From positions 248,001 to 312,000 of the forward strand of contig NZ_JAGQCJ010000001.1 in NCBI RefSeq assembly GCF_024346135.1: DNA of 64,000 nt, given 5' to 3'. Source of the DNA: Cyanobium sp. CH-040 (GTDB lineage Bacteria > Cyanobacteriota > Cyanobacteriia > PCC-6307 > Cyanobiaceae). Of the stretch, positions 1 to 64,000 are shown piece by piece. A program made the position numbers and the translations under genes. Numbering within the stretch: position 1 is the stretch's first letter; the number at the start of each line of letters is the position of its first letter. A model generated the notes under the pieces. That model saw nothing but the letters and a program-made list of their open reading frames with translations. It was not told where the DNA came from and searched no databases.

Positions 1-244
1 GTCCCTGGCCGGGGAAGGTGGAGAGGAGGATGCCCGGCCCGGTGATCAGTTCGGGGTTGTTGTCGTTGACCATCAGCACCTGATCCAGCCCGCCGGGCAG
101 GGGCGCCACGGTCTGGGAGCGCAGGATCGGTTCGCGGGGCTGGCCAGGCGGCGGCTGCGCCGGCGCCGGCGCCGGCGTGGCGGCTGCGGCCAGGCCCGGG
201 GCCAGCAGCAGGGCACCGCTGGCGGCCAGGAGCCTGAGGCGCAT
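1..244 (-). CDS. DUF3370-like exported protein, N-terminal part (3' end outside window)
   Basis: Only the first 81 codons lie in the window. They open with a short signal peptide (MRLRLLAASGALLLAPGLAA), an Ala/Pro-rich linker, then a segment with PLPGGLDQVLMVNDNNPEL and GILLSTFPG. That pattern is what I know from cyanobacterial DUF3370 proteins, which are exported and of unknown function. The start is the ATG at 244. The next gene upstream on the same strand begins at 1335 and ends at 280, so the two may be co-transcribed. The family call rests on one conserved block and the C-terminal domain cannot be inspected. Confidence 0.6.
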   Translation of the reverse strand, partial: MRLRLLAASGALLLAPGLAAAATPAPAPAQPPPGQPREPILRSQTVAPLPGGLDQVLMVNDNNPELITGPGILLSTFPGQG

Positions 245-279
245 GGGGAGGAGTGAGGGGAAAGACATGGGCGGACCGG

Positions 280-1335
280 TCAGGGGCGTCCCACCAGGGA
301 CTGGGCCGCGGCACCGGCCATGGCGCGGATCAGTTCGGCGGAGCGGGGATCGTTGAAGGGACCGGTGACCATGAAGGCGGCCACGGCCCGCTGGCCACTG
401 GGCAGCTGGATCAGGGCGGCATCGGCATAGGCCGTGCCGATGTCGCCGGTCTTGTTGAGGGCGGTGATCCCCAGGCTGAGCAGCTCGGGGTCGGGCTTGT
501 CGGCCTCCTTGCCCAGACCCTTCAGCAGGCCGAGGGGGATCAGGGTGTCGGTGGCGGAGGTGCCCATGATCCCGCGGAAGTGGTCGCGGGAGCGGGGACT
601 GAGGCTCTCGCCGGTGTCCACCAGGGCGATGGAGCGGGCCAGGTCCCGAGCGCTGGTGGTGTTGGTGCCGTCCAGATCGGGCAGCCAGTTGTTGATCACC
701 GTCGCACCCAGGCCCATGGCCTGGAAGCGGGCATTGACGGCGGACTTGCCGCCCAGTCTCTGGATCACCAGGTTCGTGGCGCTGTTGTCGCTCACCCGGA
801 TCATCTCGGTGGCTGCCTCGTGGAAGGGGAAGCGGGTGCCAATGGGCCGGGTGGCCATCCAGCCGGCACCACCGCCCACCAGCTCCTTGGTGAGCTGGAG
901 GGAGTCGTTCCACTTCACACGCCCCCGGTCCAGGTCCTCCAGGGCCACCACCAGGACCGGCGTCTTGATCGAGCTCGCCGCCGGCATCGGCTGGTCCGGT
1001 GCGAGCTGGGCGTAGCGGCCGTCGTCCAGCACCAGCAGGAAGGCCGTCGCCTTGAGCTCCTTCTGCGCGGTGGCCAGCTGCTGCCAGCGCTGGCTGAGCT
1101 CGGCGAGCTCGCGGCGAGGTTCGAACCGCCCTGGGTCGAGCTGCTGCTGCTGCGGTGTCTGCCCCGGCAGTCCGATCGAGGTCTGCAGGCCTTCGGCCAG
1201 CCGGGGGGCCAGCAGCTTGAGGGCCGTGCCGGCGACCACCCCCAGCCCGATTCCCATCACCGCCAGACGCAACAGCAGGAGCAGGGTCTGCCGCCAGCGA
1301 CTCTGGGGCTGGCGTGGGGGTCGGCCGGCGGTCAA
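280..1335 (-). CDS. class A beta-lactamase-like serine hydrolase, membrane anchored
   Basis: 351 aa from a TTG start at 1335, preceded by GGAG five bases upstream; no ATG or GTG fits the N-terminus better. A basic N-terminus and a membrane segment (about residues 17-38) precede a penicillin-recognising serine hydrolase domain. The SxxK motif is SSIK at 121-124, SDN is at 182-184 and KTG at 295-297. The omega-loop reads WLPDLD: the positions of the general base Glu166 and of Asn170 are Leu and Asp. A true class A lactamase would be expected to fail at deacylation, so a periplasmic acylase, peptidase or penicillin-binding role is more likely than resistance. It follows trmJ by 26 bp on the same strand. 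Confidence 0.8.
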   Translation of the reverse strand: MTAGRPPRQPQSRWRQTLLLLLRLAVMGIGLGVVAGTALKLLAPRLAEGLQTSIGLPGQTPQQQQLDPGRFEPRRELAELSQRWQQLATAQKELKATAFLLVLDDGRYAQLAPDQPMPAASSIKTPVLVVALEDLDRGRVKWNDSLQLTKELVGGGAGWMATRPIGTRFPFHEAATEMIRVSDNSATNLVIQRLGGKSAVNARFQAMGLGATVINNWLPDLDGTNTTSARDLARSIALVDTGESLSPRSRDHFRGIMGTSATDTLIPLGLLKGLGKEADKPDPELLSLGITALNKTGDIGTAYADAALIQLPSGQRAVAAFMVTGPFNDPRSAELIRAMAGAAAQSLVGRP

Positions 1336-1361
1336 GGCAGCTCCGGAGGGTCGGCCCGAAG

Positions 1362-2165
1362 CTAAGGGGTGCGCTCCGGATCGTCGCCCACGCTGGTGCC
1401 AGTGCGGCCGCGGGTACTGGCCCAGCGCAGCTGGCGCACCATCCCGCGCAGGAGCGCCGCTTCCGCCGTGCTCACCTGGGCCCGCTGCAGCAGGGCCCGC
1501 AGCTTGGCCATCCGTGCAGCGGCGGTGTGGGGATGGAGGAAGCCCACGGCCAGCAGCAGCTGCTCGGCATCGCCGAGCAACGCCTCGAGCACGCCGCGGG
1601 CACAGGGATCCGCCTGGGGTTGGGCTGCCGCCGGCGGCGGTTGATCGTCGCGCAGGCCGTGCCAGTGGTGCAGCACCACGGCGGCCGCCTGAGCCAGGTT
1701 GAGCGAGGCGTAGGCCGCGGCGGTGTCGAGGCTCAGCAGCCGGCCGGCCTGGAGCAGTTCGGCGTTGCTCAGGCCCCGGTCCTCCCGGCCGAACACCAGC
1801 GCCCGGGAGGTCGGCGCGGCTGGCCTGTCCTGGGGCTCGCCGCGGGGGGGCTGCCGCAGCCAGCGCAGGGCCGCGTCCAGGGTCTGGAGAGGAAGGGGCT
1901 CGCCGCTGCACCGGCCCGTGGTCGCCACCACCCGGCCGCAGTCCGCCAGGGCCTCCGTGAGGCTGGTGAAGAGCGCCGCCCCCTCCAGCAGGCCGGCGGC
2001 ATGCACGGCCATGCGCCGTGCCTCCTCCCCCAGGTGGTCGCAGCGGGGCGCCACCAGTCGCAGATCGCTCACCCCGAAGTTGGCGCACACCCGGGCCACG
2101 CTGCCGACGTTGAGTGCTCCGGAGGGCTCCACCAGCACCACCGCCAGGGGTGGAGTGCCGCTCAC
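1362..2165 (-). CDS. SpoU/TrmH-superfamily RNA 2'-O-methyltransferase (TrmJ-like)
   Basis: 267 aa. The N-terminus [23 protein letters not shown] is split by the usual SPOUT motif 1 (NxGsvAR), followed near residue 135 by [13 protein letters not shown] and then [15 protein letters not shown]. These are the trefoil-knot AdoMet-binding motifs of the TrmJ branch, which methylates the ribose at position 32 of tRNAs. The C-terminal 90 residues are the usual helical extension. The ATG start overlaps the cytM stop by four bases (ATGA), so the two are translationally coupled. Substrate specificity within the SpoU family is inferred, not visible. Confidence 0.82.
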
Positions 2166-2656
2166 ACGAGGCCGTTCAGGTAGGCGAGCAGGTCGGCCAT
2201 GGCCTGGGGCTCCGGCTGGAAGCTGGGCATTGGAGGGGTGCGTCCGCTCACCACCTGACGGATCAGCTGCCGCTGGTTCTTGCGCTCCGCCACGCCGTGC
2301 AGGTCGGGGCCCACCAGCCCCTGGGCGGCGATCCCATGGCAGCCGGCGCAGTTCAGCCGGAACAGCAGGGCGCCGTGTTCCACCGATCCGCTCAGTTCGA
2401 GGGTCTGGCGGGTGTAGGGGTCGCTGCGGGCCGCCGGCAGCACCACCAGCACGAGCGCGATGCAGGCGGCCGCCGCCGCCAGCACCAGGCCGGCCACCAG
2501 GCTGCCGGTGATGCGGCCTCCCAGGTGTGCGGAGGATCCCGCCGGGGCGCTGCTGGGTGGAACGGGACTGTTCACGGGGTGGTCGCGGGCTGGAGGGGTG
2601 GCCGTCACCACCCTGACGGGCGCAGGGCTGGGGCGGCGAGCTCCGGCATGGAACAA
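2162..2656 (-). CDS. cytM: cytochrome cM, membrane-anchored monohaem c-type cytochrome
   Basis: 164 aa from the ATG at 2656. A Pro-rich N-terminus is followed by an uncleaved membrane anchor (about residues 50-75), the haem motif CAGCH (103-107) and a PPMPSF segment whose Met143 is the likely sixth ligand. Size, anchor and haem fold match cyanobacterial cytochrome cM, a low-potential cytochrome that affects respiration and photosynthesis. The start is uncertain: a GTG at 2575 would leave only about nine residues before the anchor and would free the petG promoter region. The gene lies back to back with petG and is coupled by ATGA to the methyltransferase downstream. Confidence 0.85.
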
Positions 2657-2660
2657 TTGT

Positions 2661-2681
2661 GGCCTGAAAGCCGCTCAGGCC
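2661..2681. promoter_or_regulatory. perfect hairpin in front of petG and over the rsmD stop
   Basis: GGCCTGA (2661-2667) and TCAGGCC (2675-2681) form a perfect 7-bp inverted repeat with a 7-base loop. On the plus strand it ends five bases before the petG ATG; on the minus strand it contains the rsmD stop codon (2675-2677) and is followed by ACAATTGTTCC. It could be an rsmD terminator without a proper T-run, or a translational control element for petG. Confidence 0.5.
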
Positions 2682-3364
2682 CTCCCATGATCGAACCTCT
2701 GCTCTGCGGCATCGTGCTCGGTCTGATCCCCGTCACCCTGCTGGGGCTGTTCGTGGCGGCCTGGAACCAGTACCGCCGCGGTTCCCTGCTGGACGGCTGA
2801 GTTCTTTTGCTCCTGCTGTTGCAGCAGCAGGAGTGTCGTGGTGCCGTAGCGGCGTCGATCGCGCAGCAGCCACCCGGCAGGACTCTCCGGCACGTCTGCG
2901 CTCGCGCACTCCCAGATCAGTGTGCCCTCCGGCCTGAGCCAGCCTCCAGCCAGCACGGCCGCGGCGATCGGGGCATACAGCCCGGCCGCGTAGGGAGGGT
3001 CGGCGTAGATGAGGTCGAAGGCCGGCTGCTGTCCGCGGCCCTTGCGAAGCCAGCGCACGACGTCTCCGGCGTGCACCTCCACCTGGCAGGGATGTTGCAG
3101 TCCCCGTTGCACCGCTTCCAGGTTGGCCCGGGCCAGGGCGGCCAGTCGCCGGTCCTGGTCCACCGCCAGCACCACCCCGGCACCCCGCTGCAGGGCCTCG
3201 CAGGCCATGGCACCGCTGCCGGCACAGAGGTCGAGCCAGCGGCAGCCCTGCAGCTCGGCCCCCAGGATGTTCATCACCGCCAGCCGCACCCGGGCGGGGG
3301 TGGGGCGCGCCAGTGATCCCTGGGGACTCTGCAGCCGGCGGCCGCCGCTGAGGCGCAGGCTCAT
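2675..3364 (-). CDS. rsmD: 16S rRNA m2G966 methyltransferase RsmD, with a C-terminal extension
   Basis: 229 aa from the ATG at 3364, which overlaps the hisH stop (ATGA). The sequence shows [15 protein letters not shown], the AdoMet loop [19 protein letters not shown] and the catalytic YADPPY motif, all diagnostic of RsmD, which methylates the 2-amino group of G966 in 16S rRNA. Family members normally end shortly after the YGTTTLLLL strand. Here the frame stays open for about 45 further Gln- and His-rich residues, running antisense through all of petG to a stop at 2675. The extension may be a by-product of petG coding on the other strand. Confidence 0.88.
2687..2800 (+). CDS. petG: cytochrome b6f complex subunit V (PetG)
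   Basis: 37-residue protein with one membrane helix. It begins [20 protein letters not shown] and ends in the polar tail [11 protein letters not shown]. Length, the MxEPLL start, the GIVLG helix and the QY(K/R)R tail match PetG, a small subunit needed for assembly and stability of the b6f complex in the thylakoid. It was found by reading the sequence. The whole gene lies antisense to the 3' end of the rsmD reading frame (2675-3364), and a 7-bp hairpin sits five bases before its ATG. No convincing Shine-Dalgarno sequence is present. Confidence 0.93.
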
Positions 3365-3993
3365 GCCGGCAGCCAGGCCAGCCAGCGTCTGAGGATGGCT
3401 TCGCCTGCGCGGCCCGATTTCTCGGGGTGGAACTGACAGGCGCCGATGGCACCCTGCCAGACCGCAGCGGTCACCGTGGTGTCCGCGAAGGCAACCCCGG
3501 CGGTGCTGATGGCCGGATCCTCCGGGTCTGCTGCGAAGGAATGCACGAAATACACCCAGGCTTCGGGGGAGCCTGCCGGCAGCAGGGGGCTCGGGGTGCC
3601 GGGGATCAGGGGTTCCCAGCCCATGTGCGGGATGGGATGCCCGGACCGCCGGGGCAGCGACCGCACCCGTCCCGGCAGCAGCGCCAGGCCCCGGCTGCTG
3701 CCCTCGTCGCTGGCTTCGAAGAGCAGCTGCAGCCCCAGACAGATCCCGAGCAGAGGGCGGTCCGCCGCGCACCACTGGAGCAGCGTCTGCTCAAGGCCTG
3801 TGGCGCGCAGGCGGTCCATGGCCGGGTCGAAGGCCCCCACCCCCGGCAGCACCAGGGCGCGGCAGCTGTCGATCACCGCCGCATCGGCGTGCGGATCGGC
3901 CACGCAGAGCACCTCCGCCCCCAGCCGTTCGAAGGCCCGCCGCACCGAGTGCAGGTTGCCCATGCCGTAGTCGATCAGGCCCAGCCGCGTCAT
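3361..3993 (-). CDS. hisH: imidazole glycerol phosphate synthase, glutaminase subunit HisH
   Basis: 210 aa. It begins MTRLGLIDYGMGNLHSV, has the nucleophile in LLGICLGLQLLF (Cys85) and ends with CQFHPEKS, giving the His and Glu of the class I glutamine amidotransferase triad. HisH releases ammonia from glutamine for HisF in histidine and AICAR synthesis. The start is the ATG at 3993; it overlaps the stop of the LOG-family gene upstream by ATGA, and its own stop overlaps rsmD. hisF is not in the window, so the subunits are not encoded together here. Confidence 0.95.
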   Translation of the reverse strand: MTRLGLIDYGMGNLHSVRRAFERLGAEVLCVADPHADAAVIDSCRALVLPGVGAFDPAMDRLRATGLEQTLLQWCAADRPLLGICLGLQLLFEASDEGSSRGLALLPGRVRSLPRRSGHPIPHMGWEPLIPGTPSPLLPAGSPEAWVYFVHSFAADPEDPAISTAGVAFADTTVTAAVWQGAIGACQFHPEKSGRAGEAILRRWLAWLPA

Positions 3994-4955
3994 GCCGGAT
4001 CCGCGCAGCGCTGCTCGGGCTGCTGGAGTGCCGGACAGTCCGGCAGATCCAGGCCATTGATGGCATCGATCAGCTGATACAACCTGCCCACGCGCCGCAT
4101 GTCGTAACGGAAGCGCAGGCAGGGTCGCAGATAGCCGTCCTGGTCGCAGGTCTCGGCGGCATGGATCACCCCCTGATCCACCAGATCGTCGAAGTCGTGG
4201 TTGAGGCGCGCCAGGTCCGTCGCCGGGATGGGGGCGTTGAGCTGCAGTTCCAGCCGATCGCTGAGCAGCTCGGCGGCATGGAACACGCGGTAGAACCGGC
4301 AGATCCAGGCGATGGCCTCGCTGACGCTGTGGGTCTGGCACACCAGGGACCGGTCCTCGGGGGAGATCAGGCCCCGCCGGGTCATCAGCCGCTGCACCTC
4401 CACCTGCCAGCTGCTCCAGAAGGGATCGTCGGGGGGGGCGAGCAGCACCACGGGCATCGGCGGCGTCCGGCCGGTCTGGATCAGGGTGAGCGCTTCGAAC
4501 AGTTCGTCGAGGGTGCCGAATCCGCCGGGCAGCACCACCACGGCATCGCTCTCCCGCAGGAAGAACAGCTTGCGGGTGAAGAAGTAGCGGAAGTGCAGCA
4601 GCCGGCCTTCGCAGCTGCTCACGATCGGGTTGGGATGCTGCTCGAACGGCAGGTCCACATTCAGCCCGATGCTGGCCTGACAGCCAGCGCCGCGGTTGGC
4701 GGCCTCCATGATGCCGCCGCCGGCCCCGGTGATCACCTCGAAGCCGGCCTCCACGGCCCCGCGGGCCAGCTCCTCCGCCTGCAGGAACGAGGGGTCGTCG
4801 CTGGTGGTGCGGGCGGAGCCGAACACCGTGATCTTGCGGACCTTGCGGTGGGGCCGGAACACCTCCAGGGCTTCGCTGATGTCGGCGAGCGTGCCGCTGA
4901 CGATGCGCCAGGCATCGGGCTCCGTCTCATGCCGGCAGATGTCCAGGAGTGACAC
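3990..4955 (-). CDS. LOG-family protein (cytokinin-activating phosphoribohydrolase-like)
   Basis: At least 321 aa. The central Rossmann-like domain carries ITGAGGGIMEAANRGAG and PGGFGTLDELFEALTLIQT, the nucleotide-binding and catalytic motifs of the LOG (formerly lysine decarboxylase-like) family. Such enzymes hydrolyse nucleoside 5'-monophosphates. Flanking N- and C-terminal segments of about 60 and 90 residues make this the long form. The GTG at 4955 is the only standard start codon, yet the frame stays open and protein-like (EALTAAIEGHPQRRTIDRAL) up to the trxA stop at 5083. The true start may be a rarer codon such as CTG or ATC. The gene is coupled to hisH downstream. Confidence 0.82.
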   Translation of the reverse strand: MSLLDICRHETEPDAWRIVSGTLADISEALEVFRPHRKVRKITVFGSARTTSDDPSFLQAEELARGAVEAGFEVITGAGGGIMEAANRGAGCQASIGLNVDLPFEQHPNPIVSSCEGRLLHFRYFFTRKLFFLRESDAVVVLPGGFGTLDELFEALTLIQTGRTPPMPVVLLAPPDDPFWSSWQVEVQRLMTRRGLISPEDRSLVCQTHSVSEAIAWICRFYRVFHAAELLSDRLELQLNAPIPATDLARLNHDFDDLVDQGVIHAAETCDQDGYLRPCLRFRYDMRRVGRLYQLIDAINGLDLPDCPALQQPEQRCADPA

Positions 4956-5080
4956 CAGCGCCCGGTCGATGGTGCGCCGCTGGGGGTGTCCCTCGATCGC
5001 GGCCGTCAGCGCCTCGAGGGGACTGACCCCCCCGTCGCGCTGGGCGGGGGAGACGGAAGACCTGGGGGACAGAGGGGCGG

Positions 5081-5404
5081 TCAGAGGTACTTGCTGATCG
5101 TGCCGGAGAGGGTGGTCTTGGGCACGGCGCCGACGACGGTATCCACTTTCTGGCCGCCCTTGAAGACCATCAGGGTGGGGATGCTGCGGATGCCGTACTG
5201 ACTCGCCACATTCGGGTTCTCGTCCGTGTTCAGTTTGAACACCTTGATCTGACCCTCGAACTCCTTGGCGATCTCATCGACGATCGGCGCGACCATCCTG
5301 CAGGGACCGCACCAGGGAGCCCAGAAATCCACCAGCACAGGCACATCACTCTTGAGCACGTCCTGCTCGAAGGAGGCGTCGGTGACAGCGGCTGCGCTGG
5401 ACAT
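5081..5404 (-). CDS. trxA: thioredoxin (m-type TrxA)
   Basis: 107 aa, a single thioredoxin fold with the redox site [10 protein letters not shown] and the cis-Pro loop [13 protein letters not shown]. It reduces disulfides in Calvin-cycle and other target enzymes, receiving electrons from ferredoxin or NADPH thioredoxin reductases. The ATG at 5404 has AAAGG directly upstream. A TACATT -10 box at 5429-5434 would put the transcript start about 18 bases before the ATG. It heads the run trxA-LOG-hisH-rsmD; about 125 bp separate it from the conventional LOG start. Confidence 0.96.
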
Positions 5405-5428
5405 CCTTTGTGGGATCGGGACTTGAGG

Positions 5429-5434
5429 AATGTA
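5429..5434 (-). promoter_or_regulatory. trxA -10 box (TACATT)
   Basis: Read on the minus strand, TACATT lies about 25 bases before the trxA ATG, matching the TANNNT pattern seen at several other starts in this window. No strong -35 element was recognised. Confidence 0.5.
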
Positions 5435-5641
5435 GCAAGGTGCTCCACCGCTACCCGCCCCGCCCTCACCAAGCGTTGCAGGAGGCCTGGCCGCTGGCCG
5501 CCGCGGTGCAGCGACACAGGATCAGCGCCTCAGGGCCTCAGCGCCTGTCTGTCTGGCTGTCTGGACGGTTGGCTGGAGGCTTGCTGGCTGGATGGAGCTC
5601 CCTTGGCGCTGGCCTGCGGGGGGGGGGGAGGAAAGAGGAAA

Positions 5642-5660
5642 GGCCCGGACGAGCCGGGCC
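5642..5660 (-). terminator. Rho-independent terminator of guaB3
   Basis: GGCCCGG (5642-5648) pairs perfectly with CCGGGCC (5654-5660) around a 5-base loop. On the minus strand the stem is followed by the T-rich run TTTCCTCTTTCC. It lies about 100 bp past the guaB3 stop. Confidence 0.72.
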
Positions 5661-5756
5661 GGAGGGTGTGAGGAGTGTGTGAGCGATTAAGCCCCCACAC
5701 TCACAAGATAGACCTCAGGTCCGGCATTCAACCTCGCCGGCGCTGGGCGTGGTGCC

Positions 5757-6920
5757 CTATTTACCCATGCCCAGTTGCTGGGCCTTCTGGTACACCTTGC
5801 CCTCGGTGAGCAGCGACGGGGCCACCACGACCTCCACCCGCTGCATCTCCTGGAGGGTGCGGGCGCCGAGGGTGCCCATCGAGGTGCGGATGCAGCCCAG
5901 CAGGTTCTGGGTGCCGTCGTCGAGGGAGGCGGGACCGCGCAGGATTTTTTCCAGGGGGCCGGTGGTGCCTACCTTGATGCGTGTGCCGCGGGGCAGCACC
6001 GGGCTGGGGGTGGCCATGCCCCAGTGGAAGCCGCGGCCGGGGGCCTCGGCGGCGCGGGCGATCGGCGAGCCGATCATCACGGCGTCGGCGCCGCAGGCCA
6101 GGCACTTGCAGATGTCGCCGCCGGTGACGATGCCGCCGTCGGCCACGATCGGCACATAGCGGCCGCTCTCGGCGAAGTAGTCGTCGCGGGCGGCGGCGCA
6201 GTCGGCCACGGCGGTGGCCTGGGGGATGCCGATCCCAAGCACGCCGCGGCTGGTGCAGGCGGCACCGGGGCCGATGCCCACCAGCACGCCGGCGGCACCG
6301 GCGCGCATCAGTTTCAGGGCCACCTCATAGGTGACGCAGTTGCCGATCACCACCGGCACGCCGAAGTCGCGGCAGAGGGCCTCGAGATCCAGGCTGGCCT
6401 GGCCCTCGGGGCCGATGTGCTCGGTGCTCACCACCGTGGCCTGCACGAAGAACAGGTCGGCGCCGGCCTCGGCGATGGCCTGGCCGAACTTGAGCGCCGC
6501 CACGGGCGTGGCGCTCACGGCGGCGATGCCGCCCTTCTCCTTGATCTCGGCAATGCGCCTGCGGATCAGGTCTTCCCGCACCGGCTGGCTGTAGAGCTCC
6601 TGCATCAGCGGCACGAACTCCTCCTTGCCCACCGCGGCGATGCGGTCGAGCACCGGGTTGGGGTCGTCATAGCGGCACTGGACGCCCTCCAGGTTGAGCA
6701 CCCCCAGGGCCCCCTGCCGGGTGAGCTCGACGGCCATGCCCACGTCGACGACGCCGTCCATGGCGCTGGCGATGATCGGAATCTCCCGCTCGATCCCCCC
6801 CAGGGTCCAGCGGCTGTCGGTCACCGCCGGATCCACCGTGCGGCCGCCGGGCACCAGGGCGATCTCGTCGATGCCGTAGGCGCGACGGACGGTGCGGGAA
6901 CGGCCGAGCTGGATGTCCAC
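5757..6920 (-). CDS. guaB3: GuaB3-family IMP dehydrogenase without CBS domains
   Basis: 387 aa from a GTG at 6920 (reading DIQLGRSRTVRRAYGIDEI). A GTG at 6944 is also open, but it overlaps the likely -10 box, and the shorter form matches the usual GuaB3 N-terminus and length. A single TIM-barrel carries SAMDGVVDVGMA, the active-site loop GPGAACTSR and VADGGIVTGGDI. The CBS pair of canonical IMPDH is absent, as expected for the cyanobacterial GuaB3 group. The role is IMP to XMP oxidation or a related step in guanine nucleotide supply. A terminator follows at 5642-5660. Confidence 0.87.
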   Translation of the reverse strand: MDIQLGRSRTVRRAYGIDEIALVPGGRTVDPAVTDSRWTLGGIEREIPIIASAMDGVVDVGMAVELTRQGALGVLNLEGVQCRYDDPNPVLDRIAAVGKEEFVPLMQELYSQPVREDLIRRRIAEIKEKGGIAAVSATPVAALKFGQAIAEAGADLFFVQATVVSTEHIGPEGQASLDLEALCRDFGVPVVIGNCVTYEVALKLMRAGAAGVLVGIGPGAACTSRGVLGIGIPQATAVADCAAARDDYFAESGRYVPIVADGGIVTGGDICKCLACGADAVMIGSPIARAAEAPGRGFHWGMATPSPVLPRGTRIKVGTTGPLEKILRGPASLDDGTQNLLGCIRTSMGTLGARTLQEMQRVEVVVAPSLLTEGKVYQKAQQLGMGK

Positions 6921-6942
6921 CGGATCTGAGCGTATTCGGGCC

Positions 6943-6948
6943 ACCGTA
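6943..6948 (-). promoter_or_regulatory. guaB3 -10 box (TACGGT)
   Basis: TACGGT on the minus strand overlaps the upstream GTG candidate at 6944. A transcript starting about seven bases later would begin near 6936, favouring the GTG at 6920 as the real start with a leader of about 16 bases. Confidence 0.5.
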
Positions 6949-7001
6949 TCAACCGATGCGGCGCGACCCGTTGCGGGAATTGGGACTCCCGGATACCGGC
7001 C

Positions 7002-7646
7002 TCAGCCGCGGCCGCTGAAGCTCTGCCAGCGCTGCTGCAGCCCCTGCAGGAGCTGTTCCCGTTCGCTGCGGCGGATCACCCGGGGCAGGCCGTTGCGCAG
7101 CAGCCAGATCACACCCACCAGCTCCAGCAGGCCGGGCACCAGCGGCAGGCTGTTGATCGCCGCCAGCAGGCCCGCGTACACCCGCAGCACCAGCAGCACG
7201 GCCACCAGGCCCAGCCCGAGGGTGAGGGGCGTCCGGGCCTGCTGCCAGAAGCTCTGGAGTTTGCCGCTGGCCCACCACTGCTGCAGCTTCTCCACCAACA
7301 GCTCCCACTCGCCCCCTTCACTGCCGGCGGCGGAACCTCCCGTGCCGGCGCCGCTCAGGGGCGGCACGGTGGTGCTGGCCTCCAGCACCGGGGCGGCGTG
7401 GGCGGCGGAATCGGCGCCGGCAGAGGCGGCGGGAGCTTCAGGGGCTGTGGCCATGACAGGCGTGGCTGGCGCCGGGGTCTCGGCGCCGGTGCCGCTGCTG
7501 GCGGCAATGTCGGCGTCTGCGGCCTCGCCAGGGGCGCTGTCGGCAGGGGTGCTGTCGGCAGGGGTGCTGCTGGCAGAGGTGGATTGCGGGGGCAGGTTGT
7601 CGGAGTGGATCTCGTCGTGGATCTCGTCGCGCGGGGTGTCGGCCAT
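7002..7646 (-). CDS. CAAD-domain thylakoid membrane protein
   Basis: 214 aa. The first 115 residues are an acidic, Ala/Pro/Ser-rich low-complexity region with a tandem STPADSTPADSAPG repeat. The C-terminal 100 residues contain two hydrophobic segments, LGLGLVAVLLVLRVYAGLL and the stretch around SLPLVPGLLELVGVIWLL, followed by a basic amphipathic tail. The NSLPLVPGLLELVG signature is typical of the cyanobacterial CAAD domain (cyanobacterial aminoacyl-tRNA synthetase appended domain), which anchors proteins in thylakoids and is related to plastid CURT1. The ATG at 7646 is used. It lies between the HcyBio-family gene and guaB3 on the same strand. Confidence 0.78.
   Translation of the reverse strand: MADTPRDEIHDEIHSDNLPPQSTSASSTPADSTPADSAPGEAADADIAASSGTGAETPAPATPVMATAPEAPAASAGADSAAHAAPVLEASTTVPPLSGAGTGGSAAGSEGGEWELLVEKLQQWWASGKLQSFWQQARTPLTLGLGLVAVLLVLRVYAGLLAAINSLPLVPGLLELVGVIWLLRNGLPRVIRRSEREQLLQGLQQRWQSFSGRG
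7537..7581. repeat. 15-bp tandem repeat, in frame within the CAAD gene
   Basis: CTGTCGGCAGGGGTG occurs twice without change (7537-7551 and 7552-7566) and a third, diverged copy (CTGCTGGCAGAGGTG) follows. The copies encode the STPAD-type repeat of the disordered N-terminus, so copy-number change would keep the frame. Confidence 0.9.
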
Positions 7647-7732
7647 GGGGGTGATGGGCGAGGGACGGACGGCGCCGGCGGCGAGCGGCGGTTGGCCTGG
7701 AGCTTAAGGGTGGCGGGCGATCCTCTCCCCGC

Positions 7733-8906
7733 TCAGCTCTCCAGCGGCAGCAGGGTGGGCCGGCTCTGCAGCGGCAGCGCCGGCAGCCGGATCGGAAAGC
7801 GGTTCCGCTCCAGGCGCTGCACCAGCTCGGCGGCGATCTCCGAGGCCAGACGGGGACTGTGGGCCGGTGCGCAGCGCAGGCGCCGGCCGTTGAGTTCGAA
7901 ACTGCCGCTGGTGAGCTGGGCATAGGTCACCGAGCCGAGGTTGGGTTTGATCCGCCGGGGCACCGCCATGTCGAGCACCGGTGCCTCCAGGCGCTCGGGC
8001 TCGGCGGCGGCGGCCCGGGCCACCTCCGGATCCAGCAGCGGCACCGGTGCCGCGATCGCCACCAGCAGGGCACTGCCGTGACCGGGGAAGAAGCAGGGCC
8101 GCACCCAGCGGCCGTCGAGTTCGTGAAGATCCACGCTCACCGCAGCGCTGGCCCCCGGGGTGAGGGCGTGGCCGCTGCGCTGACGACGGGGCCGGGGCTG
8201 GTGGCCGCTGCCGGCACCCAGCACCCAGCCGACGGCACCGGCCACCAGCACCGGTGAGCCGGGCCCCAGCAGCTTCAGCCCCGGCATCGTCAGGCCGATG
8301 CTGCCGGCGCCCCCGCAGCTCCACAGGGCCGTGCCATGGGGCCCGAGCAACGGACCCCAGGGGCTGGCACAGAGTCCTGCAGCGCTGCTCATGGCCACCA
8401 CGCCGTTCTCGCTGATGGCGCGGTGCAGCAGCAGCCGGCCGGTGCCGATGCGCTCCAGGGTCAGATCGGTGTGCAGATCGCGGCGCGGGTGCAGGGCGGT
8501 GCCCTCGCCGCTGGCATCGAAGGCCAGCTCGCGGCCGGACAGCAGTGCCGCCAGCAGCTGGGCGCCGCTGTGGCGGCCCGGCTCCACCAGTCCGCCCCCC
8601 ACCGGCAGCACGATCTCCCCCGGCCCGCCGCTGGCCAGTCCCTGCACGCCATCGAGCTGCACCTCGCGCAGCCGGATCGGTGGATCGGTGGGACCGAGGG
8701 AGAGGTGCAGGCTGGCCTGGTCGGTGAAGCCGGCGTCGGCGGCCACCACCACATCGGTGCAGGCGTAGGCGGCGTTCAGGCCGCTCTCCCGCACCAGCCG
8801 CCGGAAGTCGGTGGCTGTGCGCACCCGCAGCTCGCCCCGCTGCTGCCGCAGGCGCAGATGGGCTTCGCTGCGCTCGATAGAATCACCCGACTGCAGGCGG
8901 TCATGC

Positions 8907-8908
<2 letters not shown>
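7733..8908 (-). CDS. HcyBio (DUF39) family protein, putative homocysteine biosynthesis protein
   Basis: 391 aa from the ATG at 8908. Conserved blocks are [33 protein letters not shown], then [20 protein letters not shown] and the late block [21 protein letters not shown]. They fit the HcyBio family, implicated in sulfide incorporation into homocysteine in anaerobes and also found in cyanobacteria with less certain function. No NIL, ferredoxin or CBS domain is attached. The start codon shares two bases with the divergent gyrA start (ATGCAT at 8905-8910 region), so its promoter must lie within gyrA coding sequence unless the true start is a later GTG near residue 29. Confidence 0.7.
8878..8883 (+). 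promoter_or_regulatory. gyrA -10 box (TAGAAT)
   Basis: TAGAAT ends 23 bases before the gyrA ATG at 8907, giving a leader of roughly 15 bases. It lies inside the first codons of the divergent HcyBio-family gene. Confidence 0.6.
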
Positions 8909-11627
<2,719 letters not shown>

Positions 11628-11630
11628 ACA

Positions 11631-11660
11631 CCGTTCCCGTCCAGCCCGTTCCCGTCCAGC
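11631..11660. repeat. perfect 15-bp tandem duplication between gyrA and the next gene
   Basis: CCGTTCCCGTCCAGC occurs twice in direct succession (11631-11645, 11646-11660), filling most of the 45-bp spacer between the gyrA stop and the downstream GTG start. Confidence 0.95.
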
Positions 11661-11672
11661 GAGGACACCGCC

Positions 11673-12803
11673 GTGGCGGCCTCTGATCTCTGGATCGCCA
11701 ACACGGTGACCGATCTGATTCAGGGCGATGTGCGCGAGCACCTGCCCCTCGAGCGCATTCCCCTGCAGGGCGACGTGCTTGGGCTGGGCACCACCACCAG
11801 CCTCGACAACGGCGAACTCATCTTCCTGCCGCAACCGGGGCAGGGCGACACCACGATCTGGAAGTGCCGGGCCAGCGATGGCGGCATCCGGGCTCTCCAG
11901 CCCGGCGATGGCAGCGCTCACTTCCCCTACGTGTGCTTCAGCGGCGATGCCTCCGCCGTGCGCACTCCCCTGGATCCGGCCCTGCTCGCTGATGCCGCTG
12001 GCCGGCCCCTGCAGGAGCTGGTGGGCGAGGCGATCGCGCTGCTGCGCCGGCAGGGGCGCCTGCCGGAAGCCCCGATCTATGGCCTGCGGCTGGTGGCGCG
12101 TTGGCAGTCGCTGGTGATCACCGTGGCCTCCAAGCTGTGCATGGGCCAGCAGCGGCGCAACACCGCCATCGCCAGCAGCGCCGCCAGCGAGGCCACAGCG
12201 GCGCGGAGCATCTACCAGCTGCTTCAGCACTACCGGCTGGCTCCCCATGACCCGGGCTATCCCGCCGATCCGATCCGCTACCTGGGCCGGTCGCTGCAGT
12301 GGGAGTGCTGCGGCTTCCACGACACCGACCCCGAGCAGGGGAGGGTGACGGTGCCCCAGCCCGGCGCCCACCTGCACCTGCATGGCTGCAGCACCGACCT
12401 GCGCTTCGGGGGCCATCTGCACCATGAACACCCCGAATCCCGGCTCGCGCAGCTCGAGCGGCTGGTCCTCTACCCGCTGCAGCGGATCCACAGCCTGGCC
12501 AGTGATCTGGGGGTCGACGGGCTGGGCTTCAGCGATGGCGCCGTGCGCTTCCGGGTCTACAACCGCGGCGGCCTGGATGTGAGCGATGTGGGCGTGGCGG
12601 TGGTGATCGACGACCGCTACAGCGGCCACCGCTACCTGCGGCTGCCCTGGCTGGCGGCCGCTCAGGCGGAGCAGTTCAGCGTGCCGCTGGCGCTGGAGCC
12701 CGGCCGGCACCGGCTGGAGGTGATCGTCGATCCCCAGCGGGAGGTTCTGGAACGTCCGGAGCTGCAGGCCAACAACCGCCGGGTGCTGGAGGTGGAGGTG
12801 TGA
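11673..12803 (+). CDS. acetolactate-decarboxylase-like domain fused to a CARDB domain
   Basis: 376 aa from the GTG at 11673. Residues about 30-280 resemble alpha-acetolactate decarboxylase: GDVLGLGTTTSLDNGELIFL matches the family's LGxGTxxxLDGExI block (Glu48), and HLHGCSTDLRFGGH at 235-248 matches the zinc motif HxH-x10-H (His235, His237, His248). The position of the usual catalytic Arg seems to be Val151. Residues about 285-376 look like a CARDB beta-sandwich (VRFRVYNRGGLDVSDVGV, then LEPGRHRLEVIVDP and LQANNRR). No signal peptide is visible. The stop overlaps the lycopene cyclase start (GTGA). The activity is uncertain; I infer a metal-binding decarboxylase-fold protein. Confidence 0.62.
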   Translation: MAASDLWIANTVTDLIQGDVREHLPLERIPLQGDVLGLGTTTSLDNGELIFLPQPGQGDTTIWKCRASDGGIRALQPGDGSAHFPYVCFSGDASAVRTPLDPALLADAAGRPLQELVGEAIALLRRQGRLPEAPIYGLRLVARWQSLVITVASKLCMGQQRRNTAIASSAASEATAARSIYQLLQHYRLAPHDPGYPADPIRYLGRSLQWECCGFHDTDPEQGRVTVPQPGAHLHLHGCSTDLRFGGHLHHEHPESRLAQLERLVLYPLQRIHSLASDLGVDGLGFSDGAVRFRVYNRGGLDVSDVGVAVVIDDRYSGHRYLRLPWLAAAQAEQFSVPLALEPGRHRLEVIVDPQREVLERPELQANNRRVLEVEV

Positions 12804-14086
12804 GCGGGGTGCCGCTGCGGGACGTGCTGGTGCTGGGTGGCGGTCCGGCGGCCCTCTGCATCGCGTCGGCTCTGGCCGGCGAGGGGCTCTCGGTGGCGCT
12901 GCTGGCCCCCCACGATCTCCGTGCCCCCTGGCCCAACACCTACGGCATCTGGGGCGAGGAGGTGGATGCCCTCGGCCTGGCCCATCTGCTGGAGCACCGC
13001 TGGAGCCACACGGTGAGCTATTTCGGCGCCGGTTCGAGCGATCCGGCCGACCCCGCCAACCGACCCACCCCGCACCGCCGCGACTACGGCCTGTTCGACC
13101 GCGGGGCCCTGCAGCAGCACTGGCTGGACGCCTGTGAGCGCGGTGGGGTGGAGCTGCTGGCGGGCAAGGCCGAGCGCTTCCGGCTGGATGCCGAGGGACG
13201 CTGGAGTGTCCTCGCCACCGCCGACGGAGCCCGCCACCAAGCCCGGCTGGTGGTGGATGCCACGGGCCATGAGCCGGTGCTGGTGCGGCGGCCGGATCTG
13301 GGCCCGGTGGCGGGCCAGGCCGCCTACGGGATCGTGGGCCGCTTCTCCGCACCGCCGGTGGAGGCCGGCCAGTTCGTGCTCATGGACTACCGCGCGGACC
13401 ATCTCAGCACCGAGGAGCGCCGGCAGCCGCCCACCTTTCTCTATGCGATGGATCTGGGCGAGGGCCGCTTCTTCGTGGAGGAGACCTCCCTGGCCCTGGC
13501 ACCGCCCGTGCCCTACGACACTCTGCGGCGACGTCTGCTGCGGCGCCTCGCCCACCGGGGGGTGCGGGTGGAGCAGGTGGAGCACGAGGAGTTCTGCCTG
13601 TTCCCGATGAACCTGCCGCTGCCGGATCTGCGGCAGCCGGTGCTGGGCTTCGGCGGCGCGGCCTCGATGGTGCACCCCGCCTCCGGTTACATGGTGGGTT
13701 CTCTGCTGCGGCGCGCGCCCGCCGTGGCCGAGGCGGTGGCCGGGCTGGTGCGGGCCGAGCCCCAGGCCGGCTCGGCCCAGCTGGCGCAGGCGGGCTGGGA
13801 TGCGCTGTGGCCCCTGGACCTGCGCCGCAAGCACGCCCTCTACCAGTTCGGGCTGGAGAAGCTGATGCGCTTTTCCGAGGTCCAGCTGCGGGCCCACTTC
13901 GCCACCTTCTTCTCCCTGCCCGATGCCCAGTGGTACGGCTTCCTCGCCAACACCGCCACGGTGCCGGAGCTGCTGACGGCCATGCTGCGGCTGTTCGGCC
14001 AGGCCCCCTGGAGCGTGCGTCTGGGCCTGATGGGACTCCAGGGCCGTGAGCCGGCACTGCTGGCCCGGCTGATCCGTCCCAGCTGA
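12800..14086 (+). CDS. crtL: lycopene cyclase (CrtL family)
   Basis: 428 aa from a GTG at 12800 overlapping the previous stop. A dinucleotide-binding motif DVLVLGGGPAALCIA opens the protein, followed by WPNTYGIWGEEVDALGL and FLYAMDLGEGRFFVEETSLA, which are hallmarks of CrtL-type lycopene beta/epsilon cyclases. The enzyme closes the ends of lycopene on the way to beta-carotene and zeaxanthin in the membranes. Beta or epsilon specificity cannot be told by reading. crtE, at 26920, supplies the GGPP precursor. Its 3' end lies 17 bp from the convergent GH57 gene. Confidence 0.9.
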   Translation: MSGVPLRDVLVLGGGPAALCIASALAGEGLSVALLAPHDLRAPWPNTYGIWGEEVDALGLAHLLEHRWSHTVSYFGAGSSDPADPANRPTPHRRDYGLFDRGALQQHWLDACERGGVELLAGKAERFRLDAEGRWSVLATADGARHQARLVVDATGHEPVLVRRPDLGPVAGQAAYGIVGRFSAPPVEAGQFVLMDYRADHLSTEERRQPPTFLYAMDLGEGRFFVEETSLALAPPVPYDTLRRRLLRRLAHRGVRVEQVEHEEFCLFPMNLPLPDLRQPVLGFGGAASMVHPASGYMVGSLLRRAPAVAEAVAGLVRAEPQAGSAQLAQAGWDALWPLDLRRKHALYQFGLEKLMRFSEVQLRAHFATFFSLPDAQWYGFLANTATVPELLTAMLRLFGQAPWSVRLGLMGLQGREPALLARLIRPS

Positions 14087-14103
14087 GGGCCGGCGCCGCC
14101 GAA

Positions 14104-15741
14104 TCAGCCCGGTGGCGTCACCCAGTCGGCCGCGTTCAGGGCCGGGAACAGGTGATCCTCCCGCTGCACGGCCCGAAGCCAGCCGGCGGGCAGGTCGCTG
14201 CCGGTGTCGATGGCGGCCATCAGCCGCCAGAAGCGGTCGAGGTGGCGCCGGATGCGCTCCCGCGCCAGCTCGGTGGTGGTGCCGGCCCTGAGGATGAAGC
14301 TCCAGTCGGAGCTCTGGGCCAGCAGCAGCTCCCTGCCCGCCTGGGTGAGCAGGTCGCGCTGCAGGGGGCTGGCCACGCCCTGGTTCACGCGGCGCACCAT
14401 GGCCCGCGACGCCCGCTGCCATTCCGGCACCACCCAGGCGTTGCTGTCGTTGAGCCAGTAGTCGTGGTAGCCGCCCTGCCCCCAGCTGCTCGGGGACGGC
14501 CGGCACACCTGCAGGCTGGGCCGCTGCTGCAGGGCTTCGCGCAGGCTCACCAACCGCACGCCGGCCTCGCCTGACTGGCGGAACAGCGCCGCCAGGAACT
14601 GGGGACCCTCGAACCACCAGTGGCCGAAGAGCTCGGCGTCGAAGGGGGCCACCAGCAGGGGAGACGGGTCCATCGAACCGGCCAGGCCGCTGAGCTCGCT
14701 GGCCCGGCCGGCCAGGTAGGCCGCGGCGTGCTCGTGCACCCGCAGGGCTGCGGTGGCGGGGTCGTAGGGCTGCTTGTGCTCCAGCGGGCAGCCCTGGGCC
14801 GTGACCCGGTGCAGTTTCAGCCCCAGGGGCCGGCGGCTGCCGATCCCCGCTTCCTCGAGCTGCTCCTCCGGCAGATCCCAGCCCAGGTCGCGGTGGAACT
14901 CCCGGTAGGCACCATCCCCCGGATAGCCTTCGCGCGCGCTCCACACCGGCAAAGTGGCGTTGCCGTCGCGGCCGAAGAACGCCACCCCGGCCGGCGAGCA
15001 GATCGGGGAGAACACGCCGTAGCGGGGCCGGGGCAGGGCGTGCAGCAGGCCGTGGCCGTCGAGCACCGTGTAGCGCAGTCCGGCGGCGAGCAGCTGCTGG
15101 TCCAGACCTTCGTAGTAGGCGCATTCCGGCAGCCAGATCCCCAGCGGCCGCTCACCGAGCTGGCGTTCGTGCTCGCGCACGGCGTTGATCAGCTGCGCCC
15201 GCACCGCCTCCGGCACCTGCCGCAGCAGGGGCAGGTAGCCGTGGGTGGCGCCGCAGGTGATCAGGTCCAGCACCCCGAGCTGCTGCAGCCGCTGGAAGCG
15301 CGGCACCACGCGCCCCTCATGGTCGAGCCACTGGCTCTCGATCGCCTGCAGCTGCCCGGCCAGGTGCTCGGCGGCATCCCGGTGCTCGGGCGGTGCCTGC
15401 TCCAGCAGGTGCTGGCGCTGCACCAGCCAGGGAAGGAAGCGGGCGTTGAGCTCGCGGTCGGAAAGCAGGGTGAGGAGCGTGGGCGACAGCCCCAGGGTGA
15501 GGCGCGGCTGCTGGCGCCGGTCCGCGGCCGCGGCCTCCAGTACCGCCAGCAGCGGCAGGTAGCACTCCTGCAGGGCCTGGAAATACCAGTCCTCCTCCAG
15601 GGAACCGGCTTCCCCGCTGCGCACGTAGGGGAGGTGGGCGTGAAGGACGAGGGCCAGCTCACCGGAGAACCGATCGCCGCTGGCCGGATCGCCGTTGCCC
15701 ATGGCACCGCCGCACTGGCGCCACTGTACGGGCTTCTCCAT
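14104..15741 (-). CDS. glycoside hydrolase family 57, 1,4-alpha-glucan branching enzyme-like
   Basis: 545 aa. The GH57 motifs are in order: HAHLPY (34-39), the catalytic nucleophile in GIWLPECAYY (Glu206) and the acid/base in PFDAELFGHWWFEGP (Asp368), followed by the DUF1957-type helical C-terminus with WQRASRAMVRRVNQG. This arrangement is the one seen in GH57 branching enzymes that make alpha-1,6 branches in glycogen. malQ at 46496 is the other glucan enzyme in the window. The ATG at 15741 is upstream of a second possible ATG at residue 15, and the conserved domain begins only near residue 27. Confidence 0.88.
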   Translation of the reverse strand: MEKPVQWRQCGGAMGNGDPASGDRFSGELALVLHAHLPYVRSGEAGSLEEDWYFQALQECYLPLLAVLEAAAADRRQQPRLTLGLSPTLLTLLSDRELNARFLPWLVQRQHLLEQAPPEHRDAAEHLAGQLQAIESQWLDHEGRVVPRFQRLQQLGVLDLITCGATHGYLPLLRQVPEAVRAQLINAVREHERQLGERPLGIWLPECAYYEGLDQQLLAAGLRYTVLDGHGLLHALPRPRYGVFSPICSPAGVAFFGRDGNATLPVWSAREGYPGDGAYREFHRDLGWDLPEEQLEEAGIGSRRPLGLKLHRVTAQGCPLEHKQPYDPATAALRVHEHAAAYLAGRASELSGLAGSMDPSPLLVAPFDAELFGHWWFEGPQFLAALFRQSGEAGVRLVSLREALQQRPSLQVCRPSPSSWGQGGYHDYWLNDSNAWVVPEWQRASRAMVRRVNQGVASPLQRDLLTQAGRELLLAQSSDWSFILRAGTTTELARERIRRHLDRFWRLMAAIDTGSDLPAGWLRAVQREDHLFPALNAADWVTPPG

Positions 15742-15909
15742 GGGCGCCAGTCCAGGGCCTGGATTGCCGGGGAGACTGCATTGCCGCGTAGACAGCGCCG
15801 GGGCTCCCCCGCATGGATGGGCGGGCTACGGTCGAGCCCGAGGGCTGTACAGGCCCAACCCCGGCAGCACCCCGCCTGCGCTGCCCTCCTGCCTGCCGAC
15901 CCAGCGCCC

Positions 15910-16509
15910 GTGACCAGCGCCCAGCCCCCTGAACCCTGCACCGGGCGCCCGCGCCGCCGGCTGGTGCTGGCGGTGGACGGCCACAGCATGTTCTACGCCC
16001 AGCAGAAGCTGGGCTGGTTCTTCGATCCCCGGCGGCTTCTGGCCCATGCCGAGGCCCAGCCGGAACTGGAGCTCACGAGCGCGTTCTGGTATGCCGGCCT
16101 GCGCGATCCGGGCGACCAGCGGCCCTTCCGCGATGCCCTCACCAGCCTGGGCTTCACGGTGCGCACGCGGCCGCTGCGGGAGCTGGCGGGGGCGGGCGGG
16201 GGTGCCGGCGCCGCTGAGGGTGAGGCGCGTCAGCAGTTCGTGCGCGCCAATCTCGATGTGGAGATCGCCGTCGACCTGCTGACCGTGGCCGACCGCACCG
16301 AGGTGGTGTGGCTGCTGAGCGGCAGCCGCGACCTGGACCGGCTGGTGGAAGTGCTGCGGGCGCGGGGGTTGCAGATCGTGCTGATGAGCACCGAGGGGAT
16401 GGTGGCGCGGGAGCTGCGCAACGCCGCCGACCGCTTCGTGGATCTGGCCGGCCTGCGTCCTCAGCTGGAGAAGGCCGAGGCGATCCAGGCGCCGGTGTTC
16501 TCCCGCTGA
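15910..16509 (+). CDS. NYN/LabA-like (DUF88) domain protein, putative PIN-fold ribonuclease
   Basis: 199 aa from the GTG at 15910. The PIN-like acidic positions are LAVDGHSMFYAQQ (Asp near residue 21), LDVEIAVDLLTVA and the late block WLLSGSRDLDRLVEVLRARG. This matches the NYN family, which includes LabA, a protein affecting circadian gene repression in Synechococcus elongatus, and metal-dependent RNases. A Gly/Ala stretch near residue 100 is a linker. A TACGGT box at 15827-15832 could be its -10. It is divergent from the GH57 gene, with 168 bp between starts. The substrate is unknown. Confidence 0.75.
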   Translation: MTSAQPPEPCTGRPRRRLVLAVDGHSMFYAQQKLGWFFDPRRLLAHAEAQPELELTSAFWYAGLRDPGDQRPFRDALTSLGFTVRTRPLRELAGAGGGAGAAEGEARQQFVRANLDVEIAVDLLTVADRTEVVWLLSGSRDLDRLVEVLRARGLQIVLMSTEGMVARELRNAADRFVDLAGLRPQLEKAEAIQAPVFSR

Positions 16510-16617
16510 CCGGCGACCCGCTCACGGCCCGCCCGCGCAGGCGCGTCCACGCAGGCTGGCGCACGGCACAGGGCACCAGGCCCGTGCGTCCGGCCTGAAG
16601 GGAGCGGGGCGTGCTTC

Positions 16618-16655
16618 TAGAATGGGGGCAGCTCATAGTCATTCCGCTTAAGGAG
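16618..16655 (+). promoter_or_regulatory. leuA -10 box and Shine-Dalgarno site
   Basis: TAGAAT at 16618-16623 is followed 26 bases later by AAGGAG (16650-16655), six bases before the leuA ATG. This is the clearest ribosome binding site in the window. The leader of about 30 bases is too short for a leader-peptide attenuator. Confidence 0.7.
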
Positions 16656-16661
16656 CCTTCC

Positions 16662-18305
<1,644 letters not shown>

Positions 18306-18339
18306 GTGGCAGCATGCGGGCTGCCGGCATGAGCTTCTG

Positions 18340-19188
18340 ATGGCTGCCTCCACCACGGCTGCGCGCCGCTCTCCCCTCGCCGCCGGCCTCCAGCTGGTGA
18401 TCCTCCTGCTGGTGGCCCTGGCCATGCTGGTGCCGCTGCTGTGGCTGGTGAGCACCTCCCTCAAGGGCCCGGCGGAGGACATCTTCACCAGCCCGCCGGC
18501 GCTGCTGCCCGCCGAGCCCAGCCTCGAGGCCTACCGGCGTCTGTTCTCCGACAGCCCGATGGCCACCTATCTGCGCAACAGCGCGATCGTGAGCGGCCTG
18601 GCGGTGTTCGCCAACCTCACCTTCTGCTCGCTGGCGGCCTATCCGCTGGCGCGGATGCGCTTCAACGGCCGGGGGCTGGTGCTGGCGCTGGTGGTGGCCA
18701 CGATCCTGATCCCGTTTCAGGTGGTGATGATCCCCCTGTATCTGCTGATGGTGCAGATCGGCCTGCGCAACACCCTCTGGGCGCTGATCATTCCCCAGGC
18801 GGCCACCGCCTTCGGCATCTTCCTGCTGCGCCAGAGCTTCCTGGGGGTGCCGGTGGAGCTGGAGGAGGCGGCCCGCATCGACGGCTGTTCAGCGATCGGC
18901 GAGTGGTGGAACGTGATGATCCCCGCCGCCCGGGCCGATCTGATCACGCTGGCGATGTTCGTGTTCATCGGCACCTGGAGCGACTTCCTCTGGCCGCTGG
19001 TGATCCTCGATGAGCCGGAGCTCTACACCCTGCCCCTGGGGCTGCAGCAGCTGGCCAGCAGCTTCTCGCTCGACTGGCGGCTGGTGGCTGCGGGCGCGGT
19101 GGTGTCGATCCTGCCGGTGATGGTCCTGTTCATCGGCCTGCAGCGCTACATCCTGCCCAGTGCCAGCGGCGATGCCGTGAAGGGCTGA
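18340..19188 (+). CDS. carbohydrate ABC transporter permease, MalG/GgtD type
   Basis: 282 aa with six predicted membrane helices. The EAA loop reads ELEEAARIDGCSAIGEWWNV, about 90 residues from the end as in MalG-type permeases. It would form one half of a CUT1-family importer channel for a sugar or osmolyte such as glucosylglycerol. No partner permease, substrate-binding protein or ATPase occurs anywhere in the window, so the rest of the transporter must be encoded elsewhere. The ATG is at 18340. Confidence 0.88.
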   Translation: MAASTTAARRSPLAAGLQLVILLLVALAMLVPLLWLVSTSLKGPAEDIFTSPPALLPAEPSLEAYRRLFSDSPMATYLRNSAIVSGLAVFANLTFCSLAAYPLARMRFNGRGLVLALVVATILIPFQVVMIPLYLLMVQIGLRNTLWALIIPQAATAFGIFLLRQSFLGVPVELEEAARIDGCSAIGEWWNVMIPAARADLITLAMFVFIGTWSDFLWPLVILDEPELYTLPLGLQQLASSFSLDWRLVAAGAVVSILPVMVLFIGLQRYILPSASGDAVKG

Positions 19189-19208
19189 GCACCTGGTGTG
19201 ACCTCTGC

Positions 19209-19246
19209 TCAGGGCAGGCCCGGGGGATCAGGGCAGACCCGGGGGA
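19209..19246. repeat. 19-bp tandem duplication at the stop codon of the coiled-coil gene
   Basis: TCAGGGCAGGCCCGGGGGA (19209-19227) is repeated at 19228-19246 with one mismatch. Each copy carries the minus-strand stop TGA preceded by the same GLP-encoding codons, so the gene ends in the first copy read and the second is a leftover downstream. Confidence 0.9.
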
Positions 19247-19749
19247 GGCGGAGCTGTGGCCGGCGCGCCGCCACCCACGCCCGGCGGCTCCCCAGCAGCT
19301 CCCTCCCTGGTCGTGCCGGCCGCCGGCGCCGGCGCCGGCGGGGAGGCGGGGGCCACCCTGCCCGGCACACCGGCGGCCGGAGCGCGGCTGAGCTGGCGCA
19401 GCTGATCCCGCAGGCTGTCGGTCTCGGCGCGCAGCAGTTCGATGCGGCTGCTGTCCCGCTCCACGGCCTGCAGACGTTCAACGGTGGCTCGCAGCTGCTC
19501 CTCCAGGCCGGTGGTGCGCTCCAGAGCACGGCTGTTCTCCAGGCCCTGCACCCGCTCCTGCAGTTCCTGGATCCGCATGCCCTGCTGCCGGGCGCGCACC
19601 AGCATCGCCACGAACAGCACGGCCAGCAGGGCGGTGAGCCCCACCTGCAGCCACATCACCCAATCGGGCGGCTGGGGCAGGGTGCTGGACCCGGACCCGG
19701 TGCCGGAAGCGTCACCGGAGGATCCTGGAGCCAATGCGCTGGGGTCCAT
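19228..19749 (-). CDS. single-pass membrane protein with a coiled coil, unknown function
   Basis: 173 aa, not recognised. A short Gly/Ser-rich N-terminus is followed by one membrane segment (DWVMWLQVGLTALLAVLFVA, about residues 29-50). A charged heptad-like region (about 55-120) contains several Glu, Leu and Arg positions, as in LQERVQGLENSRALERTTG, consistent with a coiled coil. The Pro/Ala/Gly-rich tail of about 50 residues ends in PPPGLP. Its topology suggests a cytoplasmic or lumenal coiled-coil scaffold. It is convergent with the ABC permease and divergent from galE. Confidence 0.6.
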   Translation of the reverse strand: MDPSALAPGSSGDASGTGSGSSTLPQPPDWVMWLQVGLTALLAVLFVAMLVRARQQGMRIQELQERVQGLENSRALERTTGLEEQLRATVERLQAVERDSSRIELLRAETDSLRDQLRQLSRAPAAGVPGRVAPASPPAPAPAAGTTREGAAGEPPGVGGGAPATAPPPPGLP

Positions 19750-19840
19750 CGGATCGGCCTCGGCTGAACCCCAATCCTGCCCGATCCCCTGGGATCATGA
19801 CCCGGCCCCCCTGCATCGCCCCAGGCCGGTTGCTGCAGCC

Positions 19841-20920
19841 ATGACGATTCTCGTGACCGGCGGTGCCGGCTACATCGGCAGCCACACGGTGCGCCATCTG
19901 CAGCGCAGCGGCCACCCCGTGCTGGTGCTCGACAACCTGGTGTACGGCCACCGTGACATCGCCGAGCAGGTGCTGGCGGTGCCGCTGGTGGTGGGGCAGC
20001 TCGGGGATCGCGGGCTGCTCGATCGGCTGCTCCAGGGCAGCCATCCGCTGCTGCCCGCCGGCGCGGTGCGGGCGGTGCTGCACTTCGCCGCCTACGCCTA
20101 TGTGGGCGAGAGCGTGGCCGATCCGGCCCGCTATTACCGCAACAACCTCGGCGACACGTTGGTGCTGCTGGAGGCCCTGCGGGCCGAGAGTCAGCGCCGC
20201 GGCAGCCCGATTCCGCTGGTGTTCAGCTCCACCTGCGCGACGTACGGCATCCCGGAGCCCGATCAGATCCCGATCCGCGAAACCACCCCGCAGCAGCCGA
20301 TCAACCCCTACGGCCGCAGCAAGTGGATGGTGGAGCAGCTGCTGGCGGACTTCGCCGCCGCCTACGGCCAGCCCAGCGTGATCTTCCGCTACTTCAACGC
20401 GGCGGGCGCCGATCCGGCCGGTGACCTGGGCGAGGACCACACGCCGGAAACCCATCTGATCCCGCTGGTGCTGGAGGCCCTCGCCGGCCGCCGCCCGGCG
20501 ATCCAGGTGTACGGCCGCGACTATCCCACCCCCGATGGCACCTGCATCCGGGACTACATCCACGTGAGCGATCTGGCCGCCGCCCACGGGCTCGGGCTGC
20601 AGCGGCTGCTGGACGGCAGTTCCGAGCACGGCAGTCCCGAGCCGGTTTCGGCAGCACCGACCGTTTCAGCCGCTGGCCCCCTGGTGTACAACCTCGGCAC
20701 CGGTCATGGTTACTCCGTGCAGGAGGTGATCGAGGCGGCACGGCAGGTCACGGGCCGTGAGCTCACGGTTCAGGACGGGCCGCGCCGCCCCGGCGATCCG
20801 GCCGAACTGGTGGCCGATGCCGGCCGGGCCCAGGCCGAGCTGGGCTGGAGTCCGCAGCGCTCCGACCTGCCCACGATCCTGGCGGACGCCTGGGCCTGGC
20901 ATCAGCGGCGCTGGTCGTGA
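19841..20920 (+). CDS. galE: UDP-glucose 4-epimerase
   Basis: 359 aa, a short-chain dehydrogenase/reductase. The NAD-binding motif ILVTGGAGYIGSHTVRHL starts the protein, with HFAAYAYVGESV and the catalytic pair Ser-Thr in FSSTCATYGIP and Tyr-Lys in NPYGRSKWMVE. It interconverts UDP-glucose and UDP-galactose for cell-surface polysaccharide. The start is the ATG at 19841. A short insertion (SSEHGSPEPVSAAPTVSAAG) near residue 265 is not typical. The last 19 bases overlap the convergent ATP-grasp gene. Confidence 0.93.
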   Translation: MTILVTGGAGYIGSHTVRHLQRSGHPVLVLDNLVYGHRDIAEQVLAVPLVVGQLGDRGLLDRLLQGSHPLLPAGAVRAVLHFAAYAYVGESVADPARYYRNNLGDTLVLLEALRAESQRRGSPIPLVFSSTCATYGIPEPDQIPIRETTPQQPINPYGRSKWMVEQLLADFAAAYGQPSVIFRYFNAAGADPAGDLGEDHTPETHLIPLVLEALAGRRPAIQVYGRDYPTPDGTCIRDYIHVSDLAAAHGLGLQRLLDGSSEHGSPEPVSAAPTVSAAGPLVYNLGTGHGYSVQEVIEAARQVTGRELTVQDGPRRPGDPAELVADAGRAQAELGWSPQRSDLPTILADAWAWHQRRWS

Positions 20921-22431
20921 GCCGTGCGGCCGCGGCCTGCGGCTGCCCGCAGCAGCTGCGCTTCGGTGGCGGCGTAGACCGCATCGGCCTCCTCGGCGCT
21001 GCGGCCGATGCAGGTCATGCCCAGCTTGCCGAATTCCGACAGACAGCCCAGCAGATGGAAGACGCTGCCGCGCAGCTGGGCCGGGTCGTAGTGCAGGCCG
21101 GCCTCGGCCACGATGTCGATCAGATCGATCGGCAGCAGCCCGCGCAGGCGCGGGTCGCAGAGGTTGTCGGTGGCCCGGTAGTAGAGCGGCGTGCCGGCGG
21201 GTGAGCGGAACAGGCCGTCACCGGCTTGCATGCGGCCGCTGGTGATCGCCTGCAGCGCCATGTAGGGATGGGTGGTGCCGCCTTGGCGCAGGTTCACCTC
21301 GATCGCCTGCAGGTCCCAGTGCTCCCCGATGCGGCGCGCGATGAAGTCCACCGCATAGCGCTCCAGGGCCCCCTCGGCGGCGAGGGCCTGCCCCACCGCC
21401 AGGCCGTGGCGCAGCAGCTCAGAGCGGTAGGCGGCGGTGGCGGGGAACTGGCAGCCCAGGTAGGTCTGGCCGTTGCCTCCCCCCAGCACCTGCTCGTGGC
21501 TGGAGAGCACCTCCACCTCCGCCGGCCGGCCCCCGCCGCCGGGGTGGATCATCCCCTGCACACTCGGCGAGCGGATCGCCTCACCCCCATCCAGCCAGGC
21601 CTCCACCAGCGCCCCCTGCTCGGCCAGCTGCGTCAGCCAGGTGTCGGTCGGCATCGGCAGCCGCTCCAGGGAGCTGCGAAGGCGCCGCCGCCTCTCCCGC
21701 GGCCCCAGTTCCGCCAGGTTCAGGGGCTCCAGCGGCAGGGCGGCGTTGCCCTCGCCGCTGAAGCCCTCGTTGAGCTTCACCACGCAGCGGCCCAGGTGGG
21801 GATGGGCTTCCCAGAGTTCCGCCGTGGCGTCCGCCAGGGCGTCGAGGTCATGCACCAGCCCGCTGCCGGGGGGATGGGGCACGCCGCAGCGGGCGAACAG
21901 TTCGCGGCTGCCCGCCTTGCTGCCCCAGTGGGCCAGGGCCGGATCGGTGCCCAGCAGCGGTACCTGCAGCCGCTCCGAGAGCTGCCGTTCCAGATCGCTC
22001 ACCACGAAGCAGCTGATGAAGCTGCGCCCCGGACGCAGCAGTTCGGCGATGCGCTGCAGCAGCGCGGGCCGCTCCAGCAGCTTGGCCGTCAGGGGCCGGC
22101 AGGAGGCATCGTCGGTGTCCACCAGGTGCAGCCGCCGCCGGGCGTGGGAGGTGGGCACGCCCGGCAGCAGCTCCAGCACCGCGTCCACCACCAGATCGGC
22201 CAGGGGTTTGCTGCTGGCATACACCATGCGCACGCCGGGATGGCGCAGGCCGATCAGGGAGAAGAGCTGGCGCTCCTCGTAGTGGTGGGCACCGGTGACC
22301 AGGCCCATCTGGCGCTGATCCATCGACAGCGACGGCACCACCAGCACGTCCACCTCGGGGCCGTGGCCGCCGGTGGCCCGCCCCCAGGAGGGCTGGAGCT
22401 GGGCCTGCAACTGCCGGAAGCTGAGGGCCAT
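20902..22431 (-). CDS. PGM1-like ATP-grasp peptide ligase homologue
   Basis: 509 aa from the ATG at 22431, which overlaps the stop of the HD-domain gene (TGATG). The C-terminal half shows ATP-grasp features: VKLNEGFSGEGNA (218-230), a RYAVDFIARR strand and the metal/phosphate block EVNLRQGGTTHPYMALQAIT (378-397), followed by DLIDIVAEAGLHYD and VFHLLGCLSEFGKLG. These match proteins annotated as peptide ligase PGM1-related, after the pheganomycin ligase. The N-terminal 150 residues form a separate nucleotide-binding-like domain. Substrates are unknown. No natural-product cluster surrounds it; its only coupled partner is the phosphodiesterase. Confidence 0.7.
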   Translation of the reverse strand: MALSFRQLQAQLQPSWGRATGGHGPEVDVLVVPSLSMDQRQMGLVTGAHHYEERQLFSLIGLRHPGVRMVYASSKPLADLVVDAVLELLPGVPTSHARRRLHLVDTDDASCRPLTAKLLERPALLQRIAELLRPGRSFISCFVVSDLERQLSERLQVPLLGTDPALAHWGSKAGSRELFARCGVPHPPGSGLVHDLDALADATAELWEAHPHLGRCVVKLNEGFSGEGNAALPLEPLNLAELGPRERRRRLRSSLERLPMPTDTWLTQLAEQGALVEAWLDGGEAIRSPSVQGMIHPGGGGRPAEVEVLSSHEQVLGGGNGQTYLGCQFPATAAYRSELLRHGLAVGQALAAEGALERYAVDFIARRIGEHWDLQAIEVNLRQGGTTHPYMALQAITSGRMQAGDGLFRSPAGTPLYYRATDNLCDPRLRGLLPIDLIDIVAEAGLHYDPAQLRGSVFHLLGCLSEFGKLGMTCIGRSAEEADAVYAATEAQLLRAAAGRGRTAHDQRR

Positions 22432-24488
22432 CAGGCGCTGTAGGCCTTGCGGGCCGGGATCGGGTAGGGGATGCGCCGGTGCCGCATGCGCTTCCACACC
22501 CGCACGAAGGCCCGGATCAGCAGCTCCAGCTCAGCGCGGCTGATGCCGCTGCTGGCCAGCTGACCATCGCGCTGGCGGGCTCCCAGGATGCGCCGCACCA
22601 TCTCCTGGGCTTCCGCTTCGGTGGTGGTGGGAGGCAGGGAGCGCAGGGCGGCCTCGCAGCCGTCGGCCAGCATCAGGATCGCGGTTTCCCTGCTGCGCGG
22701 GGTGGGGCCGCGGTAGCGGAACAGCTCCTCCGGTACCGCCGGATTGCGCTCGCGGGCCTGGTGCAGGAAGTAGCCCATCTTGAGGGTGCCCTGGTGCTCC
22801 GGAATGAAGTCCGCCAGGGGACGGGGCAGCCGGTAGCGGCGGGCGAGCCTGAGGCCCTCGTCCACATGCGCCTGCAGGATGGCGGCGCTGGTGAAGGGAT
22901 CGTCGAGCTGGTCGTGGGGGTTGTGGCCGCCCTCCTGGTTCTCGATGAACCACTGGGGCCCGTGCAGCTTGCCCACGTCGTGATACAGGGCGCCGGTGCG
23001 CACCAGATCCACATCGGCACCGATGCTGCGGGCCCCTTCCTCCGCCAGCCCGGCGATCATCAGCGTGTGTTCGAAGGTGCCCGGCGCCTCGCAGGAGAGC
23101 CGGCGCAGCAGCGGCCGCTCCAGGTCGGCCAGCTCCAGCAGCCGGGCCCGCGTCAGCAGCCCGAAGGATGTTTCCACCAGCGGCGCCAGCAGCAGCCCCA
23201 GCATCAGCAGGCCTGCGAGCATCAGTCCCTCGCCCACCAGGTCGATCTGACCGGGCTGGCCGCGGCCCTGCAGCAGCAGCCACTGCATCAGCACCGCCCC
23301 GGCAGGCAGCAGCACCGCCAGCTGCAGCAGTCCGGCCCGGCTGCGCTGGCGGTCGGCGGCCATCGCCGCCACCGTGCCGGTGGCGGCCGCCACCAGCAGC
23401 CGCATGCCCAGCACTCCGCTCAGCGGCAGCGGCCAGAGCAGGGTGGCCGCCGCCAGCCAGGCCAGTCCGCAGCCGCTGCCCATGCCCTGGGAGAGCAGCA
23501 GGGTGGGCGGCACCAGCAGCAGCATCGGGCTGGCCAGGGGGCCCAGCCAGAGGTTCACGCCCTGCACCGCCAGCAGGGCGGCCAGGGAGAGCATCACCTG
23601 GCGCGGCTCCAGGCTGGGGCGCCAGCGCCGCTGCAGGAGCACCAGCACGAGGCACACGGCCAGGGATTCAAGAAAGTGGCCCAGCCAGGCCATGGGCCGC
23701 GGCCGCCGGTTCACCAGGCCGAAGTAATCGAGCACGTCGAAGGCCTGGGGGCTGATGCGCTCGCCCTGCTGCACAACCAGGTCGCCCTGCTTGACGTTGA
23801 TGGTGGGGATGCCCTCCTGGTTGATCAGGGCTTCGATGCGCCGCTGGCTGAGAGCCGGATCGCTGCGCAGATTCGACTGGCCCTGCAGCCCGTGCACCAG
23901 CAGCCGGGAGCCCACGTCCCGGGCTTCCTTGGCCAGGCCGTCGAGCTGCAGGCTGGCGGCCTGGAGCAGCTGACCCTCCGCCACCCCGGGTGCCAGCCCC
24001 TGGCTGAGCATGCGCAGCTGGGCCTGGCGCACCTCCCGTTCCCAGGCGGTGCGCTGCACACTGCTGAGGCCCCGCAGCCAGGCCCGTTCGGCCTCGGTGA
24101 GCGACACCGGTTTCACCAGCCTCGGCTCCTTGCCGCCCTGGATGTCCATGGCCTGCAGGCTCTCCTCGAGCCGCTCCCGGAGCATGGCGCTGGCCGCCTC
24201 GTCCACCACCTGCACGGTGGTGCGCGGGAGCATCTGCTCACGGCGCTGCTCCAGCACCGCGCTGTCCACCACCCGGGCCGCCTGGGGCGCCCGCACCGTG
24301 AAGGGGGCCACCATGCCGGCGCGCAGGTTCGGCTCCACCAGCCAGGGCCAGCTGGCCAGCAGGGCCGCCAGCAGGCACACCAGCAGCACCGCCGCCGCAT
24401 CCTGGCCGCGCCAGCACGCCGGGCTCTGCAGCGGCCGCTCAGCCCGCAGCAGACGCCGCCAGAGGGTTCGCAGCCGCGGCTGTCGCAT
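22431..24488 (-). CDS. 7TM-HD family cyclic di-AMP phosphodiesterase (PgpH-like)
   Basis: 685 aa. One membrane helix near residues 30-50 precedes an extracytoplasmic 7TMR-HDED-type region (about 60-260), a cluster of about seven helices (270-450) and a cytoplasmic HD domain. The latter has [29 protein letters not shown] (the HD pair) and [17 protein letters not shown]. This order is that of PgpH, which hydrolyses c-di-AMP. In cyanobacteria c-di-AMP affects night survival, osmotic balance and potassium transport. Note the two K+/Na+ antiporters further along the window. The ATG is at 24488; the gene is divergent from folD. Confidence 0.87.
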
Positions 24489-24556
24489 GCGACAAAACTA
24501 ATCGGCAGGACCAATCGGCAGGGCCGGTGCAAGCTGGGGCCTGCCCTGTATCCACC

Positions 24557-25438
24557 ATGGCCACCCGACTCGACGGCCGTCAGCTTGCGGCCGAGATCGA
24601 AGCGCGGCTGCGCGCCACGATCGGCGCCCGCCAGGACGCGATCGGCCGTCCGCCCGGGCTGGCCGTGCTGCGGGTGGGTGACGATCCCGCCAGTGGCGTG
24701 TACGTGGCCAACAAGGAGAAGGCCTGTGGCCGGGTGGGCATCACCAGCCTGGGTGCGCACCTGCCGGCCACTGCGTCCGCCGCCGAGGTGCTGGCGGCCG
24801 TGCAGCGTCTCAATGCCGATCCCGCCTGCGACGGCATCCTGCTGCAGCTGCCGCTGCCCGCCGGTCTGGAGGAGGGGCCGCTGCTGGCGGCGATCGATCC
24901 GGAGAAGGATGCCGACGGTCTGCACGCGCTCAACCTCGGCCGGCTGCTGAAGGGGGAGCCGGGTCCGCGCAGCTGCACCCCGGCCGGGGTGATGGCGCTC
25001 CTGGCCCGCCATGGGGTGCCGCTCTCCGGCCGCCGGGCGGTGGTGGTGGGCCGCAGCATCCTGGTGGGCAAGCCGATGGCGCTGATGCTGCAGGCCGCCG
25101 ACGCCACCGTGAGCGTGGCTCACTCACGCACCGCCGATCTGGCTGGCCTCTGCCGGCAGGCGGATGTGCTGGTGGTGGCGGCCGGCCGCCCCGGCATCAT
25201 CGGCGCCGATCACGTGAGGCCCGGGGCGGTGGTGGTGGACGTGGGCATCCACCGGCGGCCCGAAGGAGGCCTGTGCGGCGATGTGCGCGCCGAGGAGGTG
25301 GAACCGCTGGCCGCCGCCCTCACGCCGGTGCCCGGCGGGGTGGGGCCGATGACCGTGACCATGCTGCTGGTGAACACGGTGGTGGCCTGGTGCCGTCGCC
25401 ACGGCAGGGCCCACGGCCTCGATGATCTGGTGGTCTGA
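24557..25438 (+). CDS. folD: bifunctional methylenetetrahydrofolate dehydrogenase/cyclohydrolase
   Basis: 293 aa. FolD signatures are [19 protein letters not shown] with the catalytic Lys, [53 protein letters not shown] and the terminal [14 protein letters not shown]. It interconverts 5,10-methylene- and 10-formyl-tetrahydrofolate for purine and methionine synthesis. The ATG at 24557 is preferred to one ten codons upstream, because family proteins begin just before the LDG block. Its stop is only one base from the end of the convergent ParB-motif gene. Confidence 0.96.
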
Positions 25439-25439
25439 C

Positions 25440-26762
25440 CTAACCGCGCCAGCCCTGCAGCAGGCGACGCAGCGGACCGGGCTGCGCCCCTGGCTGGACG
25501 GTCGTTGCACCGCCCAGCAGCGGTTCGGCCTCGGTGAGCAGCGCCGCCAGCTCCCCCCGCAGCCGCTGCCGTTCCCGCCGGTCGAGCCGACTGAGATCCA
25601 GCTTCCGCAGCTGCCGGCGCACCTGATGCAGGTTCTCGGCCAGCCGCTGGGGGATGCGCTCCTGCCGCAGCTGCAGCCGTGTCGCATCCAGCTGATCCTG
25701 CACCTGGACGGCGTGGCGTTCGCGCTGCGCTTCCGCTCCGGCCCTGGCGGCGAGCTCCCGCAGCACCGCTTTGGGCAGCGTCTCGGAGCCGCTGGCCTCG
25801 GGATCCCCGCTCACCAGCCCCCAGTCCTGGGCCAGGCGCGCCAGCACTTCCCGGGGCAGTTCGGAGGCCACCGGATCGGCGAAGGGGAAATGCTTCGCCA
25901 GGCCGGTGTCGAGCTGCTGGCGCTGGTGGATCAGCAGCAGGCCCAGGGCCCGCCAGGGCCGGGACAGCCGCCCGGGCAGGGCGGCGAGCTGGGCGCAGAG
26001 CCCGGAGAACAGGGGCTCGGCGTCGGCGATCGACGAATAGCGCAGGGGAGTGCCGCAGACCTCCTTCAGGTAGCGCTCAGCCAGCTTCAGCTCCGCCAGT
26101 TCCCGCTGCAGCTGCTCGGGCTGCTGCATCCGGTAGGCCTCCTGGATCCAGGCGTCCGCCAGCCCCAGCAACTCGCGCTGCTCACGGATCTTCAGGCGCC
26201 GGTCCAGCCACCCATAGGCGAGCTTGGTTTCCGGCGCCATCTGCAGCGCCGCCTCGATGAACTCCAGATCGGCCCGCTGCACCTCCGGCGGCAGCACCGC
26301 GGCCAGGGGCGTCTGGAAGCGGGCGTAGCGCTCGCAATCGACGGCCAGCAGCCAGCGCATCGCCGCCAGGCGGCGGTTGCCGTTCACCACGACCCCGGCG
26401 GCATCCACCAGCAGCGGTTCGGTCTGGACCGCCAGCCGCTCCAGTTCCTGCAGGATCGGACCTTCCGGATCCCGCGCCTTCTCGAGCAGCAGGTCATGCA
26501 GCAACTCCTGGGTGCCGGGCTCGCTTTCCTGCTCGACGAGATGACGGCGGCGCTCGGGCTGGTTGACCAGCCGTTCCTGCAGCTCAGCCAGCAGGCGGCC
26601 GTTGTCCACCCGGTAGAGCAGCAGTTCCTGGGCCAGCGGCGTCCGCGGCACCTGCCGGGGCCCCTGGCGCAGGGTCACCCAGTGATCCGGGACCACGCCG
26701 GCGGTGGCGGCGGCGATCCGGCGGCGTCGTTCCGCCGTGTCGCTGATGCAGGTGGGCAGCAT
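25440..26762 (-). CDS. unknown protein with a ParB/Srx-like NGNRR motif
   Basis: 440 aa from the ATG at 26762; a longer open frame upstream runs through the 15-bp repeats and crtE leader and is unlikely to be coding. I do not recognise the family. Near residue 119 [20 protein letters not shown] resembles the ParB/Srx box (VxDGxRRLxAxr). The region about 170-200 ([20 protein letters not shown]) looks like the helix that follows it in ParB-like proteins. The C-terminus (350-420) is a charged helical, probably coiled-coil, segment. No parA, helix-turn-helix partner, nuclease or methylase lies next to it. Confidence 0.5.
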
Positions 26763-26803
26763 GCTTGGCGGGGCGGTAGGGCAGGTGCGCGTCACACCAG
26801 TCT

Positions 26804-26863
26804 CTCCCGGTGCAGTTTCTCCCGTTGCAAGGGCTCCCGCTGCAAGGGCTCCCGCTGAGGTGG
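26804..26863. repeat. four imperfect 15-bp tandem repeats between crtE and the ParB-motif gene
   Basis: Copies at 26804, 26819, 26834 and 26849 follow the consensus CTCCCGYTGCAAGGG; the middle two differ at one base. They lie in the 157-bp divergent spacer, upstream of the crtE ATG and of the ATG at 26762. Confidence 0.9.
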
Positions 26864-26919
26864 CTGGATCGGACCATGGCCCCCGCCTGAGAGAATCCCC
26901 GGCAGCGATTCCTTCCCCC

Positions 26920-27861
26920 ATGGCTGCGGTGGCGACGACCACGGGACGGGACCGGGACTTTGAGTTCGACTTCGGGGCCTATCTCGAGTCGGCGCGGCAG
27001 CGGGTGGAGGCGGCCCTGGACGGGTCACTCGGGCCGGAGCGGCCGGAATCGCTCCGGGAAGCCATGCGCTACTCGCTGCTGGCGGGCGGCAAGCGGCTGC
27101 GGCCGATCCTCTGCCTTGCCGCCTGTGAACTGGCCGGCGGCGAGGCCGAGCTGGCCATGCCCACGGCGGTGGCCCTGGAGATGATCCACACCATGTCGTT
27201 GATCCACGACGACCTGCCGGCGATGGACAACGACGACCTGCGCCGCGGCCGGCCCACCAACCACAAGGTGTACGGCGAGGCCAACGCGATCCTCGCCGGC
27301 GATGCACTGCTCACCCGTGCCTTCGAGATGGTGGCCCGCCGCAGCCCGGGGGTGCCGGCCGAGCGCCTGCTGGCGGTGGTGGGGGAGCTCTCGCTGGCCG
27401 CCGGCGCTCCCGGTCTGGTGGGCGGCCAGGTGGTGGACCTGGAATGCGAGGGCAAGGAGGTGGACCTGGAGACCCTCGAGTACATCCACCTGCACAAGAC
27501 CGGTGCCCTGCTGCGCGCCTGCGTGCTCTGCGGCGCCCACATCGCCGGTGCCGGTGATGCCCTGCTGGCCGGCCTGGGCACCTACGCCCGCGGCATCGGC
27601 CTGGCCTTCCAGATCATCGACGACATCCTCGATGTGACCGCCAGCAGCGAGGTGCTGGGCAAGACCGCCGGCAAGGACCTCACCGCCGACAAGACCACCT
27701 ATCCCAAGCTGCTGGGCCTGGAGGAATCGCGCCAGCGGGCCGACGCCCTGGTGGCGGAGGCCAAGGCCGCCCTGGCCCCCTTCGCCGACGCCGGGGAGGG
27801 CCAGGCCAGGGTCGCACCCCTGCTCGCCTTGGCCGACTACATCACCAGCCGCGATCGATGA
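26920..27861 (+). CDS. crtE: geranylgeranyl diphosphate synthase
   Basis: 313 aa from the ATG at 26920. The first Asp-rich motif is in [18 protein letters not shown] and the second in [12 protein letters not shown], with GGKRLRPIL near the N-terminus and [19 protein letters not shown] at the end. This is a short-chain all-trans prenyl synthase making GGPP for carotenoids, chlorophyll phytyl chains and quinones. A GAGAAT element at about 26890 may be a weak -10. The stop overlaps the DUF212 gene (ATGA). It acts upstream of crtL at 12800. Confidence 0.94.
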
Positions 27862-28361
27862 TCGCCCTCCTCGACAACGGCGTTCTGTGGTGGGGGCTGG
27901 CTGCCTGCGGCGCCGCCCAGCTGTCCAAGCTGGTGATCGAGCTCGTGGTGCACCGGCGCTGGAATCCCCGCGTGCTCGTCGAAACCGGCGGCATGCCCTC
28001 GAGCCATTCGGCGCTGCTCACCGGCACGGCGGCGGGACTCGGCTGGCAGCTGGGTTTCGCCGATCCCCTCTTCGCCTTGGCGGCCACCATGTGCTTCGTG
28101 GTGCTCTACGACGCCTCGGGCGTGCGCCGTGCCGCCGGTCTCACGGCGGCACGGGTGAATGCCTGGACGCCGCAGGCCGGCCCAGGGGGGGATAGCGCCG
28201 GCGGTCCCCTGCAGCCGCTGAAGGAAAACCTCGGCCATACCCGCCTGGAGGTGCTGGCGGGGGCCCTGATGGGGCCGGCCGTGGCCCTGCCCGGGCTGGT
28301 GCTGGTGGGCTCGCCCCTGCACCTGGCCCAGCTCTGGGGCCTGCCGGGCGCCGTTGGCTGA
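27858..28361 (+). CDS. divergent PAP2 family protein (DUF212)
   Basis: 167 aa membrane protein. [30 protein letters not shown] and [19 protein letters not shown] are the conserved DUF212 blocks, which resemble a phosphatidic acid phosphatase type 2 site with its Ser-His. Four or so membrane helices are seen. An acid phosphatase acting on a lipid or prenyl diphosphate would fit its coupling to crtE (ATGA overlap), but this is inference; no biochemical role is established for the family as far as I know. Its stop lies within the start of the next gene. Confidence 0.82.
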
Positions 28362-29814
28362 CGTCCTCACCCCCGATCAGCAGGCGGCCAGCGAGGCCTT
28401 CGCCGCCTGGCTGGGGGAACCGGCCGCCGGCCTGCCCTTTGTGCTCAGCGGCTATGCGGGCACCGGCAAGACCTTCCTGTCGATGCGCTTCCTGGCCCAG
28501 GCGGAGGCCTCAGGCCTGTGCTGGACCGTGGTGGCCCCCACCCACAAGGCGGTCGGCGTGCTGCGCAGCCATCTGCTGGGTGCCGGCCTGAACCCCACCT
28601 GGTACCCGTCCACCATCCACCGCCTGCTGCGGCTGCGGCTCCGCCGGCAGGGCGATCTGGAGCGCTGCGAGGAGAGCGAGCACACCGCAGCGGCGCTGGA
28701 GCACCTGGGGCTGGTGCTGATCGATGAGGCTTCGATGGTGGACAGCCAGCTGCTGGAGATCACCCTGCGCTGCGCCCATCCCTTCCGCACCCGGCTGGTG
28801 TTCGTGGGCGATCCGGCCCAGCTGCCGCCGGTGGGGGAGCCCGAGAGTCCGGTGTTCGCCCTGGGCTGCGCCCGAACCGTGGCCCTGCGTCAGGTGGTGC
28901 GCCATCAGGGGCCGGTGCTGCGCCTGGCCCAGGGGATCCGCGAGCAGGCCCTGCCCTGCCGGCGGCCGCCGCCGCTGCCTCCGGTCCGCACCGCCGAGGG
29001 GCGGGTGGCCCTGCTCGATCGCCAGGAGTGGCTGGCGGAGGCCCAGGCCGCCCTGCGCCGCAGCGCCGAAACCGACAACCCGGATCTGGCCCGCATCCTC
29101 TGCTACACCAACCGCTCGCTGGAGCGGCTGGTGCCGATCGCCCGCCGCGCCCTGCACGGCACGATGGCCGACCAGTTGCCGGTGCTGCCGGGAGAGGTGC
29201 TGATCAGCCGCAGCGCCGTGATGGCTCCCGCCTGCCGCCAGGGAGCGGAGGCGGCCGAGGAGCCCGACATGGTGCTCGGCTCCAACCGGGAGCTGGTGGT
29301 GCGTGATGTGGCCCCCGAGCGCTGCGACCTCGCCGATCTCGGGGTGAGCGACGCCCCGCTGATCGACACCCTCACCGCCACGGTCACCACCATGGCGCAG
29401 GCTGGCGAGACACCGCTCAGCCTGCGCCTGCTGCCGCCGGCGGGCAGTGCCCCCCGCCAGGCCCTCGACGGCGTGCTGGAGCGGCTGCGCAGCGCGGCCC
29501 GCGCTGCGGCCCGGGACCAGGGCAAGGCCGCGGCCCGGGGGCTGTGGCGGCAGTTCTTCCTGGTGCGCGACGCGTTTGCGGCGCTCGGACCCGCCGCCGT
29601 GCTCACGGTGCACCGCAGTCAGGGCAGCACCTTCGGCGAGGTGTTCGTGGACAGTGATGTCTTCTGGCCCCGGGACGAGCTGCTGCGGCGCCAGCTCGTG
29701 TACGTGGCCGTGAGCCGGGCCAGTCAGGCGGTGGCGCTGGTGGCCGGCCCCGGCAGCCAGGCCGATCAGCGGCTCTGGCGCGAGTGGCTGGAGGATCGAT
29801 CGCCTCAGAGGTAG
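28354..29814 (+). CDS. RecD-like superfamily 1 helicase
   Basis: 486 aa from a TTG at 28354, overlapping the DUF212 gene by eight bases. Walker A is LSGYAGTGKTFLS (31-43), Walker B LVLIDEASMVDSQLLE, motif III VFVGDPAQLPPVGE. The C-terminal UvrD-type block is VLTVHRSQGSTFGEVFVDS, followed by QLVYVAVSRASQAV. This is a stand-alone RecD/ExoV-alpha-like 5'-3' helicase without nuclease or RecB/RecC partners, as common in cyanobacteria. A role in replication-fork repair is inferred from the family. Confidence 0.85.
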   Translation: MADVLTPDQQAASEAFAAWLGEPAAGLPFVLSGYAGTGKTFLSMRFLAQAEASGLCWTVVAPTHKAVGVLRSHLLGAGLNPTWYPSTIHRLLRLRLRRQGDLERCEESEHTAAALEHLGLVLIDEASMVDSQLLEITLRCAHPFRTRLVFVGDPAQLPPVGEPESPVFALGCARTVALRQVVRHQGPVLRLAQGIREQALPCRRPPPLPPVRTAEGRVALLDRQEWLAEAQAALRRSAETDNPDLARILCYTNRSLERLVPIARRALHGTMADQLPVLPGEVLISRSAVMAPACRQGAEAAEEPDMVLGSNRELVVRDVAPERCDLADLGVSDAPLIDTLTATVTTMAQAGETPLSLRLLPPAGSAPRQALDGVLERLRSAARAAARDQGKAAARGLWRQFFLVRDAFAALGPAAVLTVHRSQGSTFGEVFVDSDVFWPRDELLRRQLVYVAVSRASQAVALVAGPGSQADQRLWREWLEDRSPQR

Positions 29815-29930
29815 CTCACATCGCCCATGGCATTGATGAGGAGGGTGCTGCTGCCGAGGGTGACTTGCTTGAGCGAAAGAAGACTGCCGATGCTTTTGAA
29901 GTCGCGCAGCGGCACCATCGATCTGGTCAT
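29805..29930 (-). pseudogene. short ORF, possible C-terminal gene relic
   Basis: A 41-codon frame reads MTRSMVPLRDFKSIGSLLSL and ends TLGSSTLLINAMGDVSYL. The segment is less GC-rich than its neighbours and fills the gap between the helicase and cobB. It could be the tail of a decayed gene or a small protein gene; its stop overlaps the helicase 3' end. The frame stays open a little further upstream, into cobB, without another clear start. Support is weak. Confidence 0.25.
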
Positions 29931-29988
29931 CGCCCGCTCGAAGACAGGCAGCCCCACGGATGGCTTGATCGTCGGCGCAGAGCGCTGA

Positions 29989-31470
29989 TCATGGGCAGGC
30001 GGCCGGGCTCGGGGCTCCGGCCGTCAGCCGGGCCGTGGCCGCCTGCCGGGCGGCGGCCGCCAGACGGCGGGGTAGCTGCGGGCAGCCGGCCCAGTGCAGA
30101 TGCAGCCAGGTGGCATGCAGGTGGGTGGTGCGCCACCCCTCTGCCCGGGGCGCGCTCCCCCAGCCCTCCAGCTGCCACAGCGCCTGTCCGTCAGCCGGCG
30201 GCGGCGCTGCCGCCTCCAGCTGCCAGCGGTGGAATTCGTGGCCCTGCAGGCGCTCGCCGCGGCGCACCAGCAGGCCGTCGCCCAGGGCCGTGGCCTGCCG
30301 GTAGCCGAGGCTGAGCTCGCCGCGCCGGGCCCGGAAGGGCAGCAGGCCGGCCATGGGATGGGCCACACCCTGCCCATCGCAGAGCTCCTGGCCGAGCAGA
30401 AGCAGGCCCCCGCACTCGGCCACGATCGGCAGCCGGGCGCAGAAGGCTTGCCGCAGGTCCGCCAGGCTGCGGCGGGCCGCCGCCAGCCGTTCGGCATGCA
30501 GTTCCGGGTAGCCGCCCGGCAGCAGCACGGCGGCGCAGCCGGCTGGCAGCGGTTCATCGGCCAGGGGGCTCCAGGCACACAGGTCAAGCCCCAGGGCCGC
30601 CAGCAGTTCGCCGGCCTCCGGGTAGCGGAAGTGGAAGGCGGCGTCGCTGGCCACCGCCACCCTGACGTCAGCTTTTGTGGTGCGGCTGCCGCTGCCCCCG
30701 ACCGCATCCGCATCGCCGCCGTCGGGGAGTCGCACCAGCGCCTGGATCGGATCCCCCTGGGCCGCGGGACCGCCACCGGGGGCGGCAGGCGGAGGCGGGG
30801 CCAGCAGGGGCCAGAGCCGCGCCAGGTCCAGGTGTCGCTCAGCCAGCGCTGCCCAGGTGGCGAGGCGGCTCTCCAGGTCGCCCACCTCGCCGGGGGGCAG
30901 CAGGCCCAGGTGGCGACTGGGCAGTTCCAGCGATGGGTGCCGCGGCAGGGTTCCCAGCACCGGTACGGCCACCGCCGCCAGTGCCTCGGTGAGCAGGGCC
31001 TGGTGCCGCCCGGAGCCCACACGGTTGAGCACCACCCCGGCAAGGTTCACCCGGGGCGGGCCATGGTCGCGGAAGCCCCGCACCAGGGCGGCGATCGATC
31101 CCGCCTGCCGGGAGGCCTCCACCACCAGCACCACCGGCAGCCCCAGCTGTGCCGCCACCACCGCCGAACTCCCCTCGCTGCCGGGTCCACGCCCGTCGAA
31201 CAGCCCCATCACACCCTCCACCAGGGCCAGGTCGGCGCGGCTGCCGTGCCAGTGGAAGCAGCGTTCCACCCACGCCTCGCCGCAGAGCAGCGGATCGAGG
31301 TTGCGGCAGGTCTGCCCGCTCACCCGGCTGAGCAGCTGGGGGTCGAGGTAGTCGGGACCCACCTTGAAGGGCTGCAGCCGCAGATTCCGGCGCCGGGCCA
31401 GGGCGGCCAGGCAGAGGCTGAGCAGGGTCTTGCCGCTGCCGCTCGCCGGCGCGGCGATCAGGCAGGCCAT
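29989..31470 (-). CDS. cobB: cobyrinic acid a,c-diamide synthase
   Basis: 493 aa. The N-terminal ATPase domain starts LIAAPASGSGKTLLSLCLAA, with KVGPDYLDPQLLS and VEGVMGLFDGR; the C-terminal glutaminase domain carries LPIVAECGGLLLLGQEL with the nucleophilic Cys. CobB/CbiA amidates the a and c side chains of the corrin ring using glutamine and ATP. It follows opcA by 12 bp and shares the direction of petH-zwf-opcA. Picocyanobacteria make pseudocobalamin, which would suit this gene. Confidence 0.94.
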   Translation of the reverse strand: MACLIAAPASGSGKTLLSLCLAALARRRNLRLQPFKVGPDYLDPQLLSRVSGQTCRNLDPLLCGEAWVERCFHWHGSRADLALVEGVMGLFDGRGPGSEGSSAVVAAQLGLPVVLVVEASRQAGSIAALVRGFRDHGPPRVNLAGVVLNRVGSGRHQALLTEALAAVAVPVLGTLPRHPSLELPSRHLGLLPPGEVGDLESRLATWAALAERHLDLARLWPLLAPPPPAAPGGGPAAQGDPIQALVRLPDGGDADAVGGSGSRTTKADVRVAVASDAAFHFRYPEAGELLAALGLDLCAWSPLADEPLPAGCAAVLLPGGYPELHAERLAAARRSLADLRQAFCARLPIVAECGGLLLLGQELCDGQGVAHPMAGLLPFRARRGELSLGYRQATALGDGLLVRRGERLQGHEFHRWQLEAAAPPPADGQALWQLEGWGSAPRAEGWRTTHLHATWLHLHWAGCPQLPRRLAAAARQAATARLTAGAPSPAACP

Positions 31471-31482
31471 GGTGGAGCCCCC

Positions 31483-32769
31483 TCAGCCGGGGAGCAGCCG
31501 GGCGGCGAGCGGCGCCGCCGCGGCGAGCAGGGGGTTGGTGGTGTCGTGCCCGCCGGCCAGCAGCCGGGCCAGTTCCATCTCCTCGCTCTCGTTGGGCAGG
31601 GGCACCACGTCCTCGGCCAGCTCCATGGAGGCCATCCCGCCGGATTCCAGCCGCATGCAGCCGCCGGATTCGGAGCAGAGAATCACGCACAGCGGCGGCC
31701 GGCCCTGGGGCGCACAGATCAGCCGCAGGCCCACCAGGGCCCCGGGGTGGATCTTGGGGCTGCCCACCGGCACCGGCATCAGGCGGAACTGCACGGCGGC
31801 ACCATCGGTGCGTTCGAACGCGGCGCCGATGCCCTCGCCGTCCAGCGGGTAGGAATCCGTGAGATGCCAGCCCAGGCGGTCGGCGATCCAGGCCGCCAGC
31901 AGCAGGCCCTTGAGGGGATGGTCGCCCTCCACGTCGATGTCCAGCTGCACCACGTGCTCCAGGGCGTTGCGGCGTGAGGGCGGGTCGAACACCATCGCCA
32001 GCGACTCGCGCCAGCTGCGCAGCCGCAGCCAGTTGAGGTCGTTCACCGCCTGACCGGCCTCGATGCGCTTCACCAGCAGGTCGATGCAGCGGCGGGGCTG
32101 GCCGAGGGAGCTGTCCACCACGAGGCGGCGCGGCGGTGGTGCCAGGGCCTCCAGCAGTTCGGGTGCCTCGTCGAGGCTGCTGTTCCACCACACCCAGCAG
32201 GGCAGCTCATGGGTGACCAGCGAATGGATCAGCTCCAGGGACTGCTGCAGCGAGCCCCGGCCACCCCGAAGCACCACCACGTCACCGCAGGCGGTGCCGG
32301 CACCCCCCTCCTCCGGCAGCGGACAGTAGGCGGCCACGAAGGTTTCCAGCGGCTGGCCCTCGTCGAGGGTGGGCGCCAGGGTGATCAGCCGCCGGGGCTT
32401 GTGGGCGCTGATGGCGCTGTCGACGAACTGGCCGCGCAGATCCTGCACCTGGTGGTGGCCAGGCTGCTGCCCCAGCTCCCAGGCCAGGCGCTGATCCATC
32501 ACCGCCGTGCTCAGGGGCAGGTCGATCTCCTGCACCGCCCGCTTGGCGGCCTCGATCAGCTCCGGCTCCAGCAGGCCGGTGAGCGGTCCGTCGGCGCGGC
32601 CGGTGCGGATCAGGTGCTGCTGCAGCCACGAGCCCTCGTACACCACCAGGGTGAAGGTGGTGGCGCCGTCGGACTCCTGCAGCCCCTCGCCCCAGAGGGT
32701 CTGGAGGTAGTTGGGAACCTCCGTGGGAGGCAGCGCCGTGGGGGCCTGGAGCGTGAGTTGGGGTGCCAT
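31483..32769 (-). CDS. opcA: OpcA, allosteric activator of glucose-6-phosphate dehydrogenase
   Basis: 428 aa from the ATG at 32769, chosen over one 13 codons upstream inside the zwf end. Recognisable blocks are TFTLVVYEGSWLQQHLIRTG, VVVLRGGRGSLQQSLELIHS and FDPPSRRNALEHVVQLDIDV, typical of cyanobacterial OpcA. The protein helps G6PDH assemble and responds to redox state, activating the oxidative pentose phosphate pathway in the dark. Position directly after zwf (23 bp) supports the call. Confidence 0.9.
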   Translation of the reverse strand: MAPQLTLQAPTALPPTEVPNYLQTLWGEGLQESDGATTFTLVVYEGSWLQQHLIRTGRADGPLTGLLEPELIEAAKRAVQEIDLPLSTAVMDQRLAWELGQQPGHHQVQDLRGQFVDSAISAHKPRRLITLAPTLDEGQPLETFVAAYCPLPEEGGAGTACGDVVVLRGGRGSLQQSLELIHSLVTHELPCWVWWNSSLDEAPELLEALAPPPRRLVVDSSLGQPRRCIDLLVKRIEAGQAVNDLNWLRLRSWRESLAMVFDPPSRRNALEHVVQLDIDVEGDHPLKGLLLAAWIADRLGWHLTDSYPLDGEGIGAAFERTDGAAVQFRLMPVPVGSPKIHPGALVGLRLICAPQGRPPLCVILCSESGGCMRLESGGMASMELAEDVVPLPNESEEMELARLLAGGHDTTNPLLAAAAPLAARLLPG

Positions 32770-32792
32770 GCGGGAGAGGGAAGGGGCTGGGC

Positions 32793-34316
32793 TCAGGGAC
32801 GACGCCACACCAGCCCGTCCTCGGCCAGCAGGCTGTCGGCGGCGGCGGGTCCCCAGGTGCGAGCCTCGTAGGGGTGCACCGGCAGCTGCCAGGGGGAGTC
32901 CTCGATCAGCTCCAGCAGGGGGGTGTAGAGACGCCAGGCCGCCTCCACCTCGTCGCTGCGGGTGAACAGGGTGGGATCGCCGAGCATGGCGTCGGCCAGC
33001 AGGCGCACATAGCCCTCGTCGCTGGGTTCGCCGAAGCTCTCGTCGTAGCTGAAGGCCATGTCCACCGGGCGGCTGCGCATGCCCGAGCCCGGCGCCTTGA
33101 CCTCGAAGCGGATGTTCGCTCCCTCATCCGGCTGGATCCGGAGGATGAGCTGGTTCGGGGTGGGGGCGCCACCTGCCGCGTCGAAGAGGTGCACCGGCGC
33201 CTCCCGGAAGGTGAGCACCACCTCGCTGAGCCGCTTGGGCAGCCGTTTGCCGGTGCGCACGTAGAAGGGAACGCCCTGCCAACGCCAGTTGTCGATGAAC
33301 AGCTTCATCGCCACATAGGTTTCGGTGGTGCTGTTGGCGTTCACCCCGGGCTCCTGGCGGTAGCCGGGAATCGGGCTGCGGCTGGTGCCCCCGGCCCCGT
33401 ACTGACCGCGCACGCAGCATTTCCAGGGTTCGCTCTGGTTGGCCAGCCGGGCGGCCTGCAGCACCTTGGCCTTCTCGTTGCGGATCGCCTCGGCGTCGAA
33501 GCGGCCCGGCGGCTCCATGGCCGTGAGCGCCAGGATCTGGGTGAGGTGGTTCTGCACCATGTCGCGCAGGGCGCCACTGGTTTCGTAGTAGCCAGCCCGT
33601 TCCTCCACCCCCACGGTTTCGGCTGCCGTGATCTGCACGTTGGCGATGAAGTTGCGGTTCCAGACCGGCTCGAAGATGGTGTTGGCGAAGCGCAGCACCA
33701 GGATGTTCTGGACCGTTTCCTTGCCCAGGTAGTGGTCGATCCGGAAGATCTGCTTCTCCTTGGCGCTGGCCTGCACCACCTTGTTGAGCGCCTGGGCGCT
33801 GGGGTAGTCGGTGCCGAAGGGCTTCTCGATCACCACCCGGCTGCGGTCCGCGTCGGCCAGCAGCCCGGCGGCGGCCAGGGCGCGGGTGCCGCTGCCGTAG
33901 AAGGCCGGCGACACCGAGAGATAGAAGGTGCGGTTGCCGCGGGTGGCGCGCTGGCGGTCGATCTGCTCCAGCCGGTGGCCCAGGGCCTCGATCGAGGCCG
34001 GGTTGGAGAGGTCGGCCGGTTCGTAGAACAGGCCGGCGGCAAAGGACTGCCAGGTGTGGCCGTGGCCTTCGATCGTGTCGCCGAGGGCCTCGGCCATGCG
34101 CGTGCGGAACTCCTCATCGCTCCAGGGGCGCCTGGCACAGCCCAGCACCGCGAATTCGCTGGGCAGGCGGCGCTGGCGGAAGAGCTCGAACAGGGCCGGG
34201 ATCAGCTTGCGGTGGGTGAGGTCCCCGCTGGCCCCGAAGATCACGATGCACTGGGAGGGAATGATCCGCTCCTGCCGCAGGCCGACCCGCAGAGGGTTGG
34301 TGAGCACAGCGGTCAT
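32793..34316 (-). CDS. zwf: glucose-6-phosphate 1-dehydrogenase
   Basis: 507 aa. The NADP-binding loop IVIFGASGDLTHRKLIPALF and the substrate/catalytic motif RIDHYLGKETVQNILVLRFA are diagnostic. It oxidises glucose 6-phosphate, the entry to the oxidative pentose phosphate pathway that supplies NADPH at night. The ATG is at 34316. It sits between petH upstream, which also handles NADPH, and its own activator opcA downstream. A 9-bp GC hairpin at 34363-34386 in the petH-zwf spacer may mark a partial transcription stop. Confidence 0.97.
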   Translation of the reverse strand: MTAVLTNPLRVGLRQERIIPSQCIVIFGASGDLTHRKLIPALFELFRQRRLPSEFAVLGCARRPWSDEEFRTRMAEALGDTIEGHGHTWQSFAAGLFYEPADLSNPASIEALGHRLEQIDRQRATRGNRTFYLSVSPAFYGSGTRALAAAGLLADADRSRVVIEKPFGTDYPSAQALNKVVQASAKEKQIFRIDHYLGKETVQNILVLRFANTIFEPVWNRNFIANVQITAAETVGVEERAGYYETSGALRDMVQNHLTQILALTAMEPPGRFDAEAIRNEKAKVLQAARLANQSEPWKCCVRGQYGAGGTSRSPIPGYRQEPGVNANSTTETYVAMKLFIDNWRWQGVPFYVRTGKRLPKRLSEVVLTFREAPVHLFDAAGGAPTPNQLILRIQPDEGANIRFEVKAPGSGMRSRPVDMAFSYDESFGEPSDEGYVRLLADAMLGDPTLFTRSDEVEAAWRLYTPLLELIEDSPWQLPVHPYEARTWGPAAADSLLAEDGLVWRRP

Positions 34317-34444
34317 GAACGCTTCTCCCCGGACCTTGATCGATCAGTCCCAGGCTGCCTGGCAGCGCCGCGGCGGGGCGGCGCTGGCTCGGGGCTGTGA
34401 GGACACGAGCACCGAGGGACCGATCCGTCTGCCGATCCGACTGA

Positions 34445-36372
<1,928 letters not shown>

Positions 36373-36499
36373 AGACCAGCATCCCTGAAGATCATCGCGA
36401 CGGCTCCAGCAAGGAACCGCCAGCACGATCGCCCTGCAGAGACTCTTGAGGCCGTGCGTCTTTGCGCCTGGCGTGCCGGAGGCACGTGTGGCGCTTGGA

Positions 36500-36572
36500 T
36501 ACCCCCAAGGGGATTCGAACCCCTGTCGCCTCCGTGAAAGGGAGGTGTCCTAGGCCTCTAGACGATGGGGGC
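36500..36572 (-). tRNA. tRNA-Glu (anticodon UUC)
   Basis: 73 bases on the minus strand, from GCCCCCATCGTCTAGAGGCC to the 3' TGGGGGTA. The anticodon arm is CCTCC-CTTTCAC-GGAGG with TTC in the loop and the T arm contains GGTTCGAATCC. The acceptor stem pairs fully apart from a G-T first pair; A73 is the discriminator and no CCA is encoded. Besides translation, Glu-tRNA feeds the C5 pathway to chlorophyll, haem and bilins in cyanobacteria. A CGTGCC/GGCACG hairpin lies about 14 bases past its 3' end (36472-36486). Confidence 0.97.
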
Positions 36573-36676
36573 GAGGCCACGGCTCAGGGTCCCTCGGGCG
36601 GCTCTCGGTCTGAGGCCTGATGGGGGACTGGCGGCACCGGATCAGGGATCTGGGCCGTTGCGCCGATGTGTGGAAG

Positions 36677-37858
36677 CTACGGGTCGGGGTGTCCCTTCGT
36701 CAAGGCAGCGGGTCCCTGGCCGCTCCACACCGGCACGGTCACGTGAAAGCAGGCCCCTTCGCCGGGTTCCGAGACCACCCAGATCCGCCCCCCGTGCACC
36801 TCGGCGATCCGCCGGCAGACGGACAGCCCCACCCCGTAGCCGGAGGTGGTGCCGGAGGTCTGGGGCAGGCGGACGCGGTCCTGAAAGATCCGCTGCTGCT
36901 CGGGGAGCGGAATCCCCGGACCGCTGTCGCACACGCTCACCTGCACCCACTGGCTGGTGCGGTGCAGCAGGGCGAGGCTCACCCGGCCGCCGTCGGGGGT
37001 GTACTTGAAGGCGTTCTCAAGCAGGTTGAGCAGCACCTGGCGCATGCGCCGCCCGTCGGCGAAGACATCGGGCAGGTCGGCGGGGATGTCGGTGACCAGC
37101 CGCAGATCCCGCCCCACCCAGAGCTTCTCGAGTTCCAGGATCGTCTCGGCCGCCACGGGCCCCAGGCTGAGGCGCTGAGGGTTGAACAGCGCCTCCCAGC
37201 GCGTGGTGCCCACCTCCAGCAGGTCCTGGGAGAGGGCCTCGATGTCGTTCAGGCGGCGCCGCAGCACGTCCTTGAACCGATTCGCGTCGATCTGGCCGAG
37301 TTCATGGCTCTGCAGGGCCAGCTTGCTCGCCGTGAGCGGGGTGCGCAGCTCATGGGCCACCATCCGCAGCAGGCGCTCCTGCACCCCCAGGCGCTCGATC
37401 AGCGTCTCGTTCTCCTGGCGCAGCACCAGCAGCTGATCCTCCAGCTGCAGCTCGCGGCGGCTGCGGCTGCCATCGATCTCGGAGGGCTGCAGGCTCATGC
37501 CCAGGCCGCTCACCATCTGCTCCTGCTGCCAGCGCGGCAGCCAGCTGCGCAGTTGCTGGGTGATCGTGCTGCCCGCGAAGATCTGCCGCGGGCCCGGGGC
37601 CAGTTTCACCAGGGCAGGGGTGGCCACGAGCCGGTGCAGCTCCAGCAGCTCCGGCTGGCGGCAGGGATCGGCCATCGTGAGATTCACGGCAAAGCCGAGT
37701 TCGTCGCTCTTCAGCAGCTGCAGCAGATTGCGCAGATCCGGGCTGGCCAGGTGCCGGCTGGAGGCCACCAGCAGCAGCTGCAGGGTCTGGCGCGGCTCGC
37801 CGTCCTGAGCACCGTCCTCAGGACCGGAGGGGGCGTTGCCGGCGGCGGTGCGCTTCAC
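36677..37858 (-). CDS. sasA: circadian clock-coupled histidine kinase SasA
   Basis: 393 aa from the GTG at 37858. Residues about 23-100 form the KaiB-like thioredoxin-fold sensor ([20 protein letters not shown]) that binds KaiC. The dimerisation domain holds the phospho-acceptor His169 in [15 protein letters not shown]. The ATPase domain has [21 protein letters not shown] and [11 protein letters not shown]. SasA relays clock phase to the RpaA regulator. The kai genes are not in the window. A TAGGGT box at 37866-37871 would start transcription almost at the GTG, suggesting a leaderless message. Confidence 0.93.
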
Positions 37859-37865
37859 GCGGATC

Positions 37866-37871
37866 ACCCTA
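37866..37871 (-). promoter_or_regulatory. sasA -10 box (TAGGGT)
   Basis: TAGGGT on the minus strand ends seven bases before the GTG at 37858. With usual spacing the transcript would begin at or next to that GTG. The other candidate GTG (37867) overlaps the box. Confidence 0.42.
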
Positions 37872-37915
37872 TGGGCGCCGGGCCCGCAGCGGCAGCCCAC
37901 GCTCCATGCAGCAGC

Positions 37916-38440
37916 ATGGAGCCAGCCTTCCTTCGGAGCCCCACCGTGTCCCTTCCGGGTCTGCCGTTCAGGGCCGTGGCGTTGCGCCTGCCGCTCCTGG
38001 GGGGGCTGCTGGCCGCTGCGGTGGCGGTGCCGGGCGGAGCGGCCCTTGCGGCACCGGCCACCCAGGCCGAGATGGAGGTGTACACCAGCCTCGCCGCCCT
38101 GAACCTCTGCATCGCCCGCGCCGCCGGGGTGGAGTTCGAGCGGGCGGTGGGGATCGCTGCCGAGACCATCACCCGGTGGATTCAGGACACCCACCAAAGC
38201 GCCATCGCGCCGGTGTCCGCCACCCCCCTCGGCCTCGAGGACCTGCGCCGGGGGGCCGTCAACTCCGCCGTGATCGGGGCTGTCGAGATCTGTCCCGATC
38301 AGGTGCCGCCGGAGGTGCTCCGGGATGTGCGCCAGGCCATGCAGAAAAGCGCGCCCGCTACGCCCACCGGTCAACCGCCGGCCAGCACCCCCGCCCAACC
38401 GCCCGCCAGCACCCCCGCCGACCCGCCCGCCCGCCGATGA
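37916..38440 (+). CDS. exported small protein of unknown function
   Basis: 174 aa from the ATG at 37916; a GTG at 37946 would also serve. A signal peptide ([20 protein letters not shown], ending ALAAPA) leads to a compact helical domain with [20 protein letters not shown] and [20 protein letters not shown], including two Cys (in NLCIA and EICPD) that could form a disulfide. The tail is a Pro/Ser/Thr/Ala repeat (QPPASTPA twice). I do not recognise the family; similar proteins seem common in picocyanobacteria. It is coupled to pepN by ATGA and divergent from sasA. Confidence 0.62.
38372..38419. repeat. 24-bp tandem repeat encoding QPPASTPA
   Basis: CAACCGCCGGCCAGCACCCC and its continuation (38372-38395) is duplicated at 38396-38419 with one mismatch, in frame, in the C-terminal tail of the exported protein. 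Confidence 0.9.
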
Positions 38441-41190
38441 CCACGGTTCGCCTCGCTGACTATCGCCCCGCCGCCCAGCTGTTGGAGCGCACCGATCTCA
38501 CCGTGCGGCTGCAGGCGGACCACGCTGAGGTCGAGGCCAGGATCGCCTTCCGCCCCAATCCTCTGGGGGCGCCCGGACCGCTGGTGCTCCAGGGCGTGGA
38601 TCTGGAGCTGCTGGAACTGCGCCTCGATGGCCAGCCGCTGGCGGAGAGCGCCTACCGGCGCGGTGAGCGGGATCTGGTGATCCCGGAGCCGCCGGCACGG
38701 CCGTTCCTGCTCGAGAGCCGGGTGCGGATCCACCCCCACACCAACACTACCCTCGAAGGCCTGTACGTGAGCGGCGGGCTGTTCACCACCCAGTGCGAAG
38801 CCGAGGGCTTCCGCCGCATCACCTTCCACCCCGACCGGCCCGATCTGCTCAGCCGCTTCCGGGTGCGCATCGAGGCGGACCGGGAGGCCTGCCCGGTGCT
38901 GCTCTCCAACGGCAACTGCATCGAGACCGGAGAACTGGAGCGGCCCGCGGACGCGGGGCCTGGGGATGGGGCTGCTGCCGCGCTGCGCCACTACGCCGTC
39001 TGGGACGATCCCTTCCCCAAGCCCTCCTATCTCTTCGCCCTGGTGGCGGGTCGGCTGGAGGAGGTGAGAGACGGCTTCACCACCGCCAGCGGACGCCGGG
39101 TGACGCTGCGCATTCATGTGGAGCCCGGTGACGCTCCCTACACCGCCCATGCCATGGCCTCCCTGAAACGGTCGATGGCCTGGGATGAACAGCGCTATGG
39201 GCTGGAGTACGACCTTGACGAGTACAACATCGTCGCCGTGCGTCACTTCAACATGGGCGCGATGGAGAACAAGAGTCTCAACATCTTCAACTCCAAGCTG
39301 GTTCTCGCCGATGCGGAAACCGCCACGGATGCCGAACTGGAGCGCATCGAGAGTGTGATTGCCCATGAGTATTTCCACAACTGGACGGGCAATCGCATCA
39401 CCTGCCGTGACTGGTTCCAGCTCTCCCTCAAGGAGGGGCTCACCGTGTTCCGGGATCAGAGCTTCAGCGGCGATCTGCATGGCGCAGCGCTCAACCGGAT
39501 CGACAACGTGGCGCTCCTGCGCAACACCCAGTTCCGGGAGGATGCAGGCCCCACGGCCCATCCGGTGCAGCCCGACGCCTACCAGGCGATCGACAACTTC
39601 TACACCACCACCATCTACGAGAAGGGCTCGGAGCTGATCCGCATGCTCCACACCCTGCTCGGGGAGGTCACCTTCCAGCGCGGCATGGCGTTGTACGTGG
39701 CCCGTCACGACGGCTCCGCCGCCACCTGTGACGACTTCGTGCAGGCCATGCAGGACGCTGCCGAGGAGGCCTGGGCAGCCGGCGAACCCGGCGGTGACGG
39801 ACAGGAACTCCCACGCTTCGATTTCGCCCAGTTCCGCCGCTGGTATCACCAGGCCGGCACGCCCAGGCTGGAGGTGCGCCGCCTCTGGGATGGCGACAGC
39901 GGCCGCCTGGAGCTGCAGATCCGCCAGCACACCCCCCCCACCCCAGGTCAGAGCGAGAAGCGGCCCGTGGTGATCCCCCTGGCCCTGGGGCTTCTGGATC
40001 AGGCGGGCCGGCCCCTGCTCCTGCAGCTGGAGGACGAGACCGAGGCGCAGGCCAGGGGCGCCAGCCGCAGCGGCGAGGCCGGTCAGCTCACCCGGCTGCT
40101 GGTGGTGGACCGCCCTGAGCAGCACCTGCGGATGGTGAACCTGCCGCGGCAGCACCATCCACCCGCTCTCTCGGTGCTGCGCCAGTTCTCGGCGCCGGTG
40201 ACCCTCGAGCTGGGCAGGCCCACGTCCGAACTGGTGCACCTGCTGGCCAGTGACAGCGATGCCTTCGCCCGCTGGGACGCCGGCCAGCAGCTGCTGCGCG
40301 AGGCCCTGCTGCGCCGCGCCGGCGGCGAGGCCGATGCCCTGCTCGAGACCGAGCTGATCGACGCCTTCCGGCGCATCCTCGCTGACCCCGGCCTCTCGGA
40401 AGCCAGCCGGGCCGCGCTGATGGGGCTGCCCGGGCTGCCCGAACTGGAGGATGCCGCCACCGGCGCGGGCCTGGATCCCGATCCGCCGGCGCTGTACGCC
40501 GCGCGCATGGCCCTGCAGCAGCGCTTCGGCACGGCCCTGGCGGATCCCCTCGGTGAGGCCCTGGAGCGCTGCCGGCGGGAGTGGGACCTGGCCTGGCCCG
40601 AGGGCAATGGCGCCCGCAGTCTCACGGCGGCGATCTGGCTCTGGCGCGCGGCCGCCTGTGACGGCGCCGTGATCGCCGCCGCGCGCGCCGCGGTGGATGG
40701 CCCCTCGATGACCCTGGCCCGCGCCGGCCTGCAGGCCCTGCAGGGCTACGCGATCCCGCAGCGGCAGGAGGCGATGGAGGCCTTCTACGCCCGCTGGCAG
40801 CAGCGCCCGGTGATCCTCGATGCCTGGTTCGCGCTGGAGGCTTCGGCCCCGTTCGCCGACGGGCTGGAGCGCGTGGCCCGGCTGCTGGAGCATCCCCGCT
40901 ATGACCCCGCCGCGCCCAACTCGGTGCGGGCGGTGCTGGGTGGGCTGGCCGGCAACGCGCCGGTGTTCCACGCCGCCGACGGCAGCGGTTACCGCTTCCT
41001 GGCGGCGCAGATCGCGGCCCTGGACCGCCGCAACCCGATCACCGCCTCCCGCCTGGCCAAGGTGTTCAGCCGCTGGCAGAGCTATGGGCAGGCCCGTCAG
41101 GCCCGCCTGCGTGAGGCCCTCGAGCAGCTGGCCGCCGCCGAACTCTCCACCAACTGCCGGGAGGTGGTGGAGCAGTGCCTGGGCCGCTAG
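38437..41190 (+). CDS. pepN: aminopeptidase N, M1 family
   Basis: 917 aa from the ATG at 38437. The exopeptidase motif [11 protein letters not shown] and the zinc site [20 protein letters not shown] (HExxH with Glu 18 residues on, in KEGLT) are clear. The length and the long helical C-terminal domain (about 550-917) match the Gram-negative PepN type. It removes N-terminal residues from peptides in the cytoplasm. It is coupled to the small exported protein upstream, and its last four bases overlap the convergent GHL10-like gene. Confidence 0.96.
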
Positions 41191-42482
41191 CGGCGGCCGG
41201 CGGCGGCGGTGGGACGGGGCAGGCTGCGGTGCAGATCGCGGAAGGCCCGCTGGCGGAACTCCGCCCCCTCCCGGCCGGCGTGCTCACCCCACAGACCCTC
41301 CCAGTAGAAGTAGATGACGCCGTGGCCGCGGCCCTTGGCCAGGCGCACCTTCTCAGTCAGGGTCGCCATGTCGGGGGTGCGGCCGCCGAAGCCCGCCAGG
41401 ATGCCGATCTCCACCGGCATGCCCCACTCGCGGGCCTTCACCAGGGCCGGCTGGTTGAGATCCCTGGCGAATCCCTGCACGGAGTAGGCGTAGTTCTGCA
41501 CCACCAGGTCGTCCACCAGGCTGCCCACGCTCCAGAGCTCCCAGTCCTGCAGCCAGCGGTTGTAGGCGAAGCGGAAGGGCCCCGGTGAGAGGCTGATCCA
41601 GGTGGGGTGGCCGGTGCCCTTGCCGCTCCTGCGGGCCTGCTCGTCGAGCTCGCGCAGGCTGGCGCGCAGCTCCCGCAGCAGGTCGGTGAGCTGCTGGCGC
41701 CGCCAGCGCATCCAGAAGCGGTCGGTGTGGTTGGCCGGTGGCTCCTGGCCCGTCGCCTGGCGGTAGAGCTGGCGGGTGTAGGGGTCATAGCCCAGTTCCA
41801 CCGGCCAGGCGAAGTGGTCGTCGAGCTGGATGCCGTCCACGCCGCAGCGCTGCACGATCTCGGTGATCAGGCCGATGAAGCGCTCCCGCACCCCGGGGTG
41901 GGCCGGATTCAGCCACACCATGGTGGTGCCGTGCATGGCCACGCCGGTGCTGCCGTCGCGGCGCTGCAGCACCCACTCGGGCTGGCGTTTCACCACCTCG
42001 GCTGTGGCCGGTTCCATCAGCCCGTACTCGAACCAGGGGAACACCTCCATGCCGCGGCGCTGGGCCGCGCGGGTCATGCGGCAGATGGGATCCAGGTTGG
42101 GATTGGCCTTCTCCAGCTGGGGTTCCATCGGTGCCCAGCGGCTGCGGTGGAAGGTGGTGCCGCGGCTCCAGACGTTGGGATAGAGGGTGGTGAACCCGGC
42201 TGCCGCCAGCTCGTTCACGGCCCGCTCGATCCGGGCCGGGTCGTAGTAGAGGGGACTGGGGCTGTTGGTGAGCCATACGCCGATGCGCGACGCCGCCGGA
42301 GGCCGCTGGGCATTGCGGCCCGCCACCTGCGCCCGGGCGCCGATGGGCTGAAGACCGGTGAGCAGCAGCGTGAGGCTCACGGGCAGCAGGGCCTTCAGCC
42401 GCGCGAAGCGGCTGAGCCGGGCCATGGATCGCCGGCGCGGCAGCCCGGCAGGGGGCTGGGGAACTGCGGAGGTTGGCGCCAT
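41187..42482 (-). CDS. exported glycosyl hydrolase-like 10 (GHL10/DUF187) protein
   Basis: 431 aa from the ATG at 42482, or 412 from a second ATG at 42425 that places a typical signal peptide (LKALLPVSLTLLLTGLQPIG) at the very start. The TIM-barrel shows RIGVWLTNSPSPLYYDP, GFTTLYPNVWSRGTTFHRS, VFPWFEYGLME, the acidic pair in GVDGIQLDDHFAWP and VVQNYAYSVQGF. GHL10 proteins are common in cyanobacteria; substrate unknown, likely a surface glycan. The ATG lies two bases after the prs stop, so the two are probably one operon. Confidence 0.85.
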   Translation of the reverse strand: MAPTSAVPQPPAGLPRRRSMARLSRFARLKALLPVSLTLLLTGLQPIGARAQVAGRNAQRPPAASRIGVWLTNSPSPLYYDPARIERAVNELAAAGFTTLYPNVWSRGTTFHRSRWAPMEPQLEKANPNLDPICRMTRAAQRRGMEVFPWFEYGLMEPATAEVVKRQPEWVLQRRDGSTGVAMHGTTMVWLNPAHPGVRERFIGLITEIVQRCGVDGIQLDDHFAWPVELGYDPYTRQLYRQATGQEPPANHTDRFWMRWRRQQLTDLLRELRASLRELDEQARRSGKGTGHPTWISLSPGPFRFAYNRWLQDWELWSVGSLVDDLVVQNYAYSVQGFARDLNQPALVKAREWGMPVEIGILAGFGGRTPDMATLTEKVRLAKGRGHGVIYFYWEGLWGEHAGREGAEFRQRAFRDLHRSLPRPTAAAGRR

Positions 42483-42484
42483 GT

Positions 42485-43492
42485 TCAGCGGAACATCGAG
42501 CTCACGGAGCTCTCTTCGTGGATCCGCCAGATGGCCTCACCGAGCATGTTGGCCACCGACAGCACCCGCAGCTGGGGAAAGCGCCGATCGGCGGCCAGGG
42601 GGATCGAGTTGGTCACCACCACCTCCTCGAACAGCCCGGGCTCCGAGAGGCGCTCGGAGGCCGGCGGCGAGAAGACGGCGTGGGTGGCGCAGCAGAGCAC
42701 CCGGGCGGCGCCGCTGCGGCGCAGCAGCCGGGCGCCCTGGCAGATGGTGCCGCCGGTGTCGATCATGTCGTCGATCAGCACGGCCGTCTTGCCGGCCACA
42801 TCGCCGATCACCGTGAGGCTCTCGGCCACGTTGTGGGCCGCGCGGCGCTTGTCGATGATCGCCAGCGGGGCGTCGTTCATCTGCTTGGCGAAGGCCCGGG
42901 CCCGCGCCACCCCGCCCACATCCGGCGACACCACCACCACCTCGCCCAGATCGCGGGTCTTGAGGTAGTCCACCAGCACCGGTGAGCCGTAGATGTGGTC
43001 GCAGGGGATGTCGAAGTAGCCCTGGATCTGGGAGGAGTGCAGGTCCATGGCCAGCACCCGGTCGACGCCGCTCTTGGTGAGCAGGTTGGCCACCAGCTTG
43101 GCGGTGATCGACTCGCGCCCGGCGGTCTTGCGGTCGGCGCGGGCGTAGCCGTAGTAGGGGATCACGGCCGTCACCTGGCGGGCCGAGGCCCGCTTGCAGG
43201 CGTCCACCATGATCAGCAGCTCCATCAGGTGATCGTTCACCGGCGCGCAGGTGGGCTGGATCAGGAACACGTCGCAGCCGCGGATCGACTCCTGGATCTG
43301 GATGTAGGTCTCGCCGTCGGCGAAGCGCTTGATCACCCGCGGCCCGTCGGGCACCCCCAGGTAGCCGCCGATCTCGCGGGCCAGCTCCTGGTTGGAGGTG
43401 CCGCTGAACAGCCGCAGCCGTCGTGTGTCCTGATGCGCCTCCGCCGCCTGGCTTGCCTGTGCCAGCCGATCGGCTGTGAGGAAACTGGTCAC
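42485..43492 (-). CDS. prs: ribose-phosphate pyrophosphokinase
   Basis: 335 aa from the GTG at 43492, chosen because a TACCAT -10 box lies at 43523-43528, downstream of the alternative ATG at 43558. Motifs are LFSGTSNQELAREI, KRFADGETYIQIQESIRG, the DLHSSQIQGYFDIP loop and the PRPP loop VLIDDMIDTGGT. It makes PRPP from ribose 5-phosphate and ATP for nucleotide, histidine and tryptophan synthesis. The GHL10-like gene follows two bases later. Confidence 0.95.
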   Translation of the reverse strand: MTSFLTADRLAQASQAAEAHQDTRRLRLFSGTSNQELAREIGGYLGVPDGPRVIKRFADGETYIQIQESIRGCDVFLIQPTCAPVNDHLMELLIMVDACKRASARQVTAVIPYYGYARADRKTAGRESITAKLVANLLTKSGVDRVLAMDLHSSQIQGYFDIPCDHIYGSPVLVDYLKTRDLGEVVVVSPDVGGVARARAFAKQMNDAPLAIIDKRRAAHNVAESLTVIGDVAGKTAVLIDDMIDTGGTICQGARLLRRSGAARVLCCATHAVFSPPASERLSEPGLFEEVVVTNSIPLAADRRFPQLRVLSVANMLGEAIWRIHEESSVSSMFR

Positions 43493-43522
43493 GGCGGGCG
43501 CAGACGCGACAGCGGAACTCCG

Positions 43523-43528
43523 ATGGTA
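43523..43528 (-). promoter_or_regulatory. prs -10 box (TACCAT)
   Basis: TACCAT on the minus strand lies 31 bases before the GTG start at 43492 and inside the longer alternative reading frame. Confidence 0.45.
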
Positions 43529-43560
43529 GAAGCGGGTCGGTGCGGCTACTGCAAACATCC

Positions 43561-44112
43561 ATGACGCTTTCGCAGTCGCGCTTGACGACGCCAGGAGCCA
43601 CCCTGGTGCTGCTCGCCCTCGGCACCCCTGCGAAGGTGGGCGCCCGCCTGGACCAGGCCGCCGCTCCGCTGGCCCGGGCCCTGGGGCTGGAGCTGGCCCC
43701 ACCCCTGGACCCGGCCGATCCCCAGACGTCCCTGGCCGTGCTGGCGGCGGCGCCGGCGCAGGGGGCGCGGCTGGTGCCCCTGCCGCGGGATCCGGGTCAG
43801 GGTCTGCCAGCCGGTGGCCACTGGGCGGAGGCGCTGGGTGCCTGGCGCCAGCCGGTGCTGGTGCTGTTCAGTGCCAAGCAGCTGGACACGGGCCTGCCGG
43901 CCGCCACCCAGGCGCTGCTGGATCGCTGGCAGGTGCCCTGCGCAGGCCTGCTGCAGTGGGGGGGGGGCTGGGATGGCGAACAGCGGCGGCGCGATGGCCT
44001 GCCCTGGCTCGGCTGGCTGCCCCAGGCCGGAGCGGAACCCACCGATGTCCCCGAGCCGGTGAGGCTGCGTCAGGCGCTGGCGCTGCGCCTGGGCTGGCTG
44101 GCCGACCGCTGA
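43561..44112 (+). CDS. small soluble protein of unknown function
   Basis: 183 aa from the ATG at 43561, not recognised. It is Ala/Leu-rich with ATLVLLALGTPAKVGARLDQ near the start, ARLVPLPRDPGQGLPAGGHW mid-way and QPVLVLFSAKQLDTGLPAAT after that. The last part, with LLQWGGGWDGEQRRRDG and LPWLGWLPQAG, is Trp- and Gly-rich. The alternation of strands and helices suggests a Rossmann-like fold. It is divergent from prs and convergent with the LCP gene. Picocyanobacterial genomes carry many such lineage-specific genes. Confidence 0.5.
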   Translation: MTLSQSRLTTPGATLVLLALGTPAKVGARLDQAAAPLARALGLELAPPLDPADPQTSLAVLAAAPAQGARLVPLPRDPGQGLPAGGHWAEALGAWRQPVLVLFSAKQLDTGLPAATQALLDRWQVPCAGLLQWGGGWDGEQRRRDGLPWLGWLPQAGAEPTDVPEPVRLRQALALRLGWLADR

Positions 44113-44125
44113 TCCGCCCGCCCGC

Positions 44126-45193
44126 TCAGGGTGCCGCGGGCCGGGCCGGGCCACCGCCGGCCTTGGCCTCCGGCCAGAAGGGGTCGGGCAGGCTCGCGGC
44201 CAGCTCCCGCAGACCCGTGGCCTTGGCGGCCTCGCTCTGGCGGGGAGCCGCCAGCGGCAGGCTGGTGAAGTTCACCCCGCTCTCCGAGCGCAGCACCGCC
44301 GCCATCAGGCTGAGCACCTCACCGCGGGTCAGGTTGGAGTTCACCTGGCCCTTGAGTCCCTCCACCAGGGCCGGCAGATCCACGCGCATGCCCTGCACGC
44401 TCAGTTCCCGCTGCAGGCTGCTCACCACTTCACGCTGGTTGTCCAGCCGGCTCTCCACGGGCCGTGCGGGGTCCCGCCAGCGCGCCAGATGCTCCATCTG
44501 CTGTGGGTTCAGGCGCTGCCGGCCAGCCTGCAGGTCGATCTTGAGATCCTGGGTCTTGTCGGTGTAGCGCATGCTGCGCGGTGGGTTGGCCTCCACCGTG
44601 CCCAGCCGCTCCACCAGGGCCCGCAGGGTGCCGCGGCCCAGCACCAGGTAGCGGTCGGGCCGGCCGGCCGGCAGCCCCACCAACTCGCGCACGGCATCGG
44701 CTGTGAGGGCCGGACCACCGCTGCGGTAGAGGCTGCCGAGGGACTGGGGCCGCTGCGCGCCGGGCAGCTGCACCGCCAGGTTGGCTGGCAGCGGCAGCAC
44801 CTGCAGCGGGCCGCCGGGGTTGATGCGCAGCAGCAGCAGGGCGTCGGCGTTGGCCGGACCCGCCGGTGCGGCGCCGTTGGTGCTGTCACCGGGGGCATCG
44901 GCGTCGACGCCGATCACCAGCACCGTCACCGGCCGGTTGGGCACGTTGGCCAGGTCGCTGAGGCTCTCGCCCTCGCCGCTGAATCCTGTGGGTTCCGGAC
45001 GGGGCCACACCAGGTTGAGCAGGGAGAGGCCTGCGAAGGCTCCTGCGACGGTGATGGCGCCAGTCTTCAGCAGCTGGCCCCACTGCCGCCGGTCGCGGGG
45101 GAGGCGCAAGCCACCGGGAAGGCCACCGCGAAGGCCTCCGGGACGTCCGGGAGGGCGCCAGCCGCGGGGAAGCCGGGGAGGTCTGATGGGCAT
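44126..45193 (-). CDS. LytR-CpsA-Psr (LCP) family cell-envelope ligase
   Basis: 355 aa from the ATG at 45193. A basic, Gly/Pro/Arg-rich N-terminus leads to one membrane helix (TGAITVAGAFAGLSLLNLVW). The LCP domain follows with RPVTVLVIGVDADAPG, NADALLLLRINP and LQVLPLPANLAVQLPG. The C-terminal HLARWRDPARPVESRLDNQR contains the Arg-x-Asp-Asn/Arg pattern that binds the polyprenyl diphosphate. LCP proteins transfer glycopolymers from lipid carriers to the cell wall. The gene is divergent from bciB with 100 bp between them. Confidence 0.87.
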   Translation of the reverse strand: MPIRPPRLPRGWRPPGRPGGLRGGLPGGLRLPRDRRQWGQLLKTGAITVAGAFAGLSLLNLVWPRPEPTGFSGEGESLSDLANVPNRPVTVLVIGVDADAPGDSTNGAAPAGPANADALLLLRINPGGPLQVLPLPANLAVQLPGAQRPQSLGSLYRSGGPALTADAVRELVGLPAGRPDRYLVLGRGTLRALVERLGTVEANPPRSMRYTDKTQDLKIDLQAGRQRLNPQQMEHLARWRDPARPVESRLDNQREVVSSLQRELSVQGMRVDLPALVEGLKGQVNSNLTRGEVLSLMAAVLRSESGVNFTSLPLAAPRQSEAAKATGLRELAASLPDPFWPEAKAGGGPARPAAP

Positions 45194-45279
45194 CCGGGGC
45201 GGAATCGGGTGGACCGCGCGAGTGGCCGACCACTCTGACGCAACCCGACACCGGCACCCCCGCGGATCGGCGGCGCGGA

Positions 45280-45285
45280 TAGGTT
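45280..45285 (+). promoter_or_regulatory. bciB -10-like box (TAGGTT)
   Basis: TAGGTT ends eight bases before the GTG at 45294, so the message would be almost leaderless. The 15 bases from 45280 to 45294 are identical to those at 35749-35763. Confidence 0.45.
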
Positions 45286-45293
45286 GTGGCGCA

Positions 45294-46499
45294 GTGTTCA
45301 GCCCGCCCGTGCCGGCTCCCCATGAGAAGGCCCGGCCTCTGGCCAAGGGCAGCGTGTATCCCGCCAAGGACCTCTGCAGCCAGTGCGGCCTCTGCGACAG
45401 CCGCTGGGTGGCCTACGTCAAGAGCAGCTGCGCCTTCCTGGAGCAGCGCTTCGAGGCCATGGAGGGCGAGGCCCATGGCCGCAGCCGCGACCTCGACAAC
45501 GAGGACGAGCTCTACTTCGGCGTGCACCAGCGGATGCTCACCGCCCGGCTGCGCCAGCCCATCGACGGCGCCCAGTGGACAGGGATCGTGAGCCGCATCG
45601 GCGTGCGCGCGCTGGAGAGCGGGCTGGTGGATGCGGTGCTGTGCGTGGGCCAGAGTGAGACCGACCGCTTCACGCCGGTGCCGCGCCTGGCCCGCACCCC
45701 CGAGGAGGTGCTCAGCGCCCGGGTGAACAAGCCAACCCTGTCACCCAATCTCGAGGTGCTCGAACAGCTGCCCGGCAGTGGCATCCGCAGGCTGCTGGCG
45801 ATCGGGGTCGGCTGCCAGATCCAGGCCCTGCGGGCCGTCCAGCCGACCCTGCCCCTCGAGGAGCTCTACGTGCTGGGACTTCCCTGCGTGGACAACGTCA
45901 GCCGCAAGGGCCTGCAGACGTTTCTGGAGAGCACCGTGAGCTCGCCGGAGACGGTGGTGCACTACGAGTTCATGCAGGACTTCCGCATCCACTTCCGCCA
46001 CAGCGACGGCCGCACCGAGACCGTGCCGTTCTTCGGGCTGGACACGCCGAAGCTCAAGGATGTCTTCGCGCCCAGCTGTCTGAGCTGCTTCGACTACACC
46101 AACGCCGGCGCCGATCTCGTGGTGGGCTACATGGGGGCCACCTTCGGCAGGCAGTGGGTCACGGTGCGCAACCCGAAGGGCCAGGTGCTGCTCGATCTGG
46201 TGGAAGGTGAGCTCGACGTGGCGCCGGTGAGCTCCAGCGGCGACCGGCGCGCGGCGGTGCAGCAGGGCATCGAGGCCTACGACAAGGCGCTGAAGCTGCC
46301 CCTGTGGCTGGCCGGCGTGATCGGTTTCTTCGTGGAGCGCCTCGGGCCGAAGGGACTGGAGTACGGCCGCTTCTCGATCGACTCCCACTTCACCCGCAAC
46401 GCCCTCTGGCTGCGGCGGAACCATCCCGAGAAGGTGGCGGCCCACATCCCGCCCTTTGCCCGGAAGATTATCAGCCGCTACCGGCTGCCCAAGACTTGA
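45294..46499 (+). CDS. bciB: ferredoxin-type 8-vinyl reductase of divinyl chlorophyllide (BciB)
   Basis: 401 aa from the GTG at 45294. It belongs to the F420 hydrogenase/dehydrogenase beta-subunit family: KDLCSQCGLCDSRWVAYV supplies part of an iron-sulfur ligand set, CLSCFDYTNAGADLVVGYMG the rest, and GLPCVDNVSRKGLQTFL is conserved. Cyanobacterial BciB reduces the 8-vinyl group of divinyl chlorophyllide with ferredoxin electrons; the related plant enzyme is 7-hydroxymethyl chlorophyll a reductase. The two activities cannot be told apart by reading, though BciB is the usual cyanobacterial member. The stop overlaps malQ (TTGA). Confidence 0.85.
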   Translation: MFSPPVPAPHEKARPLAKGSVYPAKDLCSQCGLCDSRWVAYVKSSCAFLEQRFEAMEGEAHGRSRDLDNEDELYFGVHQRMLTARLRQPIDGAQWTGIVSRIGVRALESGLVDAVLCVGQSETDRFTPVPRLARTPEEVLSARVNKPTLSPNLEVLEQLPGSGIRRLLAIGVGCQIQALRAVQPTLPLEELYVLGLPCVDNVSRKGLQTFLESTVSSPETVVHYEFMQDFRIHFRHSDGRTETVPFFGLDTPKLKDVFAPSCLSCFDYTNAGADLVVGYMGATFGRQWVTVRNPKGQVLLDLVEGELDVAPVSSSGDRRAAVQQGIEAYDKALKLPLWLAGVIGFFVERLGPKGLEYGRFSIDSHFTRNALWLRRNHPEKVAAHIPPFARKIISRYRLPKT

Positions 46500-48019
46500 G
46501 CGCCTCCAGCCGCCGCGCCGGGGTGCTGCTCCATCCCACCGCCCTGCCGGGTGGGACCGGCTGCGGCACGCTCGGCCGCACCGCCCACGAGTGGCTGACG
46601 CTGCTCGGCCGCCATCGCATCGGCGTGTGGCAGCTGCTGCCCCTGGCTCCGCCCGATGCCACCGGCTCCCCCTACAGCTCGCCGAGCGGTTCCGCCCTCA
46701 ACCCCTGGCTGCTGGATGTGGACCGGCTCCTGGAGCAGGGTTTCCTCAGCCCCACGGATGCGCAGGAGCTCCCCTCCGGCGGGGCTGAACGCCTCGATCC
46801 CGCCCTGCAGGAGCAGCGGGCCCGGCTGCTGGGCCGGGCTCTGGCGCGGAACTGGCACGGCCAGCCGCCGTCGCGCCGGCGGGCCCTGGCGCGCTGGTGC
46901 CGGCGCCAGGGCTTCTGGCTTCGGGATCACTGCCGCTTCATGGTGCTGCGCCGCCAGCAGGGCGGCCTGCCCTGGTGGCAGTGGCCCGAGCCCCTGGCGC
47001 GGCGGCAGACCGCCGCCCTGCGCCGCTGCGACCGCGACCACCGCCAGGAGCTGCTGGCGGAAGCGCTGCTGCAGTGGCTGCTGCAGGAGGAGTGGCAGGC
47101 GCTGCGCGTCCATGCCGCCCGGGAGGGGGTGAGCCTGTTCGGGGACCTGCCCTTCTATGTGGCCCATGACAGCGCCGATGTCTGGAGCAGGCCCTGGCTG
47201 TTCTCCGTGGGGGCGGGCGGCGCCCTGCGCGAGCAGAGCGGCGTGCCCCCCGACTATTTCTCAGAGACCGGTCAGCTCTGGGGCACGCCGGTGTACCGCT
47301 GGCGCCGCCATCTGCTCACCGGCTTCCACTGGTGGCTGGGACGCCTGCAGCGTCAGCTCGAGCTGGTCGACCTGCTGCGGCTCGACCACTTCCGCGCCCT
47401 GGAGGCCTACTGGAGCGTTCCCGGTGACGCCGTCACCGCCCAGGGAGGGTGCTGGCGTTCCTCCCCCGGCACGCTGCTGCTGGCCGCCCTGTGGCTGCGC
47501 CTGGCCCTGAGCGGCGGCCTGGCGGGCGGGCGGCTGCCGCTGGTGGCGGAGGACCTGGGGGTGATCACACCGCCGGTGGAGGCCCTGCGGGACCACTTCG
47601 GGCTGCCGGGCATGAAGATCCTCCAGTTCGCCTTCGACGGCAACGCCGACAACCCCTACCTGCCGGAGAACATCCACGGCTCCCGCTGGGTGGTGTACAC
47701 CGGCACCCACGACAACGCCACCGCCATCGGCTGGTGGCAGGGGCTCGACGGCGCCGTGCGTCAGCGGGTGGAGGCCTCCCTGGCCTGCGCGGTGACCGCG
47801 CCGGGCTGGCAGCTGCTGGAGCGGGCCCTGAGCACCTCGGCGGATCTGGTGATGGTGCCTCTGCAGGATCTGCTGGAGCTGGGCGACGAGGCTCGCTTCA
47901 ACACCCCCGGCACCGTGGGAGACAACTGGACCTGGCGGCTCGACCGACCCCTGGAGCAGCTGGAGGGAGCCCTGCAGGGCTATGGCGAACTGGCCTGCCG
48001 CCACAGCCGCAGCGCCTGA
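46496..48019 (+). CDS. malQ: 4-alpha-glucanotransferase (GH77)
   Basis: 507 aa from a TTG at 46496 that overlaps the bciB stop. The enzyme starts RRAGVLLHPTALPGGTG and shows WQLLPLAPPDATGSPYSSPS, LFGDLPFYVAHDSADVW, the nucleophile Asp in LLRLDHFRALEAYW and acid/base Glu in LPLVAEDLGVITPP, then YTGTHDNATAIGWW. It rearranges malto-oligosaccharides during glycogen breakdown and complements the GH57 enzyme at 14104. Its last 40 bases overlap the convergent RodZ-like gene. Confidence 0.94.
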   Translation: MSASSRRAGVLLHPTALPGGTGCGTLGRTAHEWLTLLGRHRIGVWQLLPLAPPDATGSPYSSPSGSALNPWLLDVDRLLEQGFLSPTDAQELPSGGAERLDPALQEQRARLLGRALARNWHGQPPSRRRALARWCRRQGFWLRDHCRFMVLRRQQGGLPWWQWPEPLARRQTAALRRCDRDHRQELLAEALLQWLLQEEWQALRVHAAREGVSLFGDLPFYVAHDSADVWSRPWLFSVGAGGALREQSGVPPDYFSETGQLWGTPVYRWRRHLLTGFHWWLGRLQRQLELVDLLRLDHFRALEAYWSVPGDAVTAQGGCWRSSPGTLLLAALWLRLALSGGLAGGRLPLVAEDLGVITPPVEALRDHFGLPGMKILQFAFDGNADNPYLPENIHGSRWVVYTGTHDNATAIGWWQGLDGAVRQRVEASLACAVTAPGWQLLERALSTSADLVMVPLQDLLELGDEARFNTPGTVGDNWTWRLDRPLEQLEGALQGYGELACRHSRSA

Positions 48020-48702
48020 CCTGCCGAAGCCTGCTCCAGGGGGCGCAGCTCCGGATAGGCCTGCAGCAGCGCCTGCTCCGGCCGCCGCGTGGGATTCTCC
48101 TGACCTCCCGGAACGGATCCCTCCGGGCAGGCTCCCCCGGCGGCCGCCGCCCTGGGCGGCACCGGTGCCACGGCCAGCAGGCCGGCGCGTGCCAGGCGCT
48201 GCTGCTGCAGGTTGAGCCCGTAGATCAGCCCCAGCGTGAGCAGCCCGTAGAGCACGGTGCCCTGCCAGGTGGTGAACACGTCGATCGATCCGGGGGTGAA
48301 CCGCCGCAGCAGTCCGCCCCGCTGCGTGCCGCCCGGCCCGGCTCCGGTCTCGCGGGGCAGCACCGCCTCGAGGCTGCCGGCCTCCAGCTGGAGGTGCCGC
48401 TCGATCAGCGGCAGCATGGTGCGCAGGTAGGTGGGCTCGGGCAGCCGGTCGCGCCAGCCCCGCTCCAGGGCCTCCAGCACGGCGGTGCTGATCCGCGTCT
48501 CGTCGGCCAGCTGGCGCAGGCTCAGCTGGTGCTGCTCCCGGTGCTGGCGCAGCAGTTGCCCGGCCGCCAGCAGCGGATCCACGGGCACGGCCGCCGCCTC
48601 GTCGGCGGCAGGGGAGTCCCCACGCCGGCGCCACAGCCGGCTGAGGGGGAGTCGCAGGCGGGCCGGGATGCGGCTCAGGGCTCGTGGGCCAGGGCCCGCC
48701 AT
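47980..48702 (-). CDS. RodZ-like helix-turn-helix membrane protein
   Basis: 240 aa from the ATG at 48702, overlapping the end of the pseudouridine synthase gene by 28 bp. An HTH_25 domain (about residues 50-115) reads LRQHREQHQLSLRQLADETR and continues to the typical VLEALERG and PEPTYLRTMLPL. A membrane segment (TVLYGLLTLGLIYGLNL) and a Pro/Ala-rich outer tail follow. RodZ links MreB filaments to the cell-shape machinery; mreB begins at 63132. The C-terminal RodZ domain is not evident, so this may be a RodZ-type regulator rather than a true orthologue. Confidence 0.72.
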   Translation of the reverse strand: MAGPGPRALSRIPARLRLPLSRLWRRRGDSPAADEAAAVPVDPLLAAGQLLRQHREQHQLSLRQLADETRISTAVLEALERGWRDRLPEPTYLRTMLPLIERHLQLEAGSLEAVLPRETGAGPGGTQRGGLLRRFTPGSIDVFTTWQGTVLYGLLTLGLIYGLNLQQQRLARAGLLAVAPVPPRAAAAGGACPEGSVPGGQENPTRRPEQALLQAYPELRPLEQASAGQALRLWRQASSP

Positions 48703-49394
48703 TCTCGGCGATCGAGGGGTCGCCACTCCCCCTCGGCCAGCCGTCCCAGACCCACCGGGCCGATCGCCAGCCGCTGCAGATCCAGCACCGGATGGCCGAG
48801 CAGCGCGGCCGTGCGCCGGATCTGCCGGTTGCGCCCCTCGCCCATCACCACCTCCAGGAGGGTGCGGTCCGCCAGCTGCTGCAGGGGGCGCAGCCCCACC
48901 GGCTGGCTGGGACCCTCCTCCAGCGGCACCCCTGCCGCCCAGCGCGCCAGGGTGGCGGCACCGGGGTGACCCTGCACCCACACCCGGTAGGTCTTGCGGT
49001 GGCCGTAGCGGGGGTGGGTGAGGCGCAGGGTGAGCTCCCCGAGGTTGGTGAGCAGCAGGGCGCCGCGGCTGGCGCCGTCGAGGCGGCCCACCGGATGCAC
49101 GCCGCGGCGCAGGCGCTCGGGCAGCAGGTCGAGCACGGTGGTGCGGCCCCGGGGGTCGCTGCAGCTGCAGAGCACCCCGGCGGGCTTGTTGAGCAGCAGC
49201 ACCACGGGCGGCGGGGACGGCCGCAGGGGGCGTCCATCCACCGTGACCGCGTCGACCCCTGGATCAGCCTTGTCGCCGAGGCCTGCGGTGCGGCCGTTGA
49301 CCTGGACACGCCCTTCACGCAGCAGGGTTTCGGCGCTGCGGCGGGAACAGAGCCCGGCGGCGGCGATCAGTTTCTGGAGCCGCTCGGCAGGCAT
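48675..49394 (-). CDS. rluB: RsuA/RluB-type pseudouridine synthase
   Basis: 239 aa from the ATG at 49394. The S4 RNA-binding domain is MPAERLQKLIAAAGLCSRRS to VQVNGR; the catalytic domain has LLLNKPAGVLCS, the Asp motif VGRLDGASRGALLLTN and the end motif VVMGEGRNRQIRRTAALLGH. It isomerises a uridine in 23S or 16S rRNA; the RluB assignment over RsuA is a guess from size and the GRNRQIRR block. Ser and Arg replace the usual Thr-x-Gly after the catalytic Asp. Confidence 0.85.
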   Translation of the reverse strand: MPAERLQKLIAAAGLCSRRSAETLLREGRVQVNGRTAGLGDKADPGVDAVTVDGRPLRPSPPPVVLLLNKPAGVLCSCSDPRGRTTVLDLLPERLRRGVHPVGRLDGASRGALLLTNLGELTLRLTHPRYGHRKTYRVWVQGHPGAATLARWAAGVPLEEGPSQPVGLRPLQQLADRTLLEVVMGEGRNRQIRRTAALLGHPVLDLQRLAIGPVGLGRLAEGEWRPLDRREWRALAHEP

Positions 49395-49451
49395 GGCTCC
49401 ATCCTCTCCAGCGCCGCGTGCGTCCGGGGGGAGGGGGCCAGGCAGGGGTGA

Positions 49452-49481
49452 TAGCGTTACGAAACGAGCATGTTTCGTAAC
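49452..49481 (+). promoter_or_regulatory. -10 box and perfect 10-bp palindrome over the sigma factor start
   Basis: TAGCGT at 49452-49457 is a plausible -10. Overlapping its end, GTTACGAAAC (49456-49465) and GTTTCGTAAC (49472-49481) form a perfect inverted repeat around the spacer GAGCAT. The first ATG (49470) straddles the spacer and right arm. The element could be an operator for a dimeric repressor over the transcription start, or a hairpin that hides the start codon. Confidence 0.78.
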
Positions 49482-50510
49482 TCTGCGAACGCCATGGCCC
49501 CTCTCTCCATCACCGCTCCCGCTGCCGCCGGTGATCTCTCGCAGCTGGGCGGCGGCGACCTGGTGCGCAGCTACCTGCGGGACATCGGCCGTGTGCCGCT
49601 GCTGACGCACGAGCAGGAGATCACGCTGGGGCGTCAGGTGCAGGAGCTGATGGCGCTGGAGGAACTGGAGCAGGAGCTGACGCTGCGCGCCGGCGGCAGC
49701 AGGCCGAGCCAGGCGGAGCTGGCGGCGGCGGCGGGCCTGAGCGCGCCGCTGCTGAAGAAGCGTCTGCAGGCGGGCCGCCGGGCCAAGGAGCGGATGGTGG
49801 CGGCGAACCTGCGGCTGGTGGTGAGCGTGGCGAAGAAGTACACCAAGCGGAACATGGAGCTGCTGGACCTGATCCAGGAGGGAACGATCGGGCTGGTGCG
49901 GGGTGTGGAGAAGTTCGATCCGACGCGGGGCTACAAGTTCTCGACGTATGCGTACTGGTGGATCCGGCAGGGGATCACGCGGGCGATCGCGGAGAAGAGC
50001 CGCACGATCCGGCTGCCGATCCACATCACCGAGACGCTGAACAAGCTGAAGAAGGGGCAGCGGGAGCTGAGCCAGACGCTGGGCCGCACGCCGACGGTGA
50101 CGGAGCTGGCGGAGTTCGTGGAGCTTCCGGAGGAGGAGGTGAAGGAGCTGCTGTGCCGTGCGCGGCAGCCGGTGAGCCTGGAGACGAAGGTGGGGGACGG
50201 GGAGGACACGGAGCTGCTGGAGCTGCTGGCTGGGGATGAGGAGCTGCCGGAGGAGCGGGTGGACGGGGAGTGCCTGAAGGGAGACCTGCGGGCGCTGCTG
50301 GAGCAGCTGCCGGAGCTGCAGGGTCGGGTGCTGAAGATGCGCTACGGCATCCCCGGCCCCGATCTGGCCGAAGGCGATGAGCCCATGAGCCTCACCGGCA
50401 TCGGCCGCATCCTCGGCATCAGCCGCGATCGGGTGCGCAACATCGAGCGCGATGCCCTGGCGCGGCTGCGTCAGCTGGGCCAGGCGGTGGAGGCCTACGT
50501 GGCCAGCTGA
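49470..50510 (+). CDS. group 2 sigma-70 family RNA polymerase sigma factor
   Basis: 346 aa from the ATG at 49470, or 338 from the ATG at 49494, which lies just past the palindrome. Region 1.2/2.1 is [20 protein letters not shown], region 2 has [20 protein letters not shown] and [19 protein letters not shown], region 3 [16 protein letters not shown], and region 4 ends [18 protein letters not shown]. The RpoD-like core without a long region 1.1 fits the cyanobacterial group 2 sigmas (SigB-SigE). Codon use in the first two thirds is oddly uniform (runs of GAG, CTG and GCG). Region 4 carries the insertion [11 protein letters not shown]. Confidence 0.92.
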
Positions 50511-50598
50511 GGGGCGCCTGCCCGGCTGGAGCTGCGCTTAGCTGAGGGGCCGGCCGGCGCCCGGATGCCGGTCGGAGCTTCCGTGCCTCCCCCAGCCG

Positions 50599-52266
50599 AT
50601 GATCTTCAGCAGCGTCTTCCATGAGCTCGCCGCCATCCTGCTGCTGGCGGGGGTGATCGGCGTGCTGGCCCTGAAGCTGCGCCAGCCCCTGATCATCGGC
50701 TACATCCTCACCGGCATCCTCGTGGGCCCGGCCGCGCTGGGCTGGGTGTCCGGCGGCAGCGAGCTGAAGCTGCTCTCGAGCATCGGCATCTCGGTGCTGC
50801 TGTTCGTGGTGGGTCTGAAGCTCGACGTGGGCCTGATCCGCTCGGTGGGTCCGGTGGCGCTGGCCACCGGCCTGGGCCAGATCGTGTTCACCTCGCTGTT
50901 CGGCTTCCTGATCGCCCTGGCCCTGGGCTACGGGCCCGTGCCGGCGATCTACATCGCCGTGTGCCTCACCTTCTCCAGCACGATCATCATCGTCAAGCTG
51001 CTCTCCGACAAGCGCGAGATCGACTCGCTGCACGGGCGGATCGCCGTGGGCTTCCTGGTGGTGCAGGACATCGCCGTGATCCTGGCGATGATCCTGCTCA
51101 GCTCCTTCACCACCCAGGGCGACGGCGGCATCGCCGCCCAGGCGATCCGGCTGCTGCTGGTGGGCAGCGCCTTCGTGCTCGGCACCGCCGCCACGATGCG
51201 CTGGGTGATGCCGCCGCTGCTGGGGCGCCTGGCCCAGAACCAGGAGCTGCTGGTGCTGTTCGCCGTGGGCTGGGCCGTGGGCCTGGCCGCCCTGGCCGAC
51301 GCGGTGGAGTTCAGCAAGGAGGTGGGCGCCTTCCTGGGTGGTGTGTCGATCGCCTCCACCGCCTACCGCGAGGCGATCGCCTCCCGGCTCACCGGCCTGC
51401 GCGATTTCCTGCTGCTGTTCTTCTTCATCGATCTGGGCTCCGGCCTCAACCTCTCGGCCGCGGGCCTGCAGTTCGGACCCGCCCTGGTGCTGTCGCTGTT
51501 CGTGCTGGTGGGCAACCCGCTGATCGTGGTGGCGATCATGGGCTGGATGGGCTACCGGCGCCGCACCGGCCTGCTGGCGGGCCTCACCGTGGCCCAGATC
51601 TCGGAGTTCTCGCTGATCCTGGCGGCCCTGGGGCTGCAGCTGGGCCAGCTCGGCGAGGCCGAGGTGAGCCTGATCACCCTGGTGGGGGTGATCACCATCG
51701 CTCTCTCCACCTACATGATCCTGGGCTCCGATCAGCTCTACCGCTGGCTGCGGGGGCCGCTGCGGCTGTTCGAGCGGCGCAACCCCTTCAGCGAGATCGC
51801 CGGCAGTTCCTCCGGCCCGGCGCGGGTGGACGTGATCCTGCTGGGGCTGGGCCGTTTCGGCGGCGCCATCCACCGCCAGCTCAGGCCCCACAACCTCTCG
51901 ATCCTCGGCATCGACTTCGATCCCCAGGCCCTGCGCCTGGCCGCCGCCCAGGGGTTGCCGGTGCAGTACGGGGATTCGGAGGATCCCGAGTTCACCTCCT
52001 CGCTGCCCCTGTCCTCGGCCACGGTGGTGGTGAGCACGCTGCCCTCCCTGGAGGCCAACACGGCCATTCACCACGGCCTGCAGACGGCCGGCTTCCGTGG
52101 CCACTTCATCGCCACCGCCCACGACGAGGCGGAGGTGGCCAAGCTCGAGTTCCTCGGCGCCCAGCGCACGCTGCTGCCCTTCCTGGACGCGGCCGAGCGG
52201 GCCGCCGAGCTGATCGTGGAGGACCTGGTGGATCTGCGGGCTCAGCTGGGAACGCGAGCCGCCTGA
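50599..52266 (+). CDS. CPA2-family cation:proton antiporter with TrkA-N (RCK) domain
   Basis: 555 aa from the ATG at 50599. Twelve or so helices (about 5-385) include LRQPLIIGYILTGILVGP and TFSSTIIIVKLLSDKREIDS, as in KefB/NapA-type exchangers, with FLVVQDIAVILAMIL. A cytoplasmic Rossmann domain follows (DVILLGLGRFGGAIHRQLRP), the TrkA-N nucleotide-sensing module, but no TrkA-C domain. It probably exports K+ or Na+ in exchange for H+ under control of NAD(H) or adenine nucleotides. The last 25 bases overlap the convergent CPA1-type antiporter. Confidence 0.88.
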   Translation: MIFSSVFHELAAILLLAGVIGVLALKLRQPLIIGYILTGILVGPAALGWVSGGSELKLLSSIGISVLLFVVGLKLDVGLIRSVGPVALATGLGQIVFTSLFGFLIALALGYGPVPAIYIAVCLTFSSTIIIVKLLSDKREIDSLHGRIAVGFLVVQDIAVILAMILLSSFTTQGDGGIAAQAIRLLLVGSAFVLGTAATMRWVMPPLLGRLAQNQELLVLFAVGWAVGLAALADAVEFSKEVGAFLGGVSIASTAYREAIASRLTGLRDFLLLFFFIDLGSGLNLSAAGLQFGPALVLSLFVLVGNPLIVVAIMGWMGYRRRTGLLAGLTVAQISEFSLILAALGLQLGQLGEAEVSLITLVGVITIALSTYMILGSDQLYRWLRGPLRLFERRNPFSEIAGSSSGPARVDVILLGLGRFGGAIHRQLRPHNLSILGIDFDPQALRLAAAQGLPVQYGDSEDPEFTSSLPLSSATVVVSTLPSLEANTAIHHGLQTAGFRGHFIATAHDEAEVAKLEFLGAQRTLLPFLDAAERAAELIVEDLVDLRAQLGTRAA

Positions 52267-53975
52267 TCCCGGCAATCCCGCTCCGCCGAACCAGGGGTGA
52301 TCACCCGCACCGCGTCGGCTTCGCAGCCCTGGCGGATCACGAGCGGACCGAAGCGGCCGGGTGCTCCGGCTTGCTCGTGCTCCAGCAGATGATCAAGGGT
52401 GTGGGCGGCGGCGGCCGCTGCCAGCGGTTCGGCCAGAGCGAAGAACCGCTTCAGCTGCCCCAGGGTGGTGTATCCGGGGAACACCAGTTCCAGGTCCTCC
52501 GGCAACGGCAGCTCCTTCGCCTCCGGGCTGAACAGGCGGTCGATCAGCGGCTTCACGTGGCTGCGCAGGGCCACGAACACATGGTCGCCGGGTTCCAGGG
52601 CCGTGGCGCCGCGGGGGATCACCACCTGGCGGCGGCGCACCACCAGGGTCACCACCATGCCGTCCGGCCGGGCCAGCTCCCGCAGCCTCAGCCCCGCCGC
52701 CGGCGCCCCCGGGCGCACGGTGTAGTCGACGATCTCGCCATCCACATGGCGCAGGGCATTGATCTCCACCGACAACGGCGGCGCTGGATCGGCCGGCCGT
52801 CCGAGCCGCAGCCGGCGCGCCACCGCGGGCAGCGACCAGCCCTGGCTGACGGCCGAGATCAGCACCACGAAGAACACGGCGTTGAAGATCACGTGGCTGC
52901 CGGAGACGCCGGCCATCAGCGGGAAGGTGGCCAGGGTGATCGGCACCGCTCCCTTCAGCCCCACCCAGGAGAGCAGGGTGAGCTCGCGGGCGTCGTAGCG
53001 GAACGGGCTGGCCGCCACCAGCACGGCCACCGGCCGGGCCACCAGGATCAGCACCAGGGCGATCAGCAGGCCCTCCCAGGCCACGGCCGCCAGACGGCTG
53101 GGGAAGCTCAGCAGCCCCAGCATCACGAACAGCACGATCTGTCCGAGCCAGGCGGCGGCGTCGTGAAACAGGAAGATCCCCCGGCGCCACACGATCGGGC
53201 TGCTGCCCAGCACGATCCCGGCGAGATACACCGCCAGAAAGCCGCTGCCGCCCAGCACCGCCGCCAGGCCGAAGGCCAGCAGCCCGAAGGCCAGGGCCAG
53301 CAGGGGGTAGAGGCCGGGGTAGTCGAGATTGATCCGGTTCACGGCCAGGCCGGCCAGCCGGCCCACGCCCACCCCCACCAGGGCGCCCACGCCGAACTGG
53401 GTGAGGAACAGCAGCGCCAGATCAGCCCCGGAGCCGGCCTGGCCGTTGATCAGGCCGATCAGACCGATGGTGAGGAAGATCGCCATCGGATCGTTGGAGC
53501 CGCTCTCCACCTCGAGGGTTGAGGTGAGCCGCTCCGGCAGGCGCAGACCACTGGTGCGCAGCACCGAGAACACCGCCGCCGCGTCGGTGGAGCCGACGAT
53601 GCTGCCCAGCAGCAGGCCCTGCAGCAGCGGCATGCCCAGGATCCAGGCCGCCGCCAGGCCGGTGATCACGGAGGTGAGCAGCACCCCCACGGTGGAGAGC
53701 GCCAGGGCCTGCTTCCACACCCGCCGCACGCAGTCGAGGGAGGTGCGCAGGCCGCCGTCGAAGAGGATCAGGGCGAGGGCGGCGCTGCCCAGGCTGTTGG
53801 CCAGGGGGTAGTTCTCGAAGGGGATGCGGCCGATGCCCTCCGAGCCCGCGAGCATGCCCACGGCCAGGAACAGCACCAGCACGGGCATGCCCAGCCGGGC
53901 CGAGAACTTGCTGGAGGCGATGCCGATCAGCAGCAGCACCCCGGCCAGCAGCATCGCCGTGTTGATCCCGTCCAT
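52242..53975 (-). CDS. CPA1-type K+/H+ antiporter with RCK_C and CorC-like C-terminal domains
   Basis: 577 aa from the ATG at 53975. Helices fill about residues 5-395, with FDGGLRTSLDCVRRVWKQAL and GSIVGSTDAAAVFSVLRTSG. The ion site region is LEVESGSNDPMAIFLTIGLI. The cytoplasmic tail has a TrkA-C/RCK_C domain (DYTVRPGAPAAGLRLRELAR) and a terminal CorC/HlyC-like module (about 495-565). This order is that of CvrA/NhaP2 potassium/proton antiporters. Potassium handling is the target of c-di-AMP in many bacteria, so the pgpH-like gene at 22431 may be relevant. Confidence 0.88.
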   Translation of the reverse strand: MDGINTAMLLAGVLLLIGIASSKFSARLGMPVLVLFLAVGMLAGSEGIGRIPFENYPLANSLGSAALALILFDGGLRTSLDCVRRVWKQALALSTVGVLLTSVITGLAAAWILGMPLLQGLLLGSIVGSTDAAAVFSVLRTSGLRLPERLTSTLEVESGSNDPMAIFLTIGLIGLINGQAGSGADLALLFLTQFGVGALVGVGVGRLAGLAVNRINLDYPGLYPLLALAFGLLAFGLAAVLGGSGFLAVYLAGIVLGSSPIVWRRGIFLFHDAAAWLGQIVLFVMLGLLSFPSRLAAVAWEGLLIALVLILVARPVAVLVAASPFRYDARELTLLSWVGLKGAVPITLATFPLMAGVSGSHVIFNAVFFVVLISAVSQGWSLPAVARRLRLGRPADPAPPLSVEINALRHVDGEIVDYTVRPGAPAAGLRLRELARPDGMVVTLVVRRRQVVIPRGATALEPGDHVFVALRSHVKPLIDRLFSPEAKELPLPEDLELVFPGYTTLGQLKRFFALAEPLAAAAAAHTLDHLLEHEQAGAPGRFGPLVIRQGCEADAVRVITPGSAERDCRDQAARVPS

Positions 53976-54025
53976 GCTCCGGCGCCGCTGCGGACCGGCA
54001 CGATCGTGCCATCAGGCGCCGGATT

Positions 54026-55183
54026 TCAGGAGCCGGCGGCCGGCTCGGCGCTGGCTGGAGTGCTGCTGGCCCGGTAGCGCAGCAGCGTGCTGCCGCCGGC
54101 ATCGAGCAGGAACAGCTCGCCGGCTTCGATGCGCCAGCCGCGCACCTGCTCCAGGGCGCGCAGGACGTTCATCTCGAAGGCCATCACCGGCTCGCCGCAG
54201 GCCATCCGGGTGCTGGCCAGCGGCGAGAAGCGCAGGGCCTTGCCGTCGAGGCTGAAGCCGCCCATCAGCCGGTTGCAGCCGCCGCTGCCGCTCACCCGGT
54301 CGCTGCCCGTGTCGAACAGCAGCTCCACCGGCCGCCCGCCGGCCGGCGGGCGCTCCTGCCGGCCCTGCCGGCTGAGGCTGTCCAGCCGCCAGCTGGTGCC
54401 CCGCAGCGGCAGCTGCTGGCCGCCGGGGCAGGCGGTCTGGTCGGCGTGCAGGTTCACCAGGCGCTCCACCACCAGGGTGCGCACCGGTGGCTGGCCACCC
54501 TCCATCGACGGCCGGGTGGTGATCAGGCCCTCCAGATTCACCAGCCGCGGCGCCCCGGCGGCCCGGGTCTGCAGGTAGGCGCGCTCCAGCTTCAGATAGT
54601 CGGCGTCCATCGCCACCGGCAGGGTGCGGCCCGTGGCGCAGAGCTGGATGCTGGGGGCGTCGGCCATGTAGCGGAACAGCCCCGCCAGGTGCAGGCGCGG
54701 GTCGATGGGGGCGGGCTGGCTGAGACGCGCCAACCGGTCGTTGTGGCGGGAGCGGACCGGCCGGCCCTCCAGGTCGAGCTTGCGCAGCTGGCGGCCCCTG
54801 CGCAGCGGTTTCAGGAACACCGGCGCCTCACGGCCGCCCCGCAGCACCAGCCGGCGGCCATCGGCGTCCAGCTGCCAGCGGCCGATGTCGTCGAAGCCGC
54901 GCTCCGGGTCGCGGTTCAGGTACGTCTGGCGCAGCTGGTAGGTGCCGTCGGCCTCCAGATCCACGTGCCAGCGGACCGGGCCCGAAGCCCCCGGGATGTC
55001 GCCCACCCAGCTGGCCGGCAGCGGCCCCAGCGCCTTCGGCGCCGGCTTCGCCTTCTCCGCCCGGGCCGGCATCGCCGCGCCGAGCAGCAGCAGGCCCAGG
55101 GCCAGCCCGGTGGGGAGGGCCGCGTGGCGGCTGCGGTGGACGCGGGCGGCCCGGGGGCGATGGCGTGGGGTCTGCAGGGGCAT
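54026..55183 (-). CDS. exported META/HslJ-domain protein with NlpE-like N-terminus
   Basis: 385 aa from the ATG at 55183. A signal peptide (GLALGLLLLGAAMPARA) precedes an NlpE-like beta-rich region (about 50-150; GTYQLRQTYLNRDPERGFDD, IGRWQLDADGRRLVLRGG), a middle domain and the C-terminal META domain (about 275-375; GTSWRLDSLS, VSGSGGCNRLMGGFSLDGKA, LASTRMACGEP). HslJ and NlpE are envelope stress proteins in enterobacteria, so an envelope-stress or copper-response role is possible here. It is convergent with nothing but follows the antiporter at 50 bp, on the same strand. Confidence 0.82.
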   Translation of the reverse strand: MPLQTPRHRPRAARVHRSRHAALPTGLALGLLLLGAAMPARAEKAKPAPKALGPLPASWVGDIPGASGPVRWHVDLEADGTYQLRQTYLNRDPERGFDDIGRWQLDADGRRLVLRGGREAPVFLKPLRRGRQLRKLDLEGRPVRSRHNDRLARLSQPAPIDPRLHLAGLFRYMADAPSIQLCATGRTLPVAMDADYLKLERAYLQTRAAGAPRLVNLEGLITTRPSMEGGQPPVRTLVVERLVNLHADQTACPGGQQLPLRGTSWRLDSLSRQGRQERPPAGGRPVELLFDTGSDRVSGSGGCNRLMGGFSLDGKALRFSPLASTRMACGEPVMAFEMNVLRALEQVRGWRIEAGELFLLDAGGSTLLRYRASSTPASAEPAAGS

Positions 55184-55488
55184 GGGCGGGAGTGGCTGCG
55201 AGCGGGGGGCGGAGGCAGGGCCTGGGCCGGACGCCCGCCAGGAATCACCAGGGGTCGTCCTCTTGCGCAGTGTTGACACGGAAGCCGGATTCAGCAACCC
55301 GGGTGCCGCCCCGCGTGCACGGCCGAGGTCTGGGATGCCATGGCGGCCGGTTGGCCCCCTGTTGAAGCCAATGGGGTGATCAACAGTGCTGTGACTCGAT
55401 GTAACGGCTTGACATGTCACTCGGTTATCCCGCTGTTGCTCCATCGATGGTTGCTTCTAGGCTTGGGTCAGCGTCGGAGAGTTGAGAG
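55184..55488. other. upstream region of the RCC1-like gene
   Basis: This 305-bp gap separates divergent genes. GC content falls across it towards the right. It contains TTGACA twice (55273 and about 55409), a perfect palindrome TGACATGTCA (55410-55419) and the TAGGCT box at 55458. No further gene is supported. Confidence 0.55.
55458..55463 (+). promoter_or_regulatory. -10 box (TAGGCT) of the RCC1-like gene
   Basis: TAGGCT ends 25 bases before the ATG at 55489. A GGAGAG sequence at about 55475 may act as ribosome binding site. The palindrome TGACATGTCA lies 40 bases further upstream and could be an operator. Confidence 0.45.
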
Positions 55489-57300
55489 ATGGCCAAGCAG
55501 CTCAAGGGTGGATTTGTGGATCTGGGTATTGCCGAGCCAGGCCGCTCCCGGCATGAGTGGCGCAATCAAGGTGCCTTTGCGGCGATCAAGAATGATGGCT
55601 CAATCGTTGTCTGGGGTCGTTCTCAAGATGGCGGATCGTTTGTTCCTGTAATTCGCAATCTGAAGGCACCTGCTGTCGATGTCTTTTCCAATCGGCATAG
55701 TTTTGCAGCCTTGCTTGACAATGGCTCAGTCGTGACATGGGGCGAGGATCCCAAGGGTGGCAACAGCAGCGCTGTTCGCTCCAGGCTTCAAGATGGTGTG
55801 ATCCGCGTATTTTCAACCCGCCGCGCCTTTGCCGCCCTCAAGGATGACGGGTCGGTGGTGACATGGGGAAAACCTGACGAGGGTGGAGACAGCACACTTG
55901 TTGCCAGCCAGTTGCGTGGTGGGGTCAAGACCATTTTTACAACGTCGACATCCATGGCTGCACTCAAGCGAGGTGGACGGGTGGTGACGTGGGGGCTGTC
56001 AACGATTGACCCGCGCAGCGAGAAACTTGGTGGGCCTATTGATACGGGTGAGCCGAGAGGTGGAGACAGCTCCAAGGTGGCTGATCTGATCCGCTCAGGA
56101 GTCACGGAAATCTATTCAACTCGTTATGCTTTTGCGGCGCTGAAGCGCCGGGGGAGGCTCGTGACATGGGGCGACTCTCTGCGAGGGGGAGACAGCTCGG
56201 ATGTTGCCAGCAAGCTCGCAAGAGGTGTTCAATCAGTTACCTCGACTGGATACGCATTTGCTGCCTTGAAAAAGTCTGGTTCGGTTGTGACATGGGGCTG
56301 GGAAAACCGTGGTGGGGATAGCTCGAGTGTGGCCGATCAGCTTTCGGGCAAAGTGGAAAGCGTTTTTTCTGCCCGCTATGCCTTTGCAGCGCTTCGCAGA
56401 GATGGATCTGTGGTCACCTGGGGTGACGCGCGGCAAGGCGGAGACAGTTCCAGGGTGCGAGATCGTCTGCGATCTGGAGTTGCAACTGTCTTTTCAAATC
56501 GCTATGCCTTTGCAGCCCTCAAGGAGAATGGCTCAGTCGTCACATGGGGGAACCCGTCCAGCGGTGGCAACAGTTCTGCTGTCAAGCAGGACCTGCGGAG
56601 CGGTGTCGAGTCTCTTTATTCAACACGAAACGCCTTTGCTGCGCTCAAAGAGGATGGATCGGTGGTTTCCTGGGGCCAGTCGGAGTATGGAGGCGATTCT
56701 CGGAGGGTTCGGCGCTTGCTTCAGGATGATGTTGTTGATATCTATACAACTGGTTACGCCTTTGCGGCCTTGAAGGCCGATGGCTCCGTCGTCACCTGGG
56801 GCAGCAACGAGCGTGGTGGCGACAGCCGTGATGTCGCCCGATCACTTCGCGCTAATGTCGCGACAATTTCCAATCCCTATCGGCTTGAGTTCAGTCAAGA
56901 GCGCTCGCTTGGCCGCTCTCGAGTTGACCAACTCACCGGCCGATCCGGCGGATCGGACACATTCACATTGGAGAGTCCCCGGAAGAGCACGATTGATGGT
57001 TTTGATGTCATCACAAACTTCGAGCCGCGCGATCGTATTGCAATTGGCGATCAAACATTTGCTGCAACCATTGATCGCTATGCAGGCAGGGCCAAGCGCC
57101 TGAATGCGAGCCAGGTCGATCGGGCCTTGGCTGGGCCTGGGTTTCTTCCCGGTCAGGTGGCGGCCATCCGGGTCGATGGCTTTGATGGTGCGTTTGTCGT
57201 CATCAACAACAACAGATCTGGATTTCAGCCATCGCAGGACACCATGTTTCTGCTGAGCGGCTATCGCGTTGACGCCATGAATCCCGTGGTGATCGTTTGA
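55489..57300 (+). CDS. RCC1-like ten-repeat surface protein with bluetail-type C-terminus
   Basis: 603 aa. Residues about 28-465 are ten repeats of 42 residues with the core AFAALKxDGSVVTWG, then GGDSSxV and a GV-(F/Y)ST(R/G)Y end; repeat 4 carries a 17-residue insertion around STIDPRSEKLGG. The repeats resemble RCC1/BNR beta-propeller blades. The C-terminal 140 residues (DTFTLESPRKSTIDGFDVIT, GAFVVINNNRSGFQPSQDTM, ending NPVVIV) resemble the bluetail domain of cyanobacterial surface proteins. No N-terminal signal peptide is present, so type I export by a C-terminal signal is likely. G+C is far lower than around it (29 of 60 in 55681-55740). Confidence 0.75.
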   Translation: MAKQLKGGFVDLGIAEPGRSRHEWRNQGAFAAIKNDGSIVVWGRSQDGGSFVPVIRNLKAPAVDVFSNRHSFAALLDNGSVVTWGEDPKGGNSSAVRSRLQDGVIRVFSTRRAFAALKDDGSVVTWGKPDEGGDSTLVASQLRGGVKTIFTTSTSMAALKRGGRVVTWGLSTIDPRSEKLGGPIDTGEPRGGDSSKVADLIRSGVTEIYSTRYAFAALKRRGRLVTWGDSLRGGDSSDVASKLARGVQSVTSTGYAFAALKKSGSVVTWGWENRGGDSSSVADQLSGKVESVFSARYAFAALRRDGSVVTWGDARQGGDSSRVRDRLRSGVATVFSNRYAFAALKENGSVVTWGNPSSGGNSSAVKQDLRSGVESLYSTRNAFAALKEDGSVVSWGQSEYGGDSRRVRRLLQDDVVDIYTTGYAFAALKADGSVVTWGSNERGGDSRDVARSLRANVATISNPYRLEFSQERSLGRSRVDQLTGRSGGSDTFTLESPRKSTIDGFDVITNFEPRDRIAIGDQTFAATIDRYAGRAKRLNASQVDRALAGPGFLPGQVAAIRVDGFDGAFVVINNNRSGFQPSQDTMFLLSGYRVDAMNPVVIV

Positions 57301-57362
57301 GTAGCACCCAGGTTTGAGCAGGATTCCAGGGGACAGGACACACACCTGCGGACGCTTGTGGC

Positions 57363-57381
57363 CCCGGCCCTGCGGGCCGGG
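57363..57381 (+). terminator. possible terminator of the RCC1-like gene
   Basis: CCCGGCCC and GGGCCGGG form a perfect 8-bp stem with a 3-base loop (TGC), 62 bases after the stop codon. Only CTT follows instead of a T-run, so termination is uncertain. Confidence 0.4.
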
Positions 57382-57424
57382 CTTGCGTCCCGCAGGAACC
57401 ACCGCCATCCCTGCTGTGTTCAGC

Positions 57425-57448
57425 CAGGCCCACAAACAGGCCCACAAA
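57425..57448. repeat. 12-bp tandem duplication CAGGCCCACAAA
   Basis: Two perfect adjacent copies occur in the non-coding gap before mutY. Confidence 0.9.
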
Positions 57449-57731
57449 ACCCGACCTTTCCAGCCGAGACCAAGGGGGCCTATGCAGCGCTTCCACAGAG
57501 TCCAAGCGCCGCTTCTCGTGGCGGCAACTCTCGCCCGGGGTCTTCCAGCAAAAAGCCCCTGAAGGATCAGCTTCGGGCGGGCGAACGGCTTGGCTCCATC
57601 GGTTGCCGGGGTCGGTCACTGGGCGTTCTGGAGTCCGCAGACTGCTGAGCCCCTCTTCGTTCGTTCCAGCTGCTGTGCAGTCACCCCGGTCCATCCCCGG
57701 CCTGCAGGGGCCGGTTGCCGAGGCTCCAGCC

Positions 57732-58913
57732 ATGGGCCAGCAGCTTCTGGACTGGTGGCAGGTTCAGGGCAGGCGCGGCAGTGACCAGAAGCCATGGATG
57801 GTCACCTCGGATGGCCGCTGGCCGGAGCCGGGCGAACCGCTGGATCCCTTTCCCATCTGGGTGGCCGAGGTGATGCTGCAGCAGACCCAGCTGCAGGTGG
57901 TGTTGCCCTACTGGCAGCGCTGGATGGCCGCCTTCCCCAGCCTCGAGGCCCTGGCGGCGGCCGAGGCCCACGACGTGCTGCTGCTCTGGCAGGGCCTGGG
58001 CTATTACTCCCGGGCCCGGCGTCTGCAGCAGGGGGCGCGGCAGCTGCTGGAGATCCGGCAAGCCTCCGCAGGGTCCGCCGCGGACCCCAGCGCCGATCCC
58101 TGGTCCCGCACCCTGGAGGGCTGGCAGACGCTGCCGGGGATCGGCCGCAGCACCGCCGGCAGCATCCTCTCGTCCGCGTTTGATCTGCCCTTCGCGATCC
58201 TCGACGGCAACGTGAAGCGGGTGCTGGCACGGCTGATCGCCTGCCCGCGGCCGCCGGCGCGGCAGCTCAGGGGGTTCTGGCAGCTGAGTGAGCTGCTGCT
58301 CGATCCGCGGCGGCCCCGGGCCTTCAACCAGGCGCTGATGGACCTGGGCGCCACCGTCTGCACGCCCCGCAACCCCAGCTGCGGCGCCTGTCCCTGGCAG
58401 GGGCACTGCGCTGCCTACGCTGCCGGCCACCCCGCCGCCTACCCCGTGAAGGACGCCCCGCGCGAGCTGCCGTTCCAGGTGATCGGTGTGGGGGTGGTCT
58501 TGAACGCGGCCGGCGAGGTGCTGATCGACCAGCGGCTCAACGAGGGCCTGCTGGGCGGCCTGTGGGAGTTTCCCGGCGGCAAGCAGGAGCCCGGTGAGCC
58601 GATCGCCGCCACGATCGTGCGCGAGCTGCGCGAGGAGCTGGCGATCGAGGCGGCGGTGGATGAGGAGCTGATCACCCTCGAGCATGCCTACAGCCACAGG
58701 AAGCTGCGCTTCGTGGTGCATCTCTGCCGCTGGCTTTCTGGCGAGCCCCGGCCGCTGGCGTCCCAGCAGGTGCGCTGGGTGCGGCCCGAGCAGCTGGCCG
58801 ACTATCCCTTCCCGGCCGCCAATGCCCGCATCATCGCGGCGCTGCAGCAGCGGCTGGGTGCTGACGCCGGCGGCGCCTTGCCTCAGCCTGAGGAGAACCG
58901 CCCGGCCGCCTGA
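57732..58913 (+). CDS. mutY: A/G-specific adenine glycosylase with C-terminal NUDIX domain
   Basis: 393 aa from the ATG at 57732; the longer open frame upstream lacks conserved sequence. The catalytic Glu is in WVAEVMLQQTQLQ, the helix-hairpin-helix is LPGIGRSTAGSIL and the catalytic Asp is in AILDGNVKRVLAR. The 4Fe-4S ligands are in CTPRNPSCGACPWQGHC. The C-terminal MutT-like domain retains a full NUDIX box (GGKQEPGEPI then RELREELAI), which is unusual because the MutY recognition domain often lacks it. The enzyme removes A mispaired with 8-oxoG. The stop overlaps the kinase start (TGATG). Confidence 0.94.
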   Translation: MGQQLLDWWQVQGRRGSDQKPWMVTSDGRWPEPGEPLDPFPIWVAEVMLQQTQLQVVLPYWQRWMAAFPSLEALAAAEAHDVLLLWQGLGYYSRARRLQQGARQLLEIRQASAGSAADPSADPWSRTLEGWQTLPGIGRSTAGSILSSAFDLPFAILDGNVKRVLARLIACPRPPARQLRGFWQLSELLLDPRRPRAFNQALMDLGATVCTPRNPSCGACPWQGHCAAYAAGHPAAYPVKDAPRELPFQVIGVGVVLNAAGEVLIDQRLNEGLLGGLWEFPGGKQEPGEPIAATIVRELREELAIEAAVDEELITLEHAYSHRKLRFVVHLCRWLSGEPRPLASQQVRWVRPEQLADYPFPAANARIIAALQQRLGADAGGALPQPEENRPAA

Positions 58914-59977
58914 TGGCTCCACTGCGCTCCGCTCCGCCGCGGGTGCTCTGCCTCGGGGAGGCGCTGGTGGACCGCCTCGGCCCACCCGGTGGTGACCCGG
59001 CGAGCGACGGCCCCTGTGACGACCGCCTCGGCGGCGCCCCCGCCAACGTGGCCTGCGCCCTGGCGCGGCTCGGCACGCCCAGTGCCTTTCTGGGCCGGCT
59101 GGGCGGCGATGCCATCGGCGCCGGCTTCCGCCAGCTCTTCGCGGAGCGCGGCGTGAACACCGCCGCCCTGCAGCTGGACCCCCGGCGGCCGAGCCGGATC
59201 GTGCTGGTGCGGCGCGATGCCAGTGGCGAGCGGCAATTCGGCGGCTTCGCGGGTGCCGATCTGGCTGCGGTGCGTGCTGGTGAGGGTTTCGCGGACCAGG
59301 CGCTCGCTGCCGGCGAGCTGGCGGCCGCACTCGGGCCCCTGCTGGCGGCGGCGCGCTGGCTGCTGGTGGGCACGATCCCCCTCGCTTCGCCCGCCGCGGC
59401 GGCAGCCCTGCAGCTGGCGTGCCGGCAGGCCGCGGCGGCCGGCGTGCCCCTGGCCCTGGATGTGAACTGGCGGCCCACCTTCTGGGATCCCGCCGCCGAC
59501 CCCGCCGCCGGTCCCGGCCCGGCTGAACGCGCCGCCATGGAGCCGCTGCTGCTCCAGGCGGCGCTGATCAAGTGCGCCCGCGAAGAGGCCGAGTGGCTGT
59601 TCGGCAGCGGCGATCCGGCCGTCGCGAGCGCCGCCCTGCCGCAGCGGCCGGCCGTCCTGGTGAGCGATGGCGCGGCGCCGCTGCGCTGGTGGCTGGGCGG
59701 GGCGGCCGGGGAATTGCCGGCCTTCCGCGTGCCGGTGGTGGACACCACCGGGGCCGGCGATGCCCTCACGGCCGGCCTGCTGCACGGGCTGGTGGCCGAG
59801 CCCCGGCTGCTCGCCCCCGGCAGCGCGGACATGGCCTCGGCGGCGGGCCGGGACGGTGCGGTGCGTGAGCTGATGCGCGTCGCCAGTGCCTGCGGGGCCC
59901 TGGTGTGCCAGGGGGCCGGGGCCATCGATCCCCAGCCCACGGCGGCCCAGGTGGCCGCCTTTCTGGCGGCGCACTGA
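58913..59977 (+). CDS. PfkB-family carbohydrate kinase (fructokinase-like)
   Basis: 354 aa from the ATG at 58913. The N-terminal LCLGEALVDRLGPPGGDP and GGAPANVACALARLG, the sugar-binding region FLGRLGGDAIGAGF and the catalytic VPVVDTTGAGDALTAGLLHG (anion hole GAGD) are clear. Fructokinase is the best match because of the GEALVDR start and LDVNWRPTFW, a feature of plant and cyanobacterial fructokinases. It would phosphorylate fructose, for example from sucrose breakdown. It is coupled to mutY upstream and convergent with tsaE. Confidence 0.87.
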   Translation: MAPLRSAPPRVLCLGEALVDRLGPPGGDPASDGPCDDRLGGAPANVACALARLGTPSAFLGRLGGDAIGAGFRQLFAERGVNTAALQLDPRRPSRIVLVRRDASGERQFGGFAGADLAAVRAGEGFADQALAAGELAAALGPLLAAARWLLVGTIPLASPAAAAALQLACRQAAAAGVPLALDVNWRPTFWDPAADPAAGPGPAERAAMEPLLLQAALIKCAREEAEWLFGSGDPAVASAALPQRPAVLVSDGAAPLRWWLGGAAGELPAFRVPVVDTTGAGDALTAGLLHGLVAEPRLLAPGSADMASAAGRDGAVRELMRVASACGALVCQGAGAIDPQPTAAQVAAFLAAH

Positions 59978-60017
59978 AGGGCGCGCCTCAAAGGCCGCGA
60001 CTCAGAGCGGGGCCCCC

Positions 60018-60524
60018 CTAAGCGGGCCGGGGGTTGGTGATCCGGGCGGTGCGGCCGGCCTCCGGATCGGCCCCGTCGGCCAGCTCCAGCGCCACCAGCC
60101 AGGCGCCTGCGGGCGTGCTGCTCAGCCGCTCGGGCCACTCCACCGCCAGCAGGGCGCCGAGGCCGAGGGCCTCCTCCTCCTCCTGGGCCAGCAGCTCATC
60201 GGCGCCGGCGGGCTGGTCCAGCCGGTAGAGATCGATGTGCACCAGCGCCGTTGGGCTGCCGTCGGCCAGCACCCCGGCGTAGTGCTGGGCCAGGGCGAAG
60301 GTGGGGCTGGTGATCGGCTCGGCGATGCCCAGGCCCTCGGCCACTCCCTGCACCAGGGAGGTCTTGCCGGCGCCGAGATCCCCCCGCAGCAGCAGGATCG
60401 GCGGCGAAACCGCGGCGCTGCCGGGGGGTGCATCGCCTGCGGCGGCCAGCCACAGGCGGGCCAGCTCCACGCCCAGGGCGCGGGTGGCGGCGGCATCGGC
60501 CAGGAACACGCTGCGGGTGTGCAT
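60018..60524 (-). CDS. tsaE: tRNA t6A biosynthesis ATPase TsaE
   Basis: 168 aa from the ATG at 60524. The P-loop is [20 protein letters not shown], followed by [12 protein letters not shown] and the Walker B-like [13 protein letters not shown]. TsaE with TsaB and TsaD attaches threonylcarbamoyl to A37 of ANN-decoding tRNAs. The Cys-poor C-terminal segment is slightly longer than the E. coli protein. The gene is divergent from ahcY with 133 bp between and convergent with the kinase. Confidence 0.93.
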
Positions 60525-60529
60525 CCCGG

Positions 60530-60535
60530 TAGATT
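60530..60535 (+). promoter_or_regulatory. possible ahcY -10 box (TAGATT)
   Basis: TAGATT lies 122 bases before the ahcY ATG, which would leave a leader of about 115 bases. That leader contains GCCTCGG-type self-complementary stretches but no riboswitch pattern that I can recognise. Confidence 0.38.
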
Positions 60536-60657
60536 GCCCCCACGCGAGCCCGAAGCCTCGGCGACTCCGCAGAACTTTCAACCCCCACTCCTCGGCGCCG
60601 GCCTGTCCTGCCACGGCCTGCCCCGCCCAGGACCTCACCGTTCCCGGAGACCATTCC

Positions 60658-62088
<1,431 letters not shown>

Positions 62089-62586
62089 GGTGCCGACCCC
62101 TGGTCTGCCCGCGTCGGGCGGCCCCGGCCTGCGGCCGGACGCCGCCCTCATGCGGGCCGACCCGGCGGGCTGAGCGAGAGGGTTGGGGGGCTGGTTGAGT
62201 TTGGGGTCTGGGGGAGTCCTTGCCCTGGGCAGGCCTTTCTCATGCCTGGCCGAGCACTCAGGGCTCAGCGCCGGAAGTGCAGACCCAATGGATGACGCCC
62301 TCGCCAGTGAGAATTGGCGAGGGCGTTTTGCTGGCGAGGGCAACTGAGGTGCCGGAGCTCCGGTTCGGGGTTCTCCGTTGAGCACAGGCTGTTGAGGACA
62401 GCTGTGACCCCGGGCCTGTGGGTGCAGCACCGGGCGCTTGGCGACCGGCTCTGGCACAGGGCACTGGCGCCGGCACCGGCCTGGCAGCCAACCCAACTCC
62501 CGGCTCGCCGAGGGACGTCGATGGGCTGAGCCGGCCGTCGCGCCAGCGCTGCCGGCGACCCCATCGACGCCCTACGGTGCGGGTGC
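62089..62586. other. ahcY/ssb convergent intergenic region
   Basis: About 500 bp without a protein gene. After the ahcY stop it has GC-rich self-complementary stretches (62110-62175), a CAGGC/GCCTG hairpin (about 62231-62248), then the strong terminator at 62294-62328. The 200 bp between the ahcY stop and the terminator is long for a plain 3' UTR and could hold a small RNA. From 62330 to 62586 nothing specific was seen. Confidence 0.55.
62294..62328 (+). terminator. Rho-independent terminator
   Basis: ACGCCCTCGCCA (62294-62305) pairs perfectly with TGGCGAGGGCGT (62314-62325) around an 8-base loop and is followed by TTT. Together with T62325 this gives a TTTT run on the plus strand. It is the strongest terminator in the window, about 205 bp past the ahcY stop. 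Confidence 0.88.
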
Positions 62587-62985
62587 TCAGAAGGGCACTT
62601 CCTCCTCGCTGGGCTCCCCGCCACCGAAGCCGCCGCCACCGAAGCCGCCGCCGGCCATGGCCTCGCTGTCGCGCTTTGATCCGAGTAGCTCGAGCCGGTC
62701 CACGCGGATCACAGGCTTGGTGCGCTCCTCGCCGCTGCTGCGGTCGGTCCAGCGGTCGAGCTTGAAGCTGCCGATGATGCCGAGCAGCGACCCCTTGCGC
62801 ACATAGTCGGCCGCCACCTGGGCCTGCTTGCCCCAGATCTCGAGGTTGAACCAGTCGGGCTCGTCGTCGCGGCTGCGGCGGTTCACCGCCAGGGTGAGGT
62901 TGGCCACCATGCTGCCGGATTCGAAGTAGCGCACCTCGGGATCGCGGCCGGCCCGGCCCACCAGGGTGATGGAGTTGACGCCCAT
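62587..62985 (-). CDS. ssb: single-stranded DNA-binding protein
   Basis: 132 aa from the ATG at 62985. The OB-fold starts MGVNSITLVGRAGRDPEVRY and has LTLAVNRRSRD and WFNLEIWGKQAQVAADYVRK. A short Gly-rich linker (GGGFGGGGFGGG) leads to the acidic tip EEEVPF, the protein-interaction tail of bacterial SSBs. It is small for an SSB because the linker is short. It is divergent from mreB; the spacer carries the mreB promoter. Confidence 0.95.
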   Translation of the reverse strand: MGVNSITLVGRAGRDPEVRYFESGSMVANLTLAVNRRSRDDEPDWFNLEIWGKQAQVAADYVRKGSLLGIIGSFKLDRWTDRSSGEERTKPVIRVDRLELLGSKRDSEAMAGGGFGGGGFGGGEPSEEEVPF

Positions 62986-63089
62986 GGCGTGTGTCCTCGT
63001 TCGTAGGGATCAATGATGGGGCAACCGGGGCCGGCGGTCGGTCCACGGCGCCACCGTTCAACCAGTGCCACCGTCAGGGCGGGCCGTAA

Positions 63090-64000
<911 letters not shown>

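Follow-up and report, generated by a model that had tools for sequence, protein, structure and literature searches.

Acetolactate decarboxylase (ALDC; the BudA, AlsD and AldB proteins, described by the profiles PF03306 and TIGR01252 and by structures 4bt2, 6j92 and 5xne) is the known system that comes closest to the protein considered here. Its active-site residues are presumably Glu65, Arg145 and Glu253 of chain 4bt2 (chain indices counted by eye), the Arg being catalytic and the C-terminal Glu a metal ligand. Two further systems are relevant: PTD012 (C11orf54; 1xcr), which has a hydrolase role (ester hydrolase activity), and the CARDB domains, for which the usual settings are adhesion or binding. 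Among picocyanobacteria, two reports on Black Sea Synechococcus interpret ALDC as acetoin fermentation (PMC6776005, PMC8955281), and a comparison of Black Sea strains attributes acetoin fermentation, through its catabolic acetolactate gene, to deep strains only (PMC7434838). A literature search, judged by titles, turned up no publication that links ALDC to CARDB, in agreement with an earlier, sequence-only reading of this DNA, which knew of no described ALDC-CARDB protein. We call the CARDB-fused ALDC relative, which lacks the catalytic Arg, X; new here is the near mutual exclusion of X and canonical ALDC.

Domains, fold and active-site residues of X

X is encoded on the forward strand at positions 11673..12803 of the window, i.e., the whole 64,000-nucleotide stretch of Cyanobium sp. 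CH-040 DNA that was analysed. Its reading frame opens with GTG and specifies 376 residues, recognised as an ALDC fold joined to CARDB from Pfam profiles and a predicted model; by eye, no signal peptide is apparent. Purifying selection acts on X, whose dN/dS against five relatives is 0.20-0.30. Because the values in these five pairs are 0.16-0.23 for the ALDC-like part versus 0.34-0.51 for CARDB, the ALDC-like part is the more constrained of the two.

The profile searches proposed in the sequence-only reading returned both domains: PF03306 matches residues 8-79 (E 1.9e-5) at 24.5 bits, which is 0.5 bits short of its cut-off of 25, and the CARDB profile PF07705 matches residues 291-363 (E 1.1e-4) at 22.8 bits, over its cut-off of 22.7. 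TIGR01252 reaches 21.1 bits against a cut-off of 180.65. When 50 relatives of X were scanned singly at E up to 0.01, the CARDB match appeared in 49 and the PF03306 match in 42. Since a PF03306 search of the whole Cyanobium sp. CH-040 genome at E 0.001 passes over X, and found no ALDC either, annotation based on cut-offs would miss this gene. A PDB sequence search with a profile of X gave weak rows, the first being a CARDB chain at E 0.18, with ALDC (4bt2) at E 0.93.

An AlphaFold2 model of X built with 50 aligned relatives has a pLDDT of 90.2 and a pTM of 0.86; an earlier model from 8 sequences (pLDDT 61) was set aside. ALDC structures lead the Foldseek list for this model (6j92_A at 3.0e-9), and nine ALDC or ALDC-like entries stand at the top of the VIA-align results with Z of 18.8-20.1, the best again being 6j92_A (Z 20.1, rmsd 3.2, 212 aligned) and PTD012 following below them (Z 14.2, rmsd 4.3, 225 aligned). 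The C-terminal part, residues 272-376, superimposes on 3idu_B (Z 14.4, rmsd 1.9, 99 aligned). The ALDC-like fold and the CARDB fusion had both been proposed from the letters alone, and both proposals are borne out: the model heads for ALDC structures, no unrelated fold having appeared, and CARDB is recovered by its profile cut-off as well as by structure. We regard the predicted fold and domain make-up as secure. From the PF03306 match, the fold and the alignment, the ALDC-like domain extends over about residues 8-270 (11694..12482, + strand), the boundary at 270 being an estimate; from the Pfam and structure matches, CARDB extends over about residues 276-376 (12498..12800, + strand). Because all nine ALDC structure alignments stop within CARDB, at model residues 359-364, the model suggests that this domain occupies the position that the C-terminal tail has in ALDC.

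An hhalign comparison of X with 22 cyanobacterial ALDCs (E 1.5e-4, probability only 51.8%) and three MAFFT modes concur on the correspondence of active-site residues. The Glu of the ALDC DGE motif (index 65, chain 4bt2) aligns with Glu48 of X (11814..11816, + strand), the ALDC metal triad with His235, His237 and His248, and the ALDC Arg (index 145) with Thr150 (12120..12122, + strand). The predicted metal triad of X lies in HLHGCSTDLRFGGH (12375..12416, + strand), whose HxHx10H pattern falls in the ALDC triad columns in all three MAFFT alignments. Each of these five residues is present in 50/50 aligned X proteins, and the Arg is present in 22/22 ALDCs; the ALDC set was picked by its His-triad pattern, so that conservation of the triad there is by construction, that of the Glu and Arg not. 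The motifs quoted in the sequence-only reading are present in the translation of X, and the three His, to judge from the alignments, are in register with the ALDC triad as had been supposed. Its claim that the catalytic Arg has been lost also holds (0/50), except that the position was off by one, hhalign and MAFFT placing it at Thr150 and not at Val151. The C-terminal Glu of ALDC (253 in 4bt2) has no aligned counterpart in X, where the chain runs on into CARDB, and 4/22 cyanobacterial ALDCs end without it too. Other invariant residues of X include E22, H23, K154, C156, R162, H186, H251 and H253.

The alignment of 50 X proteins consists of 47 of 55 full-length rows together with the window protein, L002 and L003. 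Eight rows were omitted as copies or incomplete (L010, L030, L034, L035, L048 and L072-L074), and broken or cut loci (L017, L024-L029, L062, L075, L076) and duplicates (L050, L052) were removed beforehand. The ALDC alignment holds 22 of 27 ALDCs found, L082 and L088 yielding none. Because X misses two of the ALDC features examined, the score cut-offs and the Arg, we regard it as a sister subfamily beside ALDC, not a member of it.

Distribution and genomic setting of X

X is matched in 17/388 genomes of the class and in 49/271 genomes of the family (those at least 90% complete), 43 of the latter being unbroken, i.e., near full length without a stop; broken copies (six of X and five of ALDC) were excluded from all unbroken counts. 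One of the 43, in G008, matches only from residue 16 with its upstream part out of frame, and since its genus is without ALDC the tests reported below are unaffected. A scan of contigs gave 47 X loci, which belong to picocyanobacteria apart from six in records of Haliea, Halioglobus or Gammaproteobacteria. A full-length copy (L054) is carried by the Black Sea surface strain BSA11S, although the acetoin-fermentation gene has been assigned to deep strains only (PMC7434838). X is, in short, an accessory gene of Synechococcus and Cyanobium with relatives in other cyanobacteria and in Halieaceae MAGs.

The copies in the Haliea, Halioglobus and Gammaproteobacteria MAGs (L066, L068-L072) have about 48-51% identity to the window protein, and five of the six form a single branch of the X tree (100/100). 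These copies likely arrived by horizontal transfer, misbinning being the alternative. Broken versions of X, with stops, splits or fragments, occur in several cyanobacterial genomes (L017, L024/L027, L025/L108, L026/L028/L029 and L115) and show that X is frequently lost.

In the window, X starts 45 nt past the end of gyrA (8907..11627, + strand; NF004043, 1139.5 bits against a cut-off of 902), the start at 8907 being a reading of the frame, and overlaps by 4 nt (GTGA) the lycopene beta cyclase gene crtL (12800..14086, + strand; NF045687, 624.7 against a cut-off of 500). Across the 47 loci this setting varies. The direct order gyrA-X-crtL is found at 15; a further ORF separates X from crtL at L040, L042 and L043; the order is gyrA-crtL-X at L044 and L067; L061 has gyrA and no crtL match; L075 begins inside X and continues into crtL; and at 25 loci, some of them short, neither gene adjoins X. 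In the X tree, the 18 rows with the crtL-coupled position group together as a single branch (support 81/83), and gyrA adjoins crtL in many genomes without X. Because the sites of X vary, the coupled site is confined to this one branch and the gyrA-crtL pair exists without X, neither gene explains X, as the sequence-only reading had held when it noted the overlap and the upstream gyrA.

Elsewhere, other genes take these positions. In Synechococcus WH7803 (L045) the order is purQ, S66 peptidase, X, aldolase (purQ and the aldolase named by eye), and an S66 LD-carboxypeptidase-like gene lies just 5' of X, behind a purQ-like gene, at several marine Synechococcus loci (e.g., L045:5011-5985). Lycopene cyclase, S66 peptidase, aldolase and others are ruled out as steady partners of X, as the neighbours differ by lineage. 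Two further features of the window overlap or adjoin this locus: an antisense open frame of 1483 codons (8901-13352, - strand), which covers gyrA, X and the beginning of crtL and probably just reflects the GC-rich coding DNA there, and a gene resembling GH57-type 1,4-alpha-glucan branching enzymes (14107-15741, - strand), which is convergent to crtL.

Co-occurrence of X with canonical ALDC and other acetolactate genes

Canonical ALDC is matched in 35 of the 271 family genomes and unbroken in 30, and only two genomes (G362 and G590), both of which carry an alsS-ALDC operon, hold X and ALDC unbroken together. Tested over the whole family, the exclusion falls short of significance (Fisher p 0.19), most genomes holding neither gene. 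When the test is stratified by genus, over the five genera with both genes, two co-occurrences are observed against 7.9 expected (p 0.001); inclusion of remnants weakens the exclusion (5 observed against 10.4 expected, p 0.007). We also examined the two genes on a tree of gyrA from the CH-040 genome and 68 genomes of four genera (69 in all), for which the model fits place some rates at their bounds. Independent evolution simulated on this tree gave a mean of 7.2 co-occurrences, and 0.9% of the 3418 accepted runs had no more than two (p 0.009); a Pagel-type test gave p 0.010.

ALDC occurs either in an operon with AlsS or standing alone; X meets the first form in two genomes and the second in none. 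Restricting the gyrA-tree analysis to ALDC without an adjacent AlsS (i.e., no AlsS at E 1e-100, with G606, which has an AlsS remnant, counted as operon type, and with a remnant check that covered part of the stand-alone genomes) gave no co-occurrence against 4.6 expected, an outcome reached in 0.4% of 2894 simulations (p 0.004; Pagel-type p 0.007). Catabolic AlsS itself, at E 1e-100, is found in 12/271 genomes, nine times directly beside ALDC and three times without ALDC. AlsS is ruled out as a steady partner of X, in that X is unbroken in just two of these 12 genomes, each of which carries ALDC as well.

Remnants show one of the two genes decaying where the other stays. G606 keeps ALDC, with an AlsS remnant ahead of it, and still has residues 3-123 of X as a fragment that separates gyrA from crtL; G388 and G286 keep X and retain ALDC in broken pieces that most resemble the operon type (57-77% to L093 or L095). 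All three cases concern ALDC of the AlsS operon, whereas the strictest exclusion is that of stand-alone ALDC. One of the G388 pieces (L226:786-1269) joins the N-terminal 62 residues of AlsS to the C-terminal part of ALDC, a relic of an alsS-ALDC operon that has suffered an internal deletion.

A TPP-dependent decarboxylase also occurs near these genes. Two genomes of another cyanobacterial family (G331 and G353) have, in one-strand order, an MFS transporter, a TPP enzyme resembling pyruvate or indolepyruvate decarboxylase, and X, which in G353 contains an in-frame stop; in two Synechococcus genomes (G362 and G599), AlsS-ALDC lies one ORF from a homologue of this enzyme (L111:2631-7539, L112:3029-7922). 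Strong matches to the TPP decarboxylase (over 440 bits) occur in 27/271 family genomes, and X does not exclude it, being unbroken in 14 of these 27 versus 29 of the 244 others. Within the 27, ALDC is unbroken in eight, X or ALDC is unbroken in 20, any trace of them is present in 23, and neither occurs in four. Stratified by genus, the association has p values of 0.0035 with X, 0.60 with ALDC and 0.018 with either, and the signal with X hangs on one genus, p being 0.11 once it is removed. The Cyanobium sp. CH-040 genome has no AlsS at 1e-100 and no close pyruvate-decarboxylase homologue (best 1.7e-11).

The proposed role of X and its nearest relatives

Because the exclusion, the remnants and the conserved metal site point towards the job of ALDC, set against the missing Arg, our best explanation, to which we give about even chances, is that X is an Arg-less metal-dependent decarboxylase that stands in for canonical ALDC in picocyanobacteria, most likely acting on alpha-acetolactate or a close 2-hydroxy-3-oxo acid (e.g., acetohydroxybutyrate). 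The predicted model and the profile show an ALDC fold with CARDB attached. A metal, by homology zinc, would be held by the three His with Glu48 nearby, as their invariance and alignment with ALDC suggest. With an invariant Thr at the Arg site, some other residue, perhaps Lys154 or Arg162 (both invariant), would have to hold the carboxylate of the substrate, and CARDB, going by the aligned ranges, would substitute for the C-terminal tail and might cover the active site. The physiological job would be the same as that of ALDC, as the mutual exclusion and the remnants suggest. Since no ALDC, AlsS or close pyruvate decarboxylase was found in the CH-040 genome at the thresholds given above, the substrate would come from the acetolactate synthase of branched-chain amino-acid synthesis. 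Also in favour of this explanation are the gene orders that place the TPP decarboxylase beside X or near AlsS-ALDC, and the contrast that X excludes ALDC but not this enzyme. Besides the missing Arg, several results tell against it: the C-terminal Glu without an aligned counterpart, the missed ALDC cut-offs, the low hhalign probability, the family-wide Fisher test, the weaker exclusion once remnants are counted, the operon type of ALDC in all three remnant cases, the want of a steady link between X and AlsS, and a TPP-decarboxylase association that hangs on one genus and does not extend to ALDC.

A possible but less probable account is that X, with its ALDC/PTD012 fold, is an active metal enzyme that has another substrate and chemistry (e.g., hydrolysis or the decarboxylation of another keto acid), and that its exclusion of ALDC reflects niche. 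The replacement of the Arg by an invariant Thr, the additional invariant residues of X listed above and the structural match to PTD012 over 225 residues all agree with this account, and the sequence-only reading took the loss of the Arg as a hint that the chemistry may differ from acetoin production. However, the ALDC scores clearly exceed that of PTD012, the exclusion holds under both genus and tree controls, and the remnants go both ways; the near mutual exclusion with canonical ALDC argues for a similar physiological job. It is improbable that X has ceased to be an enzyme and now serves as a metal-binding or regulatory protein with CARDB for interaction: the lost Arg and the usual contexts of CARDB would suit such a protein, but the triad and Glu48 are invariant across cyanobacteria and gammaproteobacterial MAGs alike, and constraint is tighter on the ALDC-like part than on CARDB. 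A role in carotenoid synthesis alongside the coupled lycopene cyclase, to which the GTGA overlap and the 15 gyrA-X-crtL loci might point, is scarcely credible given the 25 loci (WH7803 among them) with neither neighbour, the many gyrA-crtL pairs without X and the restriction of the coupled site to one branch.

A stronger version of our favoured explanation, which we consider doubtful, would have the catalytic Arg lost for good, with an invariant Thr in its place, and CARDB acting as a lid in place of the tail, perhaps with Glu360 as the missing acid; X and ALDC would have been swapped back and forth in picocyanobacteria, and acetoin-type overflow would be far wider than annotated. Should X decarboxylate acetolactate, acetoin overflow in picocyanobacteria has been undercounted and the ALDC reaction is possible without the Arg; should its activity be another, one would have to explain why a widespread accessory gene avoids ALDC. 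In either case, annotation by cut-off overlooks the X family.

In relation to the known systems, X shares with ALDC the fold, the HxHx10H triad and the Glu of the DGE motif, and by their distribution the two seem interchangeable in picocyanobacteria. X differs from ALDC in having Thr150 for the Arg, in the absence of the C-terminal Glu tail and in an added CARDB of 100 residues, which is reflected in its length of 376 residues versus 232-275 for ALDC reading frames (their starts being script-chosen). PTD012 has a zinc-containing fold that is probably related, and its match to X (Z 14.2) ends at model residue 276, ahead of CARDB. With the CARDB of PF1109 (3idu and 2kl6), X shares its C-terminal sandwich (Z 14.4 and 13.5), but whereas that CARDB is a domain of an archaeal (Pyrococcus) protein, in X it is joined to an ALDC-like domain.
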